Origin: Mycobacterium vicinigordonae
Lineage (GTDB): Bacteria; Actinomycetota; Actinomycetes; Mycobacteriales; Mycobacteriaceae
Length of the DNA stretch: 64,000 nucleotides
Assembly: GCF_013466425.1 (NCBI RefSeq)
Contig: NZ_CP059165.1
Location: forward strand, 5,952,001-6,016,000
Direction of reading: 5' to 3'
Under the pieces are notes generated by a model. It did no database searches. It was given only the letters and a program-made list of their open reading frames with translations, and was not told where the DNA came from. Made by a program: the position numbers and the translations under genes. This document shows, piece by piece, positions 1-64,000 of the stretch. Each line of letters starts with the position of its first letter. Within the stretch, counting starts at the first letter, position 1.

Positions 1-88
1 TCGCATCTTGGTCTCGAGTTGGTTTCGCCTGCGGGTGTCGGGCGATTTGAAACATTCAGCGTAGTCCGACGGGCGTTACGTTGACGCA

Positions 89-862
89 GTGGACATGAGA
101 CTGAGCCTTCGTGTCGGGGTCGCCTTGGTAGTGGGGGCGGTGGTGGCCGCCGCAGGGCTTTTCGTGAAGCCGCTGCTGCCCGCCGCTGCCGCTGCTCCCG
201 GCAGCCTGGCCGGCATGATCGTGTTCATCGATCCGGGCCACAACGGGGCCAACGACGCGTCCATCGGGCGGCAGGTGCCGACCGGTCGGGGCGGCACCAA
301 AGACTGCCAGGCCAGCGGGACTTCGACCAACAGCGGATATCCAGAGCACACATTTACCTGGGACACCGCGCTTCGGCTGCGGGCGGCGTTGAACGCGCTC
401 GGTGTGCGGACCGCGATGTCCCGCGGCAACGACAACGCGCTGGGCCCCTGCGTCGACGAGCGCGCCAACATGGCCAACGCGTTGCACCCGAATGCCATCG
501 TCAGCCTGCACGGCGATGGAGGGCCGGCGTCCGGGCGGGGATTCCACGTCAATTACTCGTCGCCGCCGCTCAACGCGGCCCAGGCCGGGCCGTCGGTGCA
601 GTTCGCCCGGGTGATGCGCGACCAGCTGCAGGCCTCTGGCCTGACCCCGGCCACCTACATCGGCCAGGGGGGCCTGTACGGGCGTTCGGATCTGGCCGGC
701 CTGAACCTGGCGCAATACCCGTCGATACTCGTCGAGCTGGGCAACATGAAAAACCCGGCGGACTCGGCATTGATGGAATCTGCTGAAGGCCGGCAGAAAT
801 ACGCGGACGCGCTGGTCCGCGGGGTGGCCGGCTTCCTGGCCTCGCAGGGCCAGGCGCGCTAG
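89..862 (+). CDS. ami1: N-acetylmuramoyl-L-alanine amidase (Ami1/Rv3717-like)
   Basis: Zinc amidase that cuts the bond between N-acetylmuramic acid and the stem peptide of peptidoglycan, acting outside the membrane. A signal peptide or membrane anchor covers about residues 1-36 (hydrophobic run ending in Ala-Ala-Ala-Ala-Pro). Amidase_3 landmarks are in order: His51 in DPGH, Glu86, His141 in SLHGD, and the catalytic Glu216 in VELGN. The 257-residue size fits the single-domain mycobacterial enzyme without a cell-wall-binding module. The GTG at 89 is used; an in-frame ATG two codons later is equally possible. Its stop codon overlaps that of the convergent SRPBCC gene by 3 bases. Family assignment is strong; orthology to Rv3717 is inferred from sequence and from the order of genes that follow. 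Confidence 0.93.
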   Translation: MDMRLSLRVGVALVVGAVVAAAGLFVKPLLPAAAAAPGSLAGMIVFIDPGHNGANDASIGRQVPTGRGGTKDCQASGTSTNSGYPEHTFTWDTALRLRAALNALGVRTAMSRGNDNALGPCVDERANMANALHPNAIVSLHGDGGPASGRGFHVNYSSPPLNAAQAGPSVQFARVMRDQLQASGLTPATYIGQGGLYGRSDLAGLNLAQYPSILVELGNMKNPADSALMESAEGRQKYADALVRGVAGFLASQGQAR

Positions 863-1305
863 CCGGACTGCCCTTCCAGCTCGCTCTTGAGGTTCGTCAG
901 CGTCTGTGCCTGAATCTTCTTCAACCCCAACGGGGCAAACGTCTTCTCGAAGAAGCCCTTGACTCCGCCGGCGCCGGTCCAGGTGGTGGTGACCGTGACG
1001 CTGGCTCCGGGTCCGGCCGGGGCCACCGTCCAGTTGATCACCATCGACGAGTTCTGGTCCTTCTCGATGACGGTATGGCCGGCGACGTCCACATCGACCT
1101 GGACATTGCGCACCCGCGACTCGGTCGCCTGCAGCCGCCACTTGGCGACCGTGCCCTGCCCCTGACCGCCCTGCAGCACCTCGTACTCGCTGTACTGCGA
1201 GGGAAGAATCTTCGGTCGGACATTCTGGTAGTCGGCGACCGCTTTGAGCACGGCCTCGGGCTCAGCGTTGATCAGGATCGTGCTGGCTGCCCTCACCTGT
1301 CCCAT
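859..1305 (-). CDS. SRPBCC-family protein (Rv3718c-like)
   Basis: A 148-residue START/SRPBCC-fold protein beginning MGQVRAASTILI, with the usual 'I.A.pE.V..a..D...' opening followed by alternating beta strands and a C-terminal helix. Such proteins bind hydrophobic ligands in a deep cavity; the ligand is unknown. The ATG at 1305 is preferred over more upstream starts because it has an AGAGGAG ribosome-binding site about 8 bases upstream and starts exactly at the domain. It is convergent with the amidase. The reverse-strand gene upstream of it is dnaZX, 145 bp away. From memory, M. tuberculosis has two extra genes (Rv3719, Rv3720) between these, absent here. Confidence 0.85.
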   Translation of the reverse strand: MGQVRAASTILINAEPEAVLKAVADYQNVRPKILPSQYSEYEVLQGGQGQGTVAKWRLQATESRVRNVQVDVDVAGHTVIEKDQNSSMVINWTVAPAGPGASVTVTTTWTGAGGVKGFFEKTFAPLGLKKIQAQTLTNLKSELEGQSG

Positions 1306-1450
1306 CAGGTGCACTCCTCTGCTGTGATTGCCGCGCCGCAGTCGCTGGGTTCGCGCGGCCGGACGGTCTGCGTTCGAGGACCACGATATATGTGGTGCAC
1401 AGGCGGGGAGCCCGGCAGTCCGCACCCGCCCCGCACACCGACCGCCTCGC

Positions 1451-3283
1451 TCAGGCGTCGTCGATGCGGCGTGCGCCCAACTCGTTCTGCAGCAGCTCCA
1501 GTGCGACTTCTTCGGGGTCCCGTCGCGGCTCGGACGAATCGTTGCGGCCCGCCTCGGCGAGCATGCTCTCCTCTTCGTCCTCGTCGCGTGCCGCGACCTC
1601 CGGTGCCGCGGGCTCCGCGACCATGGGTGGTGGCGCGACTTCGGCGACCGCGGGTGGGCCGGTCTCGCAACGCACCCGCCAGTTGACGCCCAGGGCGTCT
1701 TTGAGCGCCTCGACGATCACGTCGGCGTTGCGTTGTTCAGACAAGCGTTTGGCCAGCGGCGCCGCTTCGTGTGTCAGCACCAGCGTGTCGCCTTCCACCC
1801 TTAACACCGTCGCGCCGGACAGCATCACCGCGGTGGTCCGGCTTCGCTCCCGCACCTTGTCGCGGACCGTCGGCCACATGCTGCGCACCGCGGCGGCATT
1901 GGGCTCGCCCGGCGCAGGAGCCGGGCTTACGGGCGCGGCTACCGGCTCGGGTCGGCGCTCCGGCGCAGGCGGTGGCGGTGGCGGTGCGGCAGGCGGCGAC
2001 GGTGCTGCGGGCTTCGGCTGCGGCGCGGGCTTCGGCGCGGCGACAGAGCGGCGGACCGGCGCGGGTCGGGCGGGGGGCACATACGCCGGTGCGCTGGGCT
2101 CCGCCGCCGCCTCGGTCGCAGGTATCGACATGGCCAGCCGCGTCTCAATGCGTTCGACACGTTGCAGCAGCGCCGACTCGGTGTCGGTGGCCGACGGCAG
2201 CAACAGTCGCGCGCACACCACTTCCAGCAGCAGCCGCGGGGCCGTGGCACCGCGCATCTCCCCCAGCCCGGCCTGGACCACCTCCGCGTAGCGGGTCAGG
2301 GTTGCCGCCCCCAGGCGGGTCGCCTGCTCACGCATCCGGTCCAGCACGTCCTCGGGCGCGTCGACCACACCGCGCGACACCGCGTCGGGAACCGCCTGCA
2401 GCAGGATGAGATCGCGAAACCGCTCCAGCAGGTCGGTGGCGAACCGGCGCGGGTCGTGCCCGGCGTCGATCACCGCTTCGACCGCCCCGAATAATGCCGC
2501 GGCGTCCCCGGCGCCGAGCGCGTCGACAGCGTCGTCGATTAGGGCGATGTCGGTGGCGCCCAGCAATCCCAGCGCCCGCTGGTAGCTGACCCGACCGCCC
2601 TCGGAACCAGCCACCAGCTGATCCAGCACCGACAAAGTGTCGCGGGGCGAGCCCCCACCGGCCCGGATCACCAGGGGGTACACCGCGTCGTCGACGACGA
2701 CGCCTTCCTGCTCGCAGATCCGGCCGATGAGCCCACGCATGGTGCGCGGCGGCAACAGCCGGAACGGATAGTGATGGGTGCGGGACCGGATCGTCGGCAG
2801 CACCTTCTCCGGTTCGGTGGTGGCGAAGATGAAGATGAGGTGTTCGGGCGGCTCCTCGACGATCTTGAGCAGCGCGTTAAAGCCGGCCGTGGTCACCATG
2901 TGCGCCTCGTCGACGATGAACACCCGGTAACGGGACTGCGCCGGCGCGTAGAAGGCGCGGTCGCGCAGTTCGCGGGTGTCGTCGACGCCGCCGTGGCTGG
3001 CGGCGTCGAGCTCCACCACGTCAATGCTGCCCGGCGCATTGGGTGCCAGAGCCTGGCAGGAATCGCAGACACCGCAAGGGGTGGCGGTGGGCCCCTGAGC
3101 GCAGTTCAGGGACCGCGCCAGGATCCGGGCCGACGACGTCTTCCCGCAGCCCCGTGGCCCGGAGAACAGGTAGGCGTGGTTGATCCGGCCCGCTTGCAGG
3201 GCCACGGACAACGGCTCGGTGACGTGCTCCTGCCCCACCACCTCGGCGAAGGTTGCCGGTCGATACTTGCGGTAGAGAGCCAC
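1451..3283 (-). CDS. dnaX: DNA polymerase III subunits gamma/tau (DnaZX)
   Basis: Clamp-loader ATPase of the replisome (610 residues). The protein starts VALYRKYRPATFAEVVGQ, the standard DnaX N-terminus. It carries a Walker A (GPRGCGKTS), a zinc-binding cysteine cluster (C-x8-C-x2-C-x2-C around CGVCDSC), Walker B (VFIVDEAH) and the sensor region (IRSRT). Then come the clamp-loader domain III, a Pro/Ala-rich linker (about residues 390-470) and a tau-type C-terminal domain. The frame stays open about 114 codons upstream, but that stretch is tandem-repeat DNA, so GTG 3283 is the start. No convincing Shine-Dalgarno precedes it. The acidic C-terminal tail (EDEEESMLAEAGR) resembles mycobacterial tau. 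Confidence 0.95.
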   Translation of the reverse strand: MALYRKYRPATFAEVVGQEHVTEPLSVALQAGRINHAYLFSGPRGCGKTSSARILARSLNCAQGPTATPCGVCDSCQALAPNAPGSIDVVELDAASHGGVDDTRELRDRAFYAPAQSRYRVFIVDEAHMVTTAGFNALLKIVEEPPEHLIFIFATTEPEKVLPTIRSRTHHYPFRLLPPRTMRGLIGRICEQEGVVVDDAVYPLVIRAGGGSPRDTLSVLDQLVAGSEGGRVSYQRALGLLGATDIALIDDAVDALGAGDAAALFGAVEAVIDAGHDPRRFATDLLERFRDLILLQAVPDAVSRGVVDAPEDVLDRMREQATRLGAATLTRYAEVVQAGLGEMRGATAPRLLLEVVCARLLLPSATDTESALLQRVERIETRLAMSIPATEAAAEPSAPAYVPPARPAPVRRSVAAPKPAPQPKPAAPSPPAAPPPPPPAPERRPEPVAAPVSPAPAPGEPNAAAVRSMWPTVRDKVRERSRTTAVMLSGATVLRVEGDTLVLTHEAAPLAKRLSEQRNADVIVEALKDALGVNWRVRCETGPPAVAEVAPPPMVAEPAAPEVAARDEDEEESMLAEAGRNDSSEPRRDPEEVALELLQNELGARRIDDA

Positions 3284-3301
3284 GGTGAGCAGGCTACCCA
3301 G

Positions 3302-3548
3302 CCTGTCCGACGATGCGCGCCGGAGGCGCGGGGAGGAGGCGGGCAATCGGGTACAGCCTGTCCGACGATGCGCGCCGGAGGCGCGGGGAGGAGGCGGGCA
3401 ATCGGGCACAGCCTGTCCGACGATGCGCGCCGGAGGCGCGGGGAGGAGGCGGGCAATCGGGCACAGCCTGTCTGACGATGCGCGCCGGAGGCGCGGGGAG
3501 GAGGCGGGCAATCGGGCACAGCCTGTCCGACGATGCGCGCCGGAGGCG
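3302..3548. repeat. 55-bp tandem repeat (minisatellite), about 4.5 copies, upstream of dnaX
   Basis: Copies begin at 3302, 3357, 3412, 3467 and 3522 (the last is a 27-bp partial), an exact 55-bp period starting 'cctgtccgacgatgcg'. Copies are nearly identical; the differences are 'gggta' for 'gggca' at the end of copy 1 and 'tctgacg' for 'tccgacg' in copy 4. Because 55 is not a multiple of 3, the array is open in several frames and gives spurious ORFs on both strands. It begins 19 bp upstream of the dnaX start codon, so it lies in the leader or promoter region. It resembles a MIRU/VNTR-type mycobacterial locus. There are no spacers, so it is not a CRISPR array. Confidence 0.97.
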
Positions 3549-3860
3549 GGACGGGCTCCGCCGGGGCGAGTGTGACAAAGCCGACGGTTCTGGCCCCCGT
3601 GATTGAAAAATCGGCACCGCGTCAATCCAATTGACAGTTCAATCGCGGAAAGTCGAGTGTGACTCGCCTATCGGTGAGCTGCCGGGGAGTACGCGGCAAG
3701 GAGCCTGTTGAAGACATGTGGGACGACTGGTTTGGTGAGCCTTCGGGCGTCAGCTGTCGCGCAGGAAGGACTTCGACCAGGCAGTACACCGTACGGCTGA
3801 ACACGTCGGCAGTCCGTCAGTCTGTTGGCCCCGCAGGCCAGGTCCGGTGGAGCTGATTGC
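3549..3860. other. Intergenic region between the dnaX repeat array and the phytochrome gene
   Basis: About 310 bp with no convincing gene on either strand. It should hold the promoters of the divergent dnaX and phytochrome-phosphatase genes. A GGTGGAG ribosome-binding site at 3846-3852 precedes the phytochrome GTG start at 3861. I see no clear sigma-factor consensus. Confidence 0.5.
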
Positions 3861-6143
3861 GTGAGCAGCGGCGACGGAAAAGGTCCGCGGTCGGCACTGG
3901 ACAGCGACGAGCTCGTATCGGTCGGCGCGCCCATCGACCTGGAAAACTGTGCACGCGAGCCGATCCACATCCCCGGAACCATCCAGCCGCGCGGCGTGCT
4001 CGCGGTGGTACGCGAACCCGAGTTCGTGGTGTGCCAGGTCAGTGCCAACGTCGCCGCGTTGCTAGGACGCTCCGCCGATGGCGTTCTCGGTCGGCATCTG
4101 TCTGCGCTGATCGGCGCCGATCAGGCAGCGCGGATCGGAACGGCGGCAGCGTCCTTCGGCGACCTTCGGGAACGCAACCCCCTCGAGTGCCAAATCGACG
4201 TCGACGGTGTGCCACGCGCCTTCGACGCCATCCTGCGGCGGGAACCAGACGGGGCGCTGCTAGTCGAGCTGGAGATCGCCTACGGCGAGCGACCCTTCTC
4301 TTTCCCGAACACATACCAGGCGGTGCGGAGCTCCATTGAGGATCTGAACCGTGCTGCCACCCTGACCGAGCTGTACGACACCACCGCGCGCGCGGTTCGC
4401 GACCTCACCGGCTTCGACCGCGTGATGGTGTACCGCTACGACCAGGACTACAACGGCGAGGTCGTCGCTGAGGCCAAGCGCGGCGACCTCAATTCGTTCC
4501 TCGGGCTGCATTACCCGTCCACCGATATCCCCGCGCAAGCCAGGGCGCTGTACGAGAAGAACTGGATCCGGTTGATCTCGGACGTCGACTACACGCCGAC
4601 GCCGATGGTCCCGCCACTGGACCCGGACAGCGGGCAGCCTCTGGACCTCACCTATGCGACGCTGCGCGCAGTCTCACCGATCCATATCGAGTACCTGCAG
4701 AACATGGGTGTACATGCGTCGATGTCGATCTCGCTGCTGCGGCACGGTCGGTTGTGGGGCCTAATTGCCTGTCACCATTACGCCGGACCGCACTTGCCTC
4801 CGTTCGGCACCCGGGCGGCGGCCGAATTCCTGGGCTCAACTTTGTCGCTGCGCCTGGTCGACCGTTTCGAGGACGACCAGCTGCACAAGCGGCTGGCCGC
4901 TCAGGCGGTGCTCACCAAAATCATCGCCGCGACGCTGGACGACGGCGAACCGCTTGCGTCGGCGTTGCTCGGGGCGCCCAGTCTGCTCGACTTGATTCCC
5001 GCCGAGGGCGTCGTGGTCAACATCCAGGGCGACCGCCGGGAGCGCGGCACAGTGCCGCCGCCGGATGTGGTGGCCATGGTGGCCGCGTGGGCGCGAGGCG
5101 TGGGCGAGGAGATCGCCAGTAGTGAGAACCTGATCAACGACCTGCCGACGCTGAAACTCGACCCGCAGTTGGCCGCGGGCGCGCTAGCGCTCAACCTGCC
5201 CGACGGGCAGTACGCCATTTGGTTCCGCCGCGAAGTGCTGCGTTCAGTGGACTGGGGCGGGGACCCGTACAACAAGGCGATCGCGGTCCACGAGGGCGAC
5301 TCGCTGCGGCTGAGCCCACGGAAGTCGTTCGAGCGCTGGCGTGAAATCGTGCATCAACGCAGCGATCCGTGGACGCTCAGCGAAACCGAGTCCGCCGAGA
5401 CGTTGCGGCGCCACCTGGTGGAGTCGCTGTACCGGCGCACCCGGAGTGCGCTGCGGATGGCTGAGACATTGCAGCGCAGTTTGCTGCCAGAGTCGATACC
5501 CCGGCTGGAGAGCTGGCAGCTGTCGGCGCACTATGAGCCCGCCGCGGGCGACAATGTCGGCGGCGACTGGTACGACGCGTTCGAGCTGCGGGACGGCCGC
5601 CTGATCCTGCTGCTGGGCGACGTCGCCGGGCACGGCATCGCCGCCGCCGGAACCATGGCGCAGCTGCGCAACGCCTTACGGGCCCAGCTATTCGCCGGCG
5701 CCTCGCCCGCCGAAGCACTCAATCAGCTCAATGACTTCGCCGTACACATGCTGCCCAGCTCCTTCGCCACCGTCATCGCGGCCCGGATCGAGCTCGAGTC
5801 GGGGCAGGTTGAGGCGGCATCGGCCGGGCATCTGATGCCCTATCTGACGAACGCCACCTCCCAAGCCACCCAGGCCCCGATCCGGATCTCGCCGCCGATC
5901 GGGATCAGGGGCGTTACCTACGCACCGAGCATCTTCGTCGTCGAACCCGGCCACGGATTGGTGATGTACTCCGACGGGTTGGTGGAGCGCCGTAGCGAGT
6001 CGATCGACGACGGTTTGGCTCGGTTGGCCGAGACCCTCACCCAAATCGGCAACGCATCAGCTACGCGGATCTGGACGGCCATGTCGACGGCGTTGGGCAA
6101 CACCGACGACGACGTCGCCATCGTCAGCCTGCGGCGGCCCTGA
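3861..6143 (+). CDS. Bacteriophytochrome photoreceptor fused to SpoIIE/PP2C-type phosphatase
   Basis: A 760-residue sensor with PAS (about 20-135), GAF (about 155-330), PHY (about 345-515) and a C-terminal SpoIIE/PP2C serine phosphatase domain (about 535-760). It keeps the biliverdin-attachment Cys30 in ENCAREPIHIPG, Asp222 in STDIPAQAR, His275 in SPIHIEY and His305 in ACHH. Spacings of 53 and 30 residues match Asp207/His260/His290 of Deinococcus BphP. The PHY tongue motif PRKSF is at 487-491. Phosphatase metal-site motifs GGDWYD (Asp569) and GDVAGHG (Asp587) are intact. It should therefore be a red/far-red light-gated phosphatase, possibly acting on an anti-sigma-factor antagonist; that target is inference. 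GTG 3861 with GGTGGAG 8 bases upstream is preferred over the in-frame TTG at 3825. Confidence 0.93.
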   Translation: MSSGDGKGPRSALDSDELVSVGAPIDLENCAREPIHIPGTIQPRGVLAVVREPEFVVCQVSANVAALLGRSADGVLGRHLSALIGADQAARIGTAAASFGDLRERNPLECQIDVDGVPRAFDAILRREPDGALLVELEIAYGERPFSFPNTYQAVRSSIEDLNRAATLTELYDTTARAVRDLTGFDRVMVYRYDQDYNGEVVAEAKRGDLNSFLGLHYPSTDIPAQARALYEKNWIRLISDVDYTPTPMVPPLDPDSGQPLDLTYATLRAVSPIHIEYLQNMGVHASMSISLLRHGRLWGLIACHHYAGPHLPPFGTRAAAEFLGSTLSLRLVDRFEDDQLHKRLAAQAVLTKIIAATLDDGEPLASALLGAPSLLDLIPAEGVVVNIQGDRRERGTVPPPDVVAMVAAWARGVGEEIASSENLINDLPTLKLDPQLAAGALALNLPDGQYAIWFRREVLRSVDWGGDPYNKAIAVHEGDSLRLSPRKSFERWREIVHQRSDPWTLSETESAETLRRHLVESLYRRTRSALRMAETLQRSLLPESIPRLESWQLSAHYEPAAGDNVGGDWYDAFELRDGRLILLLGDVAGHGIAAAGTMAQLRNALRAQLFAGASPAEALNQLNDFAVHMLPSSFATVIAARIELESGQVEAASAGHLMPYLTNATSQATQAPIRISPPIGIRGVTYAPSIFVVEPGHGLVMYSDGLVERRSESIDDGLARLAETLTQIGNASATRIWTAMSTALGNTDDDVAIVSLRRP

Positions 6144-6154
6144 TCAGGTCCTGA

Positions 6155-8236
6155 TTAGGCGCTGATCATCGACACAGTGCCGCTACTGAAGTTGGTGACG
6201 TACACCGCGCCGGTCGCCGAGTCGACCGCGACGCCGTAAGGTGCCGAGCCCACTCCGATGGTGGCGGTAACGGTATTGGTGCTGGGGTTGATCACCGACA
6301 CCGTGCCGTCGAAGGAATTAGCGACGAACACATAGCCGTTGGTTTGATTCACCGCGACCGCGAAGGGTGCGTCTCCCACCGCGACGTTGCTGGTGACGGT
6401 GTTGGTGGTCGGGTCGATCACTGACACGGTGTCGCTGCCGGCGTTGGCGACGTACACGTTGCCGCCGGGTCCCACCGCTATACCGCGCGGATTGCCGCCC
6501 ACGGAAATGGGTGACCCGGTGACGGTGTTGGTGGCGGGGTCGATCACCGACACGGTGTCATTGGCATTGCTGGTGACGTATACGTTCCCGCCCCCGTTGG
6601 TCGCAACGCCGTAAGGATCACCCAGGACGACGGTGGGGGATCCGGTGACCGTGTTGGTGGATGGATCGATCGCCAATACGTAGCCGCTGCCGACGTTGGT
6701 GACGTAAACATCGCCACCGGGGTTGACCGCCACGCCAAGGGGATTGGTACCGACCGGGATCGATGAACCCGTGACCGTGTTCGTGGTTGGATCGATCACC
6801 GACACCGTCCCGCTACCCCAGTTGGTCACATAGACGTCGCCGCCGGGGTTGACTGCCACTCCGTAGGGCTGGTCACCGACAGCGATGGTGGCAACGATGG
6901 TGTTGGTAACGGGATTGATGACCGCCACCGAGTCGGTGTTGATATTGGTGACGTAGAGGTAGCCATCAGGGCCGACCGCCACCCCGTACGGAGTGCTGCC
7001 GCCGCTAAGCGTGGTCACAGTGCCTCCGGAGCCACCGGTCCCGCCGATACCCCCGATACCGCCCACGCGACCAACGGCAGCACTGCCGGTTCCGCCGGCA
7101 GTGCCCGGTGCGTTGAAGCCGGCAGTAGCGGCCCCGCCTTGAGCGCCAGCGCCGCCGTGCCCGCCGGCGCCACCGAGCCCGTCCACACCGCCATGCCCAC
7201 TAGTCCCAAGGAAACCCGTTCCGAAGAGCCCGGCCGAGCCACCGGCACCACCGAGCCCACCGTTACCACCGGCACCGCCGGTCCCACCAGCCCCGCCAGC
7301 CAGTCCCCAGCTGGTACTCACCGCGCCGGTTCCGCCGGTGCCGCCTAATCCCCCGTCGCCGCCGGCGCCGCCAGCACCGCCGACGCTGAACAGACCCCAA
7401 CTAGCGCCGCCGGCCCCGCCCCGGCCGCCGGCACCCCCGGCATATCCGACAGCACCGGCCTCTGCGTTGCCGACACCCGAAGGGGCCACTGTCAGGCTGT
7501 CGCCGGCGTCGCCGCCCATCCCGCCGTTCCCGCCGGGCCCCCAGAACAGCGCCCGGCCAACACCCCCGGCACCGCCAGCGCCACCGGCACCCCCGGCACC
7601 GGTCGTACTGTCCGCACCGATGCCACCCATGCCGCCGGCCCCGCCGCGACCGGCCCACCAACCGCCGGCACCACCTGCCCCGCCAGCACCGCCCGCGCCA
7701 CCGTTGACCGCGTTGCCCCCAGCTCCACCGGCCCCGCCACGGCCGAGCAGGCCCGCGGATCCGCCCTTACCTCCGGCTTGCCCGGCCGCCCCCGAACCGC
7801 CGGCACCGCCGTTGCCCCACAAGAATCCGCCGTCGCCACCGGCCTGACCGGTGCCCGCGGCGCCGTCGGCCCCGTTGCCGATCAACGGTCGTCCGAACAA
7901 CAGCTCCGTCGGGGCATTGACCACGTTCAACAATGTCTGCAGCGGCGCCACGCTGGCCGCCTCGGCACCCGCATACGCGCCCGCGCTCGCGTTCAGCGCT
8001 TGCACAAACCGTTCGTGCGCCAGGCCCACCTGTGCACCCAGGGTCTGGAACTCCTGCCCGAATTCGCTGAACCAACTCGACACCGCCGCCGACACCTCGT
8101 CGGCAGCTGCCGGCAACACCCGGACCGTGGCCGGTGCCGCCGACACAGCCGCCGACCTAACTGCCGAGCCGATCTGGGCGGCATCCGCTGACGCCGCAGC
8201 CAGCACATCCGTATCGACAACCAAGAATGATGACAT
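6155..8236 (-). CDS. PE_PGRS protein with C-terminal seven-repeat YVTN beta-propeller (copy 1)
   Basis: A 693-residue ESX-type secreted or surface protein. PE domain about 1-95 (MSSFLVVDTDVLAAASAD...), the [11 protein letters not shown] linker typical of PE_PGRS proteins, then a Gly-Gly-Ala/Gly-Gly-Asn repeat domain (about 125-405). Residues 414-693 are seven 41-42-residue repeats of the form '[36 protein letters not shown]'. The last repeat is 29 residues and lacks its final strand, which the 'TVTTLSG' just before repeat 1 could supply, as in propeller ring closure. ATG 8236 has a GGGAG site upstream. The propeller probably binds a ligand or partner at the cell surface; function is unknown. 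It is a tandem paralogue of the next gene. Confidence 0.92.
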   Translation of the reverse strand: MSSFLVVDTDVLAAASADAAQIGSAVRSAAVSAAPATVRVLPAAADEVSAAVSSWFSEFGQEFQTLGAQVGLAHERFVQALNASAGAYAGAEAASVAPLQTLLNVVNAPTELLFGRPLIGNGADGAAGTGQAGGDGGFLWGNGGAGGSGAAGQAGGKGGSAGLLGRGGAGGAGGNAVNGGAGGAGGAGGAGGWWAGRGGAGGMGGIGADSTTGAGGAGGAGGAGGVGRALFWGPGGNGGMGGDAGDSLTVAPSGVGNAEAGAVGYAGGAGGRGGAGGASWGLFSVGGAGGAGGDGGLGGTGGTGAVSTSWGLAGGAGGTGGAGGNGGLGGAGGSAGLFGTGFLGTSGHGGVDGLGGAGGHGGAGAQGGAATAGFNAPGTAGGTGSAAVGRVGGIGGIGGTGGSGGTVTTLSGGSTPYGVAVGPDGYLYVTNINTDSVAVINPVTNTIVATIAVGDQPYGVAVNPGGDVYVTNWGSGTVSVIDPTTNTVTGSSIPVGTNPLGVAVNPGGDVYVTNVGSGYVLAIDPSTNTVTGSPTVVLGDPYGVATNGGGNVYVTSNANDTVSVIDPATNTVTGSPISVGGNPRGIAVGPGGNVYVANAGSDTVSVIDPTTNTVTSNVAVGDAPFAVAVNQTNGYVFVANSFDGTVSVINPSTNTVTATIGVGSAPYGVAVDSATGAVYVTNFSSGTVSMISA

Positions 8237-8516
8237 CAACAACTCCCAACCATCGCCCGATGACACTTGGCAACAACAGCAACCGTGTGCTGCGCAGTAC
8301 GCTGCGCACTCTGCACCTGCCGGAGTCGCAGCTGCAGCATCGGCACAGGGTGAAATCCGCACTCCGCCACACCCTGTACGATAAGTGAAATACTTTGTGT
8401 AAAAACAGAATTACTCTCCTCGATCGGCAGGAGTCCACACCGATGCGGACGGGCGGGCGATCGGAACCCACGGGGACCGGCAGGACGCTCCGAACCGTTT
8501 TCAGCAAACTTTTTTA
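8237..8516. other. Spacer between the two PE_PGRS-propeller genes
   Basis: A 280-bp gap on the transcribed (minus) strand, downstream of copy 2 and upstream of copy 1. It has an A/T-rich patch at about 8385-8415 unlike the flanking GC-rich DNA, a plausible promoter position for copy 1, but I cannot assign -10/-35 elements with confidence. No gene is visible. Confidence 0.4.
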
Positions 8517-10571
8517 TCACGCGCTGATCACCGACACTGTGCCGCTGTTGAAGTTGGTGACGTAGACGGCTCCGGTGACCGGGTCGACGGCGACCCCGTA
8601 CGGCGCCGAACCAACCGGGATGGTGGCGGTGACGTTGTTGGTAGTCGGGTTGATCACCGATACCGTGCCGTCGGCGAGGCGGTTGGCGACGAAGACGTAG
8701 TCACTGCCAGGACTGACCGCCACCCCGTACGGGGAATTGCCGACATTGACGGTGCCCGTGACGGTGTTGCTGGTGGGATCGATCACCGATACCGTGCCGC
8801 TCCCGCTGTTGGTGACGTAGACATTGCCTCCGGGGTTGACTGCAACTCCGTAGGGGCCGTCACCGACGCCGATAGGCGACCCGACGACGGTGTTGGTGGC
8901 CGGATTGATCACCGATACCGTGTCACTGCCGTAGTTGGTGACGTACACGTTGCCGCCCGGGTTCACGGCCACCCCGTAGGGGGCGCCGCCGACATGGACT
9001 GAGCCGGTGTAGGTGTTGGTGACGGGATTGATCACCGACACCGAGTCACCGTCGACGTTGCTGACATAGATGTCGCCGCCCGGGTTGACCGCGACGCCAG
9101 AAGGGTAGGCACCGACCCCGATGCCGCCGGTGACAGTGTTAGTGGACGGGTCGATCACCGCGACCGAGTTGCTGTTGGAGTTGGCGACGTACAAATTGCC
9201 GCCCGGGTTGACCGCGATACCCGTGGGGTTTGCGACCGCGATGTTGTCGATGACGGTGTTGGTCTTCGGATCGATCACCGACACCGTTGCGCCATTGGGG
9301 TTGGTGACGTAGACGTAGCCGCCCGGGTTGACCGCCACCCCGTATGGAGAGTTGAGGCCGGAAATGGTGGTTACCGTGCCACCGGACCCGCCGGTCCCGC
9401 CGATGCCACCGGCCCCGCCGGCCTGGCCGACGGCGGCGCTGCCGGTGCCGCCAGCGGCGCCGGGAGCGTTGAAGCCGGCAGTTGCGGCGCCACCTTGCCC
9501 GCCGGTGCCTCCGGCGCCGCCGGCGCCGCCAATACCGGCCACACCCGCGTGCCCCGTGATTCCCAGAAAGCCCGACCCGAAGAGCCCGGCTGAGCCACCG
9601 GCGCCACCGAGACCGGCAGCGCCGCCGGAGCCCCCGATTCCTCCGGTACCGCCCGCCACGCCCCAGGTCGCACTGGCGGAGCCAGTTGCACCGACGCCCC
9701 CCAACCCGCCGTCTCCGCCTGCCCCGCCGGAACCGCCAACACCGAAGAGCCCCCAACTGGCTCCGCCGACACCACCGCGCCCACCGGCACCGCCGGTGAA
9801 ACCGCCCTCACCGGTGAGGGCGGGCGCCAAACTCGCGCCACCATCGCCGCCGGCTCCGCCAGCGCCACCGGGTCCCCAGAACACCGCCCGCCCAACGCCG
9901 CCGGCTCCGCCAGCCCCGCCCGCACCGCCGACACCGGCCGCGCTGTCCGCACCGATCCCACCGACACCTCCGGCACCCCCGCGACCAGCCCACCAGCCGC
10001 CGGCTCCGCCAGCCCCGCCGGCTCCCCCGGTACCCCCGTTGACTCCGTCCCCTCCGGCTCCCCCGGCGCCGCCGCGGCCCAGTAGCCCCGCCGATCCGCC
10101 CTTGCCGCCAGCTTGCCCGGCGGCTCCTGAACCACCGGCGCCGCCGTTGCCCAATAGGAAGCCGCCGTCCCCACCGGCCCGGCCGGTGCCGGCCTCCCCG
10201 TTGGCCCCGTCACCGATCAAGGGACGCCCGAACAACACCATCGTTGGCGCGTTGATCACGTCCAATACGGTTTGCAGCGGTGCCACGTTGGCCGCCTCGG
10301 CGCTGGCATACGCCGCCGCGCTTGCTGACATTGAGCTCACGAAGCGTTCATGCGACAACCCCACCTGCGCGCCCAGCCTCTGAAACTCGTGAGCGAAATT
10401 GCTGAAAAAGTTCGAAACCGCCACCGACACCTCGTCGGCAGCCGCCGGCACCAACCCCACCGTGGCCGGCGCGGCTGCCGCTGCTGCCGACCTGACGGCC
10501 GATCCGACGCCGGACAACTTCGCCGACGCCGTCTCCAACGCTTCCGGAGCAGCAATGACATGCGACGACAC
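8517..10571 (-). CDS. PE_PGRS protein with C-terminal seven-repeat YVTN beta-propeller (copy 2)
   Basis: A 684-residue paralogue of the neighbouring PE_PGRS-propeller protein in the same domain order: PE domain ([16 protein letters not shown]...), linker [11 protein letters not shown], Gly-rich PGRS (about 120-400), then seven YVTN repeats at 407-684. Six are of 41-43 residues and one terminal 29-residue repeat, again preceded by a lone strand 'TVTTISG' able to close the ring. The GTG at 10571 has an ideal AGGAGG 5 bases upstream. The repeats differ between copies in loop residues but keep the strand pattern, so the pair looks like a duplication followed by divergence. Export by an ESX system is expected from the PE domain, not shown here. 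Confidence 0.92.
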
Positions 10572-10907
10572 GAAGGCCTCCTGACCATCACCCCATGGCA
10601 CCAAACTGCGGCACCCTAGCAACCGTTAGCCGCAGTCCCGACACCAAGTTTCGACGTCGGTCAGCGTCCAGAAAAAGCGATGACTGAAGTTAACGCAGCC
10701 CCCCGCCGCACACCGCGGTTACACACTAAAAGCCTTGTGCGGTCGGCAAATTCCCACCTATAGGGGGATCTGGTGCCCCCCAATCGGAGGAACCGCACGC
10801 GGTCGGTCAGCGGTCACGTCGTGGGATCAGACAGCAAACACAAAGACAGAGACCGGGCGATCATCGGGATCGGCCAGAGCGCAGCGGCCAGCACGGGCCG
10901 CGGGGGA
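10572..10907. other. Intergenic region between PE_PGRS copy 2 and aspC
   Basis: 336 bp without a supported gene. It contains the copy 2 ribosome-binding site and presumably its promoter, and the 3' flank of aspC. A weak plus-strand sigma-A-like pair (ttgtgc near 10734, tatagg about 18 bp further) has no plus-strand gene after it, so I give it no weight. Confidence 0.4.
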
Positions 10908-12224
<1,317 letters not shown>

Positions 12225-12253
12225 TCAAAACGCAATTAGACGTGATCTCAAAG

Positions 12254-12344
12254 AGGGGACCCCGCGCACCCGACAGAGCCCATTGACCCTTGCTGCCTTC
12301 CGGCCCTGGGGGAGTTCACAGGATAGACGCCGCGCGGGGTCCAC
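12254..12344 (-). ncRNA. ffs: Signal recognition particle RNA (4.5S-type)
   Basis: On the minus strand the apical hairpin core 'ggccggaaggcagcaagg' of bacterial SRP RNA is present, with the GGAA tetraloop and internal loops. The ends pair as a long GC-rich helix (ggaccccgcgcg with cgcgcggggtcc). Length is about 91 nt. It scaffolds Ffh for co-translational membrane targeting. Ends are estimated from the terminal helix. It lies between aspC and tRNA-Ser, the expected mycobacterial location. Confidence 0.92.
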
Positions 12345-12436
12345 CGGCGAGTGTAATACCTGCGGTTGGGCGACTCGGCGACGGCCGAGTCAGGTCCAAG
12401 GAACACCCGACTCCGTTCAGCCGCTACCATGACCAC

Positions 12437-12525
12437 GGAGGATTCGCCTAGTGGCCTATGGCGCTCGCCTGGAACGCGGGTTGGGTTAACAGCCCTCGCG
12501 GGTTCAAATCCCGCATCCTCCGCCA
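12437..12525 (+). tRNA. serV: tRNA-Ser (anticodon GGA)
   Basis: Acceptor stem ggaggat pairs with atcctcc, followed by discriminator G and an encoded CCA (12523-12525). The anticodon loop reads ctggaac, giving anticodon GGA. The large variable arm is that of a type II tRNA. The T arm is gcgggttcaaatcccgc. Confidence 0.96.
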
Positions 12526-12604
12526 AACGGTCCCCCGTGCGACCAGGGACAACAACGATCCCGGTCGACTTCCGGGGGCGGAGCAAACCAGCCTGAGGAG
12601 GGGT

Positions 12605-13510
12605 ATGGGGCGCAAAGTCGCCATGCTGTGGCACGCGTCGTTCACGATCGGCGCCGGCGTCCTCTACTACTTTTTCGTCCTGCCCCGGTGGCCCGAACTA
12701 CTGGGCGACACGGGTCCAGGCCTGGGGATGGCACTCCGGATCGTCACCGGCGTGCTGATCGGCCTGGCCGCTTTGCCGGTGGTATTCACTCTGCTGCGTA
12801 CCCGCAAGCCCGAACTCGGCACGCCGCAACTCGCGCTCACGATCAGAACCTGGTCGATCGTGGCACACGTGGCCGCCGGAGTCCTGATCGTGGGCACCGC
12901 GATCAGTGAAAACTGGGTGAGCCTCGACAAAGCCGGCCAGTGGTTGTTCGCGATCTACGGTGCCGCCGCGGCGATTGCGGTCCTGGGTTTCTTCGCGTTC
13001 TACCTGTCGTTCATCGCCGAGCTCCCGCCGCCTCCCCCGAAGCCGATCAAGCCGAAGAAGGAAAAGAAGCGCAGGCTGCGCGGGAAGAAGCGCGCTGCGG
13101 TCGGCGGGTCCGACGATCACGACGCTGACGACGACGAAGACGAAGAAAAAGACGAAAAAGAACACGACGACGAGAGTGTCGCGACCGCGGACGACGCGGC
13201 CGCCGAGCCCGAGGAAGACTCGGCCGAGGAGGTCACCGAAGCCGAGACCGTCGAGGCGAAGACCGATGAGACCGTCGAGAGCGAAGGCGAGACGGTCGAG
13301 GCGGACAGCCCGGTCAGCGCCGGCCCAGAGAAGGACGAGCCGCCCGAGGCGGCGCCGGTCCCCGACGAGGAGTCCGAGGCCGCGGCGGAAACCGTCGAGG
13401 CGCCGCTGCCCGAGACCGCTGCGCAACCGCGGCTGCGCAACCGTCGTCCGACCGGCAAGACCTCGCACCGTCGCAGGCGTACCCGGGGTGGTGTCGCGGT
13501 CGAGGAATAG
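12605..13510 (+). CDS. lucA: LucA-like lipid uptake coordinator (Rv3723)
   Basis: A 301-residue integral membrane protein with four hydrophobic segments in about the first 140 residues. A PPPPPKPIKPKKEKKRR basic stretch and a long low-complexity acidic Glu/Asp/Ala/Val tail (about 170-275) follow, ending in an Arg-rich patch. In M. tuberculosis LucA stabilises the Mce1 and Mce4 transporters for fatty acid and cholesterol uptake; that role is assumed by homology. The ATG at 12605 follows a GAGGAGGGGT ribosome-binding site. The open frame extending back into the tRNA gene is not translated. Confidence 0.88.
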   Translation: MGRKVAMLWHASFTIGAGVLYYFFVLPRWPELLGDTGPGLGMALRIVTGVLIGLAALPVVFTLLRTRKPELGTPQLALTIRTWSIVAHVAAGVLIVGTAISENWVSLDKAGQWLFAIYGAAAAIAVLGFFAFYLSFIAELPPPPPKPIKPKKEKKRRLRGKKRAAVGGSDDHDADDDEDEEKDEKEHDDESVATADDAAAEPEEDSAEEVTEAETVEAKTDETVESEGETVEADSPVSAGPEKDEPPEAAPVPDEESEAAAETVEAPLPETAAQPRLRNRRPTGKTSHRRRRTRGGVAVEE

Positions 13511-13514
13511 CGCC

Positions 13515-14261
13515 TCATCGCCGCCGTAGCCGCTCGACATAGTCGGCGATACCCTGCTGAGTTTTAGCCGCGCCCCAAATCTGGCGGACTTCACGGTCTG
13601 TGTCGACACCCGCGTGGATGCGCGTCAGCGCGGGAGCACGCAGCTGAGCCTTCGTGTGGCGATACGCCACTGCCGGGATCGTTGCCAGATCTGACGCCGC
13701 GGCAACGGCAACATCGAGCAGGTCTTGCGGCACCACCTGGTGGATGAGTCCCCGCACAACCGCTTCGTCACCGACGTAGCTTCGTCCGCTGAGCAGGACT
13801 TCCTCGGCATGATCACCGCAGGCGTAGCGCATCACCTCCAGCGCGGCGACCGGGAAGGCAACCCCAACCCGCACCTCGGCCGCGCCGATCTGAGCGTTGG
13901 GGGTGGCCAGACGCCAGTCGCACGCGCAGGCTAGTACGCAACCACCGGCTATCGCCGCGCCGTTGATGGCAGCGACCGTCGGTCCGGGATAGCTGAACAC
14001 CGCGTCGAACAGCTCTGAGAGCGCGGGTACCAGCCGATCCGTATAGGCGGCACCGCCCATGATGACGGGGTTCAGATCGACCCCGGCGGAAAACACCCGA
14101 CCGGCGCCGGTGATCACCAATGCCCCACCACCTGCCCGTTCCTGTTCCCGAATGACACCGGTCAGCTCACCGAGGACCTCAACATCCAGCGCGTTCACCC
14201 GTCCGGCTGACAACGTCAATACGTGCACAGCCCCTACAGCGTCGATTTCGATCACAGTCAC
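13515..14261 (-). CDS. Enoyl-CoA hydratase/isomerase family protein
   Basis: Crotonase-fold protein of 248 residues. The oxyanion-hole segments are visible: FSAGVDLNPVIMGG (about 58-72) and NGAAIAGGCVLACACDWRLA (about 99-118). Substrate is a CoA thioester, but the reaction (hydratase, isomerase or hydrolase) cannot be set. The position after the oxyanion hole reads GAAEVRVGVAFP, and only one of the two acidic catalytic positions of classical hydratases seems kept. It converges on lucA with a 4-bp gap and lies 18 bp downstream of the ParB-like gene, so the two may be co-transcribed. Confidence 0.85.
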   Translation of the reverse strand: MTVIEIDAVGAVHVLTLSAGRVNALDVEVLGELTGVIREQERAGGGALVITGAGRVFSAGVDLNPVIMGGAAYTDRLVPALSELFDAVFSYPGPTVAAINGAAIAGGCVLACACDWRLATPNAQIGAAEVRVGVAFPVAALEVMRYACGDHAEEVLLSGRSYVGDEAVVRGLIHQVVPQDLLDVAVAAASDLATIPAVAYRHTKAQLRAPALTRIHAGVDTDREVRQIWGAAKTQQGIADYVERLRRR

Positions 14262-14279
14262 TCACTACATCAGAACTGG

Positions 14280-14702
14280 CTAGACGAGGATCACGGGGAT
14301 GTCGGTGTTCTCGTCCGTGTGGTAGCTCGCACAGACCCGGTGGTAACCATCGGCGATCTGCAGCGGGACACCTTTCGTGTAATCGCCGCGCACCAGCAGG
14401 ATCGGCGAAAGCGGTTGGCCCTTCCTGATCTTCGAGAGATCCGCGGCGACGTGTGGGTTGTCCTCGCGCAGCAGCCGCAACCCTGCCGCCCGCAGAATGT
14501 CCTTGGCCTTCTTATGCACGATGCCGGCGGCCCGCAGTCGCTCCGCCACGTCGTTGACAGTGTGCATGTCCGCCAGCAGCGCAAGGTAGCTGGCCGCGGC
14601 CGGAAAGTCGTGGTCCTCGGGCTGGTCCAGCCACTTCACACTTGGCATGTCGCCACCATAATTGGGATCGGTAGCCGGCGCAGTGATCTGTACTTCCGCC
14701 AT
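14280..14702 (-). CDS. ParB/sulfiredoxin-like small protein
   Basis: A 140-residue protein starting MAEVQITAPATDPNYGGD. The C-terminal half reads PLSPILLVRGDYTKGVPLQIADGYHRVCAS, where 'ADGYHR' with a preceding strand is characteristic of the ParB/Srx fold, which binds nucleotides. The middle (YLALLADMHTVNDVAERLRAAGIVHKKAKDILRAAG) looks helical. No plasmid-partition context is present. ATG 14702 is chosen; the upstream open frame overlaps the divergent lipoprotein gene. The two divergent starts are 40 bp apart. Confidence 0.75.
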   Translation of the reverse strand: MAEVQITAPATDPNYGGDMPSVKWLDQPEDHDFPAAASYLALLADMHTVNDVAERLRAAGIVHKKAKDILRAAGLRLLREDNPHVAADLSKIRKGQPLSPILLVRGDYTKGVPLQIADGYHRVCASYHTDENTDIPVILV

Positions 14703-14742
14703 GACGACGCCAACGGGGCGGCGCATGACGGAAGGAAGTTCG

Positions 14743-15231
14743 ATGAAACGTGTTATGGCGGCTGCGATTGCCACACTTGGTTGCGCGACCGTGTTGGTGG
14801 GGTGCTCCAGCGGCGGCCACACGGCCAGCCCCGCGTCCAACGGTCCGGCGTCAAGTGTCTCCGCCGGGGGCGGCGCAACCGAGATCAAAGTGGGCGGCAC
14901 CGACCTGGCTGGCGTCAACCCGTCGTCGGTGACCTGTGTTAAGCAGGGCGGGAAGATCAACATCGGCAGCGGATCCACCAACGGTCAGCAACAGGCGTTG
15001 GCAGTGGTGATGACCGACGCGAACCCGCCCACGGTCGACTCGCTGGCCCTGATCGTGGACGGCAATGCGTTGTCGGTGGCCGACAACATGGGCAGCAAGG
15101 TCGGATCGGCCAAGGTCACGGTGGAGGGTAAGACCTACACCATCACGGGCCAGGCACAGGGCGCGGACCTGAAAAACCCGATGGCGGGCATGATCACCAA
15201 GGACTTCAGCATCAAGGTTACGTGTGGCTGA
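14743..15231 (+). CDS. LpqH-family (19 kDa antigen-type) lipoprotein
   Basis: A 162-residue secreted lipoprotein. Signal peptide MKRVMAAAIATLGCATVLVG, lipobox LVGC with the acylated Cys21, then a Ser/Gly/Ala linker. The beta-rich domain ends in 'ITGQAQGADLKNPMAGMITKDFSIKVTCG', matching the end of LpqH ('..NPM......F.I.VTC.'), with a Cys pair (VTCVKQ and VTCG) that can form the conserved disulfide. GAAGGAAG precedes the ATG at 14743. A strong hairpin terminator follows 12 bp after the stop. Confidence 0.87.
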   Translation: MKRVMAAAIATLGCATVLVGCSSGGHTASPASNGPASSVSAGGGATEIKVGGTDLAGVNPSSVTCVKQGGKINIGSGSTNGQQQALAVVMTDANPPTVDSLALIVDGNALSVADNMGSKVGSAKVTVEGKTYTITGQAQGADLKNPMAGMITKDFSIKVTCG

Positions 15232-15243
15232 TGAGGAACGCTT

Positions 15244-15280
15244 CGGCGCGGCGGGCATCCACCGGATGTCCGTCGCGCCG
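15244..15280 (+). terminator. Strong hairpin after the lipoprotein gene
   Basis: A 17-bp stem (15244-15260 pairing with 15264-15280) with a 3-nt loop 'acc'. Two of the 17 pairs are G-U wobbles on the RNA and the rest are Watson-Crick. No U-run follows, as is usual in mycobacteria. Its position rules out ATG 15231 or GTG 15222 as practical starts for the next gene, and separates the lipoprotein from the TPR/CHAT operon. Confidence 0.75.
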
Positions 15281-15296
15281 GACTTATGATGCAGCC

Positions 15297-17018
15297 GTGT
15301 CGATCCGCGACGAGCTCGAGCGAGCACGACACTTGGCGTGCGCCGGCGACGAAAACTCGGCACGCGATCTGCTTCTGTCGCTGATGCCGCGCATCGAGCA
15401 GGAGGATCGCGACGATCTGCTACTCGAAGTGTTCGCCCAGCTCGGTGAAATCTATCTGGTTCGAGGCACGAATGATGGAGTGCGCGAATGTATTCGGCGC
15501 ATTCAAGAACCGCTGGCGATCTACCGCGAGATCCTGGCCGGCACCCGGCCGGATGCGGCCGCCCTGGTGCACATGTCGGATTCCGCGATCGCGCACATGG
15601 TGCTGCGCTATTCCCGACGGGCACGGCTTCTTCAGATCGGCTTGGCCGCCACGCTGGGCGATCACGACAGCGCCGCAGCCACGCTGGCGGAGCTAGACGA
15701 CTCCGATTACAGCGATGTGGATCTCGCCGACGAACACCATCAGCTTCTGTTTCAGGCCCGCACATTGTGCGCAATCGCGCTGTGTGACGACGATTTGCAT
15801 CCGCGATCCGTCCCGCTGTGGGAGCAGGTACTCGACACGTTGCAGGCCGGGCGCGGTGGCTCCGAATACGCCCAGCATCTCTGGGTTTTGGCGGCCACCG
15901 CCTACGGCCGGTTCTGCGTCGAGACCGGGCGACTGGCCGATGCCGAGCCGTGGCTACGCCGTGCCGGTGCCCGAGCGCAGGCCAACGGCTGGGAACTCGA
16001 CAGTGCCCGAGCACAATTGGAGCGCGCCGCGGTCAGCTGGACCCTGGGCGAGCAGGCTGCCACCGAACGGCTGGTGTCGGAAGCCTACCCGGTGATCGCC
16101 CGGTCTGCCCGGGCTCACGAGGTGTCGCGCTGCTGGCTTTACCTGGGCCTGACCCGATTCGCCCACGGTGCGCTGCAGGCCGCCGACGAGTGCTGGGAGC
16201 ACGCCGAGCGGCACTGGCGCGAGCTGGGCAAGCCGCTGCATCTGCATCGCATCCTGTTGCAGCGCAGCTGGATCAGCATTTTCCGGGGCCGCTTCGCAGC
16301 CGCGGTCGAGTTGATCGCACAGGCCCGGGAGTTACTGGACTCCTCGCCGCGCAGCAGCTGGTTGCAATACGCGCTGCTGGACAATCACCTTGGGACGGTG
16401 TGGCGGGCAGATGCACTAGCTGATCTCGGCTTCGACGGATCCGGTAATCCCGGCGAGACACTGCGGGAGACGGCGGTACGCCAGGCCGCCGCGCTGGGGT
16501 TACTCCACGGCGAGACTGGCACCGCTGAGCACCGGCGAGCGATGGCCAAGCTCGAGCGGGCCGCCAACCTCAAGGTTCCCGCGGCGCTGGCCGTCGACTC
16601 GGTCCGCTACTCGATCGCCCACCCGAACGCGCGATCGTCTTGGGCGCAGCGTATTTCAGCGCCGGTGCTGGCCGGTGCGTTCGCCGTCGCGTGGGAGTGG
16701 GAGAATATCGAACTGGTCGCCGAACTGATTGAATATCACAGCGCTCGAGGAACTTTGACCGACCAACCGCACCCTGTTGCGACCGCCGAATGGGAGTCAA
16801 CCGCAGCGGCACCGGCCTTCGCCGACACCGCAGACGAATCCGGCGCGGCGGCAACGGCGTTACCGGACACAGGCCCCCTGACCCGGCTGGGGCCACTGCC
16901 GCCGCTGCAGATGCAACCCGGGGCAGCACCCATCCTGAGCAGCTATCGAGCACTGGCGCAACAGCGATACGGCCGTCAGGTAACGGCCGCCGAACCGGCG
17001 TGGTGCAGCTGGCCATGA
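15297..17018 (+). CDS. TPR-repeat protein, first gene of the CHAT operon
   Basis: A 573-residue, largely helical protein with about ten degenerate TPR-like helix pairs (for example WLRRAGARAQANGWELDSARAQLERAAVSWTLGEQAAT and ADECWEHAERHWRELGKPLHLHRILLQRSWISIFRGRFAAAVELIAQA). There is no signal peptide or membrane segment, so it is cytosolic. The C-terminal ~70 residues are Ala/Pro-rich linker. Its stop overlaps the CHAT gene start by 4 bp (ATGA at 17015-17018). TPR proteins usually sense or present partners to an adjoining CHAT protease; here the two are separate polypeptides. GTG 15297 is chosen because the terminator hairpin lies just upstream; it lacks a strong Shine-Dalgarno, so the start is uncertain. 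Confidence 0.8.
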   Translation: MSIRDELERARHLACAGDENSARDLLLSLMPRIEQEDRDDLLLEVFAQLGEIYLVRGTNDGVRECIRRIQEPLAIYREILAGTRPDAAALVHMSDSAIAHMVLRYSRRARLLQIGLAATLGDHDSAAATLAELDDSDYSDVDLADEHHQLLFQARTLCAIALCDDDLHPRSVPLWEQVLDTLQAGRGGSEYAQHLWVLAATAYGRFCVETGRLADAEPWLRRAGARAQANGWELDSARAQLERAAVSWTLGEQAATERLVSEAYPVIARSARAHEVSRCWLYLGLTRFAHGALQAADECWEHAERHWRELGKPLHLHRILLQRSWISIFRGRFAAAVELIAQARELLDSSPRSSWLQYALLDNHLGTVWRADALADLGFDGSGNPGETLRETAVRQAAALGLLHGETGTAEHRRAMAKLERAANLKVPAALAVDSVRYSIAHPNARSSWAQRISAPVLAGAFAVAWEWENIELVAELIEYHSARGTLTDQPHPVATAEWESTAAAPAFADTADESGAAATALPDTGPLTRLGPLPPLQMQPGAAPILSSYRALAQQRYGRQVTAAEPAWCSWP

Positions 17019-18367
17019 CCGAGACGCTGATCCTGCGCTACGCCGATGTCGGGATCGCCACCTACGCCAGCTTGCGTGTCGTCGGTCAGCCACCCGTCAC
17101 CTGGGTGGTCGAGGAGCCAATTCTGTTGGCGGCCTTGCAGGAAATGACCGATGCGCTGCCAGAGCCCATCGATGCCGAGAGCCGCCGCGACGCGATCGAA
17201 CGTGCGCTGACCCGGGGCCCGTTGGCGACACAGGACGCCGAGCTCACCGTCGCCTACATCCTGGGTGTGCTGTTAATCGGTGCAGTCGGCTGGCACCTGC
17301 TGTCGCAGTGCCTGACCCGATCGGCTGGACAACGACCGACCTTGTTCGTCTCGCCCTGCACCCGGTTGGCCAAAGTGCCGTGGGGGCAGCTCGCCGTCCC
17401 GAACTCCGGTCCCACCGCTGAGGAGCTGGTCCGTGCCCGGCAGGGGGCAATCACCAGCGCCGGCCGGGCGGCCGCCCGGATTCCCTGGCAGCTGGCCGAC
17501 ATCCACGCGCACACAGAGGGCTACCGGTTGATGGAATTAGCCGACATCCTGCTGTCGGTGCCGCAGCACATTGTGCACGCACCGCGTACGCCGCGCGCCT
17601 GGGAGTCGAACCGGGACAACCCACCGCTGCTGGTCCTGGATCCGCGGGTACCGGGGCAGCGGCCGGACTCAGCACTAGGTTCGGTGCTGGGCAGGCCATC
17701 GGACCAGACTCCGCTGGCACGCTATTACGGCGACATGATGCGCCGCCGAGCCGTGCTGCCGCGGGTCGGCACCGCCGTCGAGCTGTTTCGCCGGCAAGAC
17801 GCCGACCGCCGTTGGTTGACGGAAATGCTTGCGCAGCAACCGAGCCGCATCCTGTATGCCGGCCACGCCAGCTCCGCCGACAGCGAGGTGGGGGGCGCCG
17901 ATCGGGCCGCGCTGCACTTGGCGTGTTCAGCGGCGATGCCCGGGGACGCCGCGTCGATCGGTGACCACCGGCCCTTGACGGCCTCGGACCTGATGGCTGC
18001 ACGAATGCCGATACCACCGCGGGTGGCGCTGTTGGCCTGCGCATCCGGTGGCGACTATCAGTTCGACGAGGCGACGGGACTGGTGGCCGCGATGATTCTC
18101 GGTGGGGCGCAATTGGTGACGGCCACGCTATGGTCGCTGCCCACCGCCGCGGCCTTTCGGCAATTCGGCCCTGCTGCAGAGGATTCCGTTGATCCACTGG
18201 CGGAGTCGGTGACAGCCGTGGACAGCGCGCACCAACAGGACGAGGCCGGGCGCGCCGTGAACCGATGGCAACGTGCCCAAATGCGGCGCTGGCGGGACGG
18301 CGATGTCACAGCCAGTCCGCTGTTCTGGGGTGCGTTGGTGACGTTCGCCGTGGATGGCGCGCGGTGA
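17015..18367 (+). CDS. CHAT-domain (caspase-like) protein
   Basis: A 450-residue protein whose C-terminal two thirds form a CHAT domain, a clan CD cysteine-peptidase fold related to caspases and separase. The catalytic dyad is intact: His284 in ILYAGHASS and Cys342 in ALLACASGG. The downstream 'EATGLVAAMILGGAQLVTATLWSLP' matches the conserved CHAT end. An upstream 'RLAKVPWGQLAVP' corresponds to the conserved 'P...LPW..L..' lead-in. The N-terminal ~100 residues are mixed alpha/beta and not recognised. It overlaps the TPR gene by ATGA and the next gene by GTGA. It is expected to be a regulated protease whose target and trigger are unknown. Confidence 0.88.
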   Translation: MTETLILRYADVGIATYASLRVVGQPPVTWVVEEPILLAALQEMTDALPEPIDAESRRDAIERALTRGPLATQDAELTVAYILGVLLIGAVGWHLLSQCLTRSAGQRPTLFVSPCTRLAKVPWGQLAVPNSGPTAEELVRARQGAITSAGRAAARIPWQLADIHAHTEGYRLMELADILLSVPQHIVHAPRTPRAWESNRDNPPLLVLDPRVPGQRPDSALGSVLGRPSDQTPLARYYGDMMRRRAVLPRVGTAVELFRRQDADRRWLTEMLAQQPSRILYAGHASSADSEVGGADRAALHLACSAAMPGDAASIGDHRPLTASDLMAARMPIPPRVALLACASGGDYQFDEATGLVAAMILGGAQLVTATLWSLPTAAAFRQFGPAAEDSVDPLAESVTAVDSAHQQDEAGRAVNRWQRAQMRRWRDGDVTASPLFWGALVTFAVDGAR

Positions 18368-19704
18368 CTCAATATCCTGTGTTCATGAGCGCCGATCCTC
18401 AGCTACCGGCCGCCGCCGGTGCGGGGCACCCCCGTCGCGCGGTGATCGAGCAGGCATGGCGCGCGATCGGTCCCGGAGTCGAGGTGCTGAGCAGCGACGA
18501 CGGTGGCCCGCTGACCCGGACCGTCAAACGCATCATCGACCCATTGGTGCTGCGCCTGCGCTCGAACCCGCAGTATTCGGCTCCCGTCTGTGCGGCCAGC
18601 ACGGCAGCTGCCATGTCCGAGTTGATCGTCGGTAACGCCGACAACTTGCGCTGTGCCGCAGCCTGGTTCGAGCTGCTCAAGGTCGAGCGCCGCCGGTTGC
18701 GGATCCGCAGCGGCAACGCTCAAGAGTTGTATTTTCCGGTTTGTTTCGAGCTCGCGGTCACCAAAGGCCCGCCCACGCCGCATGATCACCAGTCCGCCGC
18801 CGAGGTGTTGAGGAAGATTCACCAAGACCGCGACCGCACCGCGGTCGAGGTGCTCAACGACTACATCGCCGACACCGAAGTGGAGGCCGGGCTGGCGGTG
18901 CAGCTGGAACGCACCTGGCGGGATGTGCGGGCCGACGGCGTAACGCTCGAAGCGTTCCTCGCCGAGCTGAGCACCGTGCTGGGACCGGCGCGCGGACACA
19001 ACGCGGTCACCGCACGCCAGCGGGTCTGGTCGGCGATGATCGTCGACACCGCCCCCTACAACCTGGGTGCGCTGGCCAGGGAGCGGGACGCCGCGCTGCC
19101 CTGGTCAATAGTCCAATTGGGCCTGAGTTCGGTTGCACCGCAACGTGCCCCGAAGATCACGGGGGTCTCTGATGGCGATCGGCCGCTGGACCGGTCGGTG
19201 CTGGACCGGGTGCGGGCCACGCTGCGACGCGCCTTGAACCGCGACTCCCTGCCCGACATCCCGCTGCTGTGCGCCGAGGAGGTCGACCGAGCTTGTGCGC
19301 CATGGGGTTTGCTCGGCGAGGACAAGCAGGCCACACTGGTGGCCGGCATCGAGGTGGCCGTCGACCTTGCGCCCCTGGACCGTTCGCTCACCAGCCGCTA
19401 CGCGCTGGCCGCCCAGATCCAGGCGCGGCTGCGCAAGGAGGCCTACGTGCTGCACGCACGGCGATACCTCGCCGACGGTGAACCGATCCATCCACGTCAA
19501 CGACAGGTTGTCGATGAATTGGCTGCATTCGCACAGCCCTACCTGAACCGATTATGGGCGCGTCTGCATGGCCGGGACGTCTGGCAGGAGCCCTGCGACG
19601 ATCTCGACGACGTCCGTGCGCTGCTGGACGGAGTGGCCCGATCGGTGAGCCTGGACCATCGGCAGCGCATCAAGTCGATGCTGGAATTGCAGGCGGCCGG
19701 ATGA
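18364..19704 (+). CDS. Unrecognised protein, third gene of the TPR/CHAT operon
   Basis: 446 residues, soluble, predominantly helical, rich in Arg and Asp, with no motif I can name. Segments such as CAAWFELLKVERRRLRIRSGNAQELYFPVCFE and YALAAQIQARLRKEAYVLHARRYLADG look like structured helices. There is no signal peptide. GTG 18364 is taken because it overlaps the CHAT stop (GTGA 18364-18367); ATG 18385 (MSADPQLPA) is the alternative. Its stop overlaps the fourth gene (ATGA 19701-19704). The coupling implies a stoichiometric partner of the CHAT protein: a substrate, inhibitor or effector. Confidence 0.8.
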   Translation: MTQYPVFMSADPQLPAAAGAGHPRRAVIEQAWRAIGPGVEVLSSDDGGPLTRTVKRIIDPLVLRLRSNPQYSAPVCAASTAAAMSELIVGNADNLRCAAAWFELLKVERRRLRIRSGNAQELYFPVCFELAVTKGPPTPHDHQSAAEVLRKIHQDRDRTAVEVLNDYIADTEVEAGLAVQLERTWRDVRADGVTLEAFLAELSTVLGPARGHNAVTARQRVWSAMIVDTAPYNLGALARERDAALPWSIVQLGLSSVAPQRAPKITGVSDGDRPLDRSVLDRVRATLRRALNRDSLPDIPLLCAEEVDRACAPWGLLGEDKQATLVAGIEVAVDLAPLDRSLTSRYALAAQIQARLRKEAYVLHARRYLADGEPIHPRQRQVVDELAAFAQPYLNRLWARLHGRDVWQEPCDDLDDVRALLDGVARSVSLDHRQRIKSMLELQAAG

Positions 19705-20795
19705 GACTGGTCAATGACCCCGAGCAGCCCGCGCCCCTGATCGCAGGATTGGAAGTCGCTGGCGCCGCGTTGTTTTGGGTGGTGACAGACCCGCCAGATG
19801 CCGCGGACGCCGTCCAGGTTTCGCTCACCGACCCAGCGCGGGCGGACTGGCTGTGGCGCGTCGTGGGCGCCGACGGGCATCTCGCGATCCTGTCGGCCGC
19901 CGCTGGGACCACGGACCTGCCCGACGTTGCCATCGTGCCGGGATCGTTGGCGGCGCTACGCAGGCTGGCGATCGGCCACTGGCTGCGGCGCTGGTGGCCA
20001 GCCAGCCGGCGCGACGGCATCCCAGGTCTCGATGCGGCGCTGCTCGACGTCGAGGTGGCGCTGCTGACCGCCGCAGCGCAGGCCTTTTTCTCCGACGACA
20101 CCCTGGATTCGGACGCGGCCGCGTTGCTGGCACCGCACGCGGCGGCATTGACCGCCCACCTGGGTACCAGCGACCGCCGGGTACGCGAGTTGGTACGGGC
20201 GAGCGCCGAGTTGGCCGACGAGATTGGTGTGGACGGCAGCGGCTGGCCGGAACTGTCGGCAGCGCTGGATAATTCGGCCAATGCACCGGCCGTGCCGTCA
20301 GGACGCCAGGACGACTACGCGCTGGCCGCGGGCTCCGATGCCGCTCCGGGGACCGCGGCGATCGGTCGGGGTGTCGCGTCGATCAACTGGGCTGCGGTGC
20401 CGCCGGGAATCTTCGACGCGGCCGAGGACACCGTCGAGTGGCGCGTAGCGGTGTCCGGCCCGACAGTGATCGCCGTGGTGCGCGCCGCCGTCATCGGTCC
20501 GCATCCGGCCACCGATATCGCGGTGCGGGTGCAGTCCGGCGACGTCGCGGGCACCGCTGCATTGGACGCTCGGGGCGGGGCCGTGGTCGCGCTCGTCGAC
20601 GCGCAAGGGCGTGCATTGCTGGAGTCGGACGCTTGGAATCACGACTGGCCGCCGACGTCCGTCGTGGTCGGCGCCGGTGTCAGCGAGGCTCGGGAGATCC
20701 GGGACCAAATTCGCCAGTGGGTTCGGACACGGTTGGACCAACCACCGCAGGATGCGTTCCTGGCCGAGATTCTGGCGGCCGAATCCACTTACTGA
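19701..20795 (+). CDS. Unrecognised protein, fourth gene of the TPR/CHAT operon
   Basis: 364 residues, soluble. The N-terminal half has mixed strands and helices (LIAGLEVAGAALFWVVTDP; LDAALLDVEVALLTAAAQAFFSDD). The C-terminal half (about 245-340) looks beta-rich (VEWRVAVSGPTVIAVVRAAVIG...IAVRVQSGDVAGTAALDARGGAVVALVDAQGRALLES), possibly an Ig-like sandwich. There are no catalytic motifs, and only the operon context hints at its job. It ends 28 bp before the next reductase-like gene, which may be read-through from the same transcript. Confidence 0.8.
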   Translation: MRLVNDPEQPAPLIAGLEVAGAALFWVVTDPPDAADAVQVSLTDPARADWLWRVVGADGHLAILSAAAGTTDLPDVAIVPGSLAALRRLAIGHWLRRWWPASRRDGIPGLDAALLDVEVALLTAAAQAFFSDDTLDSDAAALLAPHAAALTAHLGTSDRRVRELVRASAELADEIGVDGSGWPELSAALDNSANAPAVPSGRQDDYALAAGSDAAPGTAAIGRGVASINWAAVPPGIFDAAEDTVEWRVAVSGPTVIAVVRAAVIGPHPATDIAVRVQSGDVAGTAALDARGGAVVALVDAQGRALLESDAWNHDWPPTSVVVGAGVSEAREIRDQIRQWVRTRLDQPPQDAFLAEILAAESTY

Positions 20796-20823
20796 GCGCG
20801 GGGCTCTTGCCTATGCTGAGCGA

Positions 20824-21882
20824 GTGCCCAACAAATATCGCGTCGTGCAATGGACCACCGGAAACGTCGGCAAGAGCTCGTTACAGTCGCTGGCCACCAA
20901 TCCCCAGTTCGAGCTGGTGGGGTGCTACGCCTGGTCCCCGGATAAGGCCGGCCGCGACGCCGGCGAACTGGTCGGCATCGGGCCACTCGGCGTGACCGCC
21001 ACCAACGACGTCGACGAACTACTGGCACTCAAACCTGACTGCGTGGTCTACAACCCGATGTGGATCGATGTCGACGAGCTGGTCCAGATCCTCTCGGCGG
21101 GAGTGAACGTGGTGACGACGGCCTCGTTCATCACCGGACACAACCTCGGCGCCGGCCGCGACCGCATCCTCGAGGCCTGCGAGAAGGCGGGTTCGACCAT
21201 TTTCGGGTCGGGGGTGAGCCCGGGCTTCGCCGAGCTGCTGGCCATAGTGTCGGCGATGGTGTGCAACAGGGTCGACAAGGTCACCGTCAACGAGGCCGCC
21301 GACACCACGTTCTATGACTCACCAGACACGGAGAAACCGGTCGGGTTCGGTCAGCCGATCGACAACCCCGAGCTGCCGCAGATGGCCGAGAAGGGGACGG
21401 CCATCTTTGGCGAGGCGGTGCGGCTGGTCGCCGACGCACTCGGAGTCGAGCTCGACGAGGTGCGATGCGTAGCCGAATTCGCGCAAACCACCGAAGACCT
21501 CGCCATGGCATCTTGGACCATCGAGGCGGGATGCGTTGCGGGCGTGTACATCAGCTGGCAGGGCATTGTCGGTGGCAACACCGTGGTCGACCTCAACGTG
21601 CGGTGGCGCAAGGGACAGACCCTGGAGCCGGATTGGAAGATCGACGGCGACGGCTGGGTCATCCAGGTCGACGGCCAACCGACGGTGACCACGAAGGTCG
21701 GGTTTTTGCCGCCGCCCTATTTCCAGGCCACCACGCTCGCCGAGTTCATGGCGCTGGGGCACATCATGACGGCCATGCCGGCGATCAACGCGATCCCGGC
21801 CGTGGTCGCCGCCGCACCCGGTATCGCCACCTACGCGGACCTGCCGCTCACCCTTCCCCGCGGGACGGTGCCAACGGGCTAG
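20824..21882 (+). CDS. NAD(P)-dependent dihydrodipicolinate reductase/amine dehydrogenase-like protein
   Basis: A 352-residue oxidoreductase with an N-terminal Rossmann fold (VVQWTTGNVGKSSLQSL at the dinucleotide site) and the 'GPLGVTATNDVDELLALKPDCVVYNP' stretch seen in this actinobacterial family. A C-terminal alpha/beta domain ends 'AAPGIATYADLPL'. It is related to DapB and 2,4-diaminopentanoate dehydrogenase; the substrate is unknown. A diverged paralogue lies at 43027-44112. GTG 20824 starts the conserved PNKYRVVQW block; no better start exists downstream. Confidence 0.82.
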   Translation: MPNKYRVVQWTTGNVGKSSLQSLATNPQFELVGCYAWSPDKAGRDAGELVGIGPLGVTATNDVDELLALKPDCVVYNPMWIDVDELVQILSAGVNVVTTASFITGHNLGAGRDRILEACEKAGSTIFGSGVSPGFAELLAIVSAMVCNRVDKVTVNEAADTTFYDSPDTEKPVGFGQPIDNPELPQMAEKGTAIFGEAVRLVADALGVELDEVRCVAEFAQTTEDLAMASWTIEAGCVAGVYISWQGIVGGNTVVDLNVRWRKGQTLEPDWKIDGDGWVIQVDGQPTVTTKVGFLPPPYFQATTLAEFMALGHIMTAMPAINAIPAVVAAAPGIATYADLPLTLPRGTVPTG

Positions 21883-22001
21883 ACGTCAGCGGCGCCGCCC
21901 GACAAAGCTTTTCGCTGCACAGGCTTGGGGTAGGTGGCACCTAAGGCCGGCACCTTGCGCGGCAGGCCGTCGCCGGCAACCGGAAGAGTTGCGCCGCTCA
22001 T
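21879..22001 (-). CDS. Possible small ORF (40 aa)
   Basis: Reads MSGATLPVAGDGLPRKVPAL and ends LSGGAADV. High GC at third codon positions and a stop codon overlapping the convergent gene's stop (as seen elsewhere in this window) favour coding. It lacks a good ribosome-binding site and has no recognised family. It may be a real small protein or the 5' remnant of a lost gene. Confidence 0.3.
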   Translation of the reverse strand: MSGATLPVAGDGLPRKVPALGATYPKPVQRKALSGGAADV

Positions 22002-22056
22002 CGCACCGGCCGAGGCTACGTTGCCCTCACCTGAATGAAGCTATCAGCGTGCGGGT

Positions 22057-22254
22057 ATGCAGCAGAACATGGCTGGAAACCGGTTTAGCAACACGGCGCA
22101 GTATTGGGGCGGCAGAGCGAAGGAGACGATCGGCCGACTCACCGGCAACAGGCGCACCGAATTCGAAGGCAGAGTCGATCAGGTCAAAGCGAACGCCAAA
22201 GATGCCGGCAACCGTGTTGCGCGCTCGTTGCGGCGGCGGCCGCGGCGTTTTTGA
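22057..22254 (+). CDS. CsbD-family stress protein (65 aa)
   Basis: CsbD-like sequence 'NTAQYWGGRAKETIGRLTGNRRTEFEGRVDQVKANAKDAGNRVA' matches the helical CsbD repeat pattern (G.aKE..G..tg......eG...q...) followed by a basic Arg-rich tail RSLRRRPRRF. CsbD proteins are small general-stress proteins of unknown mechanism. It pairs with the second CsbD gene 56 bp downstream. The tail is unusual and could bind nucleic acid. ATG 22057 or 22069 could be the start. Confidence 0.75.
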   Translation: MQQNMAGNRFSNTAQYWGGRAKETIGRLTGNRRTEFEGRVDQVKANAKDAGNRVARSLRRRPRRF

Positions 22255-22310
22255 TGCGCTCATGATCGGGTATTCGGTCTGAGTCAACGAACGTGACCAC
22301 AAGGAGCAAG

Positions 22311-22484
22311 ATGAGCGGCGAAGACAAAGTCAAGAACAAGATCGAAGACCTAGGCGGTCGCGCCAAGGAGGCGGTCGGCAAGGCTACCGGTGACCGCGAC
22401 ACCGAGAACGAAGGTCGCGTTGATCAGGCCAAGGCGAGCCTGAAAGACGCGGGCGAGAAGATCAAGGACGCTTTCAAGAAATAG
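22311..22484 (+). CDS. CsbD-family stress protein (57 aa)
   Basis: Canonical CsbD protein MSGEDKVKNKIEDLGGRAKEAVGK followed by ATGDRDTENEGRVDQAKASLKDAGEKIKDAFKK. It is highly charged, helical and cytosolic, and usually induced by general stress. AAGGAG stands 6 bases before ATG 22311, so this start is preferred over the in-frame ATG at 22293. It is a paralogue of the preceding gene. A perfect 13-bp hairpin follows about 70 bp downstream. Confidence 0.88.
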   Translation: MSGEDKVKNKIEDLGGRAKEAVGKATGDRDTENEGRVDQAKASLKDAGEKIKDAFKK

Positions 22485-22551
22485 TCCGTGCCGGCCTGGG
22501 TTCGCGTATGCCGCTGCGTCGCGTCAACCCGGTGCGCCGTACCACCAGAAG

Positions 22552-22594
22552 TGTCCCGCGCGAGCACCAAATGCGGTCGTTCTCGCGCGGGACA
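22552..22594 (+). terminator. Perfect 13-bp hairpin downstream of the CsbD genes
   Basis: tgtcccgcgcgag (22552-22564) pairs perfectly with ctcgcgcgggaca (22582-22594) around a 17-nt loop, followed by 'gtttgttg'. It lies in the 284-bp gap between csbD and the cutinase gene, which otherwise shows no gene. It is most simply an intrinsic terminator, although the long loop leaves a regulator-binding site possible. Confidence 0.6.
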
Positions 22595-22768
22595 GTTTGT
22601 TGCCAGATACATTGCGCCCAAAGCGGATCCGTGGCTCATCAAGGTTTCCGACTAAGTCAAGACCGAGTCGAGCGGCGGCGGTTACCCGATCTTTGCGGGT
22701 CAGCCCTGGTTGAGGAGACGGCGTTGCGGCTACTCGTAGTTGATCCAAGCAGGGAAGAGGTCGCGCAC

Positions 22769-23476
22769 ATGGATGGCTCCGCACCGATTCGCCGGATCGC
22801 GGTTGTCCTCGGTATCGCCGCGGTGATAGGCGCGTTTGCGCTGTTGTTCGAGCCGGCTCCGGAGGCCAACGCGGCCCCATGCCCCGATGTTGAGGTGGTT
22901 TTCGCACGCGGCAGCGGCGAACCACCAGGTCTAGGCAACGTCGGCGGGCCGTTCGTCGACGCGCTGCGCGCTGAAATCGGTGGGCGCTCACTGGGGGTAT
23001 ACCCGGTCAACTATCCGGCCAGCACCGACTTCGCCAGCCCGCAATTCGCCTCATCGGTGATCGACGGAATTCGCGACGCGGGCAATCACATCCAGTCGAT
23101 GGCCGCCAATTGCCCCAACACCAAGGAGATTCTGGGCGGATACTCCCAGGGCGCCGCCTTGGCCGGCTACGTTACCTCGGCCGCCGTACCACCGGGGGTG
23201 CCGCCTTCCGCCGTACCCCAGCCGCTCGCACCTCAGATCGCGAATCATGTTGCTGCCGTGACGTTGTTCGGCACACCCTCCCCGGAATTCCTCAGTCAAT
23301 ACGGCGCACCACAGATCGCCATCGGGCCGGCGTACCAAGCCAAGACCCTTGAGTTGTGTGCCGACGGCGACACGATCTGCGCCGGCGGCGGCACCACCCC
23401 GACTCTTGCACACACGTTGTATGCCGTCAACGGAATGACCGGGCAGGCAGCGGATTTCGCGAGTGCCCACCTCTAG
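22769..23476 (+). CDS. Cutinase family serine esterase (Culp)
   Basis: A secreted 235-residue cutinase-like esterase or lipase. Signal peptide about 1-36 ending ANAAP; disulfide pair Cys38/Cys115; nucleophile Ser126 in GGYSQG; second disulfide and catalytic Asp201 in LCADGDTIC; catalytic His215 in LAHTLY. Mycobacterial Culps hydrolyse lipid esters at the cell wall. The position corresponds to the cut5 region of M. tuberculosis (Rv3724), where the gene is split; here it is intact. ATG 22769 has AGGGAAGAGG upstream. The open frame further upstream contains the CsbD terminator hairpin and is not used. Confidence 0.92.
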   Translation: MDGSAPIRRIAVVLGIAAVIGAFALLFEPAPEANAAPCPDVEVVFARGSGEPPGLGNVGGPFVDALRAEIGGRSLGVYPVNYPASTDFASPQFASSVIDGIRDAGNHIQSMAANCPNTKEILGGYSQGAALAGYVTSAAVPPGVPPSAVPQPLAPQIANHVAAVTLFGTPSPEFLSQYGAPQIAIGPAYQAKTLELCADGDTICAGGGTTPTLAHTLYAVNGMTGQAADFASAHL

Positions 23477-23501
23477 GCGCTGGTTTTATATCGGTCGCGG
23501 G

Positions 23502-23639
23502 CTAGTCAGGCTCGTCGTCGTCGGGCGGTGGGGGCAGCGGCGGTGAGTTCTTCAGCCAGTCGCGCAGTCGGAACATGCCGTTGATTACGATGCCCAGCCC
23601 CAACAGGACCAGCGTCCCAACGATGATTGCGGTGGTCAC
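23502..23639 (-). CDS. Small single-pass membrane protein (45 aa)
   Basis: Reads MTTAIIVGTLVLLGLGIVIN, then GMFRLRDWLKNSPPLPPPPDDDEPD: one transmembrane helix, a short basic/aromatic linker and an acidic Pro-rich tail. Such architecture and its strong codon bias argue for a real gene. GTG start; the ribosome-binding site is weak. It lies between the convergent cutinase and the F420/PPOX gene, so it may be transcribed with the latter (gap 34 bp). Function unknown. Confidence 0.55.
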   Translation of the reverse strand: MTTAIIVGTLVLLGLGIVINGMFRLRDWLKNSPPLPPPPDDDEPD

Positions 23640-23673
23640 CGTTCCATGGTGGCAGGTTCAGCGGTGATAACCG

Positions 23674-24057
23674 CTACGCCGGGCTGACCTCGAGACCGAC
23701 GTGCACCTTGTCGATTCCCCCGCGGACGATCGAGTGGACGTAGAACCACCAGGCGTGATACCAGTACCGGCGCAGTACCGCGTTGTAGACGCGCCGCGTC
23801 TCCGACTTCGGCAGGATGCGTGCAACGCCTTCGACGGCCTCACTCTTTGGGTTGCCCAGGCCGCCGCTCTTGGCGATCGTCACCCGTGGAGTGTTACGGA
23901 TCCGCTTGACTTTCCAAGAGTCGTCGTCGGTGATGACCAGTAACCGGTCTCCGTCCGGCACACCCCAGATCGCAGTCGGCTTGGGTCGGCCGTCCTTGGT
24001 GAAGGTCGTCAGCAGCAGGTATTTGGACTTGACGACGTCTTTGAAGGTGACGGCCAC
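23674..24057 (-). CDS. PPOX-class F420-dependent protein (Rv2061c-like)
   Basis: A 127-residue split beta-barrel protein. MAVTFKDVVKSKYLLLTTF followed by TKDGRPKPTAIWGVPDGDRLLVIT and VKRIRNTPRVTIAKSG is the pattern of pyridoxamine-phosphate-oxidase-fold proteins that bind F420 or FMN in mycobacteria. The substrate is unknown. It resembles Rv2061c. The aromatic patch YWYHAWWFYVHSIVRGG near the C-terminus is family-typical. Confidence 0.82.
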   Translation of the reverse strand: MAVTFKDVVKSKYLLLTTFTKDGRPKPTAIWGVPDGDRLLVITDDDSWKVKRIRNTPRVTIAKSGGLGNPKSEAVEGVARILPKSETRRVYNAVLRRYWYHAWWFYVHSIVRGGIDKVHVGLEVSPA

Positions 24058-24190
24058 GTTGCGCCTTCCTCCCGGGTCAGTGTGTCGACTGTCTGGCTAA
24101 AAATTTCACAAACTTAACTACCCCAGGAGTCATGGCTGGAAACCTCAGCCCGATGTGGCCGGCCGCACAGACCGGTTGCAGAATGCCAGC

Positions 24191-25171
24191 ATGCATGTTC
24201 TGGTCACCGGAGGTACGGGATTCGTCGGCGGCTGGACTGCCAAAGCCATCGTCGACGCCGGGCACTCCGTCCGGTTCCTGGTGCGCAAGCCCGAGCGTCT
24301 GGCGACCTCGGCCGCTGCGTTGGGGGTCGATACGTCGGACTACGCCATCGGCGACATCAAAGAATCCGAATCCGTGCGAAAAGCACTCGAAGGCTGCGAC
24401 GCCGTCGTACACAGCGCCGCGCTGGTCGCCACCGACCCCCGGCAGACCCCGCAGATGCTGGCCACCAACATGGAGGGCGCCCGTAACGTCCTGGGGCAGG
24501 CCGTCCAGATGGGTCTGGATCCGGTAGTGCACGTGTCGAGCTTCACCGCCCTGTTTCACCCGAATCTGGAGACGCTGACGGTCGACCTGCCGGTGGTTGG
24601 CGGAACTGACGGCTACGGAACCTCCAAGGCCCAGGTCGAGATCTACGCCCGCGGCCTGCAGGACGCCGGTGCACCGGTCAACATCACCTATCCCGGCATG
24701 GTGCTGGGTCCACCGGTGGGTGACCAGTTCGGCGAGGCTGGGGAGGGTGTTCGCGCGGCGCTGCAGATGCACACCATTCCAGGCCGCAGCGCTGCCTGGA
24801 TGGTTGTCGACGTGCGCGACGTGGCAGCGCTGCACGCCGCACTGCTAGAGCCCGGTCGCGGTCCGCGCCGTTATATGGCCGGAGGCGAGCGGGTGGCGGT
24901 CGCAGATCTGGCGAAGATGCTCGGCGAGGCTGCCCATACCCCGATGATCTCGATTCCCGTTCCAGATTCCGTATTACGGGCTGCGGGAACGGTTTTGGAC
25001 TTCGTCGGGCCGTATCTGCCCTTCGACAACCCGTTCACCGCCGCCGGAATGCAGTACTACACCCAGATGCCGGAGTCCGACGACGCCCCAGCCGCGCGTG
25101 AGCTCGGGATCGCATTCCGCGACGCCCGCACCACCATCGCGGACACGGTCGCGGCACTGCACAGCACCTGA
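24191..25171 (+). CDS. NAD-dependent epimerase/dehydratase (Rv3725-like)
   Basis: Extended short-chain dehydrogenase of 326 residues: GGTGFVGGWTAKAIVDAGH (nucleotide-binding GxxGxxG), DAVVHSAALVA, the catalytic YGTSK (Tyr-x-x-x-Lys), and a C-terminal substrate domain. Substrate unknown; relatives act on NDP-sugars, flavonoids or sterols. It starts at ATG 24191 (MHVLVTGGTG), right on the domain. Converges with the TauD gene 22 bp away. It marks the end of the Rv3725-like backbone before the catabolic island. Confidence 0.88.
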   Translation: MHVLVTGGTGFVGGWTAKAIVDAGHSVRFLVRKPERLATSAAALGVDTSDYAIGDIKESESVRKALEGCDAVVHSAALVATDPRQTPQMLATNMEGARNVLGQAVQMGLDPVVHVSSFTALFHPNLETLTVDLPVVGGTDGYGTSKAQVEIYARGLQDAGAPVNITYPGMVLGPPVGDQFGEAGEGVRAALQMHTIPGRSAAWMVVDVRDVAALHAALLEPGRGPRRYMAGGERVAVADLAKMLGEAAHTPMISIPVPDSVLRAAGTVLDFVGPYLPFDNPFTAAGMQYYTQMPESDDAPAARELGIAFRDARTTIADTVAALHST

Positions 25172-25193
25172 CCACTCGACCTAATCTCTGGTC

Positions 25194-26039
25194 CTATTGG
25201 ATCGACTCATCACCAAGCACTGTGGTGCGCAACATCTCCCGCGGCGAGTCGGGGTCATAGGGCGCCGCGCGGTGCAGCACTCCGCGGTTATCCCAGATCA
25301 CGGTGTCACCGACCGACCAGTCGTGGCTGTACACCCGCTCGGGCACGGTGGCACGGCCCAGCAGTTCGGCCAGTAAGGCCCGGCCCGCGTCCAGGTCCAT
25401 GCCGACAACGTAGTCGGCAGACGCCCCCAGCACCAACGATTTTCGGCCACTGCGGTGGGTCCACACCAGCGGGTGCTCGTGGGTGCGCCGGGATCGCCAC
25501 CTCGCCAGCTGCTCGGGGGTCGGGTCGGGAGTGACGCGCCGTTGCGAGGCTTCCAGTGAATGCACAACACGCAGTCCGCCGTAGCGTTCCTTCTCCTCGT
25601 CGGTCAGCTCGTCATACGCGGCATAGGCATTCGCGAATTCCGTTTCGCCGCCCCATTCGGCGACGTGCACCGCCGACAGCACAGTGGCTTTCTGCGGGCA
25701 CTCGTCTGCGGTCGGTGTGCAACCGTCGATATGCCAGTCGAAAGTGGCCTTCAGGTATACGGCCGAGGAATTCTTCGACCGGTCCAGCGTGATCGGGTAA
25801 ATCCCGGCTACCGGATGGTGCCCGTCGGAGGAGTAATCGACCTCGCCGAGACGACTGCAGAAGGCGACCTGAGCCCGCGGCTCAATCCGTAGGCTGCGAA
25901 AGACAAGAACTCCGTTGTCTTCCAACGCATCCAAGATCGACCCGCCGATAGTGTCGTCGGTAACTAAGCGGTCCTGGTCTAGCCCGGTGACCTCCGCACC
26001 GACGGAATCACTGAGCTTGGTGATGGTGAGCGGACTCAT
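25194..26039 (-). CDS. TauD/TfdA-type 2-oxoglutarate-dependent dioxygenase
   Basis: A 281-residue non-haem Fe(II)/2-oxoglutarate dioxygenase. Iron ligands His103 and Asp105 in WHIDG and His256 in GVLHRAAPYD; Arg271 in REMLRTT for the co-substrate carboxylate. It is last in the minus-strand Rieske operon, 18 bp after the small partner gene, with GAGGGA before ATG 26039. It probably hydroxylates or cleaves an intermediate of the pathway served by the Rieske oxygenases. Confidence 0.9.
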   Translation of the reverse strand: MSPLTITKLSDSVGAEVTGLDQDRLVTDDTIGGSILDALEDNGVLVFRSLRIEPRAQVAFCSRLGEVDYSSDGHHPVAGIYPITLDRSKNSSAVYLKATFDWHIDGCTPTADECPQKATVLSAVHVAEWGGETEFANAYAAYDELTDEEKERYGGLRVVHSLEASQRRVTPDPTPEQLARWRSRRTHEHPLVWTHRSGRKSLVLGASADYVVGMDLDAGRALLAELLGRATVPERVYSHDWSVGDTVIWDNRGVLHRAAPYDPDSPREMLRTTVLGDESIQ

Positions 26040-26057
26040 GGTTCCCTCGTACTTTCG

Positions 26058-26399
26058 TCATGGCCGGGGTTCGCCGGTGCGGATCATGACGGCATCAGCG
26101 GCGTCGGTGGGCGTGATCTGGTGCATGATTTCCACCGCCATGGCCACCATGATCATGGAATAAATCAGGTGCAACAGGTTCAGCGCGTCGTCGGGCAGGC
26201 TGTCCAACTCGAACTTGTCGCAGTACTCGATCGCTTCTTCCAGTCGCGGCAGAAACGCGTCGTGAAACCGGCGCATCTCGGCCATGGTGCTGGCCGTCCT
26301 CATGTGCCAGCGCTCGGTTTCGGTTGCTAAACACCAGGTTTGGGCAAATTCCTCAAGCTCGGCGAAAGCGCTGGGCAGCAACGGCTCCGGCATCGTCAT
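26058..26399 (-). CDS. Small Rieske-associated protein, copy B (113 aa)
   Basis: Unrecognised, helical, acidic protein: MTMPEPLLPSAFAELEEFAQ at the start and YCDKFELDSLPDDALNLLHL then IYSMIMVAMAVE near the end. It overlaps the stop of the upstream Rieske oxygenase gene by ATGA (26396-26399). The same family recurs at 30496-30834, coupled to the second Rieske gene. It is too short and of the wrong pattern for a classical beta subunit (NTF2-like, ~170 residues). Probably a subunit or assembly factor. Confidence 0.8.
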   Translation of the reverse strand: MTMPEPLLPSAFAELEEFAQTWCLATETERWHMRTASTMAEMRRFHDAFLPRLEEAIEYCDKFELDSLPDDALNLLHLIYSMIMVAMAVEIMHQITPTDAADAVMIRTGEPRP

Positions 26400-27664
26400 A
26401 TCCCCGCCGCCGCCAGGGCCTGGTCGCGCCGGTAAGCCTCGACCCAGTCGACCACCACCTTGTGCAAATGGCGTACCAGGATCTCCTGGTCGTTGAGCGG
26501 GAACTCTTCGACGATGCCATATTCCAGCGCGGCCTGGGTGCCGCCCAGCATGCCGGCGTCCTGCAGCGCGAATTCCTTGAGCACCACCGAAGCGACCTCG
26601 TGTTCGATGCGCTCTCGTACGGTGCGCGCCGGGTGGAAGTAGGTGTACGCCTCGAACCGGTGCGTGTTGTAGGAGGTGGGCCAGTAGCGGTATAGCAGAT
26701 ACCAGCCGCCGTAAATCAGGATCTCGGTGTTGGGGAAGATCTGGAAATTGCTGATCCCCCAGGGTTCGATACCCCCGGGGTTGACACCTGCCGGAAGTTC
26801 GCCGATGTCCGGGGTCCGCCACGGCCCGACCAGTCCGCTCTTGGTGGCGCGCTCGATCGGGTACATATATTCGGCCGGCAGCAGCCAACGGCGCCGTCCC
26901 GCCGTCGACACCAATCGGTGCGGACCGTCCAATTGAAAATGACCGCAAGTGAATCCGGCGTCGGGATCACGCACCCCCGGGGGCACCTGCTGCGGGTGCA
27001 GCGACGGCACGTGGTAGTACTCCTGGAACGCGTCGGCGAAGATCTTCCAGTTGCTGTTGTTGTGCGCAACCCACTGGTAGCGTTCGGTCAGCTTGCCGAA
27101 CGGGTAGTCGTCCAGCCCGGTGATCATCGGGCCCAGGAACTCGCGCAGGCTCTGCCGCGGCTCGGGATCGAAGTTGATGAAGACGAACCCATTCCACACA
27201 TCGCAGTGCACGGTAGCCAGTCCGTGCGCAGCCTGGTCGAGGTCGAAGAATTCCGAGGACTGCTGCACGTAGGTCAGTGCGCCGTCCAGACCGTAGCGCC
27301 AGCCGTGGTACTTGCAGGTGAACTGTCGGCAGGTACCGCGCGTCGCTTCGTTCGGAAAGTCGTTCCACACCAACTTGTTTCCCCGATGCCGACAAATGTT
27401 GTAGAAGGCGCGGATCTGCTCGTCTCGGCCCTTCACCAGAATGACCGAGACGCGGGCGGCCTCGATCTCCTTGGTCAGATAGCTGCCGACACGGGGCAGT
27501 TCCTCGACGCGGGCGACGTTGAGCCAAGCTCGCTTGAACACCGCTTCGCGTTCCAGCTCATAGAATTCCGGTGACGTGGAGTCGGCGAATGAGACCGGCC
27601 CGGTGCCCAATTCGGGATAGTGCTCGGTCCAGGAACCCGCCGCCGGCCTGCCCTCTCGCGTCAT
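26396..27664 (-). CDS. Rieske oxygenase alpha subunit B
   Basis: A 422-residue aromatic-ring-hydroxylating-type oxygenase. Rieske [2Fe-2S] ligands sit in CRHRGNKLVW and CKYHGWRYG; the mononuclear iron site is in NWKIFADAFQEYYHVPSLH (bridging Asp plus two His). Start MTREGRPAAGSWTEHYPELG with GGGAGG upstream. 4-bp overlap with the small partner and 13 bp after the SDR stop. Electron supply could come from the ferredoxin encoded two genes upstream; no reductase gene is present in the cluster. About half identical by eye to the alpha subunit A at 30831-32099. Confidence 0.92.
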   Translation of the reverse strand: MTREGRPAAGSWTEHYPELGTGPVSFADSTSPEFYELEREAVFKRAWLNVARVEELPRVGSYLTKEIEAARVSVILVKGRDEQIRAFYNICRHRGNKLVWNDFPNEATRGTCRQFTCKYHGWRYGLDGALTYVQQSSEFFDLDQAAHGLATVHCDVWNGFVFINFDPEPRQSLREFLGPMITGLDDYPFGKLTERYQWVAHNNSNWKIFADAFQEYYHVPSLHPQQVPPGVRDPDAGFTCGHFQLDGPHRLVSTAGRRRWLLPAEYMYPIERATKSGLVGPWRTPDIGELPAGVNPGGIEPWGISNFQIFPNTEILIYGGWYLLYRYWPTSYNTHRFEAYTYFHPARTVRERIEHEVASVVLKEFALQDAGMLGGTQAALEYGIVEEFPLNDQEILVRHLHKVVVDWVEAYRRDQALAAAGI

Positions 27665-27677
27665 TGCCGAACCTCCC

Positions 27678-28421
27678 TCACATCACGGCTCCACCGTTGA
27701 CGCCCAGCACTTGGCCGGTGATGAAACCCGCTGCGTCCGAGCACAGAAAGCCCACCGCTGCGGCAATGTCGTCGCCGGTGCCCAAGTGGCCGACTGGGAT
27801 GTTTGCGGCGATCTCCTCGTTGGATTTCAGATACCCCGCCGCCTGCGCGTTGTGCTGCATCGGGGTTTCGATACCCGACGGCGGAATGTTATTGACCGTG
27901 ATCCCGTGCGCGGCGTACTCGCGGGCCAGCGACTTGGTCAGGGTGATCACCGCCCCCTTGGATGCCGCGTAGTGCGCGGCGAACGGCGACCCGCGCTGGG
28001 CACTGGATGATGAAATCATCACGATGCGGCCCCATTTGGCCGCCACCATGTCCGGCAGGGCGACCTGACTGCAGTGGAAGGTGCCGGTCAGGTTGACATC
28101 GATGATCCGATTCCAAGCCTGAGTGCTGATTTCTGCGAATGGCGCGAAGCCGAACATTCCCGCACTGGTGACCAGGACGGACACCGGTCCGAGTTCAGTG
28201 CGCACGTGGGCGAAGGCTCGTTCGACGGCGGCGCGGTCGGTGACGTCAGCACCGACGCCCATGGCCATGATCTCCTGCGCCCGAAGCGCATCGCTGACCC
28301 GCTGCGCCGCGGCCTCGTCGATGTCCAAGACGGCGACCCGGTGCCCGAGTCGGCCTAACTCGTGGCAGGTCGCCTCACCCATGCCCGAGGCGCCGCCGGT
28401 CACCACGGCTACCCGGCTCAC
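27678..28421 (-). CDS. Short-chain dehydrogenase/reductase
   Basis: Classical SDR of 247 residues: VTGGASGMGEA (cofactor), a VTSAGMFG motif replacing NNAG, catalytic Ser in MISSSSAQ, Tyr-x-x-x-Lys as YAASK, and C-terminal GFITGQVLGVNGG. It probably oxidises a diol or alcohol from the Rieske step. GTG 28421 overlaps the ferredoxin stop by GTGA (28418-28421). Confidence 0.9.
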   Translation of the reverse strand: MSRVAVVTGGASGMGEATCHELGRLGHRVAVLDIDEAAAQRVSDALRAQEIMAMGVGADVTDRAAVERAFAHVRTELGPVSVLVTSAGMFGFAPFAEISTQAWNRIIDVNLTGTFHCSQVALPDMVAAKWGRIVMISSSSAQRGSPFAAHYAASKGAVITLTKSLAREYAAHGITVNNIPPSGIETPMQHNAQAAGYLKSNEEIAANIPVGHLGTGDDIAAAVGFLCSDAAGFITGQVLGVNGGAVM

Positions 28422-28729
28422 TCGTATACCACCCGGACCGTGCGCGTTGTCGGCAGGGACTGGCAGGTGAGCACCCAGCCTTGCGCCACTTCGTCGTCGT
28501 CGAGCGCATCGTTGTTGATCATCCGGGCGCCGCCCTCGGTCAATCGGGCCATACACGTTCCGCAGGAACCGATCTCGCAGGAAGACGGGGCACGCAGGCC
28601 CGCTATTCGCGCGGTCTGCAGCAGGGTGTCGCCCACGGCGTAGGCCACGGTGGTCTTGCGTCCATCCAACTCAATGGTCACCGCCTTGGTGGCCACGTCA
28701 TCGGCGACGGCCTGCGGATATTCATGCAT
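28418..28729 (-). CDS. [2Fe-2S] plant-type ferredoxin
   Basis: 103 residues with cysteines in SCEIGSCGTCMA (C-x4-C-x2-C) and VLTCQS, the plant/FdxB-type cluster ligands. It likely passes electrons to one or both Rieske oxygenases. First gene after the inverted-repeat operator at 28741-28776, so it starts the fdx-SDR-Rieske B-partner B-TauD transcript. GTGA overlap with the SDR gene. Confidence 0.92.
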   Translation of the reverse strand: MHEYPQAVADDVATKAVTIELDGRKTTVAYAVGDTLLQTARIAGLRAPSSCEIGSCGTCMARLTEGGARMINNDALDDDEVAQGWVLTCQSLPTTRTVRVVYE

Positions 28730-28740
28730 CCCAAGGAATA

Positions 28741-28776
28741 TATCAACTACTTGTCATTAATCTCAAGTACTAGATA
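28741..28776. promoter_or_regulatory. Inverted-repeat operator between the MarR and ferredoxin genes
   Basis: tatcaactacttg (28741-28753) and caagtactagata (28764-28776) form an inverted repeat, 11 of 13 positions matching, with a 10-bp A/T-rich spacer. The same half-site caagtagttgata occurs exactly at 32153-32165 upstream of the divergent aldehyde dehydrogenase gene. It is the best candidate for the MarR-family binding site; this is inference from symmetry, recurrence and position. Confidence 0.7.
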
Positions 28777-28789
28777 TAGGAAGCAGCCT

Positions 28790-29242
28790 TCACTCCTCGA
28801 CGTGGTCTTCGACAAGCCGATTGCCGGTACCCTTCTCCACCACCCGGGCCAGTAATTCCCGCAGCGTCTCCTTCTCTTCGGAACTCAGCACCCCGAAGAC
28901 CTCTTCGTGCGCGGCCACCGCATCGGCGAATACCGCGGCCACCACTTTTCTTCCGTCGTCGGTCAGATAGGCGTGCAGGATGCGCTTGTGCGCGGGGTCC
29001 GGCTTGCGCTGCACCAACCCGCGCCGTTCGAGCGCGGTGAGGGCCAGCTGCACCCCCTGCGGAGTGATCAACAGCCGTCGGGCCAATTCGGCACCCGACA
29101 GACCCGGTTCATTCGCAAGTTGGCGCAGGACACCGACTTGCGCGGTGCTCACACCGTGCGGGCTTATCGCGTCGTTCACGGTGGTCAGCGAATAGTAGAA
29201 AGCCTGCTTGAGCAGCCACAGAATGTTCTCGGTGAGTTCCAT
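28790..29242 (-). CDS. MarR-family transcriptional regulator
   Basis: A 150-residue winged-helix regulator: SGAELARRLLITPQGVQLALTALERRGLVQRKPDPAHKRILHAYLTDDGRKV is the HTH-plus-wing. It probably controls the Rieske cluster in response to an aromatic or lipid-derived ligand. ATG 29242 (MELTENILW) has GGGAG upstream; the in-frame ATG at 29260 is less likely. It sits 18 bp after the amidohydrolase gene and 60 bp before the ferredoxin gene, with the operator in between. Confidence 0.88.
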   Translation of the reverse strand: MELTENILWLLKQAFYYSLTTVNDAISPHGVSTAQVGVLRQLANEPGLSGAELARRLLITPQGVQLALTALERRGLVQRKPDPAHKRILHAYLTDDGRKVVAAVFADAVAAHEEVFGVLSSEEKETLRELLARVVEKGTGNRLVEDHVEE

Positions 29243-29260
29243 AACCGTCTCCCTGCCCAC

Positions 29261-30499
29261 TCAGGCGGCCTCCGCCTTGTAGATCTGCCCATCCTTCATC
29301 ACGAACGAGACATCCTCGATGACGGCGATATCGCGCGACGGGTCACCGCGTACCGCGATCACGTCGGCCAGGTATCCCGGCGCCAGGCGGCCTGACTCGT
29401 GCTCGGCTTCGACCAGCTCAGCGGCCACCACGGTGGCGGCGCGGATCGCCTCCATCGGCGCCATCCCCCGGGCGACCAGTGCACCGAGTTCCTTGGCGTT
29501 CTGGCCGTGCGGAATCGCCGGCGCGTCGGTGCCACAGGCGATCCGCACACCGGCGGCAATCGCCTTGGGCAACATAGCTTTTGCACGCGGGAAGACATCT
29601 TCGGCCTTCTTGCGCAGCTCGGGTGCGATCCGGTCGATGGCCATCGCCTCGGTCAGATAGGTAGTGGAGACCAGGAAGGTGCCATGATCGGCCATCATCT
29701 GGATGGTCTCATCGGAGGCCAGGAAGCCGTGCTCGATGCAGTCGATGCCAGCGCGGATACACGCGCGGATCGCAGTGTCGCCGACCGCGTGGGCAGCCAC
29801 CCGCACGCCCGCGCGGTGGGCCTCGTCGGCGATCGCGGCGAACTCGGCGTCCGAGTATTGCTGGGCCCCCGGCGCAGTGCTATGCGACATCACCCCGCCG
29901 GACGCGGAGACCTTTATCAGCTTGGCGCCATGCCGGATTTGATAACGCACACAGGCGATCACGTCGGGAACCCCGTTGGCGATGCCCTCTGCGATCGACA
30001 GCGGCATGATTCCGGGCGCCAGCCGCTGGAAAACGGTCGGGTCCAGATGGCCGCCGTACGGGGTGACCGCGTGCCCGGCGGGATAAATGCGAGGGCCGGC
30101 GTGCCAGCCCTGTTCTATCGCCCGCTGCAATGCCACGTCGAGCAGGTAGCCGCCGGTCTTGACCATCAGCCCGAGGTTGCGCACCGTGGTGAAGCCGGCG
30201 TCCAGCGTGGTGCGCGCGTTGATTGCCGCGCGCAATGTCCGGTAGGCCGGGTCGTCCTGGACGCCATGCATCGGCGCAGGCAGCCCCTCGGGGCCACCGA
30301 TGAACAGGTTTAGCTCCATGTCCATCAACCCGGGCAGCAACGTCACATCACCTAGCTCGACTACGGTGACCGAATCCGGCAGCGGCCCTTCGGGATTGAC
30401 AGCGACAATCCTATTGCCGTCTACCACTACCACGCCCGGCGAGCGGACGATCCCGGCGTCTACGTCGGCCCAGCGGTCGGCCTTCAGGACAGTGGTCAC
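29261..30499 (-). CDS. Amidohydrolase-superfamily protein lacking the HxH metal motif
   Basis: A 412-residue metal-dependent hydrolase of the imidazolonepropionase/prolidase-like type. The expected Lys196 (LIKVSASGG), His237 (AAHAVGD), His257 (IEHG) and Asp325 (GTDAP) are present. After strand 1, where HxH is normal, the sequence is LPGLMDMELN, so Glu62 and Asn64 replace both metal-binding histidines. Enzymatic role in the cluster is probably ring or amide cleavage, if active. GTG 30499 overlaps the partner A stop by GTGA (30496-30499). Confidence 0.85.
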   Translation of the reverse strand: MTTVLKADRWADVDAGIVRSPGVVVVDGNRIVAVNPEGPLPDSVTVVELGDVTLLPGLMDMELNLFIGGPEGLPAPMHGVQDDPAYRTLRAAINARTTLDAGFTTVRNLGLMVKTGGYLLDVALQRAIEQGWHAGPRIYPAGHAVTPYGGHLDPTVFQRLAPGIMPLSIAEGIANGVPDVIACVRYQIRHGAKLIKVSASGGVMSHSTAPGAQQYSDAEFAAIADEAHRAGVRVAAHAVGDTAIRACIRAGIDCIEHGFLASDETIQMMADHGTFLVSTTYLTEAMAIDRIAPELRKKAEDVFPRAKAMLPKAIAAGVRIACGTDAPAIPHGQNAKELGALVARGMAPMEAIRAATVVAAELVEAEHESGRLAPGYLADVIAVRGDPSRDIAVIEDVSFVMKDGQIYKAEAA

Positions 30500-30834
30500 G
30501 GGAACGGCTCGGACACACAGTCCAGGGTCGAGGCACCGGAATCGGGGACGCGCGGCTGTTTCCAGCACTCCACCGGGAACGACACCATGATCATCGAATA
30601 CAGCAGGTGCATCAGGTTCAGCGCGTCTTCGGGCAGATCGTCCAGCGGGAATTTGTCGCAGTAGGCCAGGGCTTCCTCAGCGCGTGGGGTGATCGCGTCG
30701 TAGAAGGCCCTCATCTCGACCATCGAGCTGGCGAGCCGCTTGGCGTAGCGCTGCGGCTCGGTGGGCAGGCACCAGTCGGCGTACGACTCCAGATCGGCGA
30801 ATTCGTTTGGTAGCACGGGTAGCATCGCGTTCAC
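30496..30834 (-). CDS. Small Rieske-associated protein, copy A (112 aa)
   Basis: Paralogue of the protein at 26058-26399: YCDKFPLDDLPEDALNLMHL is the shared core, followed by LYSMIMVSFPVE. GTG 30834 overlaps the Rieske A stop by GTGA (30831-30834); ATG 30825 is an alternative. It also overlaps the amidohydrolase gene. Retention of the Rieske-partner pair in two diverged copies implies a functional complex. Confidence 0.8.
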   Translation of the reverse strand: MNAMLPVLPNEFADLESYADWCLPTEPQRYAKRLASSMVEMRAFYDAITPRAEEALAYCDKFPLDDLPEDALNLMHLLYSMIMVSFPVECWKQPRVPDSGASTLDCVSEPFP

Positions 30835-32099
30835 GCTCTCGTGGCGGTGGTCCGTTGATACTCCTCGATCCACGCCGCGGTTTCCTTGTGCAGGTGTCGC
30901 AGCAGGACCTCCTGGTCGTTGAGCACGAAATTGTCGACCACGCGCGATTCGATCATGCTCTGGGTGGCCTCTAGCGTGTTGGCGTCTTGCAGGCCGTATT
31001 CCTTGAACGATACCGCCGCTAGTTCCTGTGCGACCCGCTCGCGGGGAGTCCGCGGCTGCGGGAAATACAGTGTGCCCTCGAAAATGTGACTGTTATAGGA
31101 CGTCGGCCAGTAGTGGTAAGTCAAGTACCAGCCCTGCCCCCAGAACAGAATGACGAAGTTGGGAAAAAGCTGGAACGAATCCAGACCCCAAGGTTCGCAT
31201 TGGGCGGGATTGAGGCCGGCCGGCATCTCGCCCAGATCCGGTTTATCCCAAGGTCCGAACAGCCCGCTCTGACAGATATCTTCGATCGGCTTGCGCATCT
31301 CCGCCGACATCTCCCAGGCCCGCACACCGGAAGTGCTGACCAGCCGGTGCGGCCCCTCCAAGCGGTAGTGCGGTGCCTCAAATCCGGCCTCCGCGGCGGC
31401 CTTCGAATAGGCGGTCGGCGACTGGTTCGCGTGCAGCACCGGCGCGTGATAGAACTCCTGGAACGCGTCCATGTAGAGCTTCCAGTTCGCCTTCACCTCA
31501 GAGCGGTAGTACCAGCGAGAGGTCATCAGGTCGAACGGATATCCCTCCAGAGCGGTCACCATCGGACCGAGAAATTCGCGCAGGCTCTGTTCGGGCTCCT
31601 TGGCGAAGTTGACGAAGATGAAGCCTTCCCAGACCTCGCAGTGCACCGGAACCAGTCCGTGGCGGCTCTTGTCGAGGTCGAAGAACTCACTTTCCTGCTG
31701 CACGAACGTCAGGTTGCCGTCCAGGTCGTAGCGCCACGCATGGTACTTACAGGTGAACTGGCGGCACACCCCGCGGGTCTCCTCGAGCGGCATGTCGTTC
31801 CATACCAGTTTGTTGCCGCGGTGCCGGCAGATATTGTGGAACGCGTTGATCTTCCCAGACGTATTGCGCACCAAGATGATCGAGGTGTTGACCACCTTCA
31901 GTTCTTTGGTGAAATAGCTGCCCTTACGCGGAAGCTGTTGCACGCGACCGACATTAAGCCAGGCACGTTTGAAGATCGCCGCGCGTTCCAGATCGTAAAT
32001 CTGCGGGCTGATCGAGTCTTCGTAGGACACCGGCCCAGTACCCAATTCGGGATAATGCTGCGTCCAGCTGCCCTCCGGCGGCTTAGGAAATCGGGGCAT
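30831..32099 (-). CDS. Rieske oxygenase alpha subunit A
   Basis: 422 residues, same length and architecture as alpha subunit B. Rieske ligands in CRHRGNKLVW and CKYHAWRYD (Gly to Ala in the usual CxxHGW); iron site in NWKLYMDAFQEFYHAPVLH. It starts MPRFPKPPEGSWTQHYPELG, 80 bp from the divergent aldehyde dehydrogenase start. First gene of the minus-strand transcript Rieske A-partner A-amidohydrolase-MarR. Confidence 0.92.
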   Translation of the reverse strand: MPRFPKPPEGSWTQHYPELGTGPVSYEDSISPQIYDLERAAIFKRAWLNVGRVQQLPRKGSYFTKELKVVNTSIILVRNTSGKINAFHNICRHRGNKLVWNDMPLEETRGVCRQFTCKYHAWRYDLDGNLTFVQQESEFFDLDKSRHGLVPVHCEVWEGFIFVNFAKEPEQSLREFLGPMVTALEGYPFDLMTSRWYYRSEVKANWKLYMDAFQEFYHAPVLHANQSPTAYSKAAAEAGFEAPHYRLEGPHRLVSTSGVRAWEMSAEMRKPIEDICQSGLFGPWDKPDLGEMPAGLNPAQCEPWGLDSFQLFPNFVILFWGQGWYLTYHYWPTSYNSHIFEGTLYFPQPRTPRERVAQELAAVSFKEYGLQDANTLEATQSMIESRVVDNFVLNDQEVLLRHLHKETAAWIEEYQRTTATRA

Positions 32100-32152
32100 A
32101 ACGGCTCCTGTCTTCCGTCAGCGCCGACGGTATATGCTCGATACCTGAATCG

Positions 32153-32165
32153 CAAGTAGTTGATA
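32153..32165. promoter_or_regulatory. Second copy of the putative MarR half-site
   Basis: caagtagttgata, the exact reverse complement of 28741-28753, in the 80-bp gap between divergent Rieske A and aldehyde dehydrogenase genes, ending 14 bp before the ATG at 32180. Only weak symmetry lies to its left. It suggests one regulator acts at three promoters of the cluster. Confidence 0.6.
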
Positions 32166-32179
32166 CTGAAAGGCTCCTG

Positions 32180-33577
32180 ATGGGATCGCAGGTTTTCGAG
32201 GTCATCTCACCGCACACCGAGCAACCGATCGCCGAAGTCACTGCGGCCAGCGCAGCCGACGTCGACGCCGCGGTCGCCGCCGCGCGCACAGCCTTCGAAT
32301 CCTGGGGACGCACCGAACCGGCCGAACGCGTCGCCGTGATCCGCCGACTGGCCGACGTGTACGACGAGCGGCGCAAGGAGATGGCCCAGACGATCAGCGC
32401 CGAGATGGGCGCTCCGATCACCTTCGCCCAGCGCGCCCAGGTGGGTCTGCCGGCGATGATGATGCGGGCATTTTGCGACCTGGCCGAGCGCCACCCCTGG
32501 CAGGAAAGCCGGCGCGGCTTCTTCGGGGCCGACGTGCAAGTGCGCAAGGAGCCAGTAGGTGTCGTTGGCGCCATCGTGCCGTGGAACATGCCTCAGTTAC
32601 TCATCGTCGCCAAACTGGTGCCCGCACTGCTGGCCGGCTGCACCGTCGTATTGAAGCCAGCGCCCGAATCACCCTTGGACGCACAGCTTCTCGTTGAAAT
32701 GCTGAAAACCGTCGACCTGCCCGCCGACGTGGTCCATGTGGTGCCCGGCGACCGTGCCGTCGGGGAACAACTTGTCTCGCACCCCGGCTTGGACAAGGTG
32801 TCGTTCACCGGGTCCACGGCGGCCGGCCGAGCAGTGGCCGCTGCCTGCGCGCCGAACCTGACCAAGGTCAGCCTCGAACTCGGCGGGAAATCCGCCGCTC
32901 TCGTCCTCGATGACGCATCTCCGGAGAAGGTCGCGGCGGGCGTGCGTTCGGCCAGCCTGGCCAACAGCGGGCAGATCTGCAACGCGCTTTCCCGCGTGCT
33001 GGTACCGCAGCAGCGCTACGACGAGTACGTCGACGCGCTCGCCACCGAGATGGCCGGCCTGCGCGTCGGCGACCCCGCCGAAAAGTCCACCCAACTGGGA
33101 CCGCTGGTCTCCCAGCGCCAGCAGAGCCGTGTTCGCGAATACATCGAGATCGGCCGGCGCGAGGGTGCGCGAATGGTGCTGGGCGGCAGCGACATGCCCG
33201 ACGGTCTGGACCGCGGGTGGTACGTCAAACCCACCTTGTTCGCCGACGCCGACAACTCGATGCGCATTGCGCGCGAGGAGATCTTCGGTCCGGTCATCAG
33301 CGTTATCGCCTACCGAGACGAGGACGAGGCGGTGGCCATCGCCAACGACTCCGACTACGGCCTGGCCGGATCGGTGTGGACCGGCGACACCGACCGGGCG
33401 CTGGCGATCGCCGGGCGCATTCGCACCGGCACGCTAGGCATCAACCAGGGCTACACCATGGACCCGTTCGCGCCGTTCGGCGGCGTCAAGGCCAGTGGCT
33501 ACGGACGTGAACTTGGTCCCGAGGGCCTGGACGCGTACCTCGAGACCAAGTCGATCGCGGTCGCTCCGGGACTCTGA
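32180..33577 (+). CDS. NAD(P)-dependent aldehyde dehydrogenase
   Basis: 465 residues of the ALDH superfamily. Catalytic Glu in VSLELGGKSA, nucleophile Cys in NSGQICNAL, and the cofactor site KVSFTGSTAAGR. Late motif PFGGVKASGYGRELG. It is divergent from the Rieske A gene and likely oxidises an aldehyde product of the island's pathway. The last bases before the start carry the MarR half-site. Confidence 0.94.
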   Translation: MGSQVFEVISPHTEQPIAEVTAASAADVDAAVAAARTAFESWGRTEPAERVAVIRRLADVYDERRKEMAQTISAEMGAPITFAQRAQVGLPAMMMRAFCDLAERHPWQESRRGFFGADVQVRKEPVGVVGAIVPWNMPQLLIVAKLVPALLAGCTVVLKPAPESPLDAQLLVEMLKTVDLPADVVHVVPGDRAVGEQLVSHPGLDKVSFTGSTAAGRAVAAACAPNLTKVSLELGGKSAALVLDDASPEKVAAGVRSASLANSGQICNALSRVLVPQQRYDEYVDALATEMAGLRVGDPAEKSTQLGPLVSQRQQSRVREYIEIGRREGARMVLGGSDMPDGLDRGWYVKPTLFADADNSMRIAREEIFGPVISVIAYRDEDEAVAIANDSDYGLAGSVWTGDTDRALAIAGRIRTGTLGINQGYTMDPFAPFGGVKASGYGRELGPEGLDAYLETKSIAVAPGL

Positions 33578-33638
33578 CCACGCCGGAGGCGCCCATAGCT
33601 CAGATCGGTTTGGCGTGAAAGGCGGCTTCTGGGCCTGG

Positions 33639-33728
33639 TCATAGCACTGCCTCGATTACCTGGTATCCGGACGTGGCCGACACATTGCGGACGAAACGCA
33701 ATCCACTGTCTGGTTGGGCCAACCTCAT
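33639..33728 (-). pseudogene. Possible C-terminal gene remnant
   Basis: A short open stretch reading MRLAQPDSGLRFVRNVSATS then GYQVIEAVL and stop looks like the end of a real protein but has no body. It sits about 40 bp from the small N-terminal-like ORF at 33771-33875 in another frame. The two may be leftover ends of one deleted gene. The family is not recognised. Confidence 0.3.
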
Positions 33729-33770
33729 GGCGCCGGACGATTCGCGCGCGCGAGATGCCTATCGAACCAA

Positions 33771-33875
33771 TCACCGAGAAGTCCCGGCCGCAATGCGGGT
33801 CGCCAACAGCCCGTTCACGCCAAACTCGCTCCAGGCCGGCAACGGCAGCTCCGTGCGGGGGTCTATCCCGCTCAT
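33771..33875 (-). pseudogene. Possible N-terminal gene remnant (34 aa) after the LigD-Pol gene
   Basis: MSGIDPRTELPLPAWSEFGV followed by NGLLATRIAAGTSR starts 2 bp after the LigD-Pol stop (TAGCATG), as a coupled gene would, but ends after 34 codons. The N-terminal composition looks like a globular protein start. Interpreted as a truncated gene; it could also be a genuine tiny ORF. Confidence 0.35.
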
Positions 33876-33876
33876 G

Positions 33877-34911
33877 CTAGCCAGAATGCGGCTTGCGGTC
33901 CGTGTCCCGGCTCGGCTGCACCCTCTTCGGCTCCCCCGGCATTTTCGGGTAGTTCGGGGGATACGGCATGTCCCCCAGCCCGCGTTCCTGGTCGGCCTCC
34001 ACCATCGCCAGTAACGGCGCCAGTGACTGCGCGTGATCGTCCATGCTCGCCCACGGGTCGTCGCGGGCTGAGACAAGCTCCGGCACGGTGGCCATGGTGT
34101 AGTCGTCCGGATCGGCACCGGCAAGTTCTTCCCACGTCAGGGGCATCGAGACCGTCGCGATCGGGGTGCGCCGCACCGAGTACGGCGACGCCATGGTGCG
34201 GTCGCGGGCATTCTGGTTGAAGTCGATGAAGATGCGCTCACCCCGCTCTTCCTTCCACCACGACGTGGTCACCGCCTCGGGTGCACGGCGCGCGACCTCG
34301 CGGGCCAGCGCGATCCCCGCCCGACGCACCGCGATGAAGTCCCAATCGGTGGCGATCCGCAGGTAGACGTGCACGCCGCGACCACCCGAAGTCTTCGGGT
34401 AACCGACCAAACCAAGCTCGTCGAGCAGCGGCCGCAGCACCTCGACAGCCACCGTGCGCGCCTCGATGAACCCGGTGCCGGGTTGCGGATCCAGGTCGAT
34501 GCGCAGCTCGTCGGGGTGATCGGCGTCCGGGCAGCGGACCTGCCACGGGTGCAGCGTGACGGTCCCCAGCTGGGCCGCCCACACGATCGCGGCCGGATGC
34601 GTCACCTTAAGCGCGTCGGCGGTGCGCCCAGATGGAAACGTGATCCGGCACGTCTGCAGGTAGTCGGGGTGATGCTGCGGGACCCGCTTCTGGTAGATCT
34701 CCTCGCCGTCGATGCCGTCGGGGAACCGCTGCAGATGGGTGGGCCGGTTGCGCAGCGCCGTCAGCATCGGGCCGGCGGCCACCGCCGCGTAGTAGTCGAT
34801 CAAATGGCCTTTGGTGCCGGCGGCAGCCAAGGCGGGGAAGTACACCTTGTCCCGGTTCGTCACCCGCACCGCGATGCCGTCGACGTCGAGTTCTTCTGCT
34901 TTGGCGGCCAT
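33877..34911 (-). CDS. LigD-type primase-polymerase (Rv3730c-like)
   Basis: A 344-residue archaeo-eukaryotic primase-fold polymerase. Catalytic metal aspartates in LRIDLDPQPGTG and the later IFIDFNQNARD; the SGGRGVHVY motif with its His follows. M. tuberculosis Rv3730c (PolD2) and its relatives perform gap-filling and ribonucleotide addition in repair. It is separate from the ligase and nuclease domains of LigD. Divergent from ligC: the two starts are 37 bp apart. Confidence 0.92.
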   Translation of the reverse strand: MAAKAEELDVDGIAVRVTNRDKVYFPALAAAGTKGHLIDYYAAVAAGPMLTALRNRPTHLQRFPDGIDGEEIYQKRVPQHHPDYLQTCRITFPSGRTADALKVTHPAAIVWAAQLGTVTLHPWQVRCPDADHPDELRIDLDPQPGTGFIEARTVAVEVLRPLLDELGLVGYPKTSGGRGVHVYLRIATDWDFIAVRRAGIALAREVARRAPEAVTTSWWKEERGERIFIDFNQNARDRTMASPYSVRRTPIATVSMPLTWEELAGADPDDYTMATVPELVSARDDPWASMDDHAQSLAPLLAMVEADQERGLGDMPYPPNYPKMPGEPKRVQPSRDTDRKPHSG

Positions 34912-34948
34912 GTCTGGCTACCAGCATGCCGCACGACACAATGAACCA

Positions 34949-36028
34949 ATGGATTTGCCTGTCATGCCGCCCGTGTCGCCGATGCTGGCCAAGTCGGTGA
35001 AGACAATCCCGAAGGATGCCTCCTACGAACCCAAGTGGGATGGTTTCCGGTCCATCTGCTTTCGCGACGGCGACGAGGTCGAACTGGGCAGTCGCAACGA
35101 ACGGCCGATGACGCGATATTTTCCCGAACTGGTCGCCGCGGTCAAAAGCGAACTCCCAGCACGGTGCGTGATCGACGGCGAAATTGTAATCGCCGCTGCG
35201 CACGGCCTGGATTTCGAAGCGCTGCAACAACGCATCCACCCGGCCGATTCCCGGGTGCGGATGCTGGCCGAACATACCCCGGCGTCGTTCATCGCTTTCG
35301 ACCTCCTCGCGCTGGATGACGAGGACTACACCGCGCGCCCGTTCAACGAGCGGCGCGCGGCACTGGTTGAGGCGCTCGCGGACTCGGGCCCGTCGTTTCA
35401 CGTCACGCCGGCCACGACCGATCCCGAAGTGGCCCAGCGGTGGTTCGATGAGTTCGAGGGAGCCGGTTTGGACGGGGTGGTCGCCAAACCGCTGAGCGTC
35501 ACCTATCAGCCGGACAAACGGGTGATGTTCAAGATCAAGCACGAACGCACCGCCGACTGTGTGGTCGCCGGGTACCGCGTGCACAAATCCGGCGCAGACG
35601 CGATCGGGTCGCTACTGCTCGGGCTGTACCAGGAGGACGGGCAACTCGCCTCGGTCGGTGTGATCGGCGCCTTCCCGATGGCCGAACGCAGGCGCCTGTT
35701 CGCCGAATTGCAGCCGCTGGTCACCGACTTCGCCAGTCACCCATGGAACTGGGCCGCACACGAGGCCGGCGAACGCACGCCACGCAAGAACGAGGGTTCG
35801 CGATGGAATGCGGGTAAGGATCTGTCGTTCGTGCCGCTGCGTCCCGAGCGGGTGGTGGAGGTCCGCTACGACCACATGGAGGGTGCGCGGTTTCGGCACA
35901 CCGCCCAGTTCAGCCGCTGGCGACCGGACCGCGATCCACGCTCGTGCACCTACGTACAGCTAGAAGAACCACTCAGTTTCAGATTGGGTGACATCGTGCC
36001 TGGTCTTCTGAGGGAAGATACCCACTAG
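34949..36028 (+). CDS. ligC: ATP-dependent DNA ligase LigC
   Basis: 359 residues, matching the ~358 of M. tuberculosis LigC. The AMP-accepting lysine is in EPKWDGFRS; motif III FIAFDLLAL; motif IV DGVVAKP; motif V FKIKHERTADCVV. The C-terminal OB domain carries VEVRYDHMEG. Used in non-homologous end joining and base-excision repair. ATG 34949 (MDLPVMPPVSPMLA). Next to the LigD-Pol gene, the classic mycobacterial arrangement. Confidence 0.94.
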   Translation: MDLPVMPPVSPMLAKSVKTIPKDASYEPKWDGFRSICFRDGDEVELGSRNERPMTRYFPELVAAVKSELPARCVIDGEIVIAAAHGLDFEALQQRIHPADSRVRMLAEHTPASFIAFDLLALDDEDYTARPFNERRAALVEALADSGPSFHVTPATTDPEVAQRWFDEFEGAGLDGVVAKPLSVTYQPDKRVMFKIKHERTADCVVAGYRVHKSGADAIGSLLLGLYQEDGQLASVGVIGAFPMAERRRLFAELQPLVTDFASHPWNWAAHEAGERTPRKNEGSRWNAGKDLSFVPLRPERVVEVRYDHMEGARFRHTAQFSRWRPDRDPRSCTYVQLEEPLSFRLGDIVPGLLREDTH

Positions 36029-36052
36029 CGGACCCTCAGAAAGGGGGCAGGT

Positions 36053-36652
36053 ATGCAGCCGTCGCACAACCCACCTAAACCAGATGCGCTACGCAGTTCC
36101 GTACCTGCCGATATCCGGGACCTGGTCATGCCGGCCGTGCTCGATGAGCTGGCCCACTGGGGAGTAGAGCGGTTCAGCATCGAGGCGCTCGCCGAGCGCC
36201 ACAGACTGGACGCGGGCGCGATCTACCACTATTGGGGCACGCGGCAGCGGCTGATCGTCGATGCCGCTCTCGGAGATATTGACGTATTGCGGTCGATCAC
36301 AGATACCGGCTCGCTACGAGGAGACCTGATCGCGCTGGCCCGCAGCGTCGCCGCGCAAATCAACACGTCAGTGGGTCGCACCTTCCTGCGCGCGCTGGTT
36401 ATGGACAGTCGAGGCCATCACGATAACGAAACCCGAATGCTTTACTGGCGGGGACGCTTCGGCGTCGTCCGCTCGGTAGTGGATCGCGCCCGAGAACGCG
36501 GCGAGATCCGCGATGGAGTCAACACCCTTGCCGCGGTTCAGATTGTGCTGGCGCCGCTCAATGTCCGCGCGCTGTATTCAGAGGACCTCATCGACGACGA
36601 CTACTGCGTCGCCATCGCGGACCTGGCCTGGCACGCGATGGCTAGCAAATGA
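36053..36652 (+). CDS. TetR/AcrR-family regulator
   Basis: 199 residues. N-terminal HTH (ERFSIEALAERHRLDAGAIYHYWGTRQRLIVDAAL) with the TetR 'g...YyhF..k..L' pattern, and a helical ligand domain. GGGGGCAGGT precedes the ATG. It lies 24 bp after ligC, same strand. Targets unknown. Confidence 0.88.
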   Translation: MQPSHNPPKPDALRSSVPADIRDLVMPAVLDELAHWGVERFSIEALAERHRLDAGAIYHYWGTRQRLIVDAALGDIDVLRSITDTGSLRGDLIALARSVAAQINTSVGRTFLRALVMDSRGHHDNETRMLYWRGRFGVVRSVVDRARERGEIRDGVNTLAAVQIVLAPLNVRALYSEDLIDDDYCVAIADLAWHAMASK

Positions 36653-36708
36653 CGTCTGAATGGCGCGGCCACAGCGGGGATTACGCGGCGCAGCCTTAAG
36701 ATGTCTTG

Positions 36709-37155
36709 ATGCTGCACGTAAGTTCACTGTTCGTTGCACGCACCGCCGCGTTCGACGAATATGGCGCGATCAACGCCACTTCCATTCCTATGGCGTGGTT
36801 TCAGGTCGACCAAATGCCCTTATGGGTAAAGGTTCCGGTGGTGCTAGTGGTGCACGCGCCGGCCGGCGGCGACTACGACCCGGACCTGCACGTCGTCTGT
36901 AAGGACCCGGCAGGCGAACCGCTGGGATCGCTGCGCGCGGCGTGGCACTGGCCCGATGACGGAAAGCTGCCCTCGAAGTTCCGGTGTTTTACCCAGGAAC
37001 TCACATTTCAGGTGGAGACCGAAGGCGAATACACCGTCGGCGCCTATTACGACGCTGACGGCAAATTCGAGTTGTCCACACCCGTGCCGATGTCAATCGT
37101 GCAGGCCGAGACCAGCCCCGCTGTCGACGGCGACGCCGGCGAAGCAGCAATATGA
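36709..37155 (+). CDS. Conserved hypothetical protein, paralogue 1 (beta-sandwich-like)
   Basis: A 148-residue protein that looks like a small beta-sandwich: PLWVKVPVVLVVHAPAGGDYDPDLHVVCKDPAG and FQVETEGEYTVGAYYDADG. The pattern (N-terminal 'LF.A..A', 'D..DL.VV..DP.G', C-terminal 'eGeYtv.a..d') resembles the DUF6941-type family, which I state only as a likeness. No signal or membrane segment. Its neighbour at 37219 is a clear paralogue. Confidence 0.78.
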   Translation: MLHVSSLFVARTAAFDEYGAINATSIPMAWFQVDQMPLWVKVPVVLVVHAPAGGDYDPDLHVVCKDPAGEPLGSLRAAWHWPDDGKLPSKFRCFTQELTFQVETEGEYTVGAYYDADGKFELSTPVPMSIVQAETSPAVDGDAGEAAI

Positions 37156-37218
37156 GTTGATTCGATCGGTACTGCGAACACCGAGTTTTCGCCAACCTCC
37201 CCCGGTTAAGCTGTCGGG

Positions 37219-37644
37219 ATGCATGTAGCCGCACTGCTGGTGGCGGGGTCCGCCAACATTGACGATTCCGCGATCGATGCCACCCGCCTCCCGACAACCA
37301 GTTACGACGTCAACCAGGTTCCGTTATGGCTGACGGTTCCACTGGTGCTGGTCGTGCATGCGCCGGCCGGTGGGGATTTCGACCCGGAATTGTTCATTGT
37401 CGCGAAAGATCCCGGCGGAGCCATACGCGGCACACTGCGTTCGGCCTGGCAATGGCCGGACGAGGAAAGCAAGCCATCTAAGTATCGTTGCTTCACACCC
37501 CAACTCTCGTTTGCAATCGAGACCACGGGTGAATTCACGATCGGCGCATATCACGATGCGGAAGCCACCCGACCCATTGCCACACCGATTCCGCTGCTGA
37601 TCAATTTGGCCGGCGGTCGGCTGGGCCGCAACAACGGAAGTTAG
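37219..37644 (+). CDS. Conserved hypothetical protein, paralogue 2
   Basis: 141 residues, sharing with the previous gene PLWLTVPLVLVVHAPAGGDF, DPxLxxVxKDPGG, the WxWPD motif, a KxRCFTxxLxF stretch and 'TTGEFTIGAY'. Tandem duplication, 63 bp apart. Function unknown; the position would correspond to Rv3732 in M. tuberculosis, by memory of gene order. Converges on the P450 gene, overlapping it by 4 bp. Confidence 0.78.
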   Translation: MHVAALLVAGSANIDDSAIDATRLPTTSYDVNQVPLWLTVPLVLVVHAPAGGDFDPELFIVAKDPGGAIRGTLRSAWQWPDEESKPSKYRCFTPQLSFAIETTGEFTIGAYHDAEATRPIATPIPLLINLAGGRLGRNNGS

Positions 37645-38888
37645 ACGGCGACCGTCAGCGTCGACAGACCTCGCAGAGTGAGGTTCGGCTTGTAGACCGG
37701 TTCGCCGGACAGTCGCGCGTCGGGGAACCTCGCCGTCACGGCCGCTAGCGCCGCGCTAGCTTCGAGGCGGGCCAGCGGGGCACCGAGGCAGTAGTGGGCG
37801 CCGCGTCCAAAACCCAGGTGTCGCACCGTAACACGGTCCGGGTCGAAGATGTCGGGGCGGTCAAACTCGGCGGGATCCCGGTGGGCGGCCGCCACAAGCA
37901 GCGTCATCATGTCGCCCTTGACCACGTGAGTGTCGCCAATTCTCATGTCTTCGAGTGCGATTCGGCTGAGCTGCTGCACCGGCGGGTCGTAGCGCAGGGT
38001 CTCCTCCACCACGGCTGCCGCTCGGGATGGATCGTTGCTCAACGCCGTCCATTGCCGGCGATCGCGCAGCATCGCCAGGATGGCGTTGCCAATCAGGTTC
38101 ACCGTGGTCTCGTGCCCAGCGACAAGCAGGAGCAGACAGGTCGAGACGATCTCCTCTTCGCTCAGCTGGTCGCCGGACTCATTCACGGCCACCAATCCCG
38201 ACATCAAATCCTCGCCCGGGGTCCGGCGCCGCAGCTCGATCAGGCCGTGCAGGTACTCGCGCAGGCTCGCACCGGCGTCGAGTGCGCCGTCGATCTCTTC
38301 TGGTGGGCCTTCGGTGAAAAACGGGTCTAACGACTTCGCGAGCACCGCCGACGCGCGGCTGAACTTGGGCTCGTCCTCCAAGGGCACCCCGAGCAACCGA
38401 CAGATCACCGCCACCGGCAGCGGATAGGCGAAATCCGCGACGACATCGAAGCTGCCCTTTTCGGCGATCCGGTCCAGGAGCCCGTCCACCAGGGCATCAA
38501 TCTCGGGCTGTAGCGCGCTGACCACTTTCGGCACGAACGCCTTGCTGACCAGTTTGCGTAGCCGGGTGTGGTCGGGTGGGTCAAGGAAGAGAAATCCCGG
38601 CGGTGTTTGGGCACGCGCCGACCGATCGGCCTCATCCCGCTGCTGAGCGGAGGTGGAATTGAGGTGGTCGCTGCTAGAGGATGGATGACGTAGCACCTCG
38701 TCGCAATCCCGGTATGACGAGAAGATGACGAAGTTGCTGCCGGGCAATTCGACCGGGCCGAGATCACGCAGCTCCGCACACACTGGATAGGGGTCCGGCC
38801 GATTCGCGGGGTCCAGCAACCGCAGTAGCAGCGCCTGCGGGTCGGCCTGCACGGTGGACTGAGACGGCAATATCGGCATGGAGCCCAT
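37641..38888 (-). CDS. Cytochrome P450
   Basis: 415 residues. I-helix AGHETT, ExxR in EETLRYDP, and haem-binding LGFGRGAHYCLGAPLAR with the axial Cys. Bacterial class I, needing an external ferredoxin and reductase. The substrate cannot be told. Start at ATG 38888 or ATG 38879. Gene is 31 bp from the Nudix stop upstream, so it may follow in one transcript. Confidence 0.93.
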   Translation of the reverse strand: MGSMPILPSQSTVQADPQALLLRLLDPANRPDPYPVCAELRDLGPVELPGSNFVIFSSYRDCDEVLRHPSSSSDHLNSTSAQQRDEADRSARAQTPPGFLFLDPPDHTRLRKLVSKAFVPKVVSALQPEIDALVDGLLDRIAEKGSFDVVADFAYPLPVAVICRLLGVPLEDEPKFSRASAVLAKSLDPFFTEGPPEEIDGALDAGASLREYLHGLIELRRRTPGEDLMSGLVAVNESGDQLSEEEIVSTCLLLLVAGHETTVNLIGNAILAMLRDRRQWTALSNDPSRAAAVVEETLRYDPPVQQLSRIALEDMRIGDTHVVKGDMMTLLVAAAHRDPAEFDRPDIFDPDRVTVRHLGFGRGAHYCLGAPLARLEASAALAAVTARFPDARLSGEPVYKPNLTLRGLSTLTVAV

Positions 38889-38919
38889 TGTGCCTGTGCC
38901 AACGAGGGAGCCGGCCGGC

Positions 38920-39393
38920 TCACAAACCCGCTATGCCGGAGTGCGCCCTCAGGCGATCCAGGAACACCCGCTGGCCCTTCAGCAGCTTGATCTCGGCCCG
39001 CGCCATTGGAACCCACTCCACGCGATCGACTTCGGGGAATTCACGCAGTTTTCCCGACCCACGCGGCCACTCCATCTCGAAGGTGTTGCTGCACGCGTTG
39101 GTGATGTCCAAGTCGCCCCCGACGGCAAAGGCGGTGACGAGCTTGCCACCCGGTTGCTTCACCTCGCCGAGTTCAATCCGGGTCCCGTCGGGTGGCGGCA
39201 GCCCGATCTCTTCGGCGAACTCGCGTCGAGCGGCGGACCATGGGTCGTCTCCCTGCGCGTACTCACCTTTCGGGATCGACCAGGCGCCGTCGTCCTTGCG
39301 CGCCCAGAACGGACCGCCGGGATGAACGATCAGGACCTCCATTTCGCCCAAGTGTGTCCGGTACAACAGCAAACCCGCACTGAGCTTGGGCAT
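38920..39393 (-). CDS. Nudix hydrolase (Rv3733c-like)
   Basis: A 157-residue NUDIX protein. The box reads GEYAQGDDPWSAARREFAEE followed by IGL, matching G-x5-E-x7-R-E-U-x-E-E-x-G-U except that Asp replaces the first Glu. Hydrolyses a nucleoside diphosphate linked to something; substrate unknown. Abuts the acyltransferase gene upstream with zero spacing (stop 39394, start 39393), so they are co-transcribed. Confidence 0.9.
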   Translation of the reverse strand: MPKLSAGLLLYRTHLGEMEVLIVHPGGPFWARKDDGAWSIPKGEYAQGDDPWSAARREFAEEIGLPPPDGTRIELGEVKQPGGKLVTAFAVGGDLDITNACSNTFEMEWPRGSGKLREFPEVDRVEWVPMARAEIKLLKGQRVFLDRLRAHSGIAGL

Positions 39394-40767
39394 TCAGGCT
39401 CCCACGGCCTGCTCCAGGTCTGTCAGCGACGACTCCAAATGCGCGAGTAGGCGCTGCAGATGGGGCACGCTGCGACGGCAGCCGACCAAACCGAAGTCCA
39501 GGTTGCCAGCGTTGTTGACCAGCGTGATGTTCAGCGCTTGGCCGTCCGGGATGTTGGACAGCGGATAGCTGCCGTCGAGTCGTGCGCCGCCGTAGTACAA
39601 CGGCTCCCCCGACCCAGGCACGTTGGAGATGACGATGTTGAACGGCGGCGGCACCGCCGAGAGAAAGCCTGGGACACCGGCCAGCAGCAGCGGCACCATG
39701 TTCAGCGCCGACAACGCCAGCACCTCATAGGACGGCAGGTCGGCCAGCACCTTCTTGTTGCGACGCATCGACTCCGCGATGATCTCGATCCGCTTCGCCG
39801 GGTCTTCGACAGTGGTGGCCAGATTGCACAGGATGCTGCCCACCTTGTTGCCGCCACTGTCGGCGTCGGCCTCCGAACGCAGGCTCACCGGGACCATCGC
39901 CACCAGCGGGGTGTCGGGGAGCGCATCCCGCTCGAGCAGGTAGTAACGCAATGCGCCGGCGCACATCGCCAGCACGGCGTCGTTGACCGTGACACCGGCG
40001 GCCGCCTTGACCCTCTTGACTCGCTCCAGCGGCCAGGATTGTGCCGCGCAGCGCCGCGCTCCCCCGACCTTGACGTTGAGCATGGTGTGCGGCGCGGCGA
40101 ACGGCAGCGTCAGCTGCTGCTCCAGCAGCGCGGCGCGGGCCAGCCTTAAAGTCGACGGGGCAACTCCCGCAACAGCTTTGAGCGAACCCGCCAATCCGGC
40201 GAGGGATCGTAGCGGACTGCTACCGCCGCTCGGTGGCTTCGCTGAGGGTAGCCGCGGCAAGCTCCACATCGCCTTGACGTGCGTGTCGTCGGGGTCGGTG
40301 GACAAGGTGCGCTGCATCAGCTTGACCGCTGAGACGCCGTCGATCAGTGCGTGGTGCATCTTGGTGTACATCGCGAACCGGCCGTCCTTGAGGCCCTCGA
40401 TCACGTATAGCTCCCACAGCGGGCGGTGCCGGTCGAGCAGGGCGGTGTGCACCCGCGACGTCAGCTCGAGCAGGTCGCGCACCCGCCCCGGCGACGGCAG
40501 CGCCGAGCGTCGCACGTGGTAGTCGACGTCGACTTCGTCGTCGTAAGCCCAAGCGAGAGTGGCTATTCCACCCGCGATCTTTGCCGGATGCTTACGGAAG
40601 GTGGGCTGGAATTCGTCGTTGGCGATCAGGGCTTCGTAGAACTCCCGGACGAACTCGGAGCCGGCCCCTTCCGGGGGCTCGAACAGCGACAAGCCGCCGA
40701 CGTGCAAAGGATGCTCCCTAGATTCGTTGAGCAGAAACATCGAGTCGGTGGGCACCATGAGTTCCAT
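39394..40767 (-). CDS. WS/DGAT diacylglycerol acyltransferase (Tgs2-like, Rv3734c)
   Basis: 457 residues of the wax-ester-synthase/DGAT family that makes triacylglycerol from diacylglycerol and acyl-CoA. The catalytic HHxxxDG is at 138-144 (MHHALIDGVSA), and the C-terminal NIVISNVPG is present. Linked to storage lipid accumulation. Position next to the Nudix gene matches tgs2 of M. tuberculosis, from which I infer orthology. ATG 40767 (MELMVPTDSMFLL). Confidence 0.92.
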   Translation of the reverse strand: MELMVPTDSMFLLNESREHPLHVGGLSLFEPPEGAGSEFVREFYEALIANDEFQPTFRKHPAKIAGGIATLAWAYDDEVDVDYHVRRSALPSPGRVRDLLELTSRVHTALLDRHRPLWELYVIEGLKDGRFAMYTKMHHALIDGVSAVKLMQRTLSTDPDDTHVKAMWSLPRLPSAKPPSGGSSPLRSLAGLAGSLKAVAGVAPSTLRLARAALLEQQLTLPFAAPHTMLNVKVGGARRCAAQSWPLERVKRVKAAAGVTVNDAVLAMCAGALRYYLLERDALPDTPLVAMVPVSLRSEADADSGGNKVGSILCNLATTVEDPAKRIEIIAESMRRNKKVLADLPSYEVLALSALNMVPLLLAGVPGFLSAVPPPFNIVISNVPGSGEPLYYGGARLDGSYPLSNIPDGQALNITLVNNAGNLDFGLVGCRRSVPHLQRLLAHLESSLTDLEQAVGA

Positions 40768-40842
40768 CCGGTCATTACACCCCGGAGATGGGCGCGGACG
40801 TAATGGCCCTGCACGAAACGAGGGCGTTGGTGCCCTGATTGG

Positions 40843-41340
40843 ATGGCCGCTATGCCCAAGCGTGTCAGCCCCGTCAGTGTTCTGACCATCGTCGCCGCTC
40901 TCGGCAACGCGGCCGTCGGCGGCCTGTTCTTCGCTTTCTCCACCTTCGTGATGCGCGGACTTAACCGCATCAACCCGGTTGACGCGGTTGTTGCGATGCG
41001 CGCCATAAATGCTGAGGCACAGGCCAATCCCCCGTTCTTGATCTTGTTCTTCGGGGCGGCGGTCGCGGCATTGGCGGTCGGCATCGTCGCGGTGACACAG
41101 TTGCAGCGGCGCGGCAGCGGATACCTACTGGCCGGTGCGGTGCTCGCGGTCGTCGCGCTCGTCATCACCGCCGCATGCAATGTGCCGCTCAACGAACAAC
41201 TGGACCGAGTCCGCCTCGCGACGGATGCAGGTCTGGCCTGGCAGGCCTACTCCGGGCCCTGGACGGCGTGGAACCACGTACGCACCATCTGCCCCCTGCT
41301 CGGTGCGGCACTGCTCGGCGTTGGCTTGCTACGCCGCTGA
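40843..41340 (+). CDS. DUF1772-like membrane protein (anthrone oxygenase family)
   Basis: 165 residues with four hydrophobic helices and the DUF1772 pattern (FxFSTFVMRGLNRINP, NVPLNEQLDR, WNHVRTICPLLGAALL). Members include fungal anthrone oxygenases, but most bacterial ones are uncharacterised. ATG 40843 or 40852. Divergent from the acyltransferase, 75 bp apart. Confidence 0.85.
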   Translation: MAAMPKRVSPVSVLTIVAALGNAAVGGLFFAFSTFVMRGLNRINPVDAVVAMRAINAEAQANPPFLILFFGAAVAALAVGIVAVTQLQRRGSGYLLAGAVLAVVALVITAACNVPLNEQLDRVRLATDAGLAWQAYSGPWTAWNHVRTICPLLGAALLGVGLLRR

Positions 41341-41382
41341 CGCCAGGTAGGTTCTCAGCAGAGCACGAGGAGACGAGGCGAC

Positions 41383-41709
41383 GTGGGCAATGGATCCGGC
41401 ATCCCGACGCGTTTGATGCATAAGGCGGGCACCGCCGGAGTGACCGCCGCGCGACGATGGGCCTGGGCGAACCCCGCCGTGCCCATAACGCTGGCCGGCG
41501 TGGCGCTGGCGGGATACCTGGTACACCGGGTGGGCGGTCACCGCCGGCTGGGTAACGCGCTGGATTCCACGGTGGTGACCGCGGGTAGCGTCCTCGACCC
41601 CGATCCCACCGACACCGCCTCGCTGCGCCATCCGGTGCGAAGGGCCCGCCACGCCGTCATTGACCGGCTCACCCGCGGCGCCGCTGCCCGGCGCCGCAAC
41701 ACAACTTAG
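41383..41709 (+). CDS. Hypothetical protein with one hydrophobic segment
   Basis: 108 residues. GTG start with a GAGGAG upstream. A hydrophobic segment WANPAVPITLAGVALAGYLV (about 28-47) is followed by a charged, Arg/His-rich tail, so a single-pass membrane protein is likely. No family recognised. It follows the DUF1772 gene by 42 bp. Confidence 0.65.
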   Translation: MGNGSGIPTRLMHKAGTAGVTAARRWAWANPAVPITLAGVALAGYLVHRVGGHRRLGNALDSTVVTAGSVLDPDPTDTASLRHPVRRARHAVIDRLTRGAAARRRNTT

Positions 41710-41753
41710 GGTCGGCTAACAAGCGCGATCTGGGACTCCGATACGCTCGGTGC

Positions 41754-42467
41754 GTGTCCGAGCCGAACCCCGATACCGTGCCCGCGTCCGCGAACGCCGG
41801 GTTCGACGCACCGAAGAGCCTTCGCGAATACGCCCTGACCACCGTGATCAACACCGTGCCGCCGGTTTTGACGTATTACGGCCTGCGTTTGTTCGGCGTC
41901 ACGCCCTACCTGGCCCTGGTGGGCGCGATCGTCGTCGCGACCCTGCAAGGCCTCTACACCGTGGTGCGCAAACGCAAGATCGAATTCGTCAACGTGGCGG
42001 TGCTGGTCTGCGCCGCGGTCTCGCTGGCCGTCGCATTCACGACGAAAAATCCGCGCATTGTGCAGGTCACCGAACTCATTCCGGCGACGTTCTTGGTCTG
42101 GTCGGTGGTGGCCAGCGGCGTGGTGCGCAAGCCCACCTCCAAGATGATCGCCGGTGCGATCGCGCCCAGCCTCGCCGACGCGGCGCTCCCGCAGCGGGGC
42201 TGGACCGATCAGGACATCCGCGATTGGCACAGCCTGCATACCCGCCTCTGTGTGCGCCTCGGGCTGATTTGCGGCATGTTCCCGGTCGCCGCGGTCGCGT
42301 GCATCTTCACGCTGTCGGTCGACATCTCGCAGATCCTGATCGTCACGGTCGGTCCGACGCTGCTGGTGGTCTGCATCGCGAGTGCCACGACCCTGTTGCG
42401 CCGATTCATCCGTCGCACCGACCAGGCGGCCGCCCATCGCGCCGCTTCCGTCAGCCGACCGGCGTAA
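41754..42467 (+). CDS. VC0807-like integral membrane protein
   Basis: 237 residues with about six transmembrane segments, including TVINTVPPVLTYYGLRLFGV and PYLALVGAIVVATLQGLY. A Lys/Arg loop VVRKRKIEF separates helices, as in VC0807-type proteins. GTG start (SEPNPDTVP). Function unknown. Its 3' end overlaps the convergent secreted-protein gene by 17 bp. Confidence 0.75.
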   Translation: MSEPNPDTVPASANAGFDAPKSLREYALTTVINTVPPVLTYYGLRLFGVTPYLALVGAIVVATLQGLYTVVRKRKIEFVNVAVLVCAAVSLAVAFTTKNPRIVQVTELIPATFLVWSVVASGVVRKPTSKMIAGAIAPSLADAALPQRGWTDQDIRDWHSLHTRLCVRLGLICGMFPVAAVACIFTLSVDISQILIVTVGPTLLVVCIASATTLLRRFIRRTDQAAAHRAASVSRPA

Positions 42468-42873
42468 CGCCTGAGCTGGACAGGCTGAATCCTCGGCCCG
42501 AGGTAACCGTGCAGGTGACACCGCTGGATTCGGAGCGGCAGGTGAAAGGACCCAGCGCGGCGGTTTGACCATAGGCGAGCGTCGGGGTGCCCTGGCCCGA
42601 ATTACCCAGGCAGGTCTCCCCCGAGCAGCTCTTGAACGAGCCGTCGGGGCTCATATGTACCGACTGCGGCGGCGAGTTGGTCTGGCAGTACGTTTCGTCG
42701 GCGATGCCGCTGCCCCGGTGGTAGTCGATCTCGCAGCCGATGTTGCGGGTCGGCGACAAGAACGAGCACCACGTACTGGTACAGACCGGATTGTCCGCGG
42801 CGGCCGGAGGTGTCGCCGTCCACCCGGCGGCGACCGCTGCTGCTGCTGCTGCTGCGATGACTGTCTTGCGCAC
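42451..42873 (-). CDS. Secreted Cys-rich small protein
   Basis: 140 residues with a signal peptide (MRKTVIAAAAAAAVAAGWTA to about residue 26). The mature part has eight cysteines forming likely disulfides. SFLSPTRNIGCEIDY resembles the 'F.sPs.NigC' signature of DUF6636-type actinobacterial proteins. Role unknown. The start is upstream of the reductase-like gene, divergent by 153 bp. Confidence 0.78.
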   Translation of the reverse strand: MRKTVIAAAAAAAVAAGWTATPPAAADNPVCTSTWCSFLSPTRNIGCEIDYHRGSGIADETYCQTNSPPQSVHMSPDGSFKSCSGETCLGNSGQGTPTLAYGQTAALGPFTCRSESSGVTCTVTSGRGFSLSSSGVTPVG

Positions 42874-43026
42874 CTGTTGTCCTTCCTGCTGAAGCTGGGA
42901 AAAGTATCGGCCTTTCCCGGTGCATGGACGCCGGTTTCAGAGATTCCCGTGCATTCGTTGACAGTCACTGCCAAATAGTCATACGTTGCCATCCGTCGCA
43001 TCACTCGTCCCGTCGGAAGGTGACCC

Positions 43027-44112
43027 ATGACCACTGCGCCCACACTTCGAGTCATCCAGTGGGCGACCGGGGGGGTCGGAAAAGCCGCCGTCGAGTGCGT
43101 GCTGAATCATCCGCAGCTCGAACTGGCGGGGTGCTGGGTGCACTCCGCGGACAAGAGCGGCCGCGACGTCGGCGAGATCGCGGGTGTCGGTTCCCTCGGC
43201 GTCACCGCCACCAACGACATCGACGAGATCCTGGCGCTGGACGCCGATTGCGTCGTCTACAGCCCACTGGTGCCCAACGACGATGAAGTGGTGGCTATCC
43301 TGCGGTCTGGCAAGAACGTAGTCACTCCGGTCGGTTGGGTCTACCCGGACCTCAGCCACCCCCGCCACCGGGCCGTCGCCGACGCCGCACTCGAGGCTGG
43401 CGTCACGCTGCACGGGTCGGGAATCCACCCAGGCGGCATCACCGAACGCTTCCCGCTGATGGTGTCGGGACTGTCCTCGGCCGTCACCCACGTGCGCGCC
43501 GAAGAGTTCTCCGACATCCGTACCTACAACGCACCGGACGTGGTCCGTCACATCATGGGCTTCGGCGGTACACCCGAGGAGGCGGTGCAGGGGCCGATGG
43601 CCGCGCTGCTCGAACAGGGATTCAAGATGTCCGTGCGAATGATCGCCGATCACATAGGTTTTCGCATCGATCCCGATATCCGAACAATCCAGGAGATCGC
43701 GGTGGCAACCGCGGACATCGAATACGGGCCGTTCGCGATCACCGCGGGTACCGTGGCCGCACGCCGGTTCCGCTGGCAGGCGCTCGTCGACGGAGAACCC
43801 GTCATCACCGCAGCGGTCAACTGGCTGATGGGTGAGCACAACCTGGAGCCCGCATGGAACTTCGGCGGCGAAGGCGAACGATTCGAGGTCGAGATCACCG
43901 GCGACCCCACGGTGAACCTGACTTTCAAGGGACTGCAACCGCCGACCGTCGCCGAAGGGCTGGTCCGCAACCCCGGTGTGGTGGCCACGGCCAACCACTG
44001 CGTCAACGCCATCCCCGACGTATGCGCCGCCGCACCGGGCATCAAGACCTACCTGGATCTGCCGCTATTCGCCGGACGCCCGGCGTGCCAGCTTTCGGGC
44101 GGGGCCCGGTGA
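43027..44112 (+). CDS. Dihydrodipicolinate reductase-like oxidoreductase (paralogue of 20824-21882)
   Basis: 361 residues. The N-terminal Rossmann motif VIQWATGGVGKAAVE and 'SLGVTATNDIDEILALDADCVVYSP' match the gene at 20824, though the middle differs. First of a three-gene transcript: it overlaps the SDR gene by GTGA (44109-44112). Expected to reduce or oxidise a carbonyl or imine using NAD(P); substrate unknown. Confidence 0.82.
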   Translation: MTTAPTLRVIQWATGGVGKAAVECVLNHPQLELAGCWVHSADKSGRDVGEIAGVGSLGVTATNDIDEILALDADCVVYSPLVPNDDEVVAILRSGKNVVTPVGWVYPDLSHPRHRAVADAALEAGVTLHGSGIHPGGITERFPLMVSGLSSAVTHVRAEEFSDIRTYNAPDVVRHIMGFGGTPEEAVQGPMAALLEQGFKMSVRMIADHIGFRIDPDIRTIQEIAVATADIEYGPFAITAGTVAARRFRWQALVDGEPVITAAVNWLMGEHNLEPAWNFGGEGERFEVEITGDPTVNLTFKGLQPPTVAEGLVRNPGVVATANHCVNAIPDVCAAAPGIKTYLDLPLFAGRPACQLSGGAR

Positions 44113-44894
44113 GTTATTCACACCCCGCATCGCTGCGGGAGCGCGTCGCCGTCGTCACCGGCGCCGCACAGGGCGTCGGCAAGGAGGTAAGCGCCGCGCT
44201 GCTGGAGCGCGGAGCCTCGGTGCTGTTGGTCGACATCCAGCAGGACAAGCTCGGCGCAACCACCGCTGAGCTTCAGACGGAATTCGAAGCGGGACAGCGC
44301 GTCTCGTCGCTGACGGCTGACTTGCGTCGCCCAGACAGCGCGCAGCGGATCGTGGCCGCGGCGGTGGAGGCGTTCGGCACGGTCCACGGCCTGGTCAACA
44401 ACGCGATCGCCACCAACGAGCCCAAGGCGTTCGTCGACATCACCGTCGAGGACCTCGCGCTCGGCTACGACGTCGGTCCGCGAGCGACGTTTCTGCTCAT
44501 GCAAGCCGTGCACCCGTTGATGGTCGCCGCCGGCGGCGGCTCGATCGTCAACCTGGGCTCCGGGACGGGTACCGGCGGCGAGCCCAAGTGGGGTGGCTAC
44601 GCGGCGGCCAAGGAAGGCATCCGCGGCCTGTCCAAGGTCGCCGCACTCGAATGGGGCCGCGACAACATTCGCGTCAACGTGATCTGCCCGTTCGCCGAAT
44701 CGGACGGCGTCAGACTCTGGAAACAGTTCGCCCCCAACGACTATGCGAAAGCGGTGCGGCGCGTTCCGATGAAGCGGATCGGCGACGGGCGCACCGACGT
44801 CGGGGCGCTGGTCGCGTTCCTGCTGGGCTCAGACGCAACCTTTATCACCGGCCAGACCATTCACGTCGACGGCGGGATCGGCAGTTTCCGGTGA
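44109..44894 (+). CDS. Short-chain dehydrogenase/reductase
   Basis: 261 residues: VTGAAQGVGKEV cofactor site, VNNAIATNE in place of NNAG, and the terminal FITGQTIHVDGG. The active-site segment SGTGTGGEPKWGGYAAAKEG has Tyr-x-x-x-Lys (YAAAK). Coupled by GTGA at both ends, to the reductase-like gene and to the TetR gene. Confidence 0.9.
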   Translation: MSYSHPASLRERVAVVTGAAQGVGKEVSAALLERGASVLLVDIQQDKLGATTAELQTEFEAGQRVSSLTADLRRPDSAQRIVAAAVEAFGTVHGLVNNAIATNEPKAFVDITVEDLALGYDVGPRATFLLMQAVHPLMVAAGGGSIVNLGSGTGTGGEPKWGGYAAAKEGIRGLSKVAALEWGRDNIRVNVICPFAESDGVRLWKQFAPNDYAKAVRRVPMKRIGDGRTDVGALVAFLLGSDATFITGQTIHVDGGIGSFR

Positions 44895-45493
44895 CCGGGG
44901 AGTCGCTGCGCGACCGTCAGCGCGCCCAGATCCGTGCTGACATCCAGCGAGCGGCCTTCCGGCTGTTCGCCAGGCGTGGCTACAACACGGTCACCACAGA
45001 CGAAATCGCGGCTGCCGCAGGCGTTTCTCCACGCACATTGTTTCGGCATGTCACCACCAAGGAAGAGTTGCTGCTGGCGCCCGCCCGTCACGGCGGCGCC
45101 GAAGTGATCAGCCTGCTCGAAGAACGCCCGGTCGGCGAATCACCGGACGTCGCGCTGGCCAACGCGATCATCGCCCGCACCCGATCCTTCGGCAAGACCG
45201 ACACCGAAGAGTGGCGCGCGGCGTTAGTGGTGGCACCACAGCTGTTGGAGCGGCTGAAATTTCACACTGCCGCGGACCGGGAGCGGGCGACCGGGGTCAC
45301 CGCAGCAAGGATGGGCGTGGATCCCAATCTCGACATTCGTCCAGGATTGTTGGTGCACTTGAGTTTTGCCGCAGCCGATTTCGGCTTCCAGCGCTGGGTC
45401 AGGCAGGATTCGACGCGGCCGTCGTTGGATCGCTGCGTGGCCGAAGCCCTGGACGCGGTGCGGAGCCCACGCTGGAGCTCCAAAAGCGGATGA
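44891..45493 (+). CDS. TetR-family regulator
   Basis: 200 residues. HTH FARRGYNTVTTDEIAAAAGV followed by SPRTLFRHVTTKEELLL. GTG 44891 overlaps the SDR stop (44891-44894). It likely autoregulates the reductase-SDR-tetR transcript. Converges with the hydroxyacid dehydrogenase gene, 3 bp apart. Confidence 0.88.
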   Translation: MTGESLRDRQRAQIRADIQRAAFRLFARRGYNTVTTDEIAAAAGVSPRTLFRHVTTKEELLLAPARHGGAEVISLLEERPVGESPDVALANAIIARTRSFGKTDTEEWRAALVVAPQLLERLKFHTAADRERATGVTAARMGVDPNLDIRPGLLVHLSFAAADFGFQRWVRQDSTRPSLDRCVAEALDAVRSPRWSSKSG

Positions 45494-45496
45494 CGG

Positions 45497-46492
45497 TCAT
45501 CGCAGCGCTTCGGGGTTGGCGATCCGGGCGGGCCTGCCGTCCAGCCATGCAACCACGCCTTCGATGGTGTCGGAATAGAACGCGCCCAGCATTTCCCGGG
45601 TGACATAGCCCAGGTGGGGCGACAGCGTCACGTTCGACAGCTTTCGCAACGGATGGTCGGCTGGAAGCGGCTCGGTGTTGAAGACGTCCAGCCCCGCCCC
45701 GGCAATCCGCCCGTTGCTCAACGCTTCGACGAGCGCCGTCTCGTCAACGAGCGGACCGCGAGAAGTATTGATCAAGAACGCAGTTTGCTTCATCGCCGCC
45801 AGCTCACGCCGGCCGACGAGCCCTCTGGTGCGCTCGGAGAGCACCAGGTGGAGGGACACCACGTCAGAGTGCTCAAACAGCGCCGACTTCTCCACCCGCC
45901 GCGCGCCCACCTCAGCCGCGGCTTCCTCGGTAAGGTTCTGACTCCACGCGAGCACTGGCATACCGAATGCTTTCGCGTATTCGGCCATCCGTTTGCCGAC
46001 CCGGCCGAGACCGAGCAGTCCCAAGGTCTTGCCGGACAGCGTCATACCAGTGGTGGTCTGCCACCCTCCATCCCGCATCCGACGGTGTTCTTCGGCCAGA
46101 TTGCGCACCGTCGCAATCATCAACCCCCAAGCCAGTTCCGGCGTGGCGTCCCGGACCGCGCGGAAGAGGGGGTGGGTGAAATTTGAGTGGACGACCAGTA
46201 CGCCGTACTCGGTTGCGGCGGCCATGTCCAGATTGGGCAAGCTGCGGCCGACAATGGTGATCAGCTTGAGGTTCGGCAATCTGGCGATGAGGCCGCGTCC
46301 AAACGCCATTCGCTCGCGCATCGTGCACACCACATCGAAGGGCAGCAGCGCCTCGGCGGCCTCGTCTTCGGATAGGTGCCTATCGAAAACAGTCACCTCA
46401 CAACGCCGCGCCACCTGCGACCAGTCGGCCAGATCGAGTGCCACGCCTGCGTAGTCGTCCAGTATCGCAACCCGTGCGCTGCGGTTGTCCAT
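45497..46492 (-). CDS. D-2-hydroxyacid dehydrogenase
   Basis: 331 residues of the NAD-dependent D-isomer-specific family. The dinucleotide motif is LLGLGRVGKRMA; catalytic Arg in NTSRGP, Glu in NTEPLP, and His in SPHLGY. AGGAGG lies 4 bases before ATG 46492, so the longer open frame upstream is not used. It is 8 bp after the carboxylesterase stop, probably co-transcribed. Substrate unknown. Confidence 0.9.
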   Translation of the reverse strand: MDNRSARVAILDDYAGVALDLADWSQVARRCEVTVFDRHLSEDEAAEALLPFDVVCTMRERMAFGRGLIARLPNLKLITIVGRSLPNLDMAAATEYGVLVVHSNFTHPLFRAVRDATPELAWGLMIATVRNLAEEHRRMRDGGWQTTTGMTLSGKTLGLLGLGRVGKRMAEYAKAFGMPVLAWSQNLTEEAAAEVGARRVEKSALFEHSDVVSLHLVLSERTRGLVGRRELAAMKQTAFLINTSRGPLVDETALVEALSNGRIAGAGLDVFNTEPLPADHPLRKLSNVTLSPHLGYVTREMLGAFYSDTIEGVVAWLDGRPARIANPEALR

Positions 46493-46500
46493 CCGGCCTC

Positions 46501-48027
46501 CTATTGCGCCGCAGTTGGTTTCGCGCCACGCTGGGGTCCGGCGTAATGCCGCCACGCTTCCCACGTCGCGCTGTAGAGCCCGTTGACCACATGCGGTTCC
46601 GGCCGGTCGATCACGACGGCAACCTCGTCGTCTGCGTAGACGGGCCAACCTGGGGTGCCCGTCCGGGCGAACTCGACCCAGCGTCGCTGCACCCAATCGC
46701 TCATCGCCCGGTACTCTGCGCGTCCGCCGATCGCGAGGGGCTGGACAGTTTGCATGCCGAAACCGAACACCAACGGAACGTCGGTGGCGTGAATGGCACC
46801 CATGCCGATCCAGCGCAACAGCGGCGGGGCGTAGTCGAGTCGGTAGAGGTAGGTGGGCGCGTGACGAGCATGGGCCTCAGCCGCGGCGATCATCGGCCGG
46901 ACGAAGAAGCAATCGGTGGCCAGGCGGGTCAGCGCACTGCTACGAGGATAGTCCGGATAGTATTGGAGCACAGCGGGTTTAGCGTTGGGGTCGGTGGCAG
47001 AGAACATGCGATCGACCCGCTGCGGGGTGGTCGGGAACAAGTCGACGAACTGCCGAATGGGCCCCCAGCCAGCGTGACCCATCTCGTTGCGCATGGTCCC
47101 GATGAGCAGCGGCACGCGGTGCGCCCGGCCGGCTGAAATCGCGGCGGTCGGGTCCTGCGGCAGCAGATCACCGTCGATCACCGGGGCCAGCGACATCTGG
47201 CACGGGACTTCGCGTCCGGTACGCAGCATCACCCGGATCGCTGCCCCGGTGATCGCTTTGGCAGGCGCTTTGCGCAGAGCGGCGGCGGCATCATCGGAGT
47301 CGATACCGAGTGCCTCGATGACCCTGCGGGCGGTTTCGGCGGCCTGGTCCGGGGTGCGCACCGCATCGGGTACCGGGCTCTGCGCAATCGCGCGATGGAA
47401 CAGGCCTTTCGCGGACGGCACGGCGAGGTGTGTGAGGACGGCACTGGCGCCGGCGGACTGGCCCCACACGGTGACACAATCCGGGTCACCGCCGAACGCC
47501 GCGATGTTGCGCCGCACCCATTGCAGCGCGGAGAGTTGATCGCGCAGACCGACATTGGAATGGAAGTCCGGCGAGTACTGCGAGAAATCGACGAAGCCCA
47601 ACCCGCCCAGCCGGTAGTTGATCGTGACGAGCACGACCCCGAACCGGTGCACCAGCGGCTCGGGGTTGTGGACGGGCAACGCGGAGCTGCCCTCGAAAAA
47701 ACCTCCGCCGTGGATGAACACGAGCACCGGCCGGGGCGGACCGCCGCCAGCGGGCGCGCACACGTTGAGCGTCAAGCAGTCTTCGTCCTGCATCTGCCGC
47801 TTCACGAGGCCCAGGGGGGAGCTGAACAGGTGCGAATGCGCGGCGTTGCCGAACTGGGTCGCGTCCCTGACACCGGTCCAGGGCGCCACCGGTTGCGGAG
47901 CCCGGAAGCGCAGCGCGCCGACGGGTGCGGCCGCGTACGGGATGGAACGCCACAATGAGACGTCGCGATACCGCTGCCCGCGGACGGTACCCGAATCGAT
48001 GGTCACCTCTGACGCAATGTCCCTCAA
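46501..48027 (-). CDS. Type B carboxylesterase
   Basis: 508 residues, alpha/beta-hydrolase. Oxyanion hole FIHGGGFFEG; nucleophile Ser in WGQSAGAS; acid Glu in MRNEMG; His in IHATDVPLVFG. No signal peptide, so cytosolic. Could hydrolyse an ester or amide delivered to the adjacent oxidative enzymes. 65 bp downstream of the amine oxidase stop. Confidence 0.91.
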   Translation of the reverse strand: MRDIASEVTIDSGTVRGQRYRDVSLWRSIPYAAAPVGALRFRAPQPVAPWTGVRDATQFGNAAHSHLFSSPLGLVKRQMQDEDCLTLNVCAPAGGGPPRPVLVFIHGGGFFEGSSALPVHNPEPLVHRFGVVLVTINYRLGGLGFVDFSQYSPDFHSNVGLRDQLSALQWVRRNIAAFGGDPDCVTVWGQSAGASAVLTHLAVPSAKGLFHRAIAQSPVPDAVRTPDQAAETARRVIEALGIDSDDAAAALRKAPAKAITGAAIRVMLRTGREVPCQMSLAPVIDGDLLPQDPTAAISAGRAHRVPLLIGTMRNEMGHAGWGPIRQFVDLFPTTPQRVDRMFSATDPNAKPAVLQYYPDYPRSSALTRLATDCFFVRPMIAAAEAHARHAPTYLYRLDYAPPLLRWIGMGAIHATDVPLVFGFGMQTVQPLAIGGRAEYRAMSDWVQRRWVEFARTGTPGWPVYADDEVAVVIDRPEPHVVNGLYSATWEAWRHYAGPQRGAKPTAAQ

Positions 48028-48092
48028 AGACTCACCTCCCTGCCGGGCGACTTAACCCCCTGCAGGAAGTGTGCCGCAAAACTGGCTCGCGG

Positions 48093-49457
48093 CTACACCG
48101 TGTCGAGGATCTCGCTGGCGGCGCGGCGGCCCGAGGTGATCGCCCCGTCCATGTAACCGCTCCACTGCTGGGCCGTTTCGGCGCCGGCCCAGTGAATCCG
48201 CCCGACGGGCTCGGCCAGTGCTTTGCCAAAGTGCGTTAGCGCACCCGCGGCTAGCCGCCCGCCGTAGCATCCGCGAGTGAATTCCTCTGCTGACCAATCT
48301 TTTTCGAGGATGTCGAACGGCTCGCCGGCCTGGGGTCCAAAATACTTCACCAGGGCGTCGAGCACGAGCTTGTGCCGTTCTTGGGTGGACAGCTGGGCAG
48401 CTTCCCGGGCGTGGGCGCCGTCCAGGAACCCGACCAGGACACCGCACGAGCCGTCGCACGGAGAGTTGTCCAACACCACGTTGAAGGCGTCGTCGAGGCT
48501 GGTGACGAATCCGCTCAGGCCGGCGTCGCGCCAGAATGGCGTCGGGTAGCCGATCTGGAATTTGATCACCGACCCAGCCGGGAACTGCTGGGTCAGCGAG
48601 TCCCGAGCCGACGGCAGCGGCGGCAGGTAGCGGATCCGGCCCGCCAGGGTCGGCGGGATTGCGACGATGACGTTGCGGGCGGTCACGGTGCCAGTCTCGG
48701 TCCCGTCGTGGTTCTCGTAGGTGACTGTGACGGCGCTGTTGGTTTGCGAAATCGTGCGGACCACCGCCCCGAGCTGAACGCGGTTACCTAGTTCGGTGGC
48801 CATCCGTTCGGAGATCCGGTGTGTTCCACCGACGACGCGGAGTTCCTGCGCGCCGCCGGTCACGGCCAGCATGCTGGCCAAACCATTGCCCGCCCGGACG
48901 TAGAACAACAAGTGCAGCAGCGAGACTTCGGGGGTTTCCGCGCAGAACAAGGTGGGCATCACGACCCGGAAAAATCGCAGCGCCAAGTTGTCGGTCGTGT
49001 TGGCTGAGAGCCAGTCGTCGAAGGTCTGCCGATCCCACTCGGCCGCAGATTCCGCCTGCCAGGGCGCTTCGAGTGGTACCGAAGCAGCGAGCATTTCGAG
49101 TTGGCCCCACACCCTTGCGATCTCGGCGAGGCTTTCGACAGGCAGGCCGAATGTCGCGTCGGAGTAGCGGATCTTCTGGCCGTCGAAAACGGTGAGTGCA
49201 TCCCCGGCGTCGTAGGTGGGGAACGTCTCTAGGCCGAGCTCGTCGATCAACGCCAGCACTGTGTCCTGCCCGGGTCCCACCCATTGGCCACCGAGCTCGA
49301 CGGCCACTCCGTTGTTCAGAGATCCGCCGAAATTCCGTCCCGCGACGCGGTCCCGAGCTTCCAAGATCCGCACGGTCTTGCCGGCAGCGACCAACTTGCG
49401 CGCCGCCGAAAGCCCGGCCAACCCTGCTCCGACAACGACTACATCCACGTCCGTCAT
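48093..49457 (-). CDS. Flavin-dependent amine oxidase (monoamine oxidase-like)
   Basis: 454 residues. FAD-binding VVVVGAGLAGLSAARKL, the GGQWVGPGQD substrate motif, and C-terminal GRIHWAGAETAQQWSGYMDGA. Oxidises a primary or secondary amine to imine with H2O2 release. GAGGAGCGG precedes ATG 49457; a TetR-like palindrome lies 15 bp upstream of the start. Confidence 0.92.
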   Translation of the reverse strand: MTDVDVVVVGAGLAGLSAARKLVAAGKTVRILEARDRVAGRNFGGSLNNGVAVELGGQWVGPGQDTVLALIDELGLETFPTYDAGDALTVFDGQKIRYSDATFGLPVESLAEIARVWGQLEMLAASVPLEAPWQAESAAEWDRQTFDDWLSANTTDNLALRFFRVVMPTLFCAETPEVSLLHLLFYVRAGNGLASMLAVTGGAQELRVVGGTHRISERMATELGNRVQLGAVVRTISQTNSAVTVTYENHDGTETGTVTARNVIVAIPPTLAGRIRYLPPLPSARDSLTQQFPAGSVIKFQIGYPTPFWRDAGLSGFVTSLDDAFNVVLDNSPCDGSCGVLVGFLDGAHAREAAQLSTQERHKLVLDALVKYFGPQAGEPFDILEKDWSAEEFTRGCYGGRLAAGALTHFGKALAEPVGRIHWAGAETAQQWSGYMDGAITSGRRAASEILDTV

Positions 49458-49471
49458 GTCCGCTCCTCACG

Positions 49472-49491
49472 ACTCATACAGTCGTATGACT
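49472..49491. promoter_or_regulatory. Palindromic operator upstream of the amine oxidase gene
   Basis: actcatac-agtc-gtatgact: 8-bp arms, one mismatch, 4-bp spacer, a typical size for a TetR-family site. It lies in the 78-bp gap between the tetR stop and the amine oxidase start, so the TetR at 49536-50144 is the obvious candidate binder. Inference only. Confidence 0.55.
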
Positions 49492-49535
49492 TAGTTCGCA
49501 TGAGCGTAAGCCACCGTTGCCCGGTCAGGCAAGGG

Positions 49536-50144
49536 TCAGTCCTGGGCGCGGACCGTCGCCAGGGCGATCACGGTGTCGGCCAGCACATCGAGATCGGCGA
49601 GTGCGCGCTCGGTATCCGAGCTGATCACGTGCTGCAGAATCAGCCCGTCGATGCCAGCGACCAGAACACGTGCCAGTCGGTCGAAGGGAATCGCACTCGT
49701 CTCGCCCGCCTTCGCCGCGGCCGTCTCACACCAGTGCGCAACGATTTCGGTGTACTGCTCGTACTGCCAGCGGGGTAGCTCCTCGAGGCCCGGCGTGCGC
49801 AACGCGTGAGTGACGAGTTCGAGCTGCACCAGCTGCAGGTCGCGGTGGTTGACCACCAACTCCGCCCAGAAGCTGCGCAAACCGACTCGAATCGCGCGTG
49901 CCAGACCGGCCTCCAGCTCCGCTGAGTTTCGCAGTAGCTCGGCGATCTCCGCGACGATGTCCTCGAACACCGCCCGCAGCAGGCCCTGCTTGGTTGGGAA
50001 GACGTACTGCAGCGTGCCCAGCGGGATGTTTGCCTCGGTGGCGACCGCACGCATCGTCAAGCCGCCGACCCCATCGCGTATCAGCACCGCGCGCGCCGCG
50101 GCCACAGCCTGTTTGCTGCGCACCGCGGACTCGACGTAGGGCAT
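49536..50144 (-). CDS. TetR-family regulator
   Basis: 202 residues. MPYVESAVRSKQAVAAARAV opening, then HTH GGLTMRAVATEANIPLGTLQ and YVFPTKQGLLRA. Ends the LLM-CoA transferase-CitE minus-strand transcript, 27 bp after the CitE-like stop, and precedes the amine oxidase gene. It may control both. Confidence 0.88.
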   Translation of the reverse strand: MPYVESAVRSKQAVAAARAVLIRDGVGGLTMRAVATEANIPLGTLQYVFPTKQGLLRAVFEDIVAEIAELLRNSAELEAGLARAIRVGLRSFWAELVVNHRDLQLVQLELVTHALRTPGLEELPRWQYEQYTEIVAHWCETAAAKAGETSAIPFDRLARVLVAGIDGLILQHVISSDTERALADLDVLADTVIALATVRAQD

Positions 50145-50171
50145 CGGATCTCCCGTCTCGACCTTGGAAGA

Positions 50172-51074
50172 TTATGCCCCGCTGATCAGCGCCGCACGCG
50201 CCAGCGTCTGTTCGGCCATCTTGACGTGCGCCGCGTCCACCAACACACCGTTCACCCCGACCGCGCCGCGACCATTCGACGCCGCCTCCTGGTAGGCCGC
50301 GACATTACGGTGCGCCAAAGCGATTTCGTCGGCCGTGGGTGCATAGACGTTGTTGGCGACCGGCACCTGGCCCGGGTGGATGGCCCACTTGCCGGTATAC
50401 CCCATCAAGGATGCCCGCCGCGCATCACGCTCGTATCCGAGGAGATCCTGATAGTCGGGGTAGGGCGCGTCGATCGCCTCGATATCCGCAATGCGCGCCG
50501 CGACAATGACCTTGTTGCGCGCGTATTGCCAGAAATCACCGGGGTATTCGCCGAGTGGTACGAAGTTGGTGTCCACCCGAGCGCCCTGGGACAGCGAGAA
50601 GTCACCCACTCCGAAAATCAGCGCGTCCAGTCGCGGGCTCGCCGCCGCAATGGCTTCAGCGTTGGCCAGGCCTTCGACCTCTTCAATGAGCACTTCGAGG
50701 CGAATCTGGTTGCTCAGAGCTAGTTTCGCTTCCAGTTGGGTGATCAGTACATCCACCCACCACACGTCGCGAGCGGTGCGCGCTTTGGGGATGATGATGG
50801 TGTCCAGGTTGGCTCCGGCCCTACTCACCACATCGATCAGATCATCGTGGCACCAGGGGGTGTCCAAACCATTGATCCGGATCGCCCGCGCGGTGCGGCC
50901 CCAGTCGATCTCGTTGAGCGCAATGATCGCCTTGGCCCGTGCCGACTCCTTGAACGCCACAGGCACCGCGTCCTCGAGGTCGAGGAACACCAGGTCGGCG
51001 CCACAACCGGCGGCCTTGTCGAACATGTCGTCATTGCTCGCGGGTACCGCCAGCTCCGAACGGCGAAGCCTCAC
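50172..51074 (-). CDS. HpcH/HpaI-type (CitE-like) acyl-CoA lyase or aldolase
   Basis: 300 residues. Start RLRRSELAVPASNDDMFDKA with metal-binding Asp/Glu in VFLDLEDAV and the later LEVLIEEVEG. GFGVGDFSLS-like FGVGDF motif. CitE/malyl-CoA lyase superfamily: cleaves or forms C-C bonds in beta-hydroxyacyl-CoA. Paired with a CoA-transferase immediately upstream, so the CoA thioester substrate is likely made by that enzyme. GTG 51074. Confidence 0.87.
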   Translation of the reverse strand: MRLRRSELAVPASNDDMFDKAAGCGADLVFLDLEDAVPVAFKESARAKAIIALNEIDWGRTARAIRINGLDTPWCHDDLIDVVSRAGANLDTIIIPKARTARDVWWVDVLITQLEAKLALSNQIRLEVLIEEVEGLANAEAIAAASPRLDALIFGVGDFSLSQGARVDTNFVPLGEYPGDFWQYARNKVIVAARIADIEAIDAPYPDYQDLLGYERDARRASLMGYTGKWAIHPGQVPVANNVYAPTADEIALAHRNVAAYQEAASNGRGAVGVNGVLVDAAHVKMAEQTLARAALISGA

Positions 51075-51087
51075 TTGTTTCCCTCTC

Positions 51088-52272
51088 TCACAGCACGCCT
51101 TTGGCGCGCAGATCGTCAATGTCGTTGTGGCTCAGACCAAGTAGTTCCCCGTACACCTCAGCGTTGTGCTCGCCGAGGCGCGGGCCCAGCTGCCGTACCG
51201 TTCCGGGCGTCGAGGAGAACCGCGGCACTGGGGCCTGCACCGTCATCGGCCCGAGGTCAGCGTCGTCGACCGAGACGAACACCCCCCGATGCGCAAGCTG
51301 CTCATCACCCACCAGGTCGGCGATGTCGTAGACGGGTGCAGCGGCCACGTCGTGCGCCTCGAAGACCTGCATTGCCTGCGAAAGTGTCTTGCCGGCAACC
51401 CAATCCGCCACCACCGCGTCCACCTCGCGGGCCCGGGCCAGCCTTCGCTGCGGATCGGAGAAGTCGGCGTCGTGCACCAGGTCGCCACGCCCGATCGCCC
51501 GGAACACCCGGAGCGCCAACGTCGGCGAACTTCCCGACATCGCCAGCCACCGCCCGTCGGCGGTGCGATAGGTGTTGCGCGGCGCCGAGATGTCCCAACG
51601 GTTACCAGAGCGCTGGGGCACCAAACCGAGTTGGTCGTACCCCAACAGCGTCTGCTCTAGCAATCGCGCCAGCGGGTCAACAAGATTGACGTCTATAAGC
51701 TGGCCCGGCCCGCCGTGTACGTCGCGGTGGTACAGCGCCATCATCACGGCGTACGCGGCATTCAGCGACGCGACCCCGTCTGCCAACATGAATGGCGGCA
51801 GGGTCGGCGGCCCGTCGGCCTGACCGGTGATGTGCGCAAAGCCGCTCATTGCCTCGCCCAACGTGCCGAAGCCCGGCCGCTCGCTCTTTGGCCCGGTCAA
51901 CCCGTATCCGGTGATGTGCAGCATGATAATTCGGTCATTGACCGCGCGCAGACTCTGATAGTCCAAGCCCCACTTGCGCAGCGTCTGGGGCCTGGTGTTG
52001 AAGATTGCGACATCGGCGCGCCTAACCAGTCGGCGCACCAACTCCTGGCCGTCACTGCAGCGCAGGTCCAGTGTTATTGATTTCTTGTTGCGGGAGATGG
52101 ATTTCCACATCAGGCCGACGCCGTCACGCTGGTTGCCCCACGAGCGGATGGGATCGCCATTGCGCGGGTCCTCTACCTTGATCACCTCGGCGCCGAACTC
52201 ACCCAAATAGGTGGCGACTAGGGGTGCAGCCGCCAGGGTGGCCAGATCGAGCACCCGCAGTCCGTCAAGCAT
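51088..52272 (-). CDS. Class III (CaiB/BaiF) CoA-transferase
   Basis: 394 residues. MLDGLRVLDLATLAAAPLVA, then GAEVIKVEDPRNGDPIRSWG, and NRNKKSITLDLR-type signature (RNKKSITLDLR). Catalytic Asp lies in the usual GFGTLGEAMSGF-LADGVASLN region. Moves CoA to a carboxylic acid. Overlaps the upstream flavin monooxygenase gene by 8 bp and precedes the CitE-like gene by 13 bp. Confidence 0.9.
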   Translation of the reverse strand: MLDGLRVLDLATLAAAPLVATYLGEFGAEVIKVEDPRNGDPIRSWGNQRDGVGLMWKSISRNKKSITLDLRCSDGQELVRRLVRRADVAIFNTRPQTLRKWGLDYQSLRAVNDRIIMLHITGYGLTGPKSERPGFGTLGEAMSGFAHITGQADGPPTLPPFMLADGVASLNAAYAVMMALYHRDVHGGPGQLIDVNLVDPLARLLEQTLLGYDQLGLVPQRSGNRWDISAPRNTYRTADGRWLAMSGSSPTLALRVFRAIGRGDLVHDADFSDPQRRLARAREVDAVVADWVAGKTLSQAMQVFEAHDVAAAPVYDIADLVGDEQLAHRGVFVSVDDADLGPMTVQAPVPRFSSTPGTVRQLGPRLGEHNAEVYGELLGLSHNDIDDLRAKGVL

Positions 52273-53629
52273 TGGTACCGACGGGTCGTTGTAGACCCAG
52301 ATGGCCCCGCAACGTCGACGACTCGTAGGCGGTGCGGAACATGCCGCGTCGCTGCAGTTCCGGAACAACCATGCGCACCACATCTTCGAATGCGCCGGGT
52401 AGATGCGTTGCGGCCAAGACGAATCCGTCGCATGCGCCGCTTTCGAACCAGTCGACCATCTGGTCGGCTACCTGCTCTCCAGTCCCGACGAACCGTGGCC
52501 CCTGCAGGAGGGTGGCGCGGTGGCCGGCCAGGTCGCGCACCGTGACCGTATCGCCGCCGATGTGCGTGCGCAGGTTCTGCACCAGTCCCCGGATACCCGA
52601 GACGGACGCAATCAGCTCGTCGGTGACGGGATCGTCCAGATCATGTTGGGCGAAGTCGTAATTCATCAACTCCGACAGCAGGGTCAGCGACGCCATCGGA
52701 TGCACCAGATCGTTGAGGAACATCGCTTCGCGGTCCTTGGCGTGGGACTCCGACTCCCCCACCACCGCGTAGGCCATCGGGCAGATACGCACCGCGGCCG
52801 GGTCACGTCCGGCGTCGGCGATACGATCCTTCTGGTCGGTGTAATGGCTGCGGGCCACCTCGATTCCCGGGTCGCCAGTGAAGATTAATTCCGCCCAGCG
52901 CGAAGCGAATTCGCGCCCGCGACCCGACGAACCGGCCTGGATGATCACCGGGCGGCCCTGCGGGGTACGGGGAACCGTCAACGGGCCGCGCGCCGAAAAA
53001 TACTGCCCGACGTGGCGGAGCTCGTGCACTTTGGCTGGATCGGCGTAATGGCCCGACGAGCGGTCGTGCAGGACGGCGTCGTCCTCCCAGGTGTCCCAGA
53101 GGCCGGTGACCACCTCCATGAATTCGTCGGCACGGTCGTAGCGTTCGTCGTGACCGAGGTGGGCCTCGACGCCGAAGTTCTGTGCCTCGCTGTCGTTGAC
53201 CGAGGTGACGACGTTCCAGGCGGCGCGGCCGGCGGACAGGTGATCCAGCGAGGCGAAGGTGCGCGCGACGTGGAATGGTGGGTAATAGGTCGTCGAGTAG
53301 GTCGCACCGAGCCCGATGCGCGACGTTGCCTGAGCCAGAATCCCCAGCACGACACTCAAGTCGAGCTTGACCGGCCGGGCGCCGTATTGCACCGCCTCCT
53401 GCACCGAGTTGCCGTAGACCCCAGGCATGGCCAACCGGTCGTCGAAGAACATCAGGTCAAAACAGCCCTCTTCGAGCTGACGGCCGATCTTTGCGTAGTA
53501 GGACGCGTCGAGATACCCGTGCTCGGTCGCGGGGTGCCGCCAGGATCCGGCATACACCGAGGTGCTGCCTGCCTGCATGAAGGCGACCAGAGACATCTTG
53601 TCGGTTCGCATGGGTTGAGAATCTAACAT
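52265..53629 (-). CDS. LLM-class flavin-dependent monooxygenase (NtaA/SnaA/DszA type)
   Basis: 454 residues in a TIM-barrel family that uses FMNH2 (from a separate reductase) to attack chelators, sulfones or similar. Features: FMQAGSTSVYAGSWRHP, GATYSTTYYPPFHVARTFAS, AWNVVTSVNDSEAQNFG, and PVIIQAGSSGRGREFA. ATG 53629, or MRTDKMSLVAF at 53611. First gene of the minus-strand set; divergent from the GntR gene. Confidence 0.9.
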   Translation of the reverse strand: MLDSQPMRTDKMSLVAFMQAGSTSVYAGSWRHPATEHGYLDASYYAKIGRQLEEGCFDLMFFDDRLAMPGVYGNSVQEAVQYGARPVKLDLSVVLGILAQATSRIGLGATYSTTYYPPFHVARTFASLDHLSAGRAAWNVVTSVNDSEAQNFGVEAHLGHDERYDRADEFMEVVTGLWDTWEDDAVLHDRSSGHYADPAKVHELRHVGQYFSARGPLTVPRTPQGRPVIIQAGSSGRGREFASRWAELIFTGDPGIEVARSHYTDQKDRIADAGRDPAAVRICPMAYAVVGESESHAKDREAMFLNDLVHPMASLTLLSELMNYDFAQHDLDDPVTDELIASVSGIRGLVQNLRTHIGGDTVTVRDLAGHRATLLQGPRFVGTGEQVADQMVDWFESGACDGFVLAATHLPGAFEDVVRMVVPELQRRGMFRTAYESSTLRGHLGLQRPVGTNA

Positions 53630-53659
53630 CTGATATTTTAGATTTCAAATGCTAGATGT
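53621..53659. promoter_or_regulatory. Putative operator between LLM and gntR genes
   Basis: AT-rich block with nested symmetry: acatct (53626-53631) with agatgt (53654-53659), and atcta/tagat pairs at 53621-53643. It overlaps both divergent start regions, the standard place for a GntR/FadR site. Binding is inferred. Confidence 0.45.
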
Positions 53660-53680
53660 GTAGTTTGGTACGCTGCCCCA

Positions 53681-54325
53681 ATGGCGAGGATCGACATCTC
53701 CGGGACCGTGCGCGAGCGCGCCGCCCGGGAATTGCGCGACCGCATCCTCACCGGCACGCTTCCAGCCGGAGCGCGGCTGGACCTCGACGCCATCACCGAG
53801 GAGTTCGCCACCAGCCGCACCCCGGTGCGCGAAGCGCTGCTGGAACTGTCATTCGAAGGCCTGGTCCGCGTGGCTCCGCGCAGTGGCGTCACCGTGATCG
53901 GCATCAGTCCTGAGGACGTGCTGGACAGCTTCACCATCCTGGGTGTGCTGACCGGCCAAGCGGCCGCCTGGGCTGCGCAGCGGGTGGAACCGGACGAGCT
54001 GGCCATGCTGCGCGAACTAGCCGCCGACGTGGCCGCCCGCTCTGGTGACGACAGCATTGGCGAGGCGAACTGGCACTTCCACCAGAAGATTCACCGCGCC
54101 GCGCATTCCCCGCGGCTGATGGCCCAGATCAAGCAGGCGGCGCGCGTGGTACCAACTAACTTTCTGACGCTGTTCCCGGACCACGAGAAGCACTCGCTCG
54201 ACGATCACCAGGCGCTGCTCAACGCGTTCGCGGACACCGACGCTGAGCGTGCCCGCACCATCGCCGAACGGCACGTGCTGGACGCCGGACGGTCATTGGC
54301 TAAGTGGCTGGAACAGCGCGGCTAA
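53681..54325 (+). CDS. GntR-family (FadR subfamily) regulator
   Basis: 214 residues. wHTH LRDRILTGTLPAGARLDLDA then ITEEFATSRTPVREAL, followed by an FCD helical ligand domain with metal-type His/Asp residues (EANWHFHQKIHRAAHS, ...HQALLNAF..., ERHVLDAG). Likely a repressor of the divergent LLM-CoA transferase-CitE genes. Confidence 0.9.
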   Translation: MARIDISGTVRERAARELRDRILTGTLPAGARLDLDAITEEFATSRTPVREALLELSFEGLVRVAPRSGVTVIGISPEDVLDSFTILGVLTGQAAAWAAQRVEPDELAMLRELAADVAARSGDDSIGEANWHFHQKIHRAAHSPRLMAQIKQAARVVPTNFLTLFPDHEKHSLDDHQALLNAFADTDAERARTIAERHVLDAGRSLAKWLEQRG

Positions 54326-54508
54326 ACCCATCTGGTCCGCGGGTTCGCGCAATGGTGAAAACTGTTGCGGGACCGCAATAGTATTTCCCAGGTCGGCGAA
54401 ATACGTTGCGCAGCTGTGATATACCGAAAGCGGATTTCTCCACCGACCACACTGGTCTACTCGCGGCCACAAGTCTTCGGATAGCTGAGGGATTCTCGGG
54501 ATGAACTT

Positions 54509-54530
54509 TTCTCCTCCGATCGGGGGAGAA
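54509..54530. promoter_or_regulatory. 22-bp palindrome in the gntR-araC gap
   Basis: ttctcctccga/tcgggggagaa: 11-bp arms without spacer, one mismatch. It lies in the 373-bp gap (54326-54698) that otherwise holds no clear gene. It is about 170 bp upstream of the AraC start and 180 bp downstream of gntR. It might be a regulator site or a terminator; no loop, so a hairpin would be less stable. Confidence 0.4.
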
Positions 54531-54698
54531 AGCCTGCCCACCCAGCCCCGAACACGGCGTGCAAACCCGAGCTTGTGATGTTGAAAGCTATTGATACTTA
54601 ACGCTTTAAAGAGACTCCACGGTTCGCCCTCGGCCGCGGACCACCGTTTCGGCGGAGTTGTCCGTGGCTTGGCAAGGACCCGTGACTGGCGATCGAAT

Positions 54699-55700
54699 GT
54701 GGTTACTATCGCCTTCCACGATACCGACGAGGGCAAGGCTGCAGCTTTCGTGAGTCAGAGATTCGCACAGGTCTTCACCGCCGACGAAGGTGCGGGCAAC
54801 CCGGTCCACATGCGGCGTCGGCAGCTGGGTTCGATGAGCTTCGACGAGCTTGAACTCGACTCCGAAATCCGCTACCGCATGGCTCCGCTGGACCGAATCG
54901 TTCTGACCCGGGTTCGCACCGGCTACATCGAGCTAGACCGGGCCGGCGGTCAAACCGAAGTCCTGACACCTGCTGACCAAGTGGTAGCCCTCCCCACCGA
55001 GAACCTAACCGTCGGGATGCGCGGCAGCTACGAGATGGTGACATTCAAGACGGCGGATCTGACCAAGGTGGCCGCCGCGGGAGCGACGGACCGCGGACCG
55101 GTGCGGTTGTTGTCCCCCCGCCCGGTGTCGGCTGCGACCGCCCAGCAACTCAGCTCGCTGATTGACTACCTGCGCGATCACATCCTCAGCCAGCCCGAAG
55201 CATGCGACTCGCCGGCCATTGCCAGCAACGCCGCGTCACTGCTGGCCGCCAGCGTGCTCAACACCTTTCACAGCACCGTGTCGACCAAGGCCGACCCGCT
55301 CGACCCAGTCAAGTCGAGCCTGATGCGGCGGGCCATCGCGTTCATCGACGAACGCGCGCACACCGACATTGCGCTCGACGACATCGCCGCCGCCATCCAC
55401 GTGACCCCACGCGGACTGCAGCACATGTTTCGTCGACAGCTGGGCTGCACGCCGATCAGCTATTTACGCCGGGTGCGCCTCAGCCGAGCGCACGAGGAGC
55501 TGCTGGACGCCGATCCTGCCACCGTCTCGGTCTCAGCGGTCGCCAGGCGCTGGGGATTCGCCCACGGCGGGCGGTTCGCGGCCTACTACCGACAGCACTA
55601 CGGCCAGCACCCACGGGTCACCCTGCACGGCCAGCCGGCGCCGCCTTCGCCGCCTTCGCCGAAGCCAAGGACTTCGGCATACGACGATATGCGACACTGA
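54699..55700 (+). CDS. AraC-family transcriptional regulator
   Basis: 333 residues. N-terminal cupin-type ligand domain and C-terminal double HTH: DIALDDIAAAIHVTPRGLQH then MFRRQLGCTPISYLRRVRLS, and VSAVARRWGFAHGGRFAAYYRQHYGQHP. A Pro-rich tail follows. The GTG at 54699 (VVTIAFHDTD) is my choice; an upstream in-frame TTG at 54591 exists. Converges on PE_PGRS with a terminator between. Confidence 0.88.
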   Translation: MVTIAFHDTDEGKAAAFVSQRFAQVFTADEGAGNPVHMRRRQLGSMSFDELELDSEIRYRMAPLDRIVLTRVRTGYIELDRAGGQTEVLTPADQVVALPTENLTVGMRGSYEMVTFKTADLTKVAAAGATDRGPVRLLSPRPVSAATAQQLSSLIDYLRDHILSQPEACDSPAIASNAASLLAASVLNTFHSTVSTKADPLDPVKSSLMRRAIAFIDERAHTDIALDDIAAAIHVTPRGLQHMFRRQLGCTPISYLRRVRLSRAHEELLDADPATVSVSAVARRWGFAHGGRFAAYYRQHYGQHPRVTLHGQPAPPSPPSPKPRTSAYDDMRH

Positions 55701-55758
55701 ATACCTCAGATTCCAGCGCGGACGAAATGCCCGTTTAGCGCAGAGGCTTTGTGGCCAC

Positions 55759-55783
55759 TGCGTCACCGACATTCCGTGACGCA
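55759..55783 (+). terminator. Short hairpin after araC
   Basis: tgcgtcac (55759-55766) and gtgacgca (55776-55783) pair perfectly around a 9-nt loop, about 58 bp after the araC stop. It is a weak terminator candidate compared with the larger hairpin downstream. Confidence 0.35.
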
Positions 55784-55888
55784 ACAGCTTTATCGGACCC
55801 GTCGCATTTGCACCCAGACAAATGTCGTCGTTGGTCGAAATCGCTATCGCTGCATTCAGCGATCATTCGCTTTTTCTTATTGAGGACA

Positions 55889-55949
55889 CCGAATCCCGGG
55901 TACACATTTCACCGCTGAGATTTGCGGTGAAATGGCTCCCGGGATTCGG
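55889..55949. terminator. Strong nested bidirectional hairpin between araC and PE_PGRS
   Basis: An outer perfect 12-bp stem (ccgaatcccggg at 55889-55900 with cccgggattcgg at 55938-55949) encloses a second perfect 10-bp stem (atttcaccgc at 55906-55915 with gcggtgaaat at 55924-55933) and an 8-nt loop. It lies 38 bp downstream of the PE_PGRS stop, in the convergent gap, and can fold on either strand. Confidence 0.75.
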
Positions 55950-55987
55950 TCCCGTCGCCCGCGGTCCGGCGCGAGTCCCGCCTGGGG

Positions 55988-58858
55988 CTACGGCGTACCG
56001 TCGGTCCCCGGTGTGCCGCTGCTGCCGGTTCCGCTACCAGCACCGGCGGTGCCGCCGGTGCCGCCCTGTGCGTGGGCACCGCCGGGGGCAGATGCGTTCC
56101 CGCCGTTGCCGCCGTTCCCGCCGGCGCCGTTCTGCTGGCCGCCGGCTCCGCCGGCGCCCCCGTTACCGCCGACGACCGTAGCGGTCGATGCGGTGTTGGT
56201 AGCGGCCCCGTCGCCGCCAGTGCCGCCATTTCCGCCCTTGCCGGCCCCGCCTCCGGCACCGGCGTCACCGCCACTACCGCCGGTCACGTTGCCCAGGCCA
56301 TTGCTGGACGCGCCGCCGCCGGCGCCGCCGTTACCACCCCATCCGGCCTGGGAGGTGGCGCCGCCGCCCGTGCCGCCAGCCCCGCCAGTGCCGCCGGCAC
56401 CACCGGTGGCCGCGGCCTGGGAGGCGGTATTGGAGACGGTCGCTAAGCCGCCGGCCGCGCCATCGCCGCCGCGCCCAAAGTTGATGCCTTGGCCACCGTT
56501 GCCGCCGCCCCCGCCGGTGGCGCTACCTGTGCCGTACGCCTCTGCGTTGCCCCCCAGGCCGCCGTCTGCGCCGTCGGAGATACCGCCTGTGTTGAGTACG
56601 CCGCCGTCGCCACCGCGTCCGCCGACCGCGCTCCCGCTGCCGTAGTTGAGTGCCCCTCCGCCCCTTCCACCGACAGCGTGCGAACCGTTGTCAGACGAAT
56701 AGCCGCCGGTGCCGCCTTGACCGCCAACGGCATTTGCGGCGGAGCTGGACGAACTGACGGTAGCCCTCCCGCCGTAGCCGGCGGCCCCACCGTCAGCGCC
56801 GGCACCTCCGTTACCGCCCGCGCCACCGGTAACCGTGCCGGCGGCGGTCGTGGTCGAACTGTTGGCCTGGCCCCCGGCACCGCCGCGGCCGCCGTTGGCG
56901 GCTGCCGCGCCGCCGTCCCCGCCGTGGCCGCCGGTGGTCGCACCCGTGCCCGCGTTGTACGCATTGCCGCCGACGCCGCCGTCGCCGGCCGGGTTGCTGC
57001 CGGTGCCGCCACTGCCGCCATTGCCTCCGGCGCCGCCGGTCGCGCTGCCGATACCCCCGGGGTCGTTGATGTTGGCGTCACCGCCCGCACCGCCGGTGCC
57101 GGCGAAATTGTTACCAGCGGCGCTGCCACCCACGCCACCCTTACCGCCGGTGGCATTCAGGGTCCCGGAGCCGAAGGACGCGCCACCCTTCCCGCCGTCG
57201 CCGGCGTGGCCGAAGCCATTACCAGCGCCGACGCTGCCGCCGTCGCCGCCATTGCCACCGACGCCGCCGTTGCCGGATTGACCGCCGTCGCCGCCGTCGC
57301 CGGCGGTGTAGTTCGGGAAGTTCAAGTCGCCGTAGCCGTTGCCGCCGTTGCCGCCGTTGCCGCCCGCCAACTGCCTGCCAGAAAGGCCATCAGCGCCGGA
57401 ATTGGCTCCGATGCCACCGGCAGCGCCACCAATGCCACCAGCACCGGCAGCGCCGGGATTGGCGCCATTGCCGCCCAGCCCGCCGTTGATGTTGCTCGCG
57501 TCGCCGTTGCCGCCGTTGCCGCCGTTGCCGCCGGCTCCGGCGGCACCCCCGGTCCCGCCTGCGCCGCCGTCACCGTTGGCGCCGTCGGGGCTCAACAGCC
57601 AGCCACCCTTGCCGCCGGCGCCACCAGCACCACCGTTGCCGCCCGCCGCTCCGTTTCCGCCCAAACCACCCTGGCCTCCGGCACGGCCAGCGCTGGTGGT
57701 GCTGTAGCCGGCGCCGCCGGCACCACCCGCACCGCCGGTCCCACCGGCACCGCCCTCACCACCCATTCCGCCATGCCCCCACAGCCAGCCACCGTCGCCA
57801 CCGCGGCCGCCGATCCCACCATCACCGGCAGCGGTGCCGCTGGTTCCGGCGCCACCAGTCGTGTTCTGCGGGCTGCCGCTGTTGCCGGCCCCGCCGTTGG
57901 TGCCGTCGCCACCCCCGCCGCCGATTCCACCGTTGCCCCCGCCGCCCAGTAGTGCCCCACCGTGACCACCGGTACCGCCGGTGCCGCCGACGCCCTGTGC
58001 GCTACCGAGCCCCCCGGCGCCTCCGTCGCCGCCATGACCCCAGATCCAGCCGCCGCGCCCGCCGGTGCCGCCATCTGCACCGTTGAGCATGCTGCCGCCC
58101 GCGCTACCACCGGAGCCGCCGGCACCACCCGAGCCCAGCAGGTACCCGCCGTTGCCGCCGGTTCCGCCGACCGCCCCGGTGCCACCGGCGCCACCGGTTC
58201 CGCCCTTACCGAACAAAGTCGCCGACCCGCCAGTACCACCGACCCCGTTCACACCACCAGCACCGCCACCCCCGCCGTTGCCATACAGCCAGCCCCCAGA
58301 CCCACCATGACCACCCGCGGCGCCCGAACCCCCCGCGCCGCCAGCCCCACCATGACCGATCAATCCCGCAGATCCACCGGCTCCCCCGGTCTGGCCCGCG
58401 GCGCCGGACCCGCCACTGCCCCCGTTGCCCCACAGCAAGCCACCATCAGCACCGGCCTGACCCGTGCCGGCTGCACCATTAGCACCATTACCGATCAGCG
58501 GGCGACCGAACAAATACTCCGTCGGCGCATTGATCAACCCGAACAACTCGAACCCGCCACCACCCAGCGACGCCAGGTTCACCGCCTCCGCAGACCCGTA
58601 TGTACTACCCGCCCCCGCCAGCGACTCCACGAACTGCGCATGAAACGCGGCCGCCTGCGAACTGACCGCCTGAAACTGCTGCCCGTGGCCCGAGAACAGC
58701 GCCGCAATCGCGGCGGAAACCTCATCGCCCGCGGCCGCCGCAATCTGCGTGGTCGAGGCCGCCGCGCTCGAACCAGCCTCGGCCAACGACGACCCGATGC
58801 CGGCCACATCCGACGCCGCCGACGCCAAGAGCTCCGGACCCACCAAGACAAACGACAT
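55988..58858 (-). CDS. PE_PGRS family protein (large)
   Basis: 956 residues. PE domain ([20 protein letters not shown]...), the [16 protein letters not shown] linker and a very long Gly-Gly-Ala/Gly-Gly-Asn repeat region, ending [14 protein letters not shown]. No C-terminal propeller, unlike the two copies at 6-10 kb. GGGAGG precedes ATG 58858. Probably exported to the surface by an ESX system. Repeat-rich DNA produces long proline-rich shadow frames on the other strand. Confidence 0.93.
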
Positions 58859-59186
58859 TTCAAACCTCCCAGCAGAGCCCGACGAATTGCCAGGTGCGCG
58901 GTTACCTGATTGGCGAAGTGAAGCAATAAATCCCGCCGGGTGGCGACGTATTCGATATACGATGCCGCGGTCGGACAAAGATCGTCGTTCTCTGGATAAG
59001 CCTGCATTTCCTGTTGCACTTACGTACCGAATTGATTCCTGATATTCGTGCTGAGTTTCAGCCCCAAACAGGGGCGCCGACGGAACGGCGCGCCATGGTT
59101 TCCCGACGTCGGATCGCATCGCTCGGCCGCGACACAGCTACCGTCACCGCAGGCGCCGGACAGCGTGGCGTGAGTATTTTCGTAAG
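58859..59186. other. Divergent intergenic region between PE_PGRS and the NRPS-like gene
   Basis: 328 bp with no gene I can support. It should contain two divergent promoters. A weak 'aagg' is near the NRPS GTG at 59187. Low-GC stretches occur at about 58920-58970 and 59000-59045. No sigma motif is clear. Confidence 0.4.
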
Positions 59187-62100
59187 GTGCCCGAGACTCC
59201 CGCGCAGTACCTGCTGTCGGCGCACGCGCCGAGCCCGCGCACGCTTATCGACATCATCAACGAGACGGCCGCGCGCCATCCTGATGCCGCCGCGATTGAC
59301 GACGGCGAGGTGCAGCTCACCTACCGCGAGTTACTCGAGGACATGGCCGACAGCGTGCGGTGGCTGGCCGCCCGGGGCATCGGCCGAGGCGACCGCATCG
59401 GCATCCGGATGCCCTCGGGCAGTTATTCGCTGTACGTCGCGATCCTGTCGGTGCTGGCGGCCGGTGCCGCCTACGTGCCCGTAGACGCCGACGATCCAGA
59501 CGAGCGGGCCGAGTTGGTCTTCAATGCAGCCAATGTTGTCGCGGTAATCACCGACAAGGGCATCGAACGCACCCTCGGCGCTTCCCGCGGCTGGCGGGCC
59601 GGGGCACCGCTGGCCCGCGACGATGCGTGGATCATCTTCACCTCTGGCTCCACCGGCACCCCCAAGGGTGTGGCCGTTACGCATCGCAGCGCGGCCGCGT
59701 TCGTCGACGCCGAAGCGCAACTGTTCTTGCAGGAAAATCCGATTGGGCCGGGCGACCGGGTGCTGGCCGGGCTGTCGGTGGCGTTCGACGCGTCGTGCGA
59801 GGAGATGTGGCTGGCGTGGCGGCACGGCGCCTGCCTGGTCCCGGCGCCGCGGTCGTTGGTGCGTAGCGGGATGGACCTGGGCCCCTGGCTGGTGACTCGC
59901 GACGTGACGGTGGTGTCCACGGTGCCGTCACTGGCGTCCCTATGGCCCGCCGAAGCGCTGGAAGCGGTGCGGCTGTTGATCTTCGGCGGTGAGTCCTGCC
60001 CACCCGAGCTCGCCGCGCGGCTGGCAGTGGAGGGCCGCGAGGTGTGGAATACCTACGGCCCCACCGAGGCAACCGTGGTCGCCTGCGCCGCCCGGTTGGA
60101 CGGCTCGGAGGTGAGCATCGGACTGCCGCTGGCGGGCTGGGATCTGGCGGTAGTCGATGACGAAGGCGAGCCGGTCGACTACTGCGCGACCGGTGAACTG
60201 GTGATCGGCGGGGTGGGCCTGGCGCGATACCTCGACGAGGACAAAGACGCCGAAAAGTACGCTCCCATGGCCACATTGGGCTGGCGGCGAGCGTACCGCA
60301 GCGGCGACCTGGTGCGGCTGGAACGCGACGGACTGTACTTCTGCGGCCGCCGCGACGACCAGGTGAAGGTTGGCGGCCGGCGCATCGAACTCGGCGAGGT
60401 GGACGCGGCGCTGGTGAACCTGCCGGGTGTCAGCGGCGCCGCGGCCGCGGTACGACGCACTAGCAGCGGCACCTCGGTGTTGGTCGGGTACCTGGTCAGT
60501 GCCCAGCCGGAATTCGATATCGCCAAGGCGCGCACCGAACTTGCCGAGCATCTTCCCGCCGCGCTGGTGCCCCGCCTGGTGCGCGTCGAGGCGTTACCGA
60601 CCCGCACCTCGGGCAAGGTGGACCGGGATGCGCTGCCGTGGCCGCCACCGGGCGGCACCGACGACACCCCCGAGCTGGCTGGCACGGCCGGCGCGCTAGC
60701 CGCAATGTGGCGGGATTTGCTAGGCGCGGAAGTGGCTGGCCCGCAAGCGGATTTCTTCGCTCTCGGCGGTGGTTCGCTGGCCGCCGCGCAACTGGTCGCC
60801 ACGCTGCGCAGGCAGTACCCGCAGATCACCGTCGCCGACCTCTACGACCATCCGCGGCTGGGATCGCTCGCCGGTTTCCTCGACGAGCAGGAGGCGCCGC
60901 CGCGAGTCACTGAGCGGGTGGTGCGGCCGCTCCCCCGCCGCACACAGTTGGCCCAGCTGATATTGGCGTTGCCGTTGGCAACGCTGGCCGGGCTGCAATG
61001 GGTTACCTGGCTGGCATTGGGGAATAACATCGCCCGTGCGCTGCATGTGGTGCCTTGGACGGTCGCAGTCAACTGGTGGCTGGTGGCTGCCGCGTTCATC
61101 CTGTTCGTCACGCCGCTGGGCAGAATGGGTAGCACGGTGCTGTGTGCCCGTCTGCTGCTGCGCAACGTCAAACCCGGCAGCTACCCGCGTGGTGGTTCGG
61201 TGCATCTACGCGTCTGGTTCACCGAGCGGATGGCCGCCGCCAGTGGGGCCGAAAACCTCGCGGGCGCACCGTGGCTGGTCTACTACGCTCGCGCGCTGGG
61301 AGCCGAGATCGGCAAAGGCGTCGACCTGCATTCGATGCCGCCGGTGACCGGCCTGCTCAAGGTCGGGCAGCACAGCGCGATCGAGCCCGAGGTGGACCTG
61401 TGCGGACATTGGGTCGACGGGGACCTGTTCCACGTCGGCACCATCACCATCGGCAACGACGCGACCATCGGCGCCCGGACCACCCTGCTGCCCGGCGCAG
61501 TCGTCGGCAAGAACGCCGATGTGGCACCGGGTTCCGGTGTAGTCGACAAGATCAAGAACGGCCAGTACTGGAAGGGCTCACCGGCCGCGAAATCCGGTCG
61601 GGTCAAGCATCCGTGGCCCGACGAGCGACCTCCGCTGCGATCCTATTGGGTAGCCGGGTACGGGGTGACGTCGATGTTGTTGGCAGGCCTGCCGCTACTC
61701 GCCGCTGCGGTCGGGTTGACCGTACTCGGATTGGCGGTGCACCACACCCGCAGCCTGCCGCAGGCGGTGCTGCCCGCACTGGCTTGGACACCGGTGGCCA
61801 CACTCGTCGCGGTGGCCGTATACGCGGCGGCGACAGTGGTGTCGGTGCGCGCGTTGTCGATCGGCCTACGCGAGGGATACCACCCGGTGCGCAGCCGCGC
61901 CGGATGGCAGCTGTGGACCACCGAACGGCTGATGGACGCGGCCCGCAACTACCTGTTCCCGCTGTATGCCAGCCTGTTCACGCCGATCTGGCTGCGCATA
62001 CTCGGCGCGCGGGTCGGGCGCGGCACCGAGATCTCCACGGTGTTACTCACACCCAAGTTCGCCGTCATCGAGGACGGCGCGTTCCTGGCCGACGACACCA

Positions 62101-63071
62101 TGGTCGCTTCGTATGAGCTTGGGGGCGGCTGGATTTACGCCGCGGAAACCACGGTCGGGCGGCGCGCCTTTCTGGGTAACTCGGGAATCACCCAGCCGGG
62201 CCGCCGGGTGCCCGACGACGGCCTGGTCGCCGTGTTGTCAGCGACGCCGCCCAAGGCTAAGCGTGGCTCGTCTTGGCTGGGCAGTCCGCCGATGCGACTG
62301 CGTCGGCGTCCCGTCGAGGCCGACGAGGAAACCACCTACGCTCCGCCGACCCGGTTAAAGGTGATGCGGGCCGCGGTAGAGATTTGCCGTTTGGTGCCGA
62401 TGATGATCACGGCCGCGATCGGCCTGGCGATGTTGGGCGGACTGCAGTTCCTTACGGCCTTCGGGATCTGGTGGGCAGCGTTGGGCGGCGGGCTGGTCAT
62501 GCTGTCCGCAGGTGCGGTGGCCGCAGCGGTAACGGTGGCAGCGAAGTGGCTGCTGATCGGTCGGGTCCGCGCGCGTGAATATCCGCTGTGGTCATCCTTC
62601 GTTTGGCGCAACGAACTCGCTGACACGTTCGTGGAAACAGTTGCCGCGCCATGGTTTGCGCGCGCGGCCGCGGGTACGCCGGCATTGAACCTGTGGTTGC
62701 GGGGACTGGGTGCGGCGATCGGGCGCGGAGTCTGGTGTGAAACCTACTGGCTTCCCGAGGCCGACCTGGTCACCCTCGGCGCGGGCAGCACCGTCAACCG
62801 TGGGTGTGTGGTGCAGACCCACCTGTTCCACGACCGGATCATGCGAATGGACACCGTCGTGCTGGAGCCCGGTTCCACGCTGGGCCCGCACTGCGTTGCG
62901 TTGCCCGCGGCCCGGCTGGGCGCCGGCGCTTCCGTCGGCCCCGCCTCACTGGTGGTCAGGGGCGACGAGGTGCCCGGATCGACGCGTTGGCAAGGCAATC
63001 CGGTGCGGCCGTGGAAACCCACCCGGAAGAAAGGGCGCAAGAACGCCGACGTTGAAGGAACCGCGGCGTGA
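59187..63071 (+). CDS. Pls/PosA-like membrane non-ribosomal peptide synthetase
   Basis: 1294 residues. Adenylation domain about 10-485: A3 FTSGSTGTPKG (151-161), A4 AFDASCEEMW with Asp201 aligning with the amino-group-binding Asp235 of GrsA and Glu205 at the 239 position, YGPTEAT, and the catalytic Lys in SGKVDRDAL. Thiolation domain about 495-570 with the phosphopantetheine Ser530 in FFALGGGSL. Then three hydrophobic-pair units, six transmembrane helices in all, each followed by a left-handed beta-helix (hexapeptide-like) domain. This is the layout of epsilon-poly-L-lysine synthase, which makes a short isopeptide polymer in the membrane. The Glu at 239 hints at a basic amino acid. Coupled to the M1 peptidase by GTGA (63068-63071). 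Confidence 0.9.
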   Translation: MPETPAQYLLSAHAPSPRTLIDIINETAARHPDAAAIDDGEVQLTYRELLEDMADSVRWLAARGIGRGDRIGIRMPSGSYSLYVAILSVLAAGAAYVPVDADDPDERAELVFNAANVVAVITDKGIERTLGASRGWRAGAPLARDDAWIIFTSGSTGTPKGVAVTHRSAAAFVDAEAQLFLQENPIGPGDRVLAGLSVAFDASCEEMWLAWRHGACLVPAPRSLVRSGMDLGPWLVTRDVTVVSTVPSLASLWPAEALEAVRLLIFGGESCPPELAARLAVEGREVWNTYGPTEATVVACAARLDGSEVSIGLPLAGWDLAVVDDEGEPVDYCATGELVIGGVGLARYLDEDKDAEKYAPMATLGWRRAYRSGDLVRLERDGLYFCGRRDDQVKVGGRRIELGEVDAALVNLPGVSGAAAAVRRTSSGTSVLVGYLVSAQPEFDIAKARTELAEHLPAALVPRLVRVEALPTRTSGKVDRDALPWPPPGGTDDTPELAGTAGALAAMWRDLLGAEVAGPQADFFALGGGSLAAAQLVATLRRQYPQITVADLYDHPRLGSLAGFLDEQEAPPRVTERVVRPLPRRTQLAQLILALPLATLAGLQWVTWLALGNNIARALHVVPWTVAVNWWLVAAAFILFVTPLGRMGSTVLCARLLLRNVKPGSYPRGGSVHLRVWFTERMAAASGAENLAGAPWLVYYARALGAEIGKGVDLHSMPPVTGLLKVGQHSAIEPEVDLCGHWVDGDLFHVGTITIGNDATIGARTTLLPGAVVGKNADVAPGSGVVDKIKNGQYWKGSPAAKSGRVKHPWPDERPPLRSYWVAGYGVTSMLLAGLPLLAAAVGLTVLGLAVHHTRSLPQAVLPALAWTPVATLVAVAVYAAATVVSVRALSIGLREGYHPVRSRAGWQLWTTERLMDAARNYLFPLYASLFTPIWLRILGARVGRGTEISTVLLTPKFAVIEDGAFLADDTMVASYELGGGWIYAAETTVGRRAFLGNSGITQPGRRVPDDGLVAVLSATPPKAKRGSSWLGSPPMRLRRRPVEADEETTYAPPTRLKVMRAAVEICRLVPMMITAAIGLAMLGGLQFLTAFGIWWAALGGGLVMLSAGAVAAAVTVAAKWLLIGRVRAREYPLWSSFVWRNELADTFVETVAAPWFARAAAGTPALNLWLRGLGAAIGRGVWCETYWLPEADLVTLGAGSTVNRGCVVQTHLFHDRIMRMDTVVLEPGSTLGPHCVALPAARLGAGASVGPASLVVRGDEVPGSTRWQGNPVRPWKPTRKKGRKNADVEGTAA

Positions 63072-64000
63072 AATCACCAGCCAAGAAGGCCCCGAAGAGC
63101 GGGGTACTTGATCCGTATCTGCCGCAGAACGGCAATTTCGGCTACTCGGTGTCGCGTTACGAACTGGACCTGGAATACAAGGTCGGCATCAACCGGCTAT
63201 CCGGTACCGCGACGATCACGGCCGTGACCCTCACCGAGTTGCAGGTGTTCACCCTGGATCTGTCCGGTGCCCTGTCGGTGTCCAAGGTGTCGGTGAACGG
63301 CAAGCGCGCCGAGCGGTTCGGTTGCCGGGCCGGCAAATTGCGAATCACGATGTCGTCGAAACTGGCGACCGGCGCCGCGATGTCGGTCGTTGTGCGCTAC
63401 AGCGGCCATCCGAAGCCACTCCGAACACTTTGGGGCGAAGTCGGGTTCGAGGAGCTGACTGAAGGTGCGCTGGTGGCCGGGCAGCCCAACGGGGCCGCCT
63501 CGTGGTTCCCTTGCAACGATCATCCCAGCGCGAAGGCCGCCTTCCAGATCCAAGTCAGCACCGAAAACGCCTACCGCGTGGTGGCCAACGGCAAGTTGGT
63601 GTCGCGGCGGGTGCGGGCATCGCAGACGGTGTGGACCTACGAACAACCCGAGCCCACGTCGACCTACCTGATCACGTTGCAGATCGGCGTGTACGAGCTG
63701 ACCCGGCTGACCAGGACGCCAGTGACCATCCGCGCCGCCCTGCCCGAAAGACTTACGAAGGACTTCGATCACGACTTCGGCCGGCAGCCCGAGATGATGA
63801 AGCTGTTCGTCGAACTGTTCGGACCCTATCCGCTGAGCGACGGCTATACCGTGGTGGTCACCGATGACTCGCTGGAAATCCCCCTCGAAGCACAAGGTAT
63901 TTCGATCTTCGGCGCCAATCATTGCGACGGTACGGGTGACAGCGAGCGGCTGATCGCCCACGAGCTGGCGCACCAGTGGTTCGGCAACTCGGTGACCGCG
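63068..64000 (+). CDS. M1-family zinc metallopeptidase (partial, cut by window end)
   Basis: The first 311 residues of an M1 aminopeptidase-type enzyme. The zinc motif HELAH (His298-Glu299-His302) lies just before the window end, in HELAHQWFGNSVTA. The usual GxMEN exopeptidase loop reads SLEIPLEAQGISIFG, so it is the subgroup with 'PLEAQ'. A beta-sandwich N-domain precedes it (VSRYELDLEYKV...). GTG start overlaps the NRPS stop, so both are made from one transcript. It may trim or process the NRPS product. Confidence 0.9.
   Translation, partial: MKSPAKKAPKSGVLDPYLPQNGNFGYSVSRYELDLEYKVGINRLSGTATITAVTLTELQVFTLDLSGALSVSKVSVNGKRAERFGCRAGKLRITMSSKLATGAAMSVVVRYSGHPKPLRTLWGEVGFEELTEGALVAGQPNGAASWFPCNDHPSAKAAFQIQVSTENAYRVVANGKLVSRRVRASQTVWTYEQPEPTSTYLITLQIGVYELTRLTRTPVTIRAALPERLTKDFDHDFGRQPEMMKLFVELFGPYPLSDGYTVVVTDDSLEIPLEAQGISIFGANHCDGTGDSERLIAHELAHQWFGNSVTA

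Follow-up and report, generated by a model that had tools for sequence, protein, structure and literature searches.

A Four-Protein TPR–CHAT Module in Mycobacterium vicinigordonae With a Candidate Cleavage Site in Its Fourth Protein

Organization of the TPR–CHAT Locus

A TPR protein, a CHAT protease and two proteins without a family match lie side by side in the chromosome of Mycobacterium vicinigordonae, which raises the question of whether they belong together and, if so, which protein the protease cuts. To our knowledge, a substrate is known for few CHAT proteases. The locus was analyzed within a stretch of 64,000 nucleotides (contig NZ_CP059165.1, positions 5,952,001 to 6,016,000), which we refer to as the window. 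The module and its putative expression signals are arranged as follows:

14737..15231, plus strand: LpqH-like lipoprotein gene of the 19 kDa family (PF05481, E 7.1e-30)
15242..15282 (about), plus strand: stable hairpin lacking a T-run, located downstream of the lipoprotein gene and upstream of the TPR gene (folding, terminator scan)
15285..15290, plus strand: -10-like TATGAT, separated by six bases from the start codon of the TPR gene (window sequence)
15297..17018, plus strand: gene 1, TPR protein, 573 aa (ORF call)
17015..18367, plus strand: gene 2, CHAT caspase-like protease, 450 aa (PF12770)
18373..18378, plus strand: -10-like TATCCT, separated by six bases from ATG 18385; putative leaderless promoter of gene 3
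18385..19704, plus strand: gene 3, protein without a family match, predicted all-helical (likely start ATG 18385)
19701..20795, plus strand: gene 4, protein of 364 aa with two domains, putative substrate (AF2 model)

All four genes are real, and the median dN/dS values of 0.11–0.22 (17 pairs for each gene) indicate purifying selection, whereby gene 4 evolves fastest with a value of 0.22. The initial annotation had described the genes as one operon, joined by three 4-base overlaps and preceded by a strong terminator. The three junctions, ATGA at 17015–17018, GTGA at 18364–18367 and ATGA at 19701–19704, are all present, but the GTGA is probably no real start. Judged from the relatives, gene 3 probably starts at ATG 18385 and not at the GTG 18364 that had been called earlier, and TATCCT looks like a leaderless promoter that belongs to gene 3 itself. 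The start of gene 3 could be located in 70 of 80 relatives, and in 69 of these 70 a TA[TC]nnT hexamer lies just upstream. The gap between the CHAT gene and gene 3 measures at least 300 bp in 74 of the 78 relatives that have both genes, and a loose motif search yielded an antisense frame within this gap, here called protein X, in 74 of the 78. Its N-terminus is hydrophobic in several relatives (judged by eye), in one relative (L078) it is a mere 19-residue scrap, and it is missing from the window and from 4 of the 78 relatives. The close four-gene chain would thus probably be a derived state in M. vicinigordonae, where the gene of protein X was lost. A C-terminal extension of the CHAT protein that fills the gap was considered and rejected, since the CHAT stop lies at the same place in the nine loci that were read and the longer gaps hold the antisense frame. 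The description of the four genes as one unit holds insofar as they are inherited together, but not in the sense of a single tightly coupled transcript as a general rule. What had been taken for a strong terminator is a very stable hairpin upstream of the TPR gene (z -6.0 for a folded stretch of 72 bases) that has no T-run and is not reported by the terminator scan.

Domain Assignment of Genes 1 and 2

The assignment of gene 2 to the CHAT proteases was confirmed by Pfam (PF12770, E 1.9e-11, over the Pfam cut-off), and there is no second PF12770 match at E 0.001 in this genome. The presumed catalytic residues are encoded at the following positions:

17864..17866, plus strand: codon of His284 in a GHA motif (conservation)
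18038..18040, plus strand: codon of Cys342 in LLACASG (conservation)

Both residues had been proposed to be intact, and indeed all 78 mycobacterial CHAT sequences in the alignment have H and C here; this alignment consists of the window and the other loci, with one of the 78 loci dropped for coverage. Loci covered by less than 85% were omitted from the alignments throughout (4 of 80 for gene 4, 1 of 78 for CHAT, 2 of 76 for TPR and 2 of 70 for the lipoprotein). Among 22 distant CHAT proteins, GH is present in all and so is C-x-S-G, the latter found by regular expression in 20 and by eye in 2. The TPR protein of the window stays below the Pfam cut-offs (TPR_MalT, E 8e-5), but its homologue from locus L114 passes the cut-off with TPR_12 at 2.1e-19, and a homologue is present in 76 of 80 loci. 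In four genomes (L154–L157), TPR and CHAT follow each other within one polypeptide encoded by a single ORF. The TPR part of these fused proteins lies over the Pfam cut-off in L155–L157 and slightly under it in L154, and the CHAT part was found by the mycobacterial CHAT profile in all four, whereas with the Pfam model PF12770 none of them reached E 0.001. When the profiles of CHAT, gene 3 and gene 4 and the fused L157 protein were searched against the PDB sequences, no convincing match was obtained; L157 matched designed proteins only (E 0.64 and 2.2).

Co-Inheritance of the Module

In 148 congeneric genomes (G000–G147), gene 3 and CHAT occur together in 95, gene 3 alone in 3, CHAT alone in 0 and neither of them in 50, whereby CHAT was sought with the module's own profile. 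Two of the three gene-3-only genomes match across just 51 and 211 of the 443 gene-3 positions, and the other one is an 84%-complete MAG. Interrupted copies were counted as both genes (G031 with gene 3 in two overlapping pieces, G134 with both genes in pieces). On one incomplete MAG contig (L059), genes 3 and 4 adjoin a kinase gene and CHAT is absent in the 2.1 kb upstream. The same families adjoin in Nocardia, Streptomyces and other genera with a different gene order, which is gene 3–gene 4–TPR–CHAT at the Nocardia-type and Streptomyces-type loci. It could be argued that the genes are chance neighbors without joint function, as the tight overlaps are those of the window only and one of them is probably unused. 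However, the 95/3/0/50 distribution, the rearranged yet adjoining order in distant genera and the fusion of TPR and CHAT at L154–L157 make the likelihood of this negligible. The four-protein TPR–CHAT module is nearly certainly a genuine unit.

An all-against-all comparison of the ORFs from the distant loci yielded the families already known along with shadow ORFs, and small sets that occurred in three to five groups; an extra conserved effector gene was not clearly seen in this noisy comparison, which is not decisive. Among the literature matches listed, from a coverage without most subscription journals, none dealt with the module as judged by title or start of the abstract.

Genes 3 and 4 Belong to Unnamed Families

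The two partner proteins had been described as unclassifiable, in agreement with zero Pfam or NCBIfam matches up to E 1. It had also been held that the idea of a proteolysis unit would fall if genes 3 and 4 were not found with CHAT elsewhere or if both were ordinary metabolic enzymes. On both counts the module held; besides the co-inheritance, no enzyme family above the cut-off was found in Pfam or NCBIfam for genes 3 and 4 and their relatives. The database name of one relative suggests a lantibiotic dehydratase for gene 3, and this was rejected, being unsupported by Pfam or NCBIfam. The structure model of gene 3, predicted all-helical, is poor (pLDDT 54.6), and for this reason any role of gene 3 is a guess.

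The model of gene 4 is better (pLDDT 83.8, pTM 0.81, from an alignment of 26 rows, all mycobacterial) and consists of a helical N-terminal domain and a weakly Ig-like C-terminal domain. Confidence is lowest in block 201–210 (pLDDT 35), so the linker is probably floppy, as far as the model goes. This linker contains one conserved island:

20313..20333, plus strand: DYALAAG, gene 4 residues 205–211 (alignment entropy)

In 77 mycobacterial sequences the entropy of DYALAAG is 0.17 bits vs. 2.1–2.4 in the adjoining stretches, and by criteria set in the analysis it is the sole conserved island of its kind across five protein families. Variants are rare in mycobacteria (ALVAG in 7 of 77, ALAAA in 3 of 77), and among 24 distant gene-4 proteins, 23 carry ALAAG, in what by eye is the corresponding region. 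In L113, gene 4 reads RYAAVAG, and the tmRNA tag of the same genome reads ...RDFALAA. A search of 6.27 Mb with back-translated DYALAAG (Leu as CTN) gave one match, namely at gene 4. The shorter YALAA is also found in gene 3 of the window (residues 346–350), and [YF]ALAA in 37 of 81 gene-3 sequences, and therefore such short matches arise by chance. The final residue of gene 4 is Tyr in 77 of 77 mycobacterial proteins and Tyr or Phe in 19 of 23 complete distant proteins. Gene 4, initially named as substrate or effector only in general terms, has thereby become a concrete candidate by sequence. We put the chance that TPR–CHAT cuts the gene-4 protein at ALAA↓G at about even, based on this conservation and on analogy.

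Likeness to the tmRNA Tag

The tmRNA tag of this genome is ADSHQRDYALAA and ends with RDYALAA, an ending that is repeated by the gene-4 DYALAAG. In genomes outside the family of the window, the motif's aromatic residue agrees with the genome's own tag in just 2 of 10, and inside this family the choice of D or E agrees in 1 of the 4 genomes that have E in the tag, so that ALAA is the only part common to motif and tag throughout. This test of covariation speaks partly against a degron. According to PMC12203970, the fragments of seven of eight RsgI factors, mostly XAA-ended, are degraded by ClpXP, and the RsgI2 fragment with an FAA end withstood it; for LexA, a ClpXP degron concealed at the cut site is described in PMC5742171. 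The likeness to LexA and RsgI is that the sequence at or beside the cut would become a C-terminal ClpXP degron; the difference is that there the protein cleaves itself or is cleaved by RseP, whereas for gene 4 the CHAT protease is proposed. That a CHAT cut after ...DYALAA makes an ssrA-like degron, with ClpXP completing the degradation, and that this is conserved across actinomycetes, appears to us doubtful.

The Neighboring Lipoprotein Gene and a 19-bp Element

At 70 of the 80 loci the lipoprotein gene is a neighbor of the module; of the other 10, 9 are cut by a contig end and L059 is the exception. In 11 loci of the window's family the lipoprotein gene and gene 3 are divergent, and no lipoprotein match was found in ten loci of other families (L127–L130, L154–L159). 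The window also carries a copy of a 19-bp element:

14658..14676, minus strand: GGCTACCGAWCCCAACTTY with 2 mismatches, upstream of a divergent small gene

When up to 3 mismatches are allowed, this element lies at most 130 bp upstream of gene 3 in 76 of 80 relatives, but not so in the window. At no more than 2 mismatches it occurs in 45 of 60 genomes with 1–9 sites each, compared to 2 matches of the reversed pattern in all 60. Of 20 other sites chosen for reading, several lie before unrelated genes, and the L146 site lies at the module's lipoprotein gene (by eye). A dedicated operator of the module was therefore rejected, and the distribution points to a wider mycobacterial element.

Discussion

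The explanation that we favor, although as a whole we place it slightly short of an even chance, is a chromosomal regulated-proteolysis module of actinobacteria with four proteins, in which gene 4 is the dedicated substrate and is cut in or next to DYALAAG. The TPR protein and the CHAT protease would act as one sensor-protease, as they are fused in other genera, and the TPR part would keep the protease inactive until a signal or partner is bound. The conserved C-terminal tail of gene 4 would dock, and the protease would cut the linker in or beside DYALAAG, most simply at ALAA↓G, whereby the helical N-terminal domain would be parted from the Ig-like C-terminal domain. Gene 3 might be an obligate, probably all-helical partner, either an adaptor or an effector freed by the cut. 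As a weaker part of the proposal, the new N-terminal fragment would end with ...DYALAA like the ssrA tag, and for this reason ClpXP would probably clear it.

The closest comparison is Craspase Csx29/Csx30 of type III-E CRISPR. According to PMC11106740, one TPR-CHAT protease cleaves Csx30 at AIAA↓SSEK, the C-terminus is the main part of Csx30 that is recognized, single substitutions at eight residues around the site leave the cutting unchanged, and the cut sites of Craspase orthologues are non-conserved. The precedent therefore does not demand a conserved motif. Both systems have TPR and then a CHAT-type domain with conserved His and Cys, in one polypeptide in L154–L157 and as separate genes in the window. 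Both also have a dedicated multi-domain partner gene, with a C-terminus that is conserved in gene 4 and important in Csx30, and the Ala-Ala plus small residue at the known cut of the one orthologue resembles the cut proposed for gene 4. The systems differ in that genes 3 and 4 are of unnamed families, that Cas-like, CRISPR-like and RpoE-like features were not found among the neighbors scanned, and that gRAMP/Cas7-11 with a CRISPR array was not found at the locus (nine neighbors, 9–27 kb).

It could also be that DYALAAG is a docking motif or a structural strand and that CHAT cuts gene 3 or an unlinked protein, which we regard as a serious possibility at somewhat less than even chance. The residues flanking the proposed bond are near-invariant on both sides, and the Craspase sites, unconserved and tolerant of substitutions, would fit a role other than cutting, such as docking, and AF2 might have missed a strand here. 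However, the linker has low confidence and variable length, and the G that follows AA in it is near-invariant, which suits a cut site, as does the AIAA↓S precedent. Such a docking motif would be compatible with two further readings. In one of them, the CHAT protease is activated by infection, and gene 3 or 4 is the toxic effector of an anti-phage or other conflict system. Caspase-superfamily proteases and TPRs are recurrent in proposed conflict systems (PMC7159879), and gene 4 is the fastest-evolving gene. The EACC1-caspase, VMAP and iSTAND systems (Kaur et al., 2020) likewise have caspase-superfamily proteases in multi-gene units, but no MoxR, vWA, VMAP or iSTAND was found by Pfam among 13 locus proteins scanned. 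PADLOC gave no match for the four proteins and nine neighbors, PHROGs none for the four module proteins, and no CRISPR-like array was found in 9–27 kb. The locus therefore showed no defence context, and a link to known defence systems, to CRISPR or to gRAMP, as initially suggested, was not borne out. Moreover, an aspartate aminotransferase flank is common to 40 of 80 loci, and gene 3 is found in 196 of the 297 genomes sampled from the genus, mostly with one match each. In our judgement such a conserved chromosomal place fits physiology better than immunity, and we consider a conflict system unlikely.

Envelope or growth control, in which the module responds to the LpqH-like lipoprotein or to protein X and tunes envelope or division like HetF, seems to us improbable, if a little less so. 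PMC8406250 describes the cyanobacterial HetF as a CHAT/TPR putative protease and divisome component that acts in differentiation and division, not in immunity, but with a transmembrane domain and the CHAT part first. The frequent lipoprotein neighbor and the hydrophobic N-terminus of protein X would be in line with this role; against it, the ten loci of other families lack a lipoprotein match, and neither the window nor four of the 78 relatives have protein X. Lipoproteins are exported proteins, whereas the four module proteins presumably are cytoplasmic.

For the favored module with gene 4 as substrate, the locus offers a chromosomal CHAT protease that mycobacteria share with Nocardia and Streptomyces, together with two unnamed protein families and one candidate cut site of seven residues. 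If the degron idea were true, caspase-like signaling would be joined to tmRNA/ClpXP tagging through an easily testable sequence, a caspase-fold enzyme and ClpXP would work in series as a protease cascade, and genes that are recorded as hypothetical would gain a role.

Gene Content of the Module

The window spans bases 5,952,001-6,016,000 of its source genome, which consists of one contig of 6.27 Mb and contains one match to PF12770 (CHAT). The four genes of the module are located as follows:

15297-17018, plus strand: TPR gene (gene 1), ORF
17015-18367, plus strand: CHAT gene (gene 2), ORF, above the Pfam cut-off
18364-19704, plus strand: gene 3, ORF as first called; an ATG at 18385 is favoured by relatives
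19701-20795, plus strand: gene 4, ORF

Genes 3 and 4 yielded no match in Pfam, NCBIfam, PADLOC, or PHROGs, and the matches of gene-3 relatives from other genera were all far under the cut-off. Among the 120 gene-3 relatives listed out of 618, the named records read "hypothetical" or "uncharacterized protein", except for one UniRef name. Median pairwise dN/dS values from 17 close pairs were 0.135 (TPR), 0.136 (CHAT), 0.111 (gene 3), and 0.22 (gene 4). The final ~40 residues of the TPR protein (16880-17015) are highly conserved; 72 of 75 TPR proteins end in Pro, mostly as STWP.

Inheritance Among Mycobacteria and Transcription Units

A mycobacterial set was compiled from 80 of the 93 loci found with gene 3, whose titles name Mycobacterium or Mycolicibacterium and, in one case, Mycobacteriaceae bacterium. 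The LpqH-like lipoprotein gene (14737-15231, plus strand, in the window), TPR, CHAT, gene 3, and gene 4 are all present in 70 of them; six lack the lipoprotein gene alone, two lack lipoprotein and TPR genes, and two carry genes 3 and 4 alone. Nine of these ten incomplete loci end at a contig edge; in the remaining one, L059, a kinase gene takes up the upstream position. In this MAG locus (L059:155-2098, minus strand) the Ser/Thr-kinase-like gene adjoins genes 3 and 4 and replaces CHAT and X, an antisense frame described below. Since the set had been selected by gene 3, whole genomes provide the fair test of co-occurrence. When both genes were sought in 148 congeneric genomes, 95 contained gene 3 and CHAT, 3 gene 3 only, none CHAT only, and 50 neither (Fisher p 2.6e-36, kinship ignored). 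The three exceptions are G104 and G129, where 51 and 211 gene-3 positions are covered, respectively, and an incomplete MAG. With the own genome counted each time, gene 3 occurs in 196/297 genomes of the genus, 50/251 of the family sample, 34/394 of the class sample, and 6/198 of the phylum sample, all six within the class.

The initial annotation had regarded the four genes as one unit on account of their overlapping junctions. This holds for their co-inheritance, whereas the tight CHAT/gene-3 junction is not typical: in 74 of 78 relatives a gap of at least 300 bp is found there, occupied by X (in one case a scrap), which is missing in the window and in 4 of the 78 relatives. An example is:

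L065:7287-7946, minus strand: X, between CHAT and gene 3

X reaches up to ~230 aa, is shorter in slow growers, and has a hydrophobic N-terminus in several species; Pfam searches with two X proteins gave no match. Leaderless promoters are a frequent arrangement in mycobacteria. The gene-3 start, located in 70 of the 80 loci, reads [AG]TG AG, with a TA[TC]nnT hexamer immediately upstream in 69; the window counterpart is TATCCT (18373-18378) with the ATG at 18385. Because of the gap in relatives and the gene's own predicted leaderless start, the TPR-CHAT pair and the pair of genes 3 and 4 are most naturally read as separate transcription units, which would have been crowded together in the window once X was lost.

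Distant Relatives

Beyond the genus, 27 further regions belonging to other genera and families were selected by a gene 3 or gene 4 match. L123 showed weak matches to genes 3 and 4, L131 a single weak match to gene 4, and L160 none. The remaining 24 all contain genes 3 and 4, with CHAT in 22 and the TPR profile in 19; L113 and L128 reach contig ends. The order lipoprotein (reverse), gene 3, gene 4, TPR, CHAT is shared by eleven loci from the window's family (L114-L121, L124-L126); L112 retains the mycobacterial order, and L122 begins with CHAT, followed by lipoprotein, gene 3, and gene 4. Outside the family the order is gene 3, gene 4, TPR, CHAT. Rhodococcus is among the recorded hosts of gene-3 homologues, and the L127 protein shares 97% identity with one from Streptomyces. 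L154-L157 encode TPR followed by CHAT in a single ORF. Pfam TPR models score above the cut-off in three of these four fused proteins, but the Pfam CHAT model (E 0.001) misses all four, so that their CHAT call is based on our own profile and the conserved His and Cys. The catalytic-type His and Cys are kept in all 22 distant CHAT proteins.

Gene 4 as Candidate Substrate

The AF2 model of gene 4 (pLDDT 83.8) comprises a small N-terminal beta part, helices up to about residue 190, and a C-terminal beta domain; its structural neighbours are weak. Residues 194-217 fall under pLDDT 50 and include DYALAAG (205-211), the sole invariant island with variable flanks in a scan of five families. Over 77 mycobacterial sequences its mean entropy is 0.17 bits, compared with 2.1 in the segment 195-204 and 2.4 in the segment 212-220. 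The motif is exact in 64 of the 77; variants are DYALVAG (5), DYALAAA (3), DFALVAG (2), NYSLAAG, DYSLAAG, and HYALAAG (1 each). ALAAG was recognized by eye at the corresponding region in 23 of 24 distant gene-4 proteins, the exception being L113; the weak matches L123 and L131 also lack it. The C-terminal tail is conserved: the last residue is Tyr in 77/77 mycobacterial proteins, and among the 23 distant proteins that are complete, 19 end in Tyr or Phe. The earlier proposal of genes 3 and 4 as partners was upheld, and within it gene 4, at its ALAAG site, is the main candidate.

The own tmRNA tag predicted by ARAGORN is ADSHQRDYALAA, and the tag ends in ALAA in 25 of 25 genomes tested. Gene 4 thus carries an internal copy of the tag end, followed by Gly. 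A back-translated DYALAAG pattern (Leu as CTN only) has one genomic match, in gene 4. Recognition of the ssrA tag by ClpX requires a free C-terminus. ClpX is described to recognise the E. coli tag AANDENYALAA (PMC9753991), so that the gene-4 copy would be silent while uncut and live after a cut behind AA. Cleavage likewise turns a hidden ClpXP degron live in LexA (PMC5742171), and the same cut-then-degron logic is described for RsgI anti-sigma factors, except for the FAA-ended RsgI2 fragment (PMC12203970). One TPR-CHAT protease is reported to cut behind AIAA, ahead of Ser, although it tolerates substitutions at the site and its orthologues cut elsewhere (PMC11106740). Against a strict tag copy, however, the aromatic residue of the motif agrees with the local tmRNA tag in only 2 of 10 genomes outside the family, and gene 3 also has a YALAA, which is poorly conserved. 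Weighing the precedents against the poor tag match and the gene-3 YALAA, we consider the chances that CHAT would cut gene 4 at ALAAG as nearly balanced, and it appears rather unlikely that the cut would expose an ssrA-like degron.

Genomic Surroundings and Role

Upstream of the module two further features were noted:

14658-14676, minus strand: copy of the 19-bp element GGCTACCGAWCCCAACTTY, also found 5' of gene 3 in relatives
14283-14648, minus strand: small protein, ParB/sulfiredoxin-like by eye, divergent from the lipoprotein gene

A copy of GGCTACCGAWCCCAACTTY lies ahead of gene 3 in 76 of the 80 relatives, and the element occurs in 45 of 60 genomes (1-9 sites each), whereas the reversed pattern has 2 matches across the 60; it may possibly be the site of some regulator. 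Its sites include, by eye, positions 5' of ammonium-transporter-like and Ser/Thr-kinase-like genes. The small protein gave no Pfam match, and a TATGGT hexamer lies six bases 5' of its ATG. Some fast growers, as well as one further genus, encode a winged-helix DNA-binding-type protein (by eye) near the lipoprotein gene, with related copies at L046:1794-2960, L070:2023-3204, and L116:3024-4250 (all minus strand). A repeat scan revealed GC-rich repeats of PE_PGRS-like appearance at 9000-10157.

A description of the module was not found among the papers searched. No defence models, CRISPR-like array, or MoxR/vWA genes were found at the locus, and none of the four module proteins matched a phage family (PHROGs). 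The neighbouring genes are ordinary, encoding an aspartate aminotransferase, an enoyl-CoA hydratase, a dehydrogenase-like protein, and a cutinase. The four genes represent a real, conserved actinobacterial TPR/CHAT module, for which, given the ordinary neighbours and the defence negatives, a physiological role would suit better than one in mobile immunity.
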